Assembly (NCBI GenBank): GCA_902763685.1
Contig: CACWTF010000022.1
Location: 1-32,025, forward strand
DNA length: 32,025 nucleotides
DNA from: a methanogenic archaeon
GTDB lineage: Archaea; Thermoplasmatota; Thermoplasmata; Methanomassiliicoccales; Methanomethylophilaceae
Direction: 5' to 3'
The position numbers were made by a program, and so were the translations under genes. Shown here piece by piece: positions 1 through 32,025 of the stretch (positions are counted from its first letter, which is position 1; every line of letters starts with the position of its first letter). The notes under the pieces are model-generated. The model saw only the letters and a program-made list of their open reading frames with translations, was not told the DNA's origin and searched no databases.

Positions 1-2
1 GC

Positions 3-461
3 ATTTGCAAATTCTTTTCCTTCTTCTTCGGGAAGTCTGGTAAGTCGCTATTTAATGTATTCCAGCGCATCTTCCGTCAGCCGATAATCGTAGTCGTTGC
101 AACCGTCGGAACGGGAATCCTGGTCGGATGGATGGGCAACATCGACGAACCCGAATCGATCGGCGAAGTCACCAGCTCCGTGAACCAGATCACCATGAAC
201 ACCGATTCCTACAGGACCTCCTTCAGTATCACCGTCACCGACCAGTCCGGCGACGGCCTCAAGGGAGCAACCGTCCTCCTCTCCGGCTGCGGACTGTCAA
301 GCGGAAAGACCACCTACGCCGTCACCAACGAGAACGGCGTCGCAACCTTCAGCAACCTGAATCTGACGAAGACCACCCACGGCGTCGGTTACATCGATGT
401 CGAGGTCTCCTCCGCCACCCACGGTGTGGACAATACACTGAGGATTCCCGTGGTGAGGTGA
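3..461 (+). CDS. Membrane-anchored Ig-like surface protein (5' partial)
   Basis: The frame is open from the left edge without an in-frame ATG, GTG or TTG before codon ATG 132, so the true start lies upstream of the window. The visible product has a hydrophobic span at about 81-131 (PIIVVVATVGTGILVGWMG), followed by about 105 residues with the pattern of a bacterial Ig-like or carboxypeptidase-regulatory-like beta sandwich (VTDQSGDGLKGATVLLSG, then NENGVATF). The C-terminal part is therefore probably outside the cell. Its TGA is immediately followed by the ATG of the next gene (462), so the two are co-transcribed and probably coupled. Hydrophobic N-terminal segments in the next two genes suggest the tail of a pilus or secretion-related operon. 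Exact function is not recognised. Confidence 0.7.
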   Translation: MCKFFSFFFGKSGKSLFNVFQRIFRQPIIVVVATVGTGILVGWMGNIDEPESIGEVTSSVNQITMNTDSYRTSFSITVTDQSGDGLKGATVLLSGCGLSSGKTTYAVTNENGVATFSNLNLTKTTHGVGYIDVEVSSATHGVDNTLRIPVVR

Positions 462-890
462 ATGGACGGCAGAGGCGTTATCGGATTCCCGATGAGGCTG
501 ATGCTGGCGGCTGTCCTCCTGGCCCTCTGCACCCCGGTACTTGCCGAGATGACGGAGGGTTTCAGGGACCAGACGCATGAGAGCGAGGCACAGTGCCAGA
601 CAGACAAAATCAGGGAGGCTTCGGCCTCCCTCTACCTTTCCGGCCCCGGTTCTTCCAGGGTCGTTTCTATCGATATCCCCGCCGGTTACAGCATCACCGT
701 CGGCGGCGATGGTGCACAGGCCTACTCGATCACTGTTCTCAAAGGAGACGTACAGGTCTCCCTGACTTACAACGAGCATCCCTCCTTCCGTTTCATCGAT
801 GTCGTGAAGGACATCTCGGGACACTGTGAACTCCTTCTTTCATGCGAGAAGGATTCCGGCGGATGCGGGATCAGGGTGGCGGTAATTTGA
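462..890 (+). CDS. Pilin-like secreted or anchored small protein
   Basis: This 142-residue product has a hydrophobic segment near residues 11-28 (MRLMLAAVLLALCTPVLA) and then a beta-rich domain. The N-terminus could be a cleavable signal peptide (alanine at 28) or a type IV pilin-like stalk. The central part (ASLYLSGPGSSRVVSIDIPAGYSITV) resembles what I recall of archaeal pilin-like or accessory proteins of type IV pilus operons, where a short hydrophobic helix precedes a small beta domain. That is a resemblance, not a firm family match. It starts directly after the upstream stop codon and ends TGATG-overlapped with the next gene, so the three genes form one translationally coupled unit. Cysteines 125, 129 and 135 lie near the end (ELLLSCEKDSGGCG region) and could form disulfides. 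Confidence 0.6.
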   Translation: MDGRGVIGFPMRLMLAAVLLALCTPVLAEMTEGFRDQTHESEAQCQTDKIREASASLYLSGPGSSRVVSIDIPAGYSITVGGDGAQAYSITVLKGDVQVSLTYNEHPSFRFIDVVKDISGHCELLLSCEKDSGGCGIRVAVI

Positions 891-1261
891 TGGAATTCAC
901 CCTTTCACGTGCGTCGCTGATGATCTGCGGTGTCATACTCCTGACGGCCGCGGTCTCGCCCGTAGCTGATTTTCTGCAGGATGAGAACGACGGATATCTG
1001 CAGGAACTCGCCGAAAAGGATGCACGTCTCCTCGATGCTCTGGTTGAATCCGGGTACGACGAGGTATTCTTACACGGGGATTCCTTCCTCCCATCAGCCG
1101 AATACAGCCTGAGGGTGGACGGATATCTTCTGACCATCCAGGCTCCGGACGGGGCGGAACGCACCGCTGCCTTGAGGAACCAGTTGGTACCGATGGAGAT
1201 CTCTTACTGTACCGAATCGGAGATCAGTCCGGGCGATATGTTATGCCCATCTGCGGAATGA
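890..1261 (+). CDS. Pilin-like small membrane protein
   Basis: I start this 123-residue protein at ATG 890, which overlaps the previous TGA (TGATG), rather than at the longer upstream ATG 842 that lies inside the previous gene. A hydrophobic helix occupies residues 8-24 (SLMICGVILLTAAVSPV), preceded by a short polar N-terminus, which is the layout of archaeal pilin-like or TadE-like proteins. After the helix come a charged, possibly helical stretch (NDGYLQELAEKDARLLDALV) and a small beta-rich domain. The order helix, coil, beta domain fits a minor pilin. No prepilin peptidase site can be assigned with confidence. It is the last clear member of the left-edge operon. Confidence 0.6.
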   Translation: MEFTLSRASLMICGVILLTAAVSPVADFLQDENDGYLQELAEKDARLLDALVESGYDEVFLHGDSFLPSAEYSLRVDGYLLTIQAPDGAERTAALRNQLVPMEISYCTESEISPGDMLCPSAE

Positions 1262-1294
1262 AGATTACCGAGGTCTAAGGAAGGTGACATGGAA

Positions 1295-1468
1295 ATGGTC
1301 GAGAACGAACTGGATGTCAGGGCATTCAGACACGCCCAGAAAGATTCGAGAAAGGCCCTCAGACCATCACATCATATTCCGAGTGAGACTCACTCGCCGA
1401 ACTGTTCCGCCACCTTTCCCAACGCGGAGGCGAAACGTTCGATGTCCTTCCTGTTGTTGTACAGGTAG
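1295..1468 (+). CDS. Possible small ORF after the pilin-like operon
   Basis: A GGTGA ribosome-binding sequence at 1283-1287 lies seven bases before ATG 1295, an ideal archaeal spacing, and opens a 57-codon frame beginning MVENELDVRAFRHAQK. The last 80 bases run antisense into the end of the cysteine desulfurase gene and the frame ends in TAG, unlike every confident gene here. It may be the remnant of a gene truncated when this junction formed. No family is recognised; it could also be noncoding. Confidence 0.2.
   Translation: MVENELDVRAFRHAQKDSRKALRPSHHIPSETHSPNCSATFPNAEAKRSMSFLLLYR
1380..1396. other. Inverted repeat at the 3' end of the cysteine desulfurase gene
   Basis: CGAGTGA and TCACTCG form a perfect 7-bp inverted repeat with a GAC spacer, overlapping the cysteine desulfurase stop codon. 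It could form a 3'-end hairpin for the minus-strand transcript, but no T-run follows it there, so calling it a terminator would be speculative. Confidence 0.35.
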
Positions 1469-2595
1469 ACTGAAGCACGCACGCTGCCCTCGGTCTTCCT
1501 GGAAACGAAGAACGGGTGTGCACAGTGCATGCCGGACCTGACCATGATGCCGTCGATACTGTCGAGCATCATTGCCACGTCATGAGCACCGAGTCCGTCG
1601 ATGTTGAAGGACATGATCGAACAGCGTTTGGAGGGATCCTCGGGACCGACGATGTGCATGCCCTTGATGTCTTTCGTTAGTTCGAACATGTAGGAGAGGA
1701 GTTCGGCATCATGCTTCATGATGTTCTCCATCCCCACATTCTCGAGATACTCGAGGGCAGCCTTGGTACCGATGATCCCCGCATAATCCTGCAGTCCGGC
1801 CTCGAACCTGTCGGGTATCGGAGCGAAGTCGACGTCGTCGTATGTGACGAGTCCGACCATGCCTCCTCCGTACAGTCTGGGTCTTATGTTCTCAAGGGCA
1901 TCTTCCTTCCCGTAGAGCACTCCCATCCCGGAGGGTCCGAGCATCTTGTGGATGGACATCGCATAGAAATCGACGTCCGAATCCTTCATGTCAACCTTCA
2001 TGTGGGGTGCGGCCTGGGATCCGTCCACCATTATCATCGCCCCGTAATCGTAGGCGATCTCGGCGACGGCCTTTACGGGCACGGTGCAGCCCGTGACGTT
2101 GTTGCATTGGGAGACGGATACGAGCTTCACTGATCTGTCCATCTGGCTCTTGAAGGATTCGATGTCGAACACCCCGTCCTTCCCGGACTCGGAATGCCTC
2201 ATCCCGATCCCGACGGAATCCCTCAGAGTGAGCCACGGGACGTAATTGGAATTGTGTTCCGAATCGGTGGTGACGACGGTGTCACCCTTCTTCAGCCCGA
2301 ATCCGAAGGCCACGGTGTTGATGGCCTCGGTGGTATTCTTGGTGAACACGAACGAATTTGCAGAATCAGCACCGAAGAATGAGGCGAGCTTCTCGCGGGT
2401 CTCGTCGACCCTGATGGAGACCTCGTTCGCCAGGTGGTGCACGCTCCTCCCGCCGCAGACGGGGAAGTCGCGGTAGTATCCCGTCACCGCATCGATCACC
2501 GAATCGGGACGGAGGGACTGGCAGGAGCTGTCAAGGTACACTCCCGGATCGGCCCTCATCGTGGGGAAATCGTTACGGACGGAATCGAAATCCAT
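1390..2595 (-). CDS. sufS: SufS/Csd-type cysteine desulfurase
   Basis: This 401-residue fold-type I PLP enzyme removes sulfur from cysteine as an enzyme-bound persulfide for Fe-S cluster or thio-compound synthesis in the cytoplasm. The class V aminotransferase features are in order: EHNSNYVPW with the cofactor-stacking histidine at 114, the PLP aspartate at 191 (VDGSQAAPH), the Schiff-base lysine at 217 (SIHKMLGPSGMGVLYG) and the catalytic cysteine at 358 in RSGMHCAHP, which matches the group II (SufS) loop rather than NifS/IscS. Length is normal for SufS. No sufBC or sufE neighbour is visible. The gene diverges from the parvulin gene across only 57 bp and its start codon lies about 25 bp from the shared TATA box, so the mRNA is probably leaderless. 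Selenocysteine lyase activity is an alternative that sequence alone cannot exclude. Confidence 0.9.
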   Translation of the reverse strand: MDFDSVRNDFPTMRADPGVYLDSSCQSLRPDSVIDAVTGYYRDFPVCGGRSVHHLANEVSIRVDETREKLASFFGADSANSFVFTKNTTEAINTVAFGFGLKKGDTVVTTDSEHNSNYVPWLTLRDSVGIGMRHSESGKDGVFDIESFKSQMDRSVKLVSVSQCNNVTGCTVPVKAVAEIAYDYGAMIMVDGSQAAPHMKVDMKDSDVDFYAMSIHKMLGPSGMGVLYGKEDALENIRPRLYGGGMVGLVTYDDVDFAPIPDRFEAGLQDYAGIIGTKAALEYLENVGMENIMKHDAELLSYMFELTKDIKGMHIVGPEDPSKRCSIMSFNIDGLGAHDVAMMLDSIDGIMVRSGMHCAHPFFVSRKTEGSVRASVYLYNNRKDIERFASALGKVAEQFGE

Positions 2596-2618
2596 GGAGC
2601 ACGATTACCGACATCCCC

Positions 2619-2635
2619 TTTATATATTCTTTCGA
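2619..2635. promoter_or_regulatory. Shared, nearly symmetric TATA box between divergent genes
   Basis: TTTATATATT at 2619-2628 sits in the middle of a 57-bp gap between divergent starts at 2595 (minus) and 2653 (plus). Its centre is about 28 bp from either ATG. On the minus strand it is preceded by CGAAAG (2629-2634), a good BRE; the plus side has a C-run instead, so the minus direction should be stronger. Confidence 0.55.
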
Positions 2636-2652
2636 CGGGCCACTTTATCTAC

Positions 2653-2952
2653 ATGTGCGGCATGAGTGCACCCATGGTAAACGAAGCACACTGCGCACAC
2701 ATCCTTGTCAAAACCCAGAAGGAAGCCAAGGAACTGAAGGAGAGGGCCGCCTCCGGAGAGGACTTCGGCGAGCTCGCCAGGCAGTTCTCCTCCTGCCCCT
2801 CCAGATCAGAGGGCGGGGACCTGGGCTGGTTCGGTCCCGGTCAGATGGTGAAACCCTTCGAGCATGCCGCCTTCGCCGGTTCCCCCGGGGACCTGGTGGT
2901 CTGCAGGACGCAGTTCGGATGGCATGTCATCAAGATCATCGAGCAGAGGTAA
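2653..2952 (+). CDS. Parvulin-type peptidyl-prolyl cis-trans isomerase
   Basis: A free-standing parvulin domain of 92-99 residues catalyses cis-trans isomerisation of prolyl bonds and acts as a folding helper in the cytoplasm, because no signal peptide is visible. The family signature is complete: AHILVKTQKEAKEL, the basic/acidic helix region GEDFGELARQFSSCPS, then EGGDLGWFGPGQMVKPFEHAAF and the C-terminal TQFGWHVIKIIE. Size matches E. coli PpiC. Three in-frame ATGs exist (2653, 2662, 2674). I prefer 2653 because it lies at the expected transcription start for the TATA box at 2619-2628, giving a leaderless message, but 2674 leaves a minimal domain starting MVNEAHCAHI and is equally possible. 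It is followed after 39 bp by pyrD. Confidence 0.88.
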   Translation: MCGMSAPMVNEAHCAHILVKTQKEAKELKERAASGEDFGELARQFSSCPSRSEGGDLGWFGPGQMVKPFEHAAFAGSPGDLVVCRTQFGWHVIKIIEQR

Positions 2953-2991
2953 GCCACATACTAAATTAACAGAAGGCCATACGTGAGAACA

Positions 2992-3897
2992 ATGTCAGCT
3001 CTGAAGACCGCCGTAGGGAACGTCATCCTGGAGAATCCGGGAATGGTCGCTTCCGGCATCATGGACGAGACCGGTGCGTCCATGGTGAGGATGTTGGAAG
3101 CCGGTGCCGGAGCAGTGGTATCCAAATCCATCGGCATGGAACCCAAGGCGGGCCATGCCAATCCCTGTTTCACCGAGGTGGAGGGAGGTCTCGTCAACGC
3201 CATGGGGCTCCCCGGACCCGGAATCGAGCTCTTCAAAGAGGAGATGGAGGAGGCCGTGCCCCACGGCAACATCGTGGGTTCGGTCGCAGGAGCCAACGCC
3301 AAGGAGTTCACTTCCCTTGCGATCAAGATGGAGGAGTACGGTGCGTGTGCAGTGGAACTGAACATGTCATGCCCCCACGCCAAGGGTTACGGCATGGAAC
3401 TGGGAACCGACCCCGCCATTGTGAAGGAGATCGTCTCCGTCGTGAAATCCGCTGTGAAGATCCCCGTATGGGCGAAGCTGACCCCCAACACCCACATCCT
3501 GCCCCAGATCGCTCTGGCGGCACAGGACGGGGGTGCGGATGCCATCGTGGCCATCAACACCCTCAAGGCGATGGTCATCTCCCCAGAGTTCGCCAAACCC
3601 TTCCTCAGCAACAAGTTCGGCGGTCTCTCCGGTCCCGCCGTGAAACCCGTCGGGGTAAGGGCGATCTACGATCTCTACAAGGTCGTCTCCATCCCCCTCG
3701 TGGGTGTCGGAGGTATCTCCAACTGGAGGGACGCGGCGGAATACATCATGGCCGGCGCACAGGCCTTCCAGATCGGAAGTGCGGTGCTCACAGACGGTCC
3801 CGGGGTCTTCGGGAAGGTGAACAGGGACCTCGAGGTCTTCATGAAGGACTACGGATACGGTTCCGTCAAGGATATGGTAGGTGTCGCCAATGAGTGA
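2992..3897 (+). CDS. pyrD: Dihydroorotate dehydrogenase, catalytic subunit (class 1B)
   Basis: This roughly 301-residue FMN TIM-barrel protein oxidises dihydroorotate to orotate in pyrimidine synthesis. The class 1 active-site loop NMSCPHAKGYG carries the catalytic cysteine at about residue 127. The barrel also shows WAKLTPN (FMN-contacting lysine 162), AINTLKA and GVGGISNWRDAAEYIMAGAQAFQIGSA-type phosphate-binding strands (written here in part). I start at ATG 2992 (MSALKTAVGN) preceded by a GTGAG ribosome-binding sequence; GTG 2983 would add three residues. An A/T-rich CTAAATTAAC at 2961-2970 may give a private promoter in addition to read-through from the parvulin gene. The gene overlaps pyrK by eight bases, so PyrD and PyrK are made together as the heteromeric 1B enzyme, which passes electrons through PyrK. 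Confidence 0.93.
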   Translation: MSALKTAVGNVILENPGMVASGIMDETGASMVRMLEAGAGAVVSKSIGMEPKAGHANPCFTEVEGGLVNAMGLPGPGIELFKEEMEEAVPHGNIVGSVAGANAKEFTSLAIKMEEYGACAVELNMSCPHAKGYGMELGTDPAIVKEIVSVVKSAVKIPVWAKLTPNTHILPQIALAAQDGGADAIVAINTLKAMVISPEFAKPFLSNKFGGLSGPAVKPVGVRAIYDLYKVVSIPLVGVGGISNWRDAAEYIMAGAQAFQIGSAVLTDGPGVFGKVNRDLEVFMKDYGYGSVKDMVGVANE

Positions 3898-4660
3898 GTT
3901 CGTAAAGGTACTGAATGTCACGGAGAACAACTACGACACTAAGACCATCGAGTTCGAGACTTCCTTCGACGCCAGGCCCGGACAGTTCGTCATGGTCTGG
4001 AGGCCCGGTATGGAGGAGATCCCCATGTCCCTCTCTGCCACTGGCAAGGTGAAATCCATCAGCGTCAAGAGGATCGGTCCCGACACCGAGTTCCTCCATC
4101 AGATAAAGGCAGGCGATACCCTTGGAATCCGCGGACCCTACGGGAACGGATACGACCTCTCCGACGGAAGGAAATACCTCATCATCGGAGGGGGCATCGG
4201 TACCGCCTCGATCATGCCCGCGGTGGAAGCGAGCGGTGCCGACACCATCATCGGCGGAAGGTCCGAGGCGGACCTCGTCCTGAGGGACAGGGCCGAGAAG
4301 GCTGCCAAGAACGTCTGGTACTCCACAGACGACGGTTCCTTCGGTTTCCACGGGAACACCGTGCAGCTGTTCAGGGAGAAGCAGGCCGAGAACCACTACG
4401 ACTGCGTCGTGGCATGCGGTCCCGAGGTCATGCTGTTCTTCTTGTACAAAGCGTGCGAGGAACTCGGCGTGGACTGTCAGCTCTCCCTCGAGAGGCACAT
4501 GAAGTGCGGTGCCGGAGTATGCGGATGCTGCGTCATGGACGGTCAGAGGGTCTGCAAGGACGGTCCTGTCTTCAGCAAGTCCCAGATCGCCCAACTCAAG
4601 GACTTCGGCGTCCAGAAGAGGGACGAGTGCGGACGCGTCGTGAAGTTCAGGAAGGGATGA
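3890..4660 (+). CDS. pyrK: Dihydroorotate dehydrogenase electron-transfer subunit
   Basis: PyrK is the FAD and [2Fe-2S] partner of class 1B PyrD and links dihydroorotate oxidation to NAD or another acceptor. In the 256 residues one sees the flavin-binding region (RPGQFVMVW and IPMSLSA), a nucleotide-binding glycine loop (IIGGGIGTASIMP at 98-110), the CGPEVM segment and a C-terminal iron-sulfur site. The site follows C-x4-C-x2-C-x7-C (Cys 206, 211, 214, 222). The start is ATG 3890, overlapping the pyrD stop; a GTG nine bases earlier is in frame but inside pyrD. Protein length and motif order are normal. The TPR gene follows one base after the stop. Confidence 0.93.
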   Translation: MSEFVKVLNVTENNYDTKTIEFETSFDARPGQFVMVWRPGMEEIPMSLSATGKVKSISVKRIGPDTEFLHQIKAGDTLGIRGPYGNGYDLSDGRKYLIIGGGIGTASIMPAVEASGADTIIGGRSEADLVLRDRAEKAAKNVWYSTDDGSFGFHGNTVQLFREKQAENHYDCVVACGPEVMLFFLYKACEELGVDCQLSLERHMKCGAGVCGCCVMDGQRVCKDGPVFSKSQIAQLKDFGVQKRDECGRVVKFRKG

Positions 4661-4661
4661 G

Positions 4662-5075
4662 TTGTCCGCACCGGAGGGATACATCGAGGTCACCCACGGG
4701 AAACTCACCGTGAACGTCCCCAGGAAGCTCTTCTCCGGAACCGATGCGAAACTTGACGAGGCCAAGGCCGCGGAGTTCGGCAGGATGCTGAAATCCCGTT
4801 ATCCGTGGTTAACGGACGGCAGTCTAGAGGTCCTGTTCAGGAACGCCCGTTTCGAGATGCTCAGGGTGCTCGATTACGAGACCGGCGGCAGGAACGAGAG
4901 CAAGCGTCTGGAGGACCAGGGCGATATCGAGGGTGCCATCAGGCACCTGAAGAAACATCTCGAGGAGGATCCCGAGGACGCCGATTCCTGGTATGCCCTC
5001 GGCAATCTCCTCTGCAAGGCGGGCCGCACCGACGAAGGCTATCAGGCTTTCAACAGAGGGCGTTCGCTTTTCTGA
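4662..5075 (+). CDS. Small TPR-repeat protein downstream of pyrK
   Basis: The 137-residue soluble protein has no recognisable enzyme motif. Its C-terminal half forms at least one and probably two tetratricopeptide helix pairs: EGAIRHLKKHLEEDPEDADS, then WYALGNLLCKAGRTDEGYQAF with the typical W/Y, A, G, A positions. The N-terminal 60 residues (GYIEVTHGKLTVNVPRKLF) are not recognised. The best start is TTG 4662, placed directly after the pyrK stop codon; the nearby ATG at 4657 is out of frame. The one-base spacing implies translational coupling with pyrDK. Such TPR segments bind partner proteins, so a role as an assembly or regulatory partner is only a guess from position. Confidence 0.75.
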   Translation: MSAPEGYIEVTHGKLTVNVPRKLFSGTDAKLDEAKAAEFGRMLKSRYPWLTDGSLEVLFRNARFEMLRVLDYETGGRNESKRLEDQGDIEGAIRHLKKHLEEDPEDADSWYALGNLLCKAGRTDEGYQAFNRGRSLF

Positions 5076-5120
5076 TTATGACCTTTCATCCTGGCTGGGA
5101 CAGGCCAGACCTTGGCTGTA

Positions 5121-5138
5121 CGAAAGGGTTTAATATAG
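5121..5138 (+). promoter_or_regulatory. tRNA-Cys promoter (BRE and TATA box)
   Basis: CGAAAG at 5121-5126 followed by TTTAATATA at 5129-5137 gives a clear archaeal BRE/TATA pair. The expected transcription start near 5160 lies just before the mature 5' end of tRNA-Cys at 5165. Confidence 0.65.
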
Positions 5139-5164
5139 TCGACAGATAACCTTGAAATGCAACT

Positions 5165-5238
5165 GTCGGGGTATCACAGTGGCTATGAGGGGGACTGCAG
5201 ATCCTCATATGGGGGTTCGATTCCCTCCCCCGACTCCA
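5165..5238 (+). tRNA. tRNA-Cys (anticodon GCA), CCA encoded
   Basis: A complete cloverleaf can be folded by hand. The acceptor stem GTCGGGG (5165-5171) pairs with CCCCGAC (5228-5234). The D arm begins TCAC and closes with ATGA (three good pairs). The anticodon stem GGGGA pairs with TCCTC around loop CTGCAGA, giving anticodon GCA. A four-base variable loop ATAT is followed by the T arm GGGGG-TTCGATT-CCCTC. The discriminator base is T at 5235, the hallmark identity base of cysteine tRNA, and CCA follows at 5236-5238. No intron is needed. It stands alone between the pyr operon and the transglutaminase genes. Whether it is charged by CysRS or the SepRS/SepCysS route cannot be seen here. Confidence 0.95.
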
Positions 5239-5315
5239 CCTTATTTCATCCAACCTGTCATTGTCAGACTGTTGTCGGCATTTGTCTTTAATAATCATTG
5301 TAATATTTTGGCAGT

Positions 5316-6299
5316 ATGTTCTGTCCTGAATGCGGAAGGGAGGTTCCTGAGGGTGCGGATTTCTGCCCCGGGTGCGGCCGTTACGTCAATTCGGGATACA
5401 CCTACGTCGAGAACTGGGAGCAGCCATCCTCGACCACCACCAGTTATGATTTTTCCGAGCCCGCCTCCAGGCCGAAACGTGCGGGTTCGGCCAAGTTCAC
5501 CACAGCGATAATCGTGGTACTCGCTGTAGCTGCGATCGTCCTCCTCCCCACGCTCATGGAGGACAACCGCGGGGAGCTGTTCGGGAAGAGCTTCACCGAA
5601 TCATATTCCGGCGAAACCTCCGGATACACCGTGGTATCCTGCCAATGGGAATACCTCGACGGTCAGTTCAGCTGTTCCTACGGTGTAAAGGATTCCGACC
5701 GCACCGCACATGCTTCCGATCCCGTCTCGTCGAGGAATGTAATCATCTGGGCCGACGCCGTGGATTTCGTCGAGGTCACCGATACCGTGACGGCCATGGA
5801 GGATACCCTTGCAAAACTGTACAAGCAGGTGTTCGGCACGGATCCCGAAGCGGATCAGAGATATGCGGATTTCATCCTGGCATTCGTGCAGGGATCGGTC
5901 ACCTACATGACCGATCAGAACCAGCACGGCTACTCCGAATACTACGCCTATCCTGCTGAGACCCTCTACACCAAGAGGGGCGACTGCGAGGATACCGCGA
6001 TACTGTGTGCGGCCCTCTACAAAGCCGCAGGGTTCACATCGGCACTCCTGACCCTTCCCGGCCATATGATGGTGGGTGTGGTGCTCTCCTCGTACACCGT
6101 ACCGTCCTACGACAGTTCCGGCGAGATCCTCAGTCAGACCATCGGAGGGAAGACCTTCTATGCGGGAGAGACCACGCTCGACAGTGCCCAGCCCGTCGGT
6201 GTCAGCTACGGTTCCAATGACGGGTGGATGTACTCCAGCTACCTCAACTCGGGAGTCGTGGGTCAGGGAGCGTATACTTTCTACGAGGTGCCCGCATGA
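5316..6299 (+). CDS. Zinc-ribbon, membrane-anchored transglutaminase-like protein
   Basis: The 327-residue protein starts with a cytoplasmic zinc ribbon (CPEC at 3-6 and CPGC at 17-20), then a Ser/Thr-rich linker, one membrane helix at about 62-81 (TTAIIVVLAVAAIVLLPTL) and an external domain. That domain holds a transglutaminase-like papain fold: Cys224 in GDCEDTAIL, His250 in LPGHMMVG and an acidic third residue, probably Glu285 in AGETT. Members of the superfamily are peptidases, amidases or cross-linking enzymes, so the reaction is not determined. The end of the gene overlaps the next start (ATGA at 6296-6299), and the next gene encodes a second copy of the same catalytic domain. The zinc ribbon on the inner face could connect to cytoplasmic partners. 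Target is unknown. Confidence 0.8.
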   Translation: MFCPECGREVPEGADFCPGCGRYVNSGYTYVENWEQPSSTTTSYDFSEPASRPKRAGSAKFTTAIIVVLAVAAIVLLPTLMEDNRGELFGKSFTESYSGETSGYTVVSCQWEYLDGQFSCSYGVKDSDRTAHASDPVSSRNVIIWADAVDFVEVTDTVTAMEDTLAKLYKQVFGTDPEADQRYADFILAFVQGSVTYMTDQNQHGYSEYYAYPAETLYTKRGDCEDTAILCAALYKAAGFTSALLTLPGHMMVGVVLSSYTVPSYDSSGEILSQTIGGKTFYAGETTLDSAQPVGVSYGSNDGWMYSSYLNSGVVGQGAYTFYEVPA

Positions 6300-7795
6300 A
6301 GGCGATCGTTGCCACGGCTCTCACCTTCGCTCTAATAATCGGCATGACCGTGTTCTTCATGAGCATCGACGAATTCGACCAATCGTCCGCCGAACCCCCG
6401 CTGGGTCTTTCCAGCACCAAGATCACCCTCGAGGAAGGTGACAGTTCCGACCTCACGGTCTGGAGTCTTCCGTCGGGTACGACATACGATAACATCTCCT
6501 GGGAGTCCGATACCGAGGATGTAGCTACCGTGAGTTACGGTACCGTTACCGCCGTGAGTCCCGGGACCGCCATGATTACGGCGAGTGTCTACAGCGGCGG
6601 TGTCGAGTACACGGATACATGTCTCGTCACTGTTACCGATACCGCTGTCGTGAGTGCTCTGACAGTCTACAATCCCTATTCGGAGAAATACGACAGTGCG
6701 GTCCTTTCCGGCAAGGGTTTCCTCGGCGAAGAATCAACTGGGGGCGTGCTTTCCCTCGGATTCAACCGCGGCGGTTACATCATAATCTCCGTAGCGGGGA
6801 GCACATACAGCTGGGGAGAGAGCCTCAACTCCGTGGGCGTGGAGGTCCGCAACTATTCCCGTATTGTCATGAGGCTCACTTCAGTTTCCGGTGTTTATGC
6901 GACCTACAATCCTTCGTCATCCGTTTCCCAATCCACATTCGTCACGACCAGCGGTATCACATACAACAGTGTCGCCCAATCCCCTTCGCTGTACCTGAAA
7001 GGTCTGGATTACGGCACATACAATGTCCAGTTCACCGTTTACAAGGACGGGTTTCTCAGCAGTACTGAGATAGTGTCGGTGACAGGTACGTTCACCTATT
7101 CCGAAGGAGATGGAAGATACGATACCTCTTCAGAATTCACCAGGTTCTATGCCTGGAACAGCGATATCACCGGAAGTAGCGAGCTGTGCGGCATCAAGGT
7201 GACCTACAGCTATGCGGACTATTGGAACGCAGTTCTTCAGAGCAAGGAAGAGATGATCCACTACAGCAACGGCATAGCAAGTGCCAGATACGAATCCGAA
7301 TGCGTGGATTATGTCAATACGGGGACCGCGGTGAAGAGTCTCGAAGCCGCTCTCAGGGAGGAATTCGAATCCACCTATTCTTCTTATACAGACAAAAGCG
7401 AGATGTACGCGCAGTTCATATTCACGTTCCTTCAGATCCGCTTCTTCTACGAGAACGACTACACCCAATACTACGACTGCTACAGCTCCCATTCCTCGGG
7501 AACGGATGTGTGGGCATATCCCGAGATGACCATCTATTCGGGCATGGGGGACTGCGAGGATACAGCCGCTTTGCTATCCTCACTGTTCAAAGCGGCCGGT
7601 TACGATACTGCTCTCATCATCCTGCCCAGCCACATGATGAGTGCGTTGGTCCTTTCGGATTATTCCTACACCGCATCGTTCGAATACGGGAACAAGAAAT
7701 ACTACTTCTGCGAGAGTACCGCCGATTCGGGAGTGAGGATCGGTTATTGCTCCTCCACCTACCAATACGGCGAGTTCTCCTACTATTTCGTGTGA
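6296..7795 (+). CDS. Secreted Ig-like (Big_2) and transglutaminase-like protein
   Basis: I start this 499-residue protein at ATG 6296, which overlaps the previous stop as ATGA; upstream in-frame codons belong to the previous gene. Residues 3-23 form a signal or anchor helix (AIVATALTFALIIGMTVFFM). A Big_2-type Ig domain follows at about 37-113 (LSSTKITLEEGDSSDLTVW, DVATVSYGTVTAVSPGTAMI). The middle region of about 280 residues is beta-rich and Tyr/Ser-rich and is not recognised. The C-terminal 100 residues repeat the transglutaminase-like core of the upstream gene: Cys420 in GDCEDTAAL, His446 in LPSHMMSAL and Glu473 in FCESTAD. The pair is thus a tandem duplication with different front ends. 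Both probably act on surface proteins outside the membrane. The gene ends one base from the convergent adenosyltransferase gene. Confidence 0.8.
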   Translation: MKAIVATALTFALIIGMTVFFMSIDEFDQSSAEPPLGLSSTKITLEEGDSSDLTVWSLPSGTTYDNISWESDTEDVATVSYGTVTAVSPGTAMITASVYSGGVEYTDTCLVTVTDTAVVSALTVYNPYSEKYDSAVLSGKGFLGEESTGGVLSLGFNRGGYIIISVAGSTYSWGESLNSVGVEVRNYSRIVMRLTSVSGVYATYNPSSSVSQSTFVTTSGITYNSVAQSPSLYLKGLDYGTYNVQFTVYKDGFLSSTEIVSVTGTFTYSEGDGRYDTSSEFTRFYAWNSDITGSSELCGIKVTYSYADYWNAVLQSKEEMIHYSNGIASARYESECVDYVNTGTAVKSLEAALREEFESTYSSYTDKSEMYAQFIFTFLQIRFFYENDYTQYYDCYSSHSSGTDVWAYPEMTIYSGMGDCEDTAALLSSLFKAAGYDTALIILPSHMMSALVLSDYSYTASFEYGNKKYYFCESTADSGVRIGYCSSTYQYGEFSYYFV

Positions 7796-7796
7796 A

Positions 7797-8339
7797 TCAG
7801 TACTCTATTCCGACTCTGGCCTGAACTCCCTTATCGTAAGGGTGCTTCACCAACTTCATCTCGGTGACGAGATCCGCATATTCCTCCAGAGCGGGAGTGA
7901 TCCCTCTTCCTGTGAGTACCACCTCGACATTGGCGGGCCTCCTCTTCAGGGCGTCGATCAGCTCGGTATCTGTCAGAAGGTTGAGCCTTACTGCGTTCAC
8001 TGCCTCATCCAGGACGACGACGTCGTATTTCCCGGAGTACATGAGCTCGCATGATTTCTCCAATGCCTTGCGTGCGACATCGATGTCCTCCTGCTTGGGC
8101 ACCTTGGAGACGAAATGGTCCAATCCCATGGAGAGCAGGGTGATGTTGGGGAAACGTTCGCAGGAGACCTGCTCCCCGTAACCCACGGCGGGTTTCAGGA
8201 ACTGCAGGATCAGGACGTTGAGCCCCCTTCCCGCCGCACGGAACGCGAGACCGAAGGCTGCGGTGCTCTTCCCCTTGCCGTTGCCGGTGTAGATCTGAAC
8301 CAGGCCCAACTGTTCCCTAACTTCAGCGAGATTCTCCAT
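7797..8339 (-). CDS. cobO: Corrinoid adenosyltransferase (CobO/BtuR type)
   Basis: This 180-residue cytoplasmic enzyme transfers adenosyl from ATP to the cob(I) form of corrinoids. The P-loop GNGKGKST lies at 19-26, followed by the family segments AAFGLAFRAAGRG, ILQFLKP, VVLDEAVNA and VEVVLTGRGITPALEEYADLVTEM-like sequence at the end (given in part). Length and motif order are normal for CobA/CobO/BtuR. In a methyl-transfer methanogen it processes imported or remade cobamide. Its promoter region (TATA-like CTTTTATCC on the minus strand at 8361-8369) lies beside the repeated TGTTCG motif that also precedes the MFS gene and the corrinoid-protein gene. It converges with the transglutaminase gene, with no room for a separate terminator. 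Confidence 0.92.
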   Translation of the reverse strand: MENLAEVREQLGLVQIYTGNGKGKSTAAFGLAFRAAGRGLNVLILQFLKPAVGYGEQVSCERFPNITLLSMGLDHFVSKVPKQEDIDVARKALEKSCELMYSGKYDVVVLDEAVNAVRLNLLTDTELIDALKRRPANVEVVLTGRGITPALEEYADLVTEMKLVKHPYDKGVQARVGIEY

Positions 8340-8360
8340 GTTGTTGATATCTAATTAGAG

Positions 8361-8369
8361 GGATAAAAG
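8361..8369 (-). promoter_or_regulatory. Probable TATA box for the adenosyltransferase gene
   Basis: Read on the minus strand, CTTTTATCC lies about 25 bp before ATG 8339, which would give a leaderless or very short-leader message. CGAACATGTACG, a variant of the repeated operator-like motif, lies just upstream of it. Confidence 0.4.
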
Positions 8370-8379
8370 ACGAACGCGT

Positions 8380-8556
8380 ACATGTTCGGCCCCTAACCAT
8401 CGTTTATAAAGGTATATCATAAACGTATTGATTTTTCAGCTTGTTTATAAATGTCCTGTTCGGCCCTTAACACATGATATTTAACTATGACCATAACGGC
8501 TATTGGAAAATGTTGATGCTGTCAACAAAAGAACATGTTCGCAATCGGATATATCG
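8380..8556 (+). promoter_or_regulatory. Three tandem TGTTCG/TATA modules upstream of the MFS gene
   Basis: TGTTCG occurs at 8383, 8457 and 8536, a spacing of 74 and 79 bp. The first two belong to a 15-bp direct repeat TGTTCGGCCCYTAAC (8383-8397 and 8457-8471), differing at one base. The third is the palindrome-bearing GAACATGTTCG (8531-8541). TATA-like sequences follow each: GTTTATAAAG (8402-8411), GATATTTAAC (8476-8485) and GGATATATCG (8547-8556). A further TTTATAAA lies at 8443-8450, and a perfect 7-bp inverted repeat (CGTTTAT at 8401-8407, ATAAACG at 8419-8425) overlaps the first TATA. The last module is the likely promoter of the MFS gene. No gene is visible in this 276-bp gap. Confidence 0.55.
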
Positions 8557-8590
8557 TGTGAACCAATGATTGTTAATACGGTTGATCGAC

Positions 8591-8610
8591 CCTCGTTCTG
8601 CCAGGAGAGG
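8591..8610 (+). promoter_or_regulatory. MFS leader: ribosome-binding site and 12-nt element
   Basis: GGAGAGG (8604-8610) is the ribosome-binding sequence five bases before ATG 8616. Directly before it is CCTCGTTCTGCC (8591-8602), the exact reverse complement of GGCAGAACGAGG at 10169-10180 in front of the corrinoid-protein gene. Confidence 0.5.
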
Positions 8611-8615
8611 TTCGA

Positions 8616-9920
8616 ATGACCATAAACGAAGAGTCTAAGAAGAAGATGCTCGGCTACAGGTGGGCCATCTTTGGCATACTTGCCGTCGCGTACTTCTTCG
8701 TGTACTTCCACAGGACGACAGGAGGAGCGATCTCCACCACGCTGCAGGATGCCTTCGGCGTCGGAACGGCAGAGGTCGCCCTTTTGGCATCCGCGTACCT
8801 ATACGCGTACACGCTGATGCAGATCCCCAGTGGAATTCTCACAGATAAGCTAGGGCCCAGGATTGCCGCCTCGGCCTTCGTGGCACTTATCGCGGTAGGT
8901 TCAATCCTGAGTGCGGTAGCTGTGCCAGCAGACAACTTCACCCTGATGATCGCAGGTAAGTTCATCATCGGAATCGGTGCGGCTGTCGTCTACATCCCCA
9001 TCATGAAGGTGCTTGCGGTCTGGTTCCGTAAGAACGAGTTCGCATCCATGAGCGGAATCCTGCTGCTGGTAGGAAACGTGGGAGGAATCGCCGCTGCGAC
9101 CCCCATGGTCATCATGATGGACAGTCTCGGTATCGAGACCACCTACATCGTGCTCGCAGTCATCACCGCAGTAATTGCGGGACTGTGTTACCTGATCGTC
9201 CGCAACTTCCCTTCGGAGAAGCAGTTCCCCTCCATCGAGGAGATCGTCTCCGAGGAGACCGGCGAACCTATCACCGAGAAGAACACCGACAAGATCCCCA
9301 CCACCGAGGCCCTCAAGATGACCTTCCTCAGCGGAAGGAAGTTCTGGCCTCTGGCCATCTGGTTCTTCGCCCTTTACGGAACCATCATGCTCTGGCAGGC
9401 ATCCCAGGCGGGATCCTTCTACCAGAACTGCGGAGGTTTCTCCAAGGACGATGCCGGAATGCTCCTGACCATGGTCGGAGTGGGAATGGTGTTCGGATGC
9501 CCTCTCGCGGGAAGGCTTTCCGACCGTGTTCTCAAGTCGAGGAAGAAGGTCATAATCATCGGTACCCTGGTGTACACGGTGATCTGGGCCGTGATCTACG
9601 CAACATCCGGTTCCGACGGAATCGTGGACAGCTTCGCCGTACAGGCGGCCATCAACTTCCTGTTCGGATTCTTCGGAGGATTCTTCGTGGTATCCTACGC
9701 ACAGATCAAGGAGCTGTACCCCATTGCCATGGCCGGTACCTCGACCGCTGCCCTGAACCTGTTCCCCTTCGCGGGAGGAGCTATCCTCATCACCATCGCG
9801 GGATTCATCGTGACCGACAAGACCCTCGGACAGTATCAGACCGTCTGGCTCATGGCTCTTGTCCTGATGATCATCGCCTGCGTGTGTGCATTCCTGTCCG
9901 TCGAGAAGGAGAGGAACTGA
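8616..9920 (+). CDS. Major facilitator superfamily permease
   Basis: The 434-residue protein has about twelve membrane helices in two six-helix halves with a central cytoplasmic loop near residues 195-230 (SEKQFPSIEEIVSEETGE). MFS signature A appears as TDKLGPR between helices 2 and 3 and again, weaker, as GRLSDRVLKSRKK in the second half. Substrate cannot be read from sequence. Position between the corrinoid adenosyltransferase and a methyltransferase corrinoid protein, and the shared upstream motif GAACATGTTCG, suggest uptake of a methylated compound or of a corrinoid precursor rather than a housekeeping solute; that is inference. A strong hairpin follows the stop, so it is probably a single-gene transcript. 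Confidence 0.85.
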   Translation: MTINEESKKKMLGYRWAIFGILAVAYFFVYFHRTTGGAISTTLQDAFGVGTAEVALLASAYLYAYTLMQIPSGILTDKLGPRIAASAFVALIAVGSILSAVAVPADNFTLMIAGKFIIGIGAAVVYIPIMKVLAVWFRKNEFASMSGILLLVGNVGGIAAATPMVIMMDSLGIETTYIVLAVITAVIAGLCYLIVRNFPSEKQFPSIEEIVSEETGEPITEKNTDKIPTTEALKMTFLSGRKFWPLAIWFFALYGTIMLWQASQAGSFYQNCGGFSKDDAGMLLTMVGVGMVFGCPLAGRLSDRVLKSRKKVIIIGTLVYTVIWAVIYATSGSDGIVDSFAVQAAINFLFGFFGGFFVVSYAQIKELYPIAMAGTSTAALNLFPFAGGAILITIAGFIVTDKTLGQYQTVWLMALVLMIIACVCAFLSVEKERN

Positions 9921-9928
9921 AACCCCCT

Positions 9929-9976
9929 GCTGCCCGGTTCCCCTGCCGGGCGGCAAAATCCCTTCCCTTTTTATTT
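9929..9976 (+). terminator. Hairpin and T-tract after the MFS gene
   Basis: GCTGCCCGG (9929-9937) pairs with CCGGGCGGC (9946-9954) with one G-T pair and an eight-base loop. A pyrimidine stretch with CTTTTTATTTT follows at about 9967-9977. Confidence 0.65.
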
Positions 9977-10119
9977 TACTAAAATACCGTTTAGTTTATT
10001 TTATTTATATACATAATGTCAGTCTGATGATGACGAATATGTACGTTAGTTGGATTTATTTATATAGCATTTAAATACGTATTATTACACTGATGCAGAA
10101 TAATATTATCCAACGAATC
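9977..10119. other. A/T-rich intergenic segment without a gene
   Basis: This part of the 319-bp gap before the corrinoid-protein gene is very A/T-rich. It contains the 12-bp direct repeat TTTATTTATATA at 10000-10011 and 10055-10066 and several further TATA-like words. No open frame of note is present. It may hold extra promoters or a small RNA; nothing firmer can be said. Confidence 0.4.
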
Positions 10120-10148
10120 GAACATGTTCGCAGCATGTCGTTTATAAA
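10120..10148 (+). promoter_or_regulatory. Operator-like motif and TATA box of the corrinoid-protein operon
   Basis: GAACATGTTCG (10120-10130), identical to 8531-8541, is followed by CGTTTATAAA (10139-10148), the same TATA word as at 8401-8410. Transcription should start near 10170, leaving a leader of about 70 bases. Confidence 0.6.
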
Positions 10149-10168
10149 CCTATGCCTATGTTAATCTC

Positions 10169-10232
10169 GGCAGAACGAGGATAGACCCGCTAGTATAACT
10201 AGCCCAGCAACCATCCAAACACTTTAAGGAGG
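10169..10232 (+). promoter_or_regulatory. Leader of the corrinoid-protein mRNA
   Basis: The leader starts with GGCAGAACGAGG (10169-10180). A hairpin GCTAGT-ATA-ACTAGC follows (10189-10203), and then an unusually strong ribosome-binding sequence AAGGAGG (10226-10232), seven bases before ATG 10240. The strong site fits a highly expressed methanogenesis protein. Confidence 0.5.
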
Positions 10233-10239
10233 AAAGAAA

Positions 10240-10878
10240 ATGGATGAGAGTTCTATTCTGAAAGAACTTGCTGACGCGGTCGTCGCCTGTGACCCCCCGA
10301 GGGCCAAGAAGGCTGCCGAAACAGCACTTTCTGCAGGCATGGATCCCGTAAAGGCGATCAACGAAGGGTTGGTTGTCGGTATGGGTGTGATCGGAGACAA
10401 CTACGCGGTGCGTAAGATGTATCTTCCGCAGGTATTGGTAGCTGCCCACAGCATGTATGAGGGCCTCGATGTCCTCATACCCGCCATCCCCAAGGACGAG
10501 AACATCAGCGCCAAGAAGGCGATTACAGGTGTTGTGCAGGGCGATGTCCACGATATCGGAAAGAACATAGTCAAGACCATGCTGACCGCAGCCGGATTCA
10601 TGGTCGACGATCTCGGTAAGGATGTCCCCCCGCAGACCGTCGTCGACCAGATGCTCGCCGACCAGTCGGAGGTCGTCTGTCTGAGTACCCTGATGACCCC
10701 CACCATGGACAACATGGCGAAGGCTGTACAGCTGATAGCCCAGAGCGGATACCGCGACAAGGTCATCATCACCATCGGCGGACCGCCTACCACGGATGCG
10801 TTCGCTGAGGAGATCGGAGCAGACCACAGGGACGAGAACGCACAGCAGTGCGTCAAGTTCGTCAATTCGAAGGTGTGA
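10240..10878 (+). CDS. Methyltransferase corrinoid protein (MtxC family)
   Basis: The 212-residue protein carries the cobamide that shuttles a methyl group from a substrate methyltransferase to the CoM methyltransferase. It has the two-part layout of the family: a helical cap domain (about residues 1-90) and a Rossmann-like B12 domain. The B12 domain holds the motif GDVHDIGKN with the cobalt-ligating His104, then a LSTLMT segment and the IGGPP loop near 179-183. Length matches MtaC, MtbC, MtmC and MttC. The subfamily, and so the methyl donor, cannot be assigned by eye; no MtxB gene is adjacent. Expression should be high given the strong ribosome-binding site. It shares an operon with the following MtaA/MtbA-type gene, five bases downstream. 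Confidence 0.9.
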   Translation: MDESSILKELADAVVACDPPRAKKAAETALSAGMDPVKAINEGLVVGMGVIGDNYAVRKMYLPQVLVAAHSMYEGLDVLIPAIPKDENISAKKAITGVVQGDVHDIGKNIVKTMLTAAGFMVDDLGKDVPPQTVVDQMLADQSEVVCLSTLMTPTMDNMAKAVQLIAQSGYRDKVIITIGGPPTTDAFAEEIGADHRDENAQQCVKFVNSKV

Positions 10879-10883
10879 TAGAA

Positions 10884-11888
10884 ATGGCAATGTCATGCAG
10901 AGACAGAGTAATCGCCGCCCTCAATCAGGAGAGTCTCGACCGTCCCCCGGTGGCGGTCTTCACCACCTGCGATACCATCGGAATGATGGAGAAGTGCGGT
11001 GCATCGTGGCCTGAGGCACATTCGGATCCCCAGAAGATGGCGACCCTCGCATGCGCTCAGGCGGATTATTTCGGACTGGAATCGGTCAGGGCAGGATTCT
11101 GTCTTACCGAGGAGGCGGAGGCACTCGGATGCCCCATAGACATGGGAACCTCCAGGTCTTCACCGATGCTGAAGGGACACCCCTTCACCTACAACCCCAT
11201 GAAGAAGATCTACGATGAGCCAGACAACCTGCCGGACATCGACGAGTTCCTCAAGACCGGAAGGGTCAAGACCGCCATCGACGCGATGGCCATCATGCAG
11301 AAGACCCACGGTGAGGACTACGTCATCGTCGGAGGAAATACCGGTCCGTTCACACTGACCGGACACCTGCTCAACACGGAGAACCTGGTCTACAGCGTTT
11401 GGACTGAGCCCGAGAGGGCCCAGAAGTGGGTAGGGGCCATCGCACCCTACTGCAAGGCATTCGGTCAGGCGATGCTCGACAACGGTGCCGACCTGATCCA
11501 GATGTCGGAGCCTTCGGCTTCCACCGATATCCTCGCACCGACCGACTTCCCCGTACAGTCGGGACAGTTCGTGAAGGATTGTCTCGGCAGTCTGCCGGGA
11601 TACACCATCCTGCACATCTGCGGAGACTCGGCACCGATCATCCCCTACATGCTGGATACCGGAGCTGACGGTATTTCGGTGGAGGAGAAGGTGCCTTCCG
11701 AGAAGGCGGTGGAGATCGCCAACCACAGAGGATGTCTCGTAGGTAACGTCGGATGCGCGTTCCCGCTGTTCAAGGGAACCCCGGCAGATGTCGAGAAGGC
11801 AGCCAAGCAGGGCTCTGGTGAGAGCCATCAAGGGGGAGTGAACGAAGAGTCCCAGCTAAGCCCAGCCATATATTCTTCAATCGGATAA
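10884..11888 (+). CDS. MtaA/MtbA-family methylcobamide:CoM methyltransferase, C-terminus disrupted
   Basis: The family transfers methyl from a corrinoid protein to coenzyme M and has a uroporphyrinogen-decarboxylase-like barrel. The first 309 residues are well preserved, including the zinc ligands His244 and Cys246 (ILHICGDSAP) and the strand LVGNVG. Family members then continue with a segment ending in a PGCG-like motif that supplies the third zinc ligand, plus a final helix. Here, after ADVEKAAKQ, the frame turns into an unrelated 25-residue tail ending at TAA. In the +1 frame, directly after base 11811, the bases encode ALVRAIKGE then TGA (11812-11841), the normal-looking end of the protein. 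This implies an out-of-frame loss of roughly 75-80 bp and of the third zinc ligand. The product is probably inactive unless the sequence is an assembly error. The start ATG 10884 has GGTG eight bases upstream. Confidence 0.85.
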   Translation: MAMSCRDRVIAALNQESLDRPPVAVFTTCDTIGMMEKCGASWPEAHSDPQKMATLACAQADYFGLESVRAGFCLTEEAEALGCPIDMGTSRSSPMLKGHPFTYNPMKKIYDEPDNLPDIDEFLKTGRVKTAIDAMAIMQKTHGEDYVIVGGNTGPFTLTGHLLNTENLVYSVWTEPERAQKWVGAIAPYCKAFGQAMLDNGADLIQMSEPSASTDILAPTDFPVQSGQFVKDCLGSLPGYTILHICGDSAPIIPYMLDTGADGISVEEKVPSEKAVEIANHRGCLVGNVGCAFPLFKGTPADVEKAAKQGSGESHQGGVNEESQLSPAIYSSIG

Positions 11889-11896
11889 ACGCCTTA

Positions 11897-11932
11897 CCTT
11901 CCCGGTCTTCCGGGAAGGGTCCTCTTTATTAT
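11897..11932 (+). terminator. Hairpin terminator after the methyltransferase operon
   Basis: CCTTCCCGG (11897-11905) and CCGGGAAGG (11910-11918) form a perfect nine-base-pair stem with a TCTT loop. CTCTTTATTAT follows. Its location after the disrupted gene fits the end of the corrinoid-protein operon. Confidence 0.7.
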
Positions 11933-11940
11933 CGCGCTCG

Positions 11941-11966
11941 CGAAAGTTTATAACAAAAATTTGTTA
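11941..11966 (+). promoter_or_regulatory. Leaderless promoter with palindrome for the solenoid protein
   Basis: CGAAAG (BRE) and TTTATAAC (11947-11954) place transcription start at about 11976, essentially at ATG 11978. Between TATA box and start is the palindrome TAACAAA-AA-TTTGTTA (11951-11966), a likely repressor site because it overlaps the TATA box. Confidence 0.55.
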
Positions 11967-11977
11967 CCCCTTAGCAT

Positions 11978-14302
11978 ATGGTCGTTCCGGATGCCAAGAC
12001 CTTCATCGCGTTCGCTGCCACCGCGGCCGTCCTCATCGCGGGGTGCGGGCTCGTCCTTTTCCAGCCCGGAGACGATCTTTCCGATTCCATTCTCATGATC
12101 GGACACGAGGGCATCTACGAGAACGGCACCTACTCCAGTGTGGTCATCTCCCCCGAGGTGGGCGACGGCCATGTCGTCCTGAGGAACATCACCATCCTGG
12201 GCTCCCTCACAGTCAACGGAGGGGGAAGCGGCACGGTGGTCCTGGAAGGGTGCGATAACCGGGGGACCACCACGGTGGACAAGACGGGCGGTCAGCCGGT
12301 CCGTATCCTCCTTAAAGGTACGGAACTGTCATCATTGGATGCCGCCTCCGATCTGATCCTGGAAGGCGATTCCGGATCCTCCTTCGGTACGGTGAGCCTG
12401 AAGGATTCCAAGGCCGTCGTCCAGGGATCCGAGACCTCGATCGCCAGCATCGGCATGGGCGACGGTACCGAATTGGATGTCAGGGAAGGCACCGTCAGCG
12501 GAGTGAGCGTACCCGCCGAATGTTCCGCCACCGTGAGGACAGGTGCCGGGAGCACCCTCCCCAAGATAGATGTGGCAGGAGCAGTCACCGTCGACGGGGA
12601 GGACACGGGGATCGGTTCCGTCGTGATGAACGACGGTGCATCGCTCCTCGTACGCAAGGGTGCCGTCTCCGAGATCGACATCCCCCTAGAATGTTCCGCC
12701 ACACTGCAGGCCGATGCCAGGGCCGCCATAGGTAACGTTTCCGTTTCGGGAAAGGTCAGCGTCGAGGGCTCTGATACGGTCGTCTCGAAGGCCGTTCTCA
12801 AGGATAACGCATCCGTCTCGGTCAGTGCTGGCACAGTGGATAGTCTGGAAGTACCCAAGGGCATCTCCGTTACCGTCACGACCGAATCCGGAGGATTAGT
12901 GAGGGCTGCCGATGTGAACGGAACCCTGAACCTCGGCGGGGCGGAGACCAGGATCGACAGCGTCACCATGGGGGACGGATCCTCCATGGATGTGGGCCGC
13001 GGAGAGGTAGCTTTCGTGAGCCTGCCCGCGGAAAGTTCCGCAGTCCTCAGGACAGCTTCCCAGGGTGCCATCCTCAGAGCCGACATCTCCGGCAAAGCGA
13101 CGATCGACGGTAATGACACGAGGATCGAATCCGTCGGTCTCGGCGACAGCTCGACCCTGCTCGTGGCCGGAGGCACCGTCTCCGAGGTCATCGTCCCTTC
13201 AGAGTGCTCCGCGGTTCTGCGTGCGGAAGCGGCAGGTTCCGTCGACACCCTTTCCGTTTCAGGTGCAGTGAGCATCGAAGGTGCCCAGACCGCCATCGCA
13301 CGTGCCGTACTCAACGACGGTTCCTCCGTCTCCGTTCTTGCAGGTTCCGTCGCGGAACTGAGCGTCTCCGCAGGCAGCACCGTCTCCGTCCGTACCGATG
13401 CAGACGGTATCGTCAAGAATGCGGAGGTGAACGGTGCACTGACCGTCGACGGCACCGAAACGAGGCTCGGTACCGTTGTGATGAACGATGGATCGGCCAT
13501 CGACATCCTCGGCGGGGAGGTCGGTTCCCTGTGCGTCGCATCCGGCGGTTCCGTCACATTCAAAGGACGGATCTGCGAAGTCTCCGTCGCAGGCAGCATC
13601 ACTGTCGACGGCGAGGATACCGGTATCGGCAGCGTTCTCATGGGTGACGGAGCCTCGCTCTATGTCAGGGAAGGAAACATCACCGATGTCATCATCCCCG
13701 CCGAATGTTCGGCAAGCGTCAGGACTGAGGCATGTGGTGTCATAGACAATGCATCGGTCTCCGGTGGTATCATCTTAGAAGGTCAGGATACCGCAGTCTC
13801 CGGTTTCACCCTCAGCGACGGTTCCTCCGTATCGGTGGGCTCCTGCACCCTCTCAGGCCTGGTGATTCCCGAGGATACCTCCGTATCGGTCTCGACCTTC
13901 GACGAGGGGATCGTCCGTAACATCGATGTCCGCGGGACCCTGAACGTTACCGGTTCCGACACCAGGATCGAGAACGTCAACCTGGAGGACGGTTCTGCCG
14001 TCGACGTCAAGGCTGGAACAGTGGATTCCGTGAACGTTGCCAAGGATTCCAGCATCACCCTCGACAAATCGGATTCGGCTGTGATCAGCAAAGCGGTCGT
14101 GGGGGACAACGTCTCCATCGATGCGTCCGACGATACCGACCTCTCCTCCGTCTACATCAGTATGTCTGAGGATGCCGAAGGCGATGTCGTCAGGATCAAG
14201 GACAGGGATGTCTCCGTCGGCGGCCTTTCCCCCGGTTCATGGTGGGACTGGTGGAAATGGTGGTGGGGATGGGCCTTCCTGCACGGTCAGTCGTTTTATT
14301 GA
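11978..14302 (+). CDS. Secreted 57-residue-repeat solenoid surface protein
   Basis: The 774-residue protein is not a named family that I recognise. It begins with an anchor helix (about 8-28) containing IAGC at 20-23, a canonical lipobox, so it may be a lipoprotein. A cap domain follows (about 40-144; IYENGTYSSVVISPEVG, then LEGCDNRGTTTV). Ten units then run from residue 145 to 710, each of 57 residues except unit 7 (53). The core of each unit is a VDGxDTxIxSVxMxDGSSxxV-like pattern that predicts a parallel beta-solenoid. Units 2-4, 5-7 and 8-10 form a three-unit higher-order repeat. A C-cap (711-755) and a tryptophan-rich tail (WWDWWKWWWGWAF, 755-767) close the protein. Both caps recur in the next gene. 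It is predicted to be leaderless. A role in adhesion or as a cell-surface spacer is inference. Confidence 0.85.
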   Translation: MVVPDAKTFIAFAATAAVLIAGCGLVLFQPGDDLSDSILMIGHEGIYENGTYSSVVISPEVGDGHVVLRNITILGSLTVNGGGSGTVVLEGCDNRGTTTVDKTGGQPVRILLKGTELSSLDAASDLILEGDSGSSFGTVSLKDSKAVVQGSETSIASIGMGDGTELDVREGTVSGVSVPAECSATVRTGAGSTLPKIDVAGAVTVDGEDTGIGSVVMNDGASLLVRKGAVSEIDIPLECSATLQADARAAIGNVSVSGKVSVEGSDTVVSKAVLKDNASVSVSAGTVDSLEVPKGISVTVTTESGGLVRAADVNGTLNLGGAETRIDSVTMGDGSSMDVGRGEVAFVSLPAESSAVLRTASQGAILRADISGKATIDGNDTRIESVGLGDSSTLLVAGGTVSEVIVPSECSAVLRAEAAGSVDTLSVSGAVSIEGAQTAIARAVLNDGSSVSVLAGSVAELSVSAGSTVSVRTDADGIVKNAEVNGALTVDGTETRLGTVVMNDGSAIDILGGEVGSLCVASGGSVTFKGRICEVSVAGSITVDGEDTGIGSVLMGDGASLYVREGNITDVIIPAECSASVRTEACGVIDNASVSGGIILEGQDTAVSGFTLSDGSSVSVGSCTLSGLVIPEDTSVSVSTFDEGIVRNIDVRGTLNVTGSDTRIENVNLEDGSAVDVKAGTVDSVNVAKDSSITLDKSDSAVISKAVVGDNVSIDASDDTDLSSVYISMSEDAEGDVVRIKDRDVSVGGLSPGSWWDWWKWWWGWAFLHGQSFY
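12410..14107 (+). repeat. Ten tandem 171-bp coding repeats with a three-unit super-period
   Basis: Each unit encodes 57 residues; unit 7 is 12 bases shorter. Units start at 12410, 12581, 12752, 12923, 13094, 13265, 13436, 13595, 13766 and 13937. Units 2, 5 and 8 share DTGIGS/DTRIES and ECSA. Units 3, 6 and 9 share SVSV and a TVSVRT-like strand. Units 4, 7 and 10 share ETR/DTR with MDV, IDI or VDV. This gives super-repeats 12581-13093, 13094-13594 and 13595-14107. Codons differ widely between similar units, so the copies are old. Confidence 0.85.
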
Positions 14303-14318
14303 GCGCAGCTCAAATTTT
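14297..14318 (+). terminator. Short hairpin overlapping the stop codon
   Basis: TTGAGC (14299-14304) and GCTCAA (14308-14313) with loop GCA form a six-base-pair stem that contains the stop codon. ATTTTTG follows. A weak but plausible terminator. Confidence 0.4.
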
Positions 14319-14390
14319 TGACGAAAACCGAGGTCCGCATATTAAAACGAAGTAATTTCGGAACAGGGCGGATTCGGCTTTTCTGACAAT

Positions 14391-14400
14391 CTTATAATAC
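14391..14400 (+). promoter_or_regulatory. TATA box of the giant adhesin gene
   Basis: CTTATAATAC lies about 36 bp before ATG 14432, giving a predicted leader of roughly ten bases. Confidence 0.45.
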
Positions 14401-14431
14401 TGTTAAATTGTACTTTTTAGCAGTTGATATT

Positions 14432-17400
14432 ATGGACAGTAAAATGCTGATTGCCATCGCCGCGACCGTTATCGTAGTCGGTGCGGGCTGCGGTGTATAT
14501 CTCATGATGGGAGGGGAGGAGGCCAAGGAGTCCATCCTTTCCATCACCGAGCCCGGCACGTACGAGAACGGCACCTACAGCAAGGTGATAATCTCCGCTG
14601 CCGTCGGTAACGAAGATGTACTGCTTAAGAACATCAAGATTCTGAAATCCCTGATAATCAGGGGCGGAGGAAGCCATTCGGTGACCCTTGAAGGGTGTAC
14701 CAATGATGGAACGACCACCGTAGAGAAGGAAGGTGGAGAGGATGTCCGCATCAATCTGGTCAACACCACCCTCTCTAACGTTCAGGTCACTTCCAATGTG
14801 ATTCTCGAGGCCGATGCCGATTCAGGCTTCAGCAATGTGAACCTCGACGGGGCCAACGCAACTGTCCAGGGTAACGAGACCAACATCGATAAGGTGACGA
14901 TGGGCAACGACACCAAGCTGGAGGTCAATGAGGGGAATGTCAAGGACGTCGACGTCCCTGCTCAGACAAATGCTACTGTCCAGACCGCCGCCGATGGAAA
15001 CATCCAGAACGCCAACGTCGCGGGTAATCTCACCGTTGACGGTTCCGAAACCACCGTAGGAAACGTAAACATGCAGAATGACTCCGCGCTCGATGTCCAG
15101 AACGGAACCGTCAGCAACGTGAACATCCCTTCGGGCTCCAACGTAGAGATAGGTAAGGCCTCTGACGGAACCATCACCGCCGCAACCGTAGGGGACGATG
15201 TTTCAATCGCGCCCACCGAAGGAACCGATTTGGGTGCCGTCAATTTCGAGATGGCTGATGATGCAACACAGGGTTCCGTGACGATCGGGGATTCCGAGCA
15301 GCACGTCCACAAGCTTGAGCCCATCGGAGCGGATTGGAACACCTTCGATAAGGAGTCCATGACAGTTTCGGTGATTTTACGTTGCACCATAGATGATTGC
15401 CCCGACGGCCAGGAATTCACAGTTACCAAAACATACGACGTTTCCAGAGAGGTAATAGAGGAGGCTACCTGTACCGAGGACGGTCGTGCATGTTATTTCA
15501 CGTCCATACCTGGTGACAACGGGCTCCCAGAAACCATCCCTGCTCTCGGACACGATCTTATACACCACGAAGCAAAAGAGATGACCTGTGACGAAGACGG
15601 TTGGAACGAGTACGATACTTGTTCCAGGTGCGACTATTCCACCAAGGTCGTAATCCCCAAGGAGCACGACCTGACCCAGCATCCTGCAAAGGCTCCTACC
15701 TGTACCGAGGTGGGATGGGAGGCTTACGAGGATTGTTCCAAATGCGACTACACAACCTACCAGGAGATCCCTGCTCTCGGTCACAACTATGGGACCCACA
15801 CTGTTCTTTGGGATACCCATGATGTGGATGCCAATACCGTTGAAGTGAAGGATGAGTGTACCAGATGCGATGAGTCTGAGGAGGGACATTCCAGGGTATG
15901 GACTGCTACCGTTCAGAAAGAAGTGACCGATCCCACCTGTACCGCGCCTGGGCGCATACGCTACTATGTTCCCAATACCGGTGACAACGACCGTTCCGAA
16001 ACCTTGGACGCACTGGGTCACCACCTTATCCACCATGATGCCAAGGCTCCCACCTGCACTGATTCAGGCTGGAACGAATATGACACCTGTTCCAGATGCG
16101 ATTATTCAACATTCAACGAGATCCCTGCCACCAGCCATCAATGGGTCGATGTCCCTGCAAAGGAACCTACGATGGAAGAGGAGGGATGGACCGCCCACCG
16201 CGAGTGCAGCGTCTGTCATGAAACAGAAGGAAAGCAGACTATCCCGCCCCTTGCAGGTTTCACCGTCACGGTGTATGGCGGAAAGGTGGCTAAGGTCGGG
16301 CAGCCCCTTGAAACATCCGTGATCCGTGTAGGTTACGGAACCGAGGTTCATGTGGAGTTTGACGGCGACGATTGTGCCTACTGGACCAGCAACCGTTCGG
16401 ATTATGCCGCTGGTAACAGTTTCAATGCTCTTGTATACTGCGATCTGTACTTCACTCCCCATCCCGCACAGGACAAGCAATACGGCAGTTGGGTCAAGAC
16501 CGACGCAACTTGCGATACGGACGGTCTGTGGTATCGCGAATCCACTGACGGTCAGTGGAAGGAGTGGATCACCATCCCCGCTCACGGGCACCATCTCGTC
16601 GGCGATCTCACTGTGACCCAACAGCCGACCTGCGATTCCGAAGGTTCTGGATACCGTGTCTGCGACATTTGTCAGGAGCAGGTAACAGAATCAATCCCCG
16701 CCACCGAGCACCACTATGTGCAGGGCAATATCGTATCCCAGCCCGTCGGTACCGCTCCCGGAAAGATCACCCAGGTCTGTACCGAGTGCCACAAAGAGAA
16801 ACTGGTCGACTATTACATGCCGGTCTATCCCGAGATCCAGGACGGATACACCGTATATCTCAAGTGGGCGACAACCAACGACAGTATGAACTCGTCCGTA
16901 CACAGGGAAGAGACCCATACCGTATGGACCATTGACGACAACGGTACCTCCAGACAGGCGTACCTTTACGGAGTCAAGCGCTACTATGATTCCGGATCCT
17001 ATACCAACAGCGAGAGGGACGTTGCCGCATGGCTCCTTTGGGTTGACTACGGCCAGCACAGTCCCGTCTACATTGCCAGGGTGAACCAGGCTACTGATGC
17101 GGCATACGACACCTGGGGGGTTGCCGGCTACGTCGACAGCAAGACAGGTTTCATCGATTTCATCGACGGAATGCATCTTGGAACAGACAACGGAAGTTCC
17201 GCATCGCAGCTCTATTCACTCTACCGCTCCTGGACCGAACAGCTGAACAACGGCATGTCCGGACTCTACGAGACCGGGGACAGTTTCGTATTCAGGGGAA
17301 AGAACGTCACCCCTTACTTCAACGATGACGGGGCATTCTGGGTAGACGAGAACAACTGCTGTCTTTACAGGGCATTCGGTTCCGGTTACTACGCCAGCAT

Positions 17401-20188
17401 CTTGCAGGTGAAATCCATCGGACAGGAAACCCATCTTCCCTTCGAGCATGACTACGTGCCGATATTCTACAAGGACGTAAGCTTGAAATCCGCAGTCGCC
17501 AGATTCTTCAACAATATCCCCACGCTGAGCAGTGTCTCCTACCATCACGTGGAACTCCTCAACGGCGATTACGGATCCGGCGACAGGGCGGCCCCTGGCA
17601 AGGAGTTCTTCGACATTGAGAGCCTCGATTACGCGTTCACCCTTGCGACACCCTATTCGTGGATATCCTCCAGGAACCTTGAGGTCCAGGGATTGGACGG
17701 AACCTGGTATCCCGTCGAGACCGGCGACTACACCTTCGACGGCAAGAGCTATCGCGGATTGAAACTGGACGGACTCGTGACGGTGCCCCATTATGATTAC
17801 AACACTTTGGGTTACCTTTACGAGTATATGGTGCAGTGCCACAGCGACAACTTCGTGATGCCCGGAGCTCCTGAATTCAAGGGCATCTTCCTGAGATTCG
17901 CCGATGAGAACTACCCCGCTTCTAATATCACCGTTGCCAACGGAACCCTCGAGGATTACTCGGATGACGGTAACGGGGTCTACAGGATCGACGGAAACAC
18001 CACAATCTACCTGAGTCCCGATGAGATCTACGGAAAGCGCTTCGATTACTGGGAGGTCACCGTAGACGGCGTCAAGACCCAGTTGGAGGATAACCATTAC
18101 CAGGTCGTTCCCGGGAAGACCATCGCGATCGCCGCGGTTTACCGTGAATTGGCCGAGTATCATATCACCCTTTCAGCCGGTCCGGGCGGACTTGTGAATA
18201 CTTCGAGTATCACGTGTCTGGAGGAAGGAGAGTTCTCTGCCCTTGCGATCCCCGAACCCGGGTACGTATTCAGTGGGTGGTGGGATGTCACCAATGAGTA
18301 TACTTACAACTTCAACAGGGAACTGAGGGGCCACGCATATGGGGATATGTCCTTAATGGCACGTTTCGAGCCGGTCGATTTCGAGGCCGATAATCCCTAT
18401 ATGATGACCAACGTGACGATCACCAACGGTTTCCTTCAGGTGGACGATAACGGTACCCCCCTCACCTCGGTTTATGTTTCAGAGCCCAAGGGGCAGAGGG
18501 TGTACATCCTGGAGAACCCCCGCCTCGACGAGATATACAGATGGGATTGTGCCTATTCCGCTGAACTGGCCAACCCTACGAAATATACCATGTCTCCGGA
18601 CTATGCTGAGGAAGACGGACGTATAAATGTGAAGTATGCAGGAAAACTCACGACCGTGGTCGGGGTATTCACTGCCGATCTGAGCTTCTACGAACTTACT
18701 TATGATCTCAACGGAGCGGAGGGGAACGTAGAAGGAGGAACCTATGCCAACGACGAGGAGGTCTACCTCAGCGGTGCCCCCGAAAGGGAAGGTTACGACT
18801 TCAACGGATGGAATACCCAGGCCGATGGAAACGGAACACCGTATGAAGCACAGCAGAGGATCTTCCTGGATGGCAATCTCGTACTGTACGCACAGTGGTC
18901 ACCCAAGACCAGCACCGTGACCGTCTCGATGCCCTACGCTATCAATTACCAATTCTACAACATCACGCAGCAGAAGATCAATGTGATCTGCGGACAGCCT
19001 GCCCTCATCCCCGCAGGTATCGTTACGGATCTCAAGGGATTCACCATCACCGGGTGGAGTTACAACTACAATGCTGAGCTCGTGACCGTTGCAGCTGACG
19101 GTACCGGTACCGTGCCCTACGGAGTTACCAGCATAGTCGCGGTATGTTCGTATGTCACCTACACCCTGCACTTCGACAAGAACAATGCGAATGCCACCGG
19201 ATCGATGGATGACAGGACCTTCACCGTAAAGGACCTGAGCAGCGGCCAGTACCTTTCCCTGAGGACACCGTTCGGATACACCCTTGCCGGATACGATATC
19301 AGGGAATGGAAGTACGGTGGCACCACCGTCTCCGATAACGACGGAACAAGGCTCCTCCTGAAGTCATTCGTTCTCGATAGTCCTGCCGAAGCCCAGACCT
19401 TCGAGTTGGATGCGCAGTGGACGGAGATCACGCACACCCTGTATTACAAGAACAACTTCCAATATGCTGGATTCACTTCGGTGTACCCGCTCAATTTCTC
19501 CATCAGCGAGACGGCTTATCTGATGACGCAGAGCAATGTTATCTTCGGTTCAGCCACCTATTATCTCATCGGATGGACCGTGAACAGCGATGGTACAGGA
19601 ATCATGTTCAAGGGTGCCACTCCCGGTTCCGAACTGGTCCCGTACTGTACTGATTGCAAGATTAACGTCTACGCACAGTGGGCGGTCAAGGCCTACACGG
19701 TAGAGTTCTACGACGATTTCGAGTCGCAGGCCTCTGTAGCCACCCAGAATCTGCAATACGGTGCAGGTCCCACCGCCCTCATCAGCGTCGATTCGATGGT
19801 GAAGGAAGGCTGTACCTTCGTCGGATGGGATACCGACCCTTCGGCGAACAACGTGGTCTATCATGACGGCGACACCGTTTCCGATCTGGTAACAGACGGA
19901 TCGGCGTTCAAGCTGTACGCGGTATGGATCCACAGTTCCTACACCGTGCACTTCGATAAGAATGCAGAGGATGCGACCGGCGAGATGAGCGACCAGACCT
20001 TCAATGCCAATGAGGCAAAGGGTCTCACCCCCAATGCTTTCGCCAGGGAAGGTTATGAGTTCGACCGTTGGTGCACCACTGAGTACAACCAGGGAGAATT
20101 CTTCGACGATGGCCAGACGGTGAAGAACCTCACAACCGAGGAATCCATCACCCTGTATGCCATCTGGAAGCAGGCGCCCGGCTCTTGA
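14432..20188 (+). CDS. Giant adhesin-like surface protein (solenoid, CxxC repeats, InlB B-repeats)
   Basis: This 1,918-residue protein starts at ATG 14432 with an anchor helix (5-26, containing GAGCG). Residues 40-290 form a solenoid homologous to the preceding protein but with only two 57-residue units (142-198 and 199-255) and the same N- and C-caps. It is rich in N-x-T/S sequons. Residues about 344-790 hold repeated cysteine modules of the form ATCTEDG, CSRCDYST, IPALGHD, six or more copies. These are a bacterial gut-adhesin repeat type and resemble small zinc- or disulfide-stabilised domains. The middle (about 800-1250) is unrecognised and aromatic-rich. From about 1250 to the end come InlB B-repeat (Flg_new, Listeria-Bacteroides) domains with the GWxT, REGYxFxGW and LYAxW signatures. 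No C-terminal anchor is seen. It probably mediates contact with other cells or host material. Confidence 0.85.
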   Translation: MDSKMLIAIAATVIVVGAGCGVYLMMGGEEAKESILSITEPGTYENGTYSKVIISAAVGNEDVLLKNIKILKSLIIRGGGSHSVTLEGCTNDGTTTVEKEGGEDVRINLVNTTLSNVQVTSNVILEADADSGFSNVNLDGANATVQGNETNIDKVTMGNDTKLEVNEGNVKDVDVPAQTNATVQTAADGNIQNANVAGNLTVDGSETTVGNVNMQNDSALDVQNGTVSNVNIPSGSNVEIGKASDGTITAATVGDDVSIAPTEGTDLGAVNFEMADDATQGSVTIGDSEQHVHKLEPIGADWNTFDKESMTVSVILRCTIDDCPDGQEFTVTKTYDVSREVIEEATCTEDGRACYFTSIPGDNGLPETIPALGHDLIHHEAKEMTCDEDGWNEYDTCSRCDYSTKVVIPKEHDLTQHPAKAPTCTEVGWEAYEDCSKCDYTTYQEIPALGHNYGTHTVLWDTHDVDANTVEVKDECTRCDESEEGHSRVWTATVQKEVTDPTCTAPGRIRYYVPNTGDNDRSETLDALGHHLIHHDAKAPTCTDSGWNEYDTCSRCDYSTFNEIPATSHQWVDVPAKEPTMEEEGWTAHRECSVCHETEGKQTIPPLAGFTVTVYGGKVAKVGQPLETSVIRVGYGTEVHVEFDGDDCAYWTSNRSDYAAGNSFNALVYCDLYFTPHPAQDKQYGSWVKTDATCDTDGLWYRESTDGQWKEWITIPAHGHHLVGDLTVTQQPTCDSEGSGYRVCDICQEQVTESIPATEHHYVQGNIVSQPVGTAPGKITQVCTECHKEKLVDYYMPVYPEIQDGYTVYLKWATTNDSMNSSVHREETHTVWTIDDNGTSRQAYLYGVKRYYDSGSYTNSERDVAAWLLWVDYGQHSPVYIARVNQATDAAYDTWGVAGYVDSKTGFIDFIDGMHLGTDNGSSASQLYSLYRSWTEQLNNGMSGLYETGDSFVFRGKNVTPYFNDDGAFWVDENNCCLYRAFGSGYYASILQVKSIGQETHLPFEHDYVPIFYKDVSLKSAVARFFNNIPTLSSVSYHHVELLNGDYGSGDRAAPGKEFFDIESLDYAFTLATPYSWISSRNLEVQGLDGTWYPVETGDYTFDGKSYRGLKLDGLVTVPHYDYNTLGYLYEYMVQCHSDNFVMPGAPEFKGIFLRFADENYPASNITVANGTLEDYSDDGNGVYRIDGNTTIYLSPDEIYGKRFDYWEVTVDGVKTQLEDNHYQVVPGKTIAIAAVYRELAEYHITLSAGPGGLVNTSSITCLEEGEFSALAIPEPGYVFSGWWDVTNEYTYNFNRELRGHAYGDMSLMARFEPVDFEADNPYMMTNVTITNGFLQVDDNGTPLTSVYVSEPKGQRVYILENPRLDEIYRWDCAYSAELANPTKYTMSPDYAEEDGRINVKYAGKLTTVVGVFTADLSFYELTYDLNGAEGNVEGGTYANDEEVYLSGAPEREGYDFNGWNTQADGNGTPYEAQQRIFLDGNLVLYAQWSPKTSTVTVSMPYAINYQFYNITQQKINVICGQPALIPAGIVTDLKGFTITGWSYNYNAELVTVAADGTGTVPYGVTSIVAVCSYVTYTLHFDKNNANATGSMDDRTFTVKDLSSGQYLSLRTPFGYTLAGYDIREWKYGGTTVSDNDGTRLLLKSFVLDSPAEAQTFELDAQWTEITHTLYYKNNFQYAGFTSVYPLNFSISETAYLMTQSNVIFGSATYYLIGWTVNSDGTGIMFKGATPGSELVPYCTDCKINVYAQWAVKAYTVEFYDDFESQASVATQNLQYGAGPTALISVDSMVKEGCTFVGWDTDPSANNVVYHDGDTVSDLVTDGSAFKLYAVWIHSSYTVHFDKNAEDATGEMSDQTFNANEAKGLTPNAFAREGYEFDRWCTTEYNQGEFFDDGQTVKNLTTEESITLYAIWKQAPGS
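15460..16800 (+). repeat. Degenerate repeats encoding CxxC/IPALGH modules
   Basis: Within the giant adhesin, modules of about 40-60 residues recur with the order APTCTE, GWxxYxxCSRCDYST, xxIPALGH. Examples begin near 15467, 15583, 15697, 15934, 16048, 16162, 16507 and 16627. DNA identity is modest; protein pattern is clear. Confidence 0.7.
18680..20170 (+). repeat. InlB B-repeat (Flg_new) domains
   Basis: At least five to six copies of a roughly 70-90-residue beta-grasp repeat. They are recognised by YxVxFDKN or LTYDLNG, a REGYxFxGW or similar turn, and a closing LYAQW, LYAVW or LYAIW. Copies begin near 18690, 19155, 19434, 19690 and 19935; one divergent copy starts near 18900. Confidence 0.75.
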
Positions 20189-20316
20189 TATCCCGGCAAA
20201 CCTCTTACAAACCCTTTCCCAAACCCCTTCCGCCATACGGCTACCGATATCGGTTTTTGTCCGACGTCGGACTAACGTTTCGAGTGATTGTACGCATTCT
20301 AAACAGTGCCTTAAAA

Positions 20317-20330
20317 AATTTTATTTATTT
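20317..20330 (+). promoter_or_regulatory. TATA region upstream of the GMP synthase operon
   Basis: The A/T block TTTTATTTATTT (20319-20330) lies about 25 bp before ATG 20349. This would start transcription at the 21-codon leader ORF rather than at the GMP synthase ATG. Confidence 0.45.
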
Positions 20331-20348
20331 TTCTTCACTCGCACGGTC

Positions 20349-20414
20349 ATGGCAAAAGCGATCGCAGTCAAGGGGTCCGGATTCGGCCCCCGTTCCGCAG
20401 AGAGGGTGTTCTGA
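20349..20414 (+). CDS. Possible 21-residue leader peptide upstream of GMP synthase
   Basis: The frame encodes MAKAIAVKGSGFGPRSAERV plus a final F and stops in a TGATG overlap with the GMP synthase ATG at 20414. Its own ATG sits at the predicted transcription start, so it would be read from a leaderless message, and GAGGGTG near its end doubles as the ribosome-binding site for the next gene. Length, leaderless position and overlap together suggest a translated leader. No family is recognised and it may simply be 5' UTR. Confidence 0.4.
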   Translation: MAKAIAVKGSGFGPRSAERVF

Positions 20415-21376
20415 TGGTAGGATTCTTCGACGAACAGGAGTTCATAGACGAGGCAGTCGAGCTCATCCAATCCTCCATTCCCGCCCCCGCCAAGGCTGTA
20501 ATCGCCTGTTCCGGCGGCGTCGACAGCATGGTGACCGCAACCCTCGCCAGCAAGGCCATCGGCGACCGTTTATTGGCGGTATACGTGGACAACGGGCTCA
20601 TGAGGAAGGGCGAGACCGAGGAGGTCGAGGCCATGATGAGGCACATGGGCATCAACTACAAGGTCGCCAGCGTCGCCGACGAGTACTTCGAGGCCCTCAA
20701 AGGCGTGGAGGATCCCGAGCAGAAGAGGAAGATCATCGGCGAGAAGTTCGTGAGGGTCTTCGAGAGGTACGCCCGCGAGTTCGGTGCCACCTGTCTCCTC
20801 CAGGGGACCATCGCCCCCGATTGGATAGAATCCGGCGACGGCACCCGTGATACCATCAAATCCCATCACAACGTGGGCGGACTCCCCAAGGACATGGGAA
20901 TGACCCTCTGCGAGCCCTTGAGGGATCTCTACAAGGACGAGGTCAGGCAGGTCGCCCGCGCCCTCGGTGTGGAGGCTTCCGAGAGGCAGCCTTTCCCCGG
21001 TCCCGCCCTCGCGGTGAGATGTCTCGGAGAGGTCACCCCCGAGAAGGTGCAGATAGTAAGGGAAGCGTGCTTCATCGTCGAGGACGAGATAAGGAAGGCA
21101 GCTGACGCCGGAGAATCCGTCCGCCCCTGGCAGTACTTCGCAGTCCTCGTACCCAGCAAGTCCGTCGGGGTACAGGGGGACAGGAGAGCCTACGGCTACA
21201 CCATCGCCGTGCGTGCCGTCGATTCCGTCGACGGTATGACCGCTACCTTCTCCAGGCTCACCATGGACGTTCTGAACAGGATCTCTGTAAGGATAACGGA
21301 CTCCATGAAGAGTCAGGTCAACCGCGTGGTATACGATATCACCAGCAAGCCCCCGGCCACCATCGAGTGGGAGTGA
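20414..21376 (+). CDS. guaAB: GMP synthase, ATP-pyrophosphatase subunit (archaeal split form)
   Basis: The 320-residue subunit adenylates XMP and accepts ammonia to make GMP. The N-type pyrophosphatase loop SGGVDS is at 33-38. Then come VDNGLMRKGE, the DPEQKRKIIGEKF segment, LLQGTIAPDWIES, IKSHHNVGGLP, the substrate loop RQPFPGPALAVRCLGE and the C-terminal dimerisation end KPPATIEWE. As usual in archaea the glutaminase is a separate gene, which follows at 21379. A second homologous ATPase subunit of different ancestry lies at 23613-24593 on the other strand. The start is ATG 20414, overlapping the leader ORF stop. Confidence 0.93.
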   Translation: MVGFFDEQEFIDEAVELIQSSIPAPAKAVIACSGGVDSMVTATLASKAIGDRLLAVYVDNGLMRKGETEEVEAMMRHMGINYKVASVADEYFEALKGVEDPEQKRKIIGEKFVRVFERYAREFGATCLLQGTIAPDWIESGDGTRDTIKSHHNVGGLPKDMGMTLCEPLRDLYKDEVRQVARALGVEASERQPFPGPALAVRCLGEVTPEKVQIVREACFIVEDEIRKAADAGESVRPWQYFAVLVPSKSVGVQGDRRAYGYTIAVRAVDSVDGMTATFSRLTMDVLNRISVRITDSMKSQVNRVVYDITSKPPATIEWE

Positions 21377-21378
21377 TT

Positions 21379-21957
21379 ATGATGAAAGTGTACGTCGTCG
21401 ACAACGGAGGACAGTGGACCCACCGCGAATGGAGGGTCCTGAAATACCTCAAGGTGGAGACCAAGATCGTCCCCAACACCACCCCCTTCGAGGAACTGAG
21501 GGATCTCGACGGTCTCGTACTTTCCGGCGGGGCCCCCAGCATCGCCTGCGAGGGTCAGCGCATGGGCAACAACGGCGAATACCTCGACAAGGCTGAATAC
21601 CCTGTCCTGGGGATCTGTGCCGGCCACCAGTTCATGTGCCAGCATTTCGGTTCGCAGCTCGGTCCCGCGGACATGCCCGAGTTCGGAGAGGTGAAACTTC
21701 ACATCGACGACCACTCCGACATCTTCGCAGGCATCCCCGACGACATCACCGTGTGGGGTTCCCACAACGACGAGGTCAAGGACGTCCCTAAGGGATTCAG
21801 GGTACTGGCATCTTCCCCTTCATGCAGGATCGAGGCCGTCGCCTGCAACGACCGTCCCCTGTTCGGCGTACAGTACCACCCCGAGGTGGAGAACAGCGAG
21901 TACGGGGCAGAGCTCTTCCAGAACTTCCTGCAGATCATCAGGGACCAAAGGGCCTGA
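21379..21957 (+). CDS. guaAA: GMP synthase, glutamine amidotransferase subunit
   Basis: This class I amidotransferase of 192 residues releases ammonia from glutamine and feeds it to the ATPase subunit encoded just upstream. The triad is visible as Cys80 in GICAGHQFM, His167 and Glu169 in QYHPEVENS, and the oxyanion region as LSGGAPSI. Start ATG 21379 lies two bases after the upstream stop (ATG 21382 is an alternative one codon on; GTG 21367 would overlap the ATPase gene). The operon thus makes both halves in equal amounts. A TATA box for the following phosphorylase lies just after its stop codon. Confidence 0.93.
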   Translation: MMKVYVVDNGGQWTHREWRVLKYLKVETKIVPNTTPFEELRDLDGLVLSGGAPSIACEGQRMGNNGEYLDKAEYPVLGICAGHQFMCQHFGSQLGPADMPEFGEVKLHIDDHSDIFAGIPDDITVWGSHNDEVKDVPKGFRVLASSPSCRIEAVACNDRPLFGVQYHPEVENSEYGAELFQNFLQIIRDQRA

Positions 21958-21973
21958 CACCGTCTCAGCGGTC

Positions 21974-21981
21974 ATTTTTAA
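21974..21981 (+). promoter_or_regulatory. TATA box of the AMP phosphorylase gene
   Basis: TTTTTAAG lies about 25-30 bp before ATG 22005, predicting a leaderless or nearly leaderless message. Confidence 0.4.
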
Positions 21982-22004
21982 GTCTGACAGGCATACGGTA
22001 TCCG

Positions 22005-23561
22005 ATGAAGCTCAGAGTGCGTGCGGCCGATATCGAGACCCCCGAACCCATAGTCCTCCTCCATACGGAGGATGCCCTGCAGATGGGGGTAGGTACCACC
22101 GACCGTGTCCGCATCGAAGGCGGAAAGCCTGCCGTGTGCATCGTCACGACCGCCGATTTCCCCGAACTCCGGGGCCGTATCGCGATGCCCCACAGTCTTC
22201 TGGTGAGGTGCTCCCTCACGGACGGGGATGAGGCGGAGGTACACTACAGTGCCCTGCCCGGCTCCATCCGTTCCATCAGGAAGAAGATCAACGGCGGACG
22301 GCTCGATGCGGAGGAGATGGATTCCATAGTCTGGGATATCCATCATGGCAATCTTTCCGAGAAGGAGATACTCGCTTTCGTCTCCGCATTCAACATCAAC
22401 AATTCCGACATCGCCGAGGTCGCGTTCCTTACAAGGTCCATGGCATCCACCGGACAGACCGTGGACCTGTTGACCAGACCTGTCTTCGATTTCCACAGTC
22501 TCGGCGGCGTTCCCGGCAACAAGATAACGCCCATCGTGGTCTCCATCGTCGCGTCCGAGGGTTTGGTGATACCCAAACTGTCTTCCCGGGCGGTCAGTAG
22601 TGCCTGCGGTACCGCCGACTTCGTCGATACGTTCTGCGAGGTGGAGATGGATTCCGGTTCCCTCGTGAAGGCAATAAGCCGTGCGGGAGGCGTGTTCGCC
22701 TGCGGGAACGAGGATTACGCACCCGTCGGCAGCACCATAATCAAGGCCGAGCGTCCCATGGGCATCGATCCCCGTCCCATGATGATGGCGTCCATCATGA
22801 GCAAGAAGGTCGCGGTGGGCACCACCCATCTTCTGGTGGACATCCCGCTGGGAAGGACCACCAAGACCCCCGATATCCAATCTGCAAGGGATTTCGCAAG
22901 GGATATGAGGGAATTGGGCAGCATACTCGGCATTCACGTGGAATGTGCTGTCACCAGGGCCGACCAGCCCCTCGGAAGGGCCATGGGACCCATCCTCGAG
23001 GCGAAGGAATGCATCGAGGTCCTGGAGGGGAAGGATTCCGATTCCGCCGTGGTTGACAAGGCATGCTCCATGGCAGGCATCATCCTCGAGATGGCCGGGG
23101 AAACCGACGGCAGGGCACGCGCCAAGGAGATCCTCAGGAGCGGAAGGGCCCGCGAGAAGTTCCTGCAGATCGTGAAGGTACAGGGAGGGAATCCCGAACT
23201 GAAATCCGAGGACCTCAAGCCGGGCAGATTCACCAAGGATGTGCATGCCAAGAAATCCGGATTCGTTGGTACGATCGACAATCCCAGTTTCGTCGCGATA
23301 GCCAAAGCGGCCGGTGCCCCCGAGGATGCCGAGAGCGGTCTGGAACTCTTCCGTAAACTTGGGGATCCTGTACGCGAGGGAGACGTCCTCTTCAGGATCT
23401 ACGCCGGGAGCAAAGTGAAGCTCGAACGTGCGATGGAATCCGCCAGATCCCGCCGTCCGATGGCTGTCACGGAGGAATCTCCGCTGGATATCCCTGACAG
23501 GATTGTCATCGAACGCATCCCCTCGAAGGAGATGCTCGATCTAATCAGGTTCAGGAACTGA
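22005..23561 (+). CDS. deoA: AMP phosphorylase (archaeal thymidine-phosphorylase family)
   Basis: The 518-residue enzyme cleaves AMP (and CMP or UMP) with phosphate to ribose-1,5-bisphosphate and base. In archaea this is the first step of the pentose-bisphosphate route toward type III RuBisCO. The N-terminal 80-residue extension typical of the archaeal enzyme precedes the transferase-family IGGRLDAEEM-like helix. The phosphate loop is HSLGGVPGNK at 164-173. Downstream come SSRAVSSACGTADF, AGGVFACGNEDYAPVGS and the C-terminal domain with AKKSGFVGTIDN. The start ATG 22005 is close to a TATA box. Whether R15P isomerase and RuBisCO are encoded elsewhere cannot be seen. Position after GMP synthase suggests nucleotide salvage or turnover. 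Confidence 0.9.
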   Translation: MKLRVRAADIETPEPIVLLHTEDALQMGVGTTDRVRIEGGKPAVCIVTTADFPELRGRIAMPHSLLVRCSLTDGDEAEVHYSALPGSIRSIRKKINGGRLDAEEMDSIVWDIHHGNLSEKEILAFVSAFNINNSDIAEVAFLTRSMASTGQTVDLLTRPVFDFHSLGGVPGNKITPIVVSIVASEGLVIPKLSSRAVSSACGTADFVDTFCEVEMDSGSLVKAISRAGGVFACGNEDYAPVGSTIIKAERPMGIDPRPMMMASIMSKKVAVGTTHLLVDIPLGRTTKTPDIQSARDFARDMRELGSILGIHVECAVTRADQPLGRAMGPILEAKECIEVLEGKDSDSAVVDKACSMAGIILEMAGETDGRARAKEILRSGRAREKFLQIVKVQGGNPELKSEDLKPGRFTKDVHAKKSGFVGTIDNPSFVAIAKAAGAPEDAESGLELFRKLGDPVREGDVLFRIYAGSKVKLERAMESARSRRPMAVTEESPLDIPDRIVIERIPSKEMLDLIRFRN

Positions 23562-23582
23562 ACGCTCCAAAACAAAAGTATC

Positions 23583-23610
23583 GGGGCCCGGAGGCCCCTT
23601 TAAGGTTTTG
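23583..23610. terminator. Bidirectional terminator between convergent genes
   Basis: GGGGCC (23583-23588), loop CGGA and GGCCCC (23593-23598) form a perfect stem. T-rich sequence lies on both sides (TTTAAGGTTTTG on the plus strand; on the minus strand ACTTTTGTTTTGG), so it can end both the phosphorylase and the second GMP synthase transcripts. Confidence 0.65.
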
Positions 23611-23612
23611 GT

Positions 23613-24593
23613 TCACTCCCACTCGATGGTGGCGCAGGGCTTGGGGGAGAGGTCGTAGAGGACGCGGTTCACGCCTTTGACCTCGGCAAGGATCCTCTTG
23701 GTGATCTTGTTGAGAAGGGGCCAGGGGATCTCCTCCACGGTAGCGGTCATGGCATCGGTGGTGTTGACCGCCCTGATGATGACGGGCCAGTCCCAGAGCC
23801 TCTTTCCGTCCTTCACACCGGTGGAGCGGTAGTCGGGGACGATGGTGAAGTACTGCCATACCTTTCCGGCGAGACCGGCGTTGGCGAACTCCTCCCTGAG
23901 GATGGCATCGGATTCCCTGACGGCCTCGAGCCTGTCGCGGGTGATGGCACCGGTGCAGCGGACTCCGAGTCCGGGTCCGGGGAAGGGCTGCCTGAAGACC
24001 ATGCTGTCAGGGAGACCGAGTGCCTTCCCGACCACGCGGACCTCGTCCTTGAACAGCAGCTTCACGGGCTCTACGAGTTCGAGTCCGAACTTCTCGGGGA
24101 GACCGCCGACGTTGTGGTGGGCTTTCACACCGTGGGATTCGAGGATGTCGGGGTAGATGGTTCCCTGACCGAGGAACTTGACTCCGTCGATCTTCTTGGC
24201 TTCCTCCTCGAAGACGTTGATGAATTCCGCACCGATGATCTTCCTCTTCTGCTCGGGGTCGGAGACTCCAGCGAGTTTGTCGAGGAAACGGTCGGTGGCG
24301 TCGATGTAGACCAGGTTGGCCTTCATCTGGTTGCGGAAGACGTCGATGACCTGCTCGGCCTCGCCTTTGCGGAGGAGACCGTGGTTGACGTGCACGCAGG
24401 TGAGGTTCTGGCCGATGGCCTTGATGAGGAGGGCCGCGGTCACGGAGGAGTCGACTCCGCCGGAGAGGGCGAGGAGCACCTTGCCGTTTCCGATCTGTTT
24501 CTGGAGGGCTGCTACCTGTTCTTTGATGAATGCATCAGCCAGCTCGGGGGTGGTGATGCGGACCATGGATTCGGGGCGTACGTTGCTGTCCAT
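23613..24593 (-). CDS. guaA: Second GMP synthase ATP-pyrophosphatase subunit, bacterial-type
   Basis: The 326-residue protein corresponds to the C-terminal two thirds of bacterial GuaA without the amidotransferase half. The P-loop is LALSGGVDSS (41-50). Family segments follow in order: VHVNHGLLRKGEAEQVIDVF, DRFLDKLAGVSDPEQKRKIIG, FLGQGTIYPDILES, AHHNVGGLPEKFGLELVEP, RQPFPGPGLGVRC and the end KPCATIEWE. Wording such as IVPDYRSTGVKDGKRLWDWP and VIIRAVNTTDAMTA matches Firmicute-type GuaA as I remember it, and differs clearly from the upstream archaeal copy. The start ATG 24593 is preceded by GAGGT. The deletion-like change ESHGVKAHHN, where most have a KSHHN motif, is odd. It could use GuaAA in trans or have another substrate. 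Confidence 0.85.
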   Translation of the reverse strand: MDSNVRPESMVRITTPELADAFIKEQVAALQKQIGNGKVLLALSGGVDSSVTAALLIKAIGQNLTCVHVNHGLLRKGEAEQVIDVFRNQMKANLVYIDATDRFLDKLAGVSDPEQKRKIIGAEFINVFEEEAKKIDGVKFLGQGTIYPDILESHGVKAHHNVGGLPEKFGLELVEPVKLLFKDEVRVVGKALGLPDSMVFRQPFPGPGLGVRCTGAITRDRLEAVRESDAILREEFANAGLAGKVWQYFTIVPDYRSTGVKDGKRLWDWPVIIRAVNTTDAMTATVEEIPWPLLNKITKRILAEVKGVNRVLYDLSPKPCATIEWE

Positions 24594-24829
24594 AATGAGA
24601 CCTCTTGGTTCTGAGCCCTGGATGTTCTTAACCCTTTTTAGGTTCTTTGTCAGCAATCCGACATCTTGTTTTCTCGAATGTCCATATGATTTCAAAAGGC
24701 TGTTAACCGTGAATGCAGGTCCTTTCCGGGCAATCCGTATTCCCGGTCTGCGGGGCCTTCCGAGACGGTTGGGCAGATTCCCTGCAGATGGATGTATAAA
24801 CAATGGTAAACATTAGCGCGTGTATTTAA
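24594..24829. promoter_or_regulatory. Divergent intergenic region
   Basis: No gene is visible in these 236 bp. For the plus-strand membrane gene, TGTATAAAC (24794-24802) lies about 30 bp before ATG 24830. For the minus-strand GuaA gene the ribosome-binding GAGGT lies directly upstream of ATG 24593. The middle (24640-24780) shows nothing I can assign. Confidence 0.4.
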
Positions 24830-26025
24830 ATGGGACAACGCGATAGATTGGTGATGCATAACCCCCTCGGAGATACCGGAATCACGCCGAAGCTTAAGCA
24901 GTGGTTACAGGATCACCCGTTCTGGGAGGCGGAGACCCGTCAGGACAAGCTGGATCAGTTCATCTTCGCTGTCTTCCCGTTCTTCGTCGCATTTTTCGGC
25001 CTGCTGGCGGTCGCGATGTTCTTCGTTTACTGGATCGATAACCTCACCGTCGGCCACCTACTCTATTCGCTGTGCGTCTGTTACACGCTGTGCTTCGTGA
25101 TACTGGGGATTCCCACGGTGTTCCTGTCGGACCATTCCATCATCAAGACCAGGTACATCGCCACCGGCCTATCCCTCATGGCCATCCTGATCGGTCTGCT
25201 GTTCTGGAGCGTATTCAACCCCGACAACGGCGACCTTTACGAGTTCATGTCGGGATTCTACTGGTTCATCAGCTACCTGGGAGTGGACATAAACATCTAC
25301 ACCACAGTCATCGGGGTGCTGGTGATCCTGCACACCTCGGTGCTGGTCTCATACGGTGACTGGCCGTCGTCATCGCATACTTCCGCCGCAACTACCACCG
25401 TATCCTCCTCTCCCTTGAGAAGAACGACGAATCCCGGCTCTGCAGGGCCGCCAGGAGGTATTTCCAGATCCCCTACATCATCGATGTCGACGAAGTCGTC
25501 CTGGAGCCTGAGGTGGACGATAAGGTATTCCAGAAGAACGTCTTCAAGAGGATGTTCGGGTACGAGGTCATCGCGGGACTCATCATCGCATCCTATCTCT
25601 TCCTGAACCCCGTGTTACTGAAGACCATAGATTTCGGCGAGATGATGGCCATCATCATGCTTATCACCCCGTTCATCTCCGCCATCTTGGTGCCGATCAG
25701 CATAGTGCGTTCGCTGGGTGCCACCGCGCATTCCAAGGGCAACCGCCCGTTCGTGATCTGGAAGGGAATGAAGGAAAAGTTCTTCCATCCAGCGTTCTAC
25801 GTGGCACTGTTCCTGACGCTGCTGTGGATCTCCATCTATACCCAGATGGACGGTATCCGCATCATAGTCCATTATGCCGGATACCTTGTGTTCCTGATCT
25901 TCCTGAGCGGCATGGTCTCGTTTGTTTACGTCAATGTGTTCTACATCCCCCTGAAGAACGGAATCATCAGGAACTTTCAACAAAGGCGCACGGCCCAGAA
26001 GGAGAAATCGGAGAGTAAGGAATGA
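24830..26025 (+). pseudogene. Polytopic membrane protein split by a frameshift
   Basis: The gene reads as two overlapping frames. Residues 1-177 (24830 to about 25360) have several membrane helices (FIFAVFPFFVAFFGLLAVAM, LLYSLCVCYTLCFVILGIP, IATGLSLMAILIGLLFW, VIGVLVILHTSVLVSY). Near 25357 the frame turns into low-complexity Ser/Thr/Arg sequence typical of a shadow frame. From 25360 the -1 frame continues with LAVVIAYFRRNYHRILLSL, an acidic loop, and then further helices to the TGA at 26023-26025 (second half otherwise opens at ATG 25513). One lost base in GACTGGCC (originally perhaps GACCTGGCC) restores a roughly 398-residue protein with about eight helices. No slippery heptamer is present. 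Function is unrecognised; an ABC exporter follows. Assembly error is possible. Confidence 0.7.
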
Positions 26026-26052
26026 CCGTCCCCGATGGCAGCGTGTTATGAA

Positions 26053-26062
26053 CTTTTAAATT
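26053..26062 (+). promoter_or_regulatory. TATA box for the ABC exporter operon
   Basis: CTTTTAAATT at 26052-26061 lies about 80 bp before ATG 26139, giving a leader of some 50 bases. A second candidate is AGTATACGG at 26063-26071. Confidence 0.35.
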
Positions 26063-26138
26063 AGTATACGGTTATCCAGACGCATCAGGCCGGTACCGTC
26101 CCAGACGGATATCGTCATGATCCCAACGGCGGTCAATC

Positions 26139-27101
26139 ATGAGCAATTCCATCGAAGCTAACGGACTCACCAAGAGGTACGGTGACAAACTGGCCGTGAA
26201 CTCCCTCGACCTGGATATCGACGGCGAGATCTACGGTCTGCTCGGTCCCAACGGGTCCGGAAAGACCACCACCGTAAACCTGCTCACCACCATGCTTTCC
26301 ATCACCGCCGGTTCAGCATCCGTCTGCGGGTACGACGTCCGTACCCAGCCCAAGAAGGTCCGTGAGTGCATCAGTTACATCCCCCAGTACATCGCCGCCG
26401 ACATCAAGCTCACCGGACGCGAGAACGTCACCCTCTTCGCGGAATTGTACGGCATCAGGGACGCATCGGAACGCAAGAGGAAGGTCGACGAATGCCTGGA
26501 GATAATGGGCCTGTCCGACCGTGCTGACGACATCACCAAGAGCTATTCCGGCGGTATGAACCGCAGACTCGAGATCGCCCAGGCGCTGGTCCACGATCCG
26601 CGTGTCCTCTTCCTCGACGAACCGACCGTCGGACTGGATGTTTCAGGCAGACGTTCCATCTGGGAGCACATCCTCAAGCTCAAACGTTCAGGTATGACCA
26701 TCTTCGTCACCACCCATCAGATGGAGGAGGCGGAGCACTACTGCAACCGTGTCGGCATCATCAGGGTGGGCAACAAGATTGAGGAGGGCAGACCCTCCGA
26801 ACTCGTGGACCGCATGAACGATGTCGTCTCCATCGGCAGCAACGGGGACCTGCCGTCGTCACTGAAGGACAGGGTGACCGTCCTCAAGGTGGAGGACAGG
26901 GAGATAACCTTCCTCCCGGACGAATCCCTCTCGCCGGAGGACATATCCCGTGCATACACGTCAGCGGGCATCGAGGTGTTCTCCAAATCGGTCCGCCGCC
27001 CCACACTGGAGGACGTTTTCCTCCTGTCCATCAACTCGGGTACCGAGGATATCGGTGAATGGGACCGCAACCAGTTCAGGAACATGATGAGGAGGCGCTG
27101 A
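26139..27101 (+). CDS. ABC exporter ATP-binding protein (DrrA-like)
   Basis: The 320-residue ATPase powers an ABC-2 type exporter. Walker A is GPNGSGKTT (36-44), Q-loop YIPQYIA near 79-85, signature SYSGGMNRR (134-142), Walker B LFLDEPTVGLD (156-166) and the switch histidine in TTHQMEEAEHYC. A C-terminal extension of about 100 residues (VVSIGSNGDLPSS and RRPTLEDVFL) matches the DrrA-type accessory domain, whose last motif is typical of daunorubicin-resistance exporters. The start ATG 26139 has a weak ribosome-binding site (GGCGGTC). The permease begins one base after the stop. Transported molecule (drug, lipid or peptide) is unknown. Confidence 0.9.
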   Translation: MSNSIEANGLTKRYGDKLAVNSLDLDIDGEIYGLLGPNGSGKTTTVNLLTTMLSITAGSASVCGYDVRTQPKKVRECISYIPQYIAADIKLTGRENVTLFAELYGIRDASERKRKVDECLEIMGLSDRADDITKSYSGGMNRRLEIAQALVHDPRVLFLDEPTVGLDVSGRRSIWEHILKLKRSGMTIFVTTHQMEEAEHYCNRVGIIRVGNKIEEGRPSELVDRMNDVVSIGSNGDLPSSLKDRVTVLKVEDREITFLPDESLSPEDISRAYTSAGIEVFSKSVRRPTLEDVFLLSINSGTEDIGEWDRNQFRNMMRRR

Positions 27102-27102
27102 T

Positions 27103-27834
27103 ATGTACAGGGTGTTCTCCTTCGTCAAACGCGATTTCAAAAGATGGACCCGTGCGCCAGTGAACATGTTCTCCACCTTGGTGATGCCCATCGCCTGGCT
27201 TATGTTCGTCGGACTGGTCCTCCCCGTTCGTTCGGATTATGAGAACTATCTCGATTTCGTCACGCCCGGTATACTCGTCCTTACCATGATGAACGCCGGA
27301 CTGTCGGCAGGGTCCTCGATAATGTTCGACAAGACTCTTGGTTACCTCAACAAGTTCCTCGCATTACCCGTCCCGCGCGAGAGCATCCTGTTCGGAAAGA
27401 TCATCTTCTTCACCATCAGGGGACTCATACAGGCAACGATAATTCTGATCGTGGCCATCCTCATCGGAGCGAGCATCCACGGTCCGGAATACTACATCAT
27501 AATGTACGCGATCCTGGCCGTGTTCGGTCTGACCATATCCGCCATCGGTACCACCGTATCGCTCTACATGCCGGATTTCGACACCTATTCGGCATTCAGC
27601 AGCATGGTCACCATGCCGCTCTATTTCGCATCCACTTCTCTCGTCACCTACGACGACATGCCGCGGATCCTTCAGATCGTCTCCACCTGCAACCCCCTCA
27701 CCTACGCGATTGATGCGCTCAGGGACATCGCGGACGGGGTCATCCCCCTTCTTCAGACCGCGGTCCTGCTGTTGATACTCTCGATAGTGCTGGCACTTTG
27801 CATAAGGAAGTTCAGGATCGTCACGATAAAGTGA
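27103..27834 (+). CDS. ABC-2 type permease (DrrB-like)
   Basis: The 243-residue permease has six predicted membrane helices, beginning at VMPIAWLMFVGLVLP and ending with AVLLLILSIVLALCI. The conserved features of ABC-2 transporters are present: an FVTPGILVLTMMNAGLSAG stretch followed by FDKTLGYLNKFLALPVPRESIL, and the late loop TCNPLTYAIDALRDI. It pairs with the preceding ATPase; two copies of each subunit would form the exporter. It converges with the cobalamin-type importer genes, with only one base between stop codons. A substrate assignment is not possible. Confidence 0.9.
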   Translation: MYRVFSFVKRDFKRWTRAPVNMFSTLVMPIAWLMFVGLVLPVRSDYENYLDFVTPGILVLTMMNAGLSAGSSIMFDKTLGYLNKFLALPVPRESILFGKIIFFTIRGLIQATIILIVAILIGASIHGPEYYIIMYAILAVFGLTISAIGTTVSLYMPDFDTYSAFSSMVTMPLYFASTSLVTYDDMPRILQIVSTCNPLTYAIDALRDIADGVIPLLQTAVLLLILSIVLALCIRKFRIVTIK

Positions 27835-27835
27835 T

Positions 27836-28633
27836 TCACTCGTGCTTCTTGACGGACCCGTTGAGAATGACTGTACGCAATCCGTTTTTGGGATTGACGA
27901 TGAGTTCACCGTCCACCGAGAAGACCTCCCTCATGTTCTCCGGGGTGAGGATCTCTTCAGGGGTTCCGGTGCATATGATGGTGTGATCCTTCACGAGGGC
28001 CACGCGGTCGCAGTACCTTGCGGCCATCGGCAGATTGTGCGATACGAGGACGACACTGATGCCGTTCTTACGGGCGAGGCCGCTTACCAGGTCCAGGACG
28101 TCGAACTGGGCGCTGATGTCCAGGTGGTTCGTCGGCTCGTCCATGAGCAGGTATTTGGGGGTCTGGGCAAGGGCCCTTGCGATGATGACTTTCTGCCGTT
28201 CCCCTCCGCTCATCTCGTTTATGAGACGGTCCTTCATCTCCCAGAGGCCGGTATCCCTCATCGCCTGTTCGATGATCTTCAGGTCCTCGGAGCTCTCCCC
28301 TTCGAACTGCCTCATGAAAGGGATCCTTCCCATGGCGACCATCTCTTCCACTGTGAATGCGAATCTGATCTCGTTACCCTGGGGGACCGCGGCGATGGAT
28401 TTCGCGATCTCTTTCTTGGTCAACTCCTGGAGGTCGCTGCCGTCCAGATAGACAGCTCCGCTTTCGGGCGACAGGTTGCGGTTCAGGTTCTTGAGGAGGG
28501 TGGTCTTACCGGAACCGTTGACACCCAGGATCCCCAGGATCTCTCCCGGGCGTATCTCGACGGTGGCTCCGTCCAGTACCGGCTTATCGCGGTACTTGTA
28601 GCATAGGTCCTTAACGTTGAGGGTCAACTCCAT
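27836..28633 (-). CDS. ABC importer ATP-binding protein (BtuD/FecE family)
   Basis: The 265-residue ATPase energises the importer formed with the two upstream genes. Walker A GVNGSGKTT (37-45), the family-typical AVPQGNEIRFAFTVEEMVAMGR, signature MSGGERQKV (141-149), Walker B LLMDEPTNHLD (162-172) and SHNLPMAARYCDR are all present. I start at ATG 28633, which has GAGGTGGG directly upstream and overlaps the permease stop by ten bases; an upstream ATG 28753 lies inside the permease gene. BtuD, FecE and HmuV cannot be told apart here. The corrinoid context favours cobalamin or a cobamide, but iron-siderophore import stays open. Confidence 0.88.
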   Translation of the reverse strand: MELTLNVKDLCYKYRDKPVLDGATVEIRPGEILGILGVNGSGKTTLLKNLNRNLSPESGAVYLDGSDLQELTKKEIAKSIAAVPQGNEIRFAFTVEEMVAMGRIPFMRQFEGESSEDLKIIEQAMRDTGLWEMKDRLINEMSGGERQKVIIARALAQTPKYLLMDEPTNHLDISAQFDVLDLVSGLARKNGISVVLVSHNLPMAARYCDRVALVKDHTIICTGTPEEILTPENMREVFSVDGELIVNPKNGLRTVILNGSVKKHE

Positions 28634-29655
28634 CCCACCTCGTGCTTTCTCCTGCGGAGAAGGTATATGAAGTACGGGGCTCCGACCATGGCGGTGAGGA
28701 TACCGACAGGCAGGATACCGACGGGTAATATAATATGTGCCAGATAGTCGCATGTCAGTAGGAATGTGGCACCTCCGATGGCACTCATGGGGATGAGGAT
28801 CCTGTTATCGGGACCAAGGATGATACGGAATATGTGGGGGATGATCAGACCCACGAATCCGATGGCTCCGACGAAGGCAACGGCAGCGGCGACCATCAGT
28901 GTGGTGGTCACAAGGAGGGTCAGCCTGACCTTCGCGACATCGATTCCGAGGTCCATGGCGTGGTGATCGCCCAGCATCATGGCGTTCATGTATTTGCCGT
29001 AGGAGACGAGTATGAACGTACCTACCAGGATTATGGGAGCTACGACCATTATGATCAACAGGGACTCGGAGAAGACTGTACGGGACCCAAGGCTCCCCAT
29101 GCTCCAGAATACGATATCCCCCATCTTGTCATCGGGCGCGATATAGGTAAGGAAGGATACGAAAGCGGTCATCATCGACGAGACCGCCACTCCGGTAAGG
29201 ATCAGTGTCTCGGTGTTGGTGTGGCCGCCGATCTTCGACACGCCGTAAACGATCAGCATCGTCAGAAGACAGAAGATGAATGCGAAGAGCGGGGTGACGA
29301 CTACGAGAGGAATCAAAGGGATTGCAACCAGTATGCTGACGGCCGCTCCCAGGGATGCTCCGGATGACAATCCGAGAAGATATGGTGAGGCCAGAGGGTT
29401 CCTGAAGATGGCCTGCATGGCGCATCCGCAGGCCGCGAGACCGGCTCCGACGAGCAGGGCCATCACGACTCTGACCGCGTTCTCCCTCACGAGGAGATTG
29501 TCGTAGAAATCTCCATGTCCAAGGATACAGTCGATGACACGGTTGTAAGGAATCGGGGTCTCAGCCCACGCGAGTTCCACGAGGGTGACTAACAATATCA
29601 CTACAGTCAATATGACCAGACATATTGTTATCTTACCCCGATTCCTGATTTTCAT
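28624..29655 (-). CDS. ABC importer permease (BtuC/FecCD family)
   Basis: The 343-residue permease has about ten membrane helices typical of type II importers. Conserved BtuC-family segments are visible: VRVVMALLVGAGLAACGCAMQ, the loop RNPLASPYLLGLSSGASLGAA, GDIVFWSMGSLGS, MLGDHHAMDLGID (the coupling-helix region) and GFVGLIIPHIFRIILGPDNR. The ends are normal. It starts two bases after the binding-protein stop codon and overlaps the ATPase gene, so the three form one operon. Substrate is inferred to be a corrinoid from the context, not from sequence. Confidence 0.9.
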   Translation of the reverse strand: MKIRNRGKITICLVILTVVILLVTLVELAWAETPIPYNRVIDCILGHGDFYDNLLVRENAVRVVMALLVGAGLAACGCAMQAIFRNPLASPYLLGLSSGASLGAAVSILVAIPLIPLVVVTPLFAFIFCLLTMLIVYGVSKIGGHTNTETLILTGVAVSSMMTAFVSFLTYIAPDDKMGDIVFWSMGSLGSRTVFSESLLIIMVVAPIILVGTFILVSYGKYMNAMMLGDHHAMDLGIDVAKVRLTLLVTTTLMVAAAVAFVGAIGFVGLIIPHIFRIILGPDNRILIPMSAIGGATFLLTCDYLAHIILPVGILPVGILTAMVGAPYFIYLLRRRKHEVGWS

Positions 29656-29657
29656 GT

Positions 29658-30782
29658 TTATACCGTTGATCTGCCGCGTAACAGGAATACTGCCAGTCCT
29701 GCTATCACGATGATGGCGATACCGATGCCAGCATATAAAACGATATTAGTTTCACTGTTCTCTTCGAAATCAGCGGCTGTATATACTCTCACATCTGCAT
29801 CGATGAGATCAGGATGGAGGACGTGGGCCATTTTCACAAGACCGTCAGCGGATTCGGGGCAGTAATTGTTCCAGGCATGTTCGGAAACGACAAGTTTGTG
29901 TTTGCCGAGATTTCCACCCATAACTTCATCGACGAACTGCTGTAAGGTTCCGCTGTAGGATCTGGTGAAACCGCTGTCGAGGAAGATGACTGCCTCGGGG
30001 CTGTCTGCGAGTCTCTGTACCACTCCGGATTTATCATAGATGATGGAGGAGGTGCTGCCGGAGTTGTAACCGATGTTGTTACCGCCTGCGGCGTTGATCA
30101 TGGTTACGCTGAGGGAACCGGTGTTACCGTATCCCCATCCGCTCGTGGGACTGTACCATACGAACATGGCATCGACCTTGTCAGCGCTTCCAACAGCGGT
30201 GTTGATGTTGGCCAGTTTTGTCTCCATGGCCTCGTGCAGAGTTCCGTCGGCTCCGAGGATCATCTCGATCTCCTTAACACACTGTATGATGTCCGCATAC
30301 TCGGTCATCGATCCGTAGAACACAACATGGTCGAATCCTGCATCAGTAGTCAGCTTGTTGTATAACGTTTGTGCGGGAGAACTCATGGTAGTGAGGATGA
30401 TAGCATCGTGGATTGACAGTTCATTGTCGTGTACTGCCTGTGTAAGGAACGCATAGATCGAGTCCACATTGGCAGTTGATAGGTTGGCCACTTCCTCTGA
30501 GTCTCTTGTCAATCCCTTCTCCGCGTAGGCATCATCAGCATACTTGTCAGAAGCATACAGTTTGCTGGCCTGGTTGGTATCAAGGACGGTCAGGGCTGCA
30601 GCATAACCGAATACTACGATCTGGTCCACTGGGCCGTCGAAGTGGGTTACATGGTGGGTTCCTTTTAAATCGAATTCAACATCGAATCCAGTCGAATCGG
30701 CATCCGCAGAGCTCGGGATCACCGAAACGAACAGCATTGAGAACATAACGAGTGACAGTGAAATCGCTGCAATCTTCTTCAT
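29658..30782 (-). CDS. Membrane-anchored substrate-binding protein (BtuF/FecB-like)
   Basis: The 374-residue protein is the external receptor of the importer. It has a signal peptide (about 1-28, MKKIAAISLSLVMFSMLFVS), a periplasmic-binding-protein fold with VDQIVVFGYAAALTVLD, NVDSIYAF and SPEAVIFLDSG strands, and a C-terminal helix (345-367, LYAGIGIAIIVIAGLAVFLL) followed by RGR. An extra anchor fits an archaeon without outer membrane. BtuF and siderophore receptors cannot be separated by eye. No ribosome-binding site is visible before ATG 30782, and A/T-rich TATA candidates lie at about 30808-30818 and 30827-30834. It diverges from the chelatase-like gene. Confidence 0.85.
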   Translation of the reverse strand: MKKIAAISLSLVMFSMLFVSVIPSSADADSTGFDVEFDLKGTHHVTHFDGPVDQIVVFGYAAALTVLDTNQASKLYASDKYADDAYAEKGLTRDSEEVANLSTANVDSIYAFLTQAVHDNELSIHDAIILTTMSSPAQTLYNKLTTDAGFDHVVFYGSMTEYADIIQCVKEIEMILGADGTLHEAMETKLANINTAVGSADKVDAMFVWYSPTSGWGYGNTGSLSVTMINAAGGNNIGYNSGSTSSIIYDKSGVVQRLADSPEAVIFLDSGFTRSYSGTLQQFVDEVMGGNLGKHKLVVSEHAWNNYCPESADGLVKMAHVLHPDLIDADVRVYTAADFEENSETNIVLYAGIGIAIIVIAGLAVFLLRGRSTV

Positions 30783-30828
30783 TATATCGTCTTGGTGAAA
30801 TTATTGTTAATATTTAATACTAATTCTA

Positions 30829-30983
30829 TAATTCGTAACACTAAGAATTTCGAACATCGATCTGACCACCCAGATAAAAAGGTCAAAAGTGTCGTTTTCT
30901 CTTGAGTTTTACAAAAATTTAATAGATGCATACTATGCGTATACGAATTAGGAATATGTGTTACTAAACAAATACAAATATAG
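30829..30983. promoter_or_regulatory. Divergent promoter region between importer and chelatase-like gene
   Basis: The A/T-rich 219-bp gap holds a 9-bp inverted repeat, TAATTCGTA (30829-30837) and TACGAATTA (30942-30950), one copy near each gene, a possible shared regulator site. TATA candidates are TTAAATATT for the minus strand and ACAAATATAG (30974-30983) for the plus strand, about 25 bp before ATG 31002. No riboswitch-like structure or gene was seen. Confidence 0.35.
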
Positions 30984-31001
30984 AATCCATAATACTGATG
31001 C

Positions 31002-32025
31002 ATGGCCCGCAGATCAGTGGTGTTCCCATTCTCAGCCATCATCGGACAGGACCTTCTCAAGAAGGCTCTAATACTCAATGTAATCGACCCCAATATCGGC
31101 GGAGTCCTGATTCGCGGCGAGCGCGGAACGGCCAAATCCACTGCTGTCAGGGCACTGGCGCAGCTTTTACCTGAAAAGGAAGTCCCGGAAGGATGTCCTT
31201 TCGGATGCAGTACCGCTGAGGAGAAAGCGGACTGTCCCTTCTGTTCTTCCAATCCCGATGCACCCATCGTAAAACGTCCGATGCGTGTGGTCGAGCTTCC
31301 CGTCTCCGCCACCGAGGATAAGGTGGTGGGTACCATCGATATCACCGCGGCGATCAAAGAGGGCAAGAAGAAATTCGAACCCGGAATCCTCGCCGAGGCC
31401 AACGGCAACATCCTGTATGTGGACGAGGTCAATCTTCTTAACGACCATATCGTCGACGTGCTGCTCGATGTGGCGGCCATGGGCGTGAACACCGTTGAGC
31501 GCGAGGGAATATCCTATTCTCACCCCTCGCGTTTCGCCCTCGTAGGAACCATGAACCCCGAGGAAGGGGACCTCAGACCCCAGCTCCTCGACCGTTTCGG
31601 CCTCTGCGTAAACATCGAAGGAATACACGATTCCAAGAGCAGGATCGAGATCGCCAAACGCCGCCGCGACTTCATGCGCGATCCGGCCGGATTCTACTAC
31701 GGGTGGAAATCCAGGGACGAGAAGATCACCGAGAGCATCATCCGGGCGAAGAAGATCCTTCCCAAGGTCCGCATCAGCGACGAGATGATGGAGGAGGCGG
31801 TCAACAAGTGCATCCAGTACAACGTCGACGGACACCGCGCCGACATCGCCATAGTAACCACCGCCTGCGCGATCGCCGCCCTGGCGAACCGTCTCGATGT
31901 CATAAAAGATGACGTGGATCTCGCAGCAGTTCTGGTCCTGGCACATCGTGCACAGGATCCTCCCCAGTATCAGCCTCCGCAGGACGAGGAGAACGAGGAA
32001 CAGGACCACGACGACACTGAGCAGG
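31002..32025 (+). CDS. Magnesium/cobalt-chelatase-like AAA+ protein (3' partial)
   Basis: About 341 codons are visible; the stop lies beyond the window. The ATPase domain has Walker A GERGTAKST (39-47), a cysteine cluster (Cys65, 69, 78, 81) that looks metal-binding, Walker B LYVDEVNLL (138-146), an insert with EREGISYSHPSRF and the sensor GTMNPEEGDLRPQLLDRFGL. It then runs into a region rich in Pro, Gln, Asp and Glu (QDEENEEQDHDD), as in the linker of ChlI-ChlD fusions, so a von Willebrand domain probably follows. The family inserts Mg into protoporphyrin or, with CobN, Co into hydrogenobyrinate. In this context cobalt insertion for corrinoid is likelier. It is predicted leaderless (ATG about 25 bp from its TATA box). 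Confidence 0.85.
   Translation, partial: MARRSVVFPFSAIIGQDLLKKALILNVIDPNIGGVLIRGERGTAKSTAVRALAQLLPEKEVPEGCPFGCSTAEEKADCPFCSSNPDAPIVKRPMRVVELPVSATEDKVVGTIDITAAIKEGKKKFEPGILAEANGNILYVDEVNLLNDHIVDVLLDVAAMGVNTVEREGISYSHPSRFALVGTMNPEEGDLRPQLLDRFGLCVNIEGIHDSKSRIEIAKRRRDFMRDPAGFYYGWKSRDEKITESIIRAKKILPKVRISDEMMEEAVNKCIQYNVDGHRADIAIVTTACAIAALANRLDVIKDDVDLAAVLVLAHRAQDPPQYQPPQDEENEEQDHDDTEQ

Follow-up and report, generated by a model that had tools for sequence, protein, structure and literature searches.

The locus and its genes

The window, that is, the whole stretch of 32,025 nucleotides analysed here, comes from a methanogenic archaeon of the gut/rumen type, a member of the Methanomethylophilaceae. 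It carries a gene for a protein of 774 residues, p774, followed by a gene for an adhesin-like protein. Both genes lie on the forward strand and comprise the following features.

11978-14302, + strand, stop included: p774, predicted headless solenoid surface protein of 774 aa (open reading frame, GC3 0.73, self-offset 57)
11993-12064, + strand: predicted signal anchor or transmembrane helix of p774, residues ~6-29 (AlphaFold2 helix 6-22, low confidence)
12089-12415, + strand: N-cap, residues 38-146, the conserved module VGDG...GGGS...C...GTTTV.K..G...RI (alignment, AlphaFold2)
14114-14224, + strand: C-cap, residues 713-749; relatives have a homologous C-cap (alignment; blastp with the neighbour)
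14225-14299, + strand: private Trp-rich C-terminal tail, residues 750-774 (AlphaFold2 helix 756-772, low confidence)
14432-20188, + strand: adhesin-like protein downstream of p774, 1918 aa from the ATG at 14432 (blastp; Flg_new 9.9e-26)
14432-15316, + strand: stalk module of the adjacent gene, shared with p774 (AlphaFold2)

The GC content of p774 by codon position is of the coding type and matches that of the neighbouring genes. An antisense open reading frame of 449 aa at 12292-13641 was taken as a shadow of the repeat frame. About 30 bases upstream of the p774 start lies a TATA-like box, as judged by eye.

The N-terminal helix of p774 has a Kyte-Doolittle mean of 1.78 and aligns with the equivalent helices of relatives. 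Since a Lys precedes the helix and its exit is acidic, an N-in/C-out orientation is expected. We rejected a lipobox (LIAGC) as a general feature, as the Cys is missing in some relatives and more hydrophobic residues follow it. The N-cap has 28 invariant columns across six archaeal copies and is common to Clostridia too. In the AlphaFold2 model, its pLDDT is mostly 84-97 and its predicted strands are of the same kind as those of the solenoid. N-cap and C-cap both recur in relatives, which supports the original prediction that the caps are separate modules.

The product of the adjacent gene begins with the same order of anchor, N-cap, two units and C-cap as p774, and continues into CxxC repeats and Flg_new/InlB repeats. 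The two proteins align with 224 bits and 44% identity (blastp). Because the adjacent gene holds the same module, p774 is placed among the adhesin-like surface proteins; as no adhesive domain is recognised in p774, it is an adhesin by association. The long middle and distal region of the neighbour has homologues in two further genomes (G012 and G110).

Searches of Pfam, NCBIfam and PHROGs gave no significant family for p774 and no Flg_new (PF09479), adhesive or stalk Pfam domain, and Pfam searches with module alignments gave chance-level matches only. A search of PDB sequences returned nothing for p774, and the best value for the module profile (0.014) was chance-like. The claim that p774 belongs to no named family thus holds for Pfam, NCBIfam, PHROGs and PDB sequences, but it had missed the adjacent adhesin-like gene, which carries the module. 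No relatives of p774 were found in viral contigs, phages or plasmids, and a phage origin is therefore not supported.

Elsewhere in the window, 20414-21376 (+) and 23613-24803 (-) both match the GMP synthase C-terminal domain and flank an AMP phosphorylase-like gene. A candidate second surface protein, with a Big_2 domain and a weak transglutaminase-like match, is encoded at 6224-7795, and the gene preceding it (5316-6299) encodes a zinc ribbon together with a domain resembling transglutaminase.

Repeat units, coils and predicted fold

Ungapped BLOSUM62 self-comparison of p774 gave 57 residues as the top offset (span 148-661, score 679), well ahead of the next-best offsets of 171, 114 and 338. 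Ten units fill residues 147-712. The single reading frame with tandem 57-residue units, as originally described, is thus borne out; nine of the ten have the full length, and unit 7, with 53 residues, does not.

12416-12586, + strand: unit 1, residues 147-203; 42% identical to unit 4
12587-12757, + strand: unit 2, track A; shares 51-60% identity with units 5 and 8 (60% with unit 8)
12758-12928, + strand: unit 3, track B; shares 47-49% identity with units 6 and 9
12929-13099, + strand: unit 4, in the weak track C; shares 30-33% identity with units 7 and 10 and 42% with unit 1
13100-13270, + strand: unit 5, track A
13271-13441, + strand: unit 6, track B
13442-13600, + strand: unit 7, track C, 53 aa; 4-residue deletion in the third coil (17 instead of 21)
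13601-13771, + strand: unit 8, track A; 60% identical to unit 2
13772-13942, + strand: unit 9, track B
13943-14113, + strand: unit 10, the final one; most similar to the neighbouring gene's last unit (42%)

After removal of unit-specific similarity, p774 shows a significant three-unit period in both protein and DNA (permutation p = 0.0008 each); the same test gave no significance for repeats every 2, 4 or 5 units. Protein identity is 51-60% among units 2/5/8 (track A) and 42-49% among units 3/6/9 (track B). Track C (units 4/7/10) is weak, with 30-36% identity against a mean of 33% for non-corresponding pairs, and only U7-U10 and U4-U10 clearly exceed expectation. The one-to-one correspondence proposed for units 2-4, 5-7 and 8-10 therefore stands for tracks A and B, whereas in track C it lies near background. 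Likewise, the proposed triplication of a trimer survives as an old period-3 duplication with a weak third track. Its borders at 2-4/5-7/8-10 are not fixable, as the identity between units 1 and 4 extends the register to unit 1.

The best unit pair is 60% identical in protein and 62% in DNA. This low DNA identity explains why TRF found no DNA tandem repeat in p774, and it makes an assembly collapse or expansion unlikely. Codons match at shared amino acids about as often as chance would give for the codon use of the gene (U2/U8: 12 of 33, expected 14.5). Codons of corresponding units have thus strongly diverged, as was claimed; with codon agreement at chance level and synonymous sites saturated, the duplication must be old. 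Selection on structure is a plausible reading of these sequences, since hydrophobic columns are kept in all units while synonymous sites are saturated. That synonymous sites show no trace of common origin would also suit structural convergence, in which every ninth coil of a superhelix comes to be alike and no duplication is involved. We consider convergence highly unlikely in view of the excess at the DNA level and of track-specific residues at many columns (e.g., LLY/SSS/DDD at column 21 and CCC/IST/SGS at column 36), and we retain duplication as the origin of the period.

The smallest element of the array is not the 57-residue unit but a coil of ~19 residues. The autocorrelation of the V/I/L pattern of p774 peaks at lags of 57, 39 and 18, and lag 18 is prominent in the hydrophobicity profile of the unit (0.52; p = 0.001 over all lags). 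This suggests that each unit consists of three coils of 18, 18 and 21 residues, with the pattern hydrophobic-x-hydrophobic, gap, hydrophobic-x-x-hydrophobic-x-hydrophobic. The layout of p774 is thus a coil, a unit of three coils and a super-unit of three units. Within 12416-14113, a Cys at unit column 36 is found only in units 1, 2, 5 and 8, that is, in track A and unit 1.

AlphaFold2 predicts p774 as one continuous beta-solenoid with a mean pLDDT of 83.7 and a pTM of 0.57, from an input alignment whose extra rows extend no further than the caps and roughly one unit. In this prediction the ten units form some thirty coils of two strands each. With such a pTM, the course of the rod as a whole is uncertain; the coil structure itself is confident. 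The 18/18/21 strand spacing runs over residues 116-708 of the model and matches the model-free autocorrelation. The first 308 residues of the neighbour are modelled with a pLDDT of 86.2 and a pTM of 0.81, and the parallel beta-coils of the original prediction appear in both models. In the predicted structure, p774 has the stacked short parallel coils and the hydrophobic core of a beta-solenoid. Foldseek searches against PDB and viral models returned beta-helices and LRR proteins, none at E ≤ 0.001, and the best viral match (LRR, E 0.007) was judged to be generic solenoid similarity. The matches of the p774 model are mostly beta-helical (Hap, tailspikes, Ag43, tapirin), with some LRR proteins; most are right-handed helices, of which none is significant (best E 0.2).

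Relatives and proposed origin of p774

Within the order, the N-cap occurs in 7 of 147 genomes, patchily and always in one family (Methanomethylophilaceae). Among the named records are Candidatus Methanomethylophilaceae and further Thermoplasmata MAGs. Between the end of the N-cap and the C-cap, the solenoid measures 80-146 aa in relatives (the value of 80 was taken by eye from the sequence) versus ~598 aa in p774. The long form is confined to one genome; each relative has a single short solenoid, and most of them, including complete long ones, run on into CxxC/InlB repeats. A headless copy of the module, 269 aa long, is present in a MAG from horse faeces. In genome G004, the gene order is MFS, corrinoid protein, URO-D methyltransferase, AMP phosphorylase-like protein and solenoid gene; in the window, p774, its neighbour and a GMP synthase-like gene sit between the URO-D and AMP phosphorylase-like genes.

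MAGs of Clostridia/Oscillospiraceae (L018, L019 and L020) encode proteins in which SLH-like domains precede a homologous N-cap and a short solenoid; the SLH assignment was made by reading the sequence and not by profile search. In these proteins the solenoid lies ahead of CxxC-type repeats, which L020 shares with the methanogens, and the module can thus also serve as a mid-protein linker. In gut communities, an N-cap common to methanogens and Clostridia points to an exchange across the domains of life, which may have gone in either direction.

Homology of p774 to its neighbour, like the repeat order and the predicted coils, is established computationally. In a tree of N-caps the two are sisters with moderate support (81/89), and the branch of p774 is long (0.91 versus 0.20 for the neighbour); both the moderate support and the long branch count against the history that we favour. 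According to this history, p774 would have arisen by tandem duplication of the neighbouring adhesin gene. The distal CxxC and InlB-type repeats would have been lost, unless p774 never possessed them, and the solenoid would have expanded from two units to ten, with three units copied per event in at least part of this growth.

A long branch, a tail found nowhere else and a TGG-rich gene end could instead mark p774 as a decaying duplicate, a truncated, pseudogene-like adhesin copy with a tail that is the accidental translation of TGG-rich DNA. We regard decay as quite improbable. The 774 codons are free of stops and coding-type in their GC, the hydrophobic columns are kept in 10 of 10 units, the array has grown rather than decayed, and a headless copy also exists in another genome. 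A recent frameshift was rejected as the cause of the absent distal domain, as the other frames past the Trp-rich stretch, on inspection, are unlike the HVHKLEP continuation of the neighbour. The DNA of the tail (14225-14299) is rich in TGG.

A putative stalk and known surface proteins

The C-terminal sequence of p774, WDWWKWWWGWAFLHGQS, is unique, and no convincing relative of the Trp-rich tail was found among 61 genomes. Its aromatic richness contrasts with the solenoid region, which has only 6 aromatic residues in 599 and a net charge of -50. Wimley-White sums for the tail are -11.35 kcal/mol (interface) and -7.01 kcal/mol (octanol), and the confidence of the model is ~63 or lower in this part. 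The tip is most likely hydrophobic and interface-seeking.

We conclude that p774 is probably not an enzyme but a membrane-anchored stalk or spacer with a sticky tip, derived from a duplicated adhesin stalk. We infer its surface location, orientation, rigidity and tip role: the protein would be inserted N-in/C-out and rise from the membrane as a stiff and strongly acidic rod of ~15-18 nm, with its Trp-rich tip in contact with lipid, with a hydrophobic ligand or with a different surface protein. The 32 coils over residues 116-708, at 0.48 nm each, amount to 15.4 nm, to which the caps contribute a few coils more.

The tail might otherwise form a second membrane anchor, with the rod then either spanning the gap from the cell's own membrane to that of a neighbour or a vesicle, or bending back on itself like a staple. 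The energetics of the tail, which are those of an interfacial or membrane segment, and its predicted helicity agree with this proposal, and 11 adhesin-like proteins of M. smithii have anchors at both ends (PMC11532034). We nevertheless find a two-ended tether rather unlikely, as the helix has just 17 residues with Asp, Lys and Gly inside, and the tail is private to this genome and modelled at low confidence. The stricter version, a rigid double-ended tether that runs from the signal anchor to an interface-binding Trp-rich helix and whose nested three-fold rod, amplified from the adhesin stalk, sets the distance from a methanogen lacking an S-layer to another membrane, is a distinctly doubtful proposition.

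The stalk reading fits the published picture. No S-layer is seen in M. alvi, which bears fibrils of up to 300 nm, for which the authors speculate on Flg_new adhesin-like proteins (PMC10673518); p774 alone is far too short for such fibrils. Archaeal adhesin-like proteins combine a membrane anchor with a beta-helix, and in some of them both ends carry anchors or short hydrophobic helices (PMC11532034). By its sequence, p774 has the N-terminal anchor and repeat rod of this class, its extracellular location being presumed and adhesion putative. A Trp-tipped rod on the surface, if real, would bear on how methanogens lacking an S-layer hold gut partners. p774 is also a natural case of solenoid growth at two levels, with a two-unit relative surviving one gene away. 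The N-cap has no family model though it is common to gut methanogens and gut Clostridia, and naming it would explain a portion of many unannotated surface proteins; this unnamed N-cap/solenoid family is perhaps a more useful result than p774 itself.

Adhesins of the beta-helical autotransporter and filamentous kind (Hap, Ag43, EtpA, Fap2), which use stacked parallel coils as adhesive rods, account for many of the top Foldseek matches, but these matches are non-significant and p774 has no autotransporter or two-partner secretion parts. Fibrillar adhesins are defined by a known adhesive domain plus a stalk domain, and p774 has no such Pfam domain. With Periscope Proteins (PMC8201768), p774 shares a tandem-repeat surface stalk. 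Tandem units that make a stalk, and a solenoid length so variable across relatives, would agree with recombination altering the repeat number between strains and thereby tuning the projection distance. This is very improbable for p774: repeats in that survey exceed 50 residues and are at least 80% identical, far above its best unit pair. As number variation is tied to high identity, fast copy-number change is unlikely now.

The Clostridial proteins L018-L020 share the homologous N-cap and the short solenoid before CxxC-type repeats; they differ in their anchor, an SLH-like domain by sequence reading instead of a membrane helix, and in a solenoid of ~124 aa. The right-handed beta-helix adhesin-like proteins of Methanobrevibacter and Methanosphaera (PMC11532034) resemble p774 in their anchor, long beta-helical rod and, sometimes, C-terminal hydrophobic helix. 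They differ in that p774 has no sequence match to any described family and no detected archaeal Big domains, and in its ~19-residue coil with a regular 18/18/21 and 171-residue order. The Flg_new (InlB B-repeat) adhesin-like proteins of the Methanomassiliicoccales (e.g., Methanomethylophilus alvi) belong to the same archaeal order and have an N-terminal membrane anchor, and the neighbour of p774 joins the same N-terminal module to Flg_new repeats. p774 differs from them in having neither Flg_new nor CxxC repeats and in being nearly all solenoid. It is most likely a headless, amplified adhesin-like stalk, and thus a new form of an already known type of cell-surface protein.
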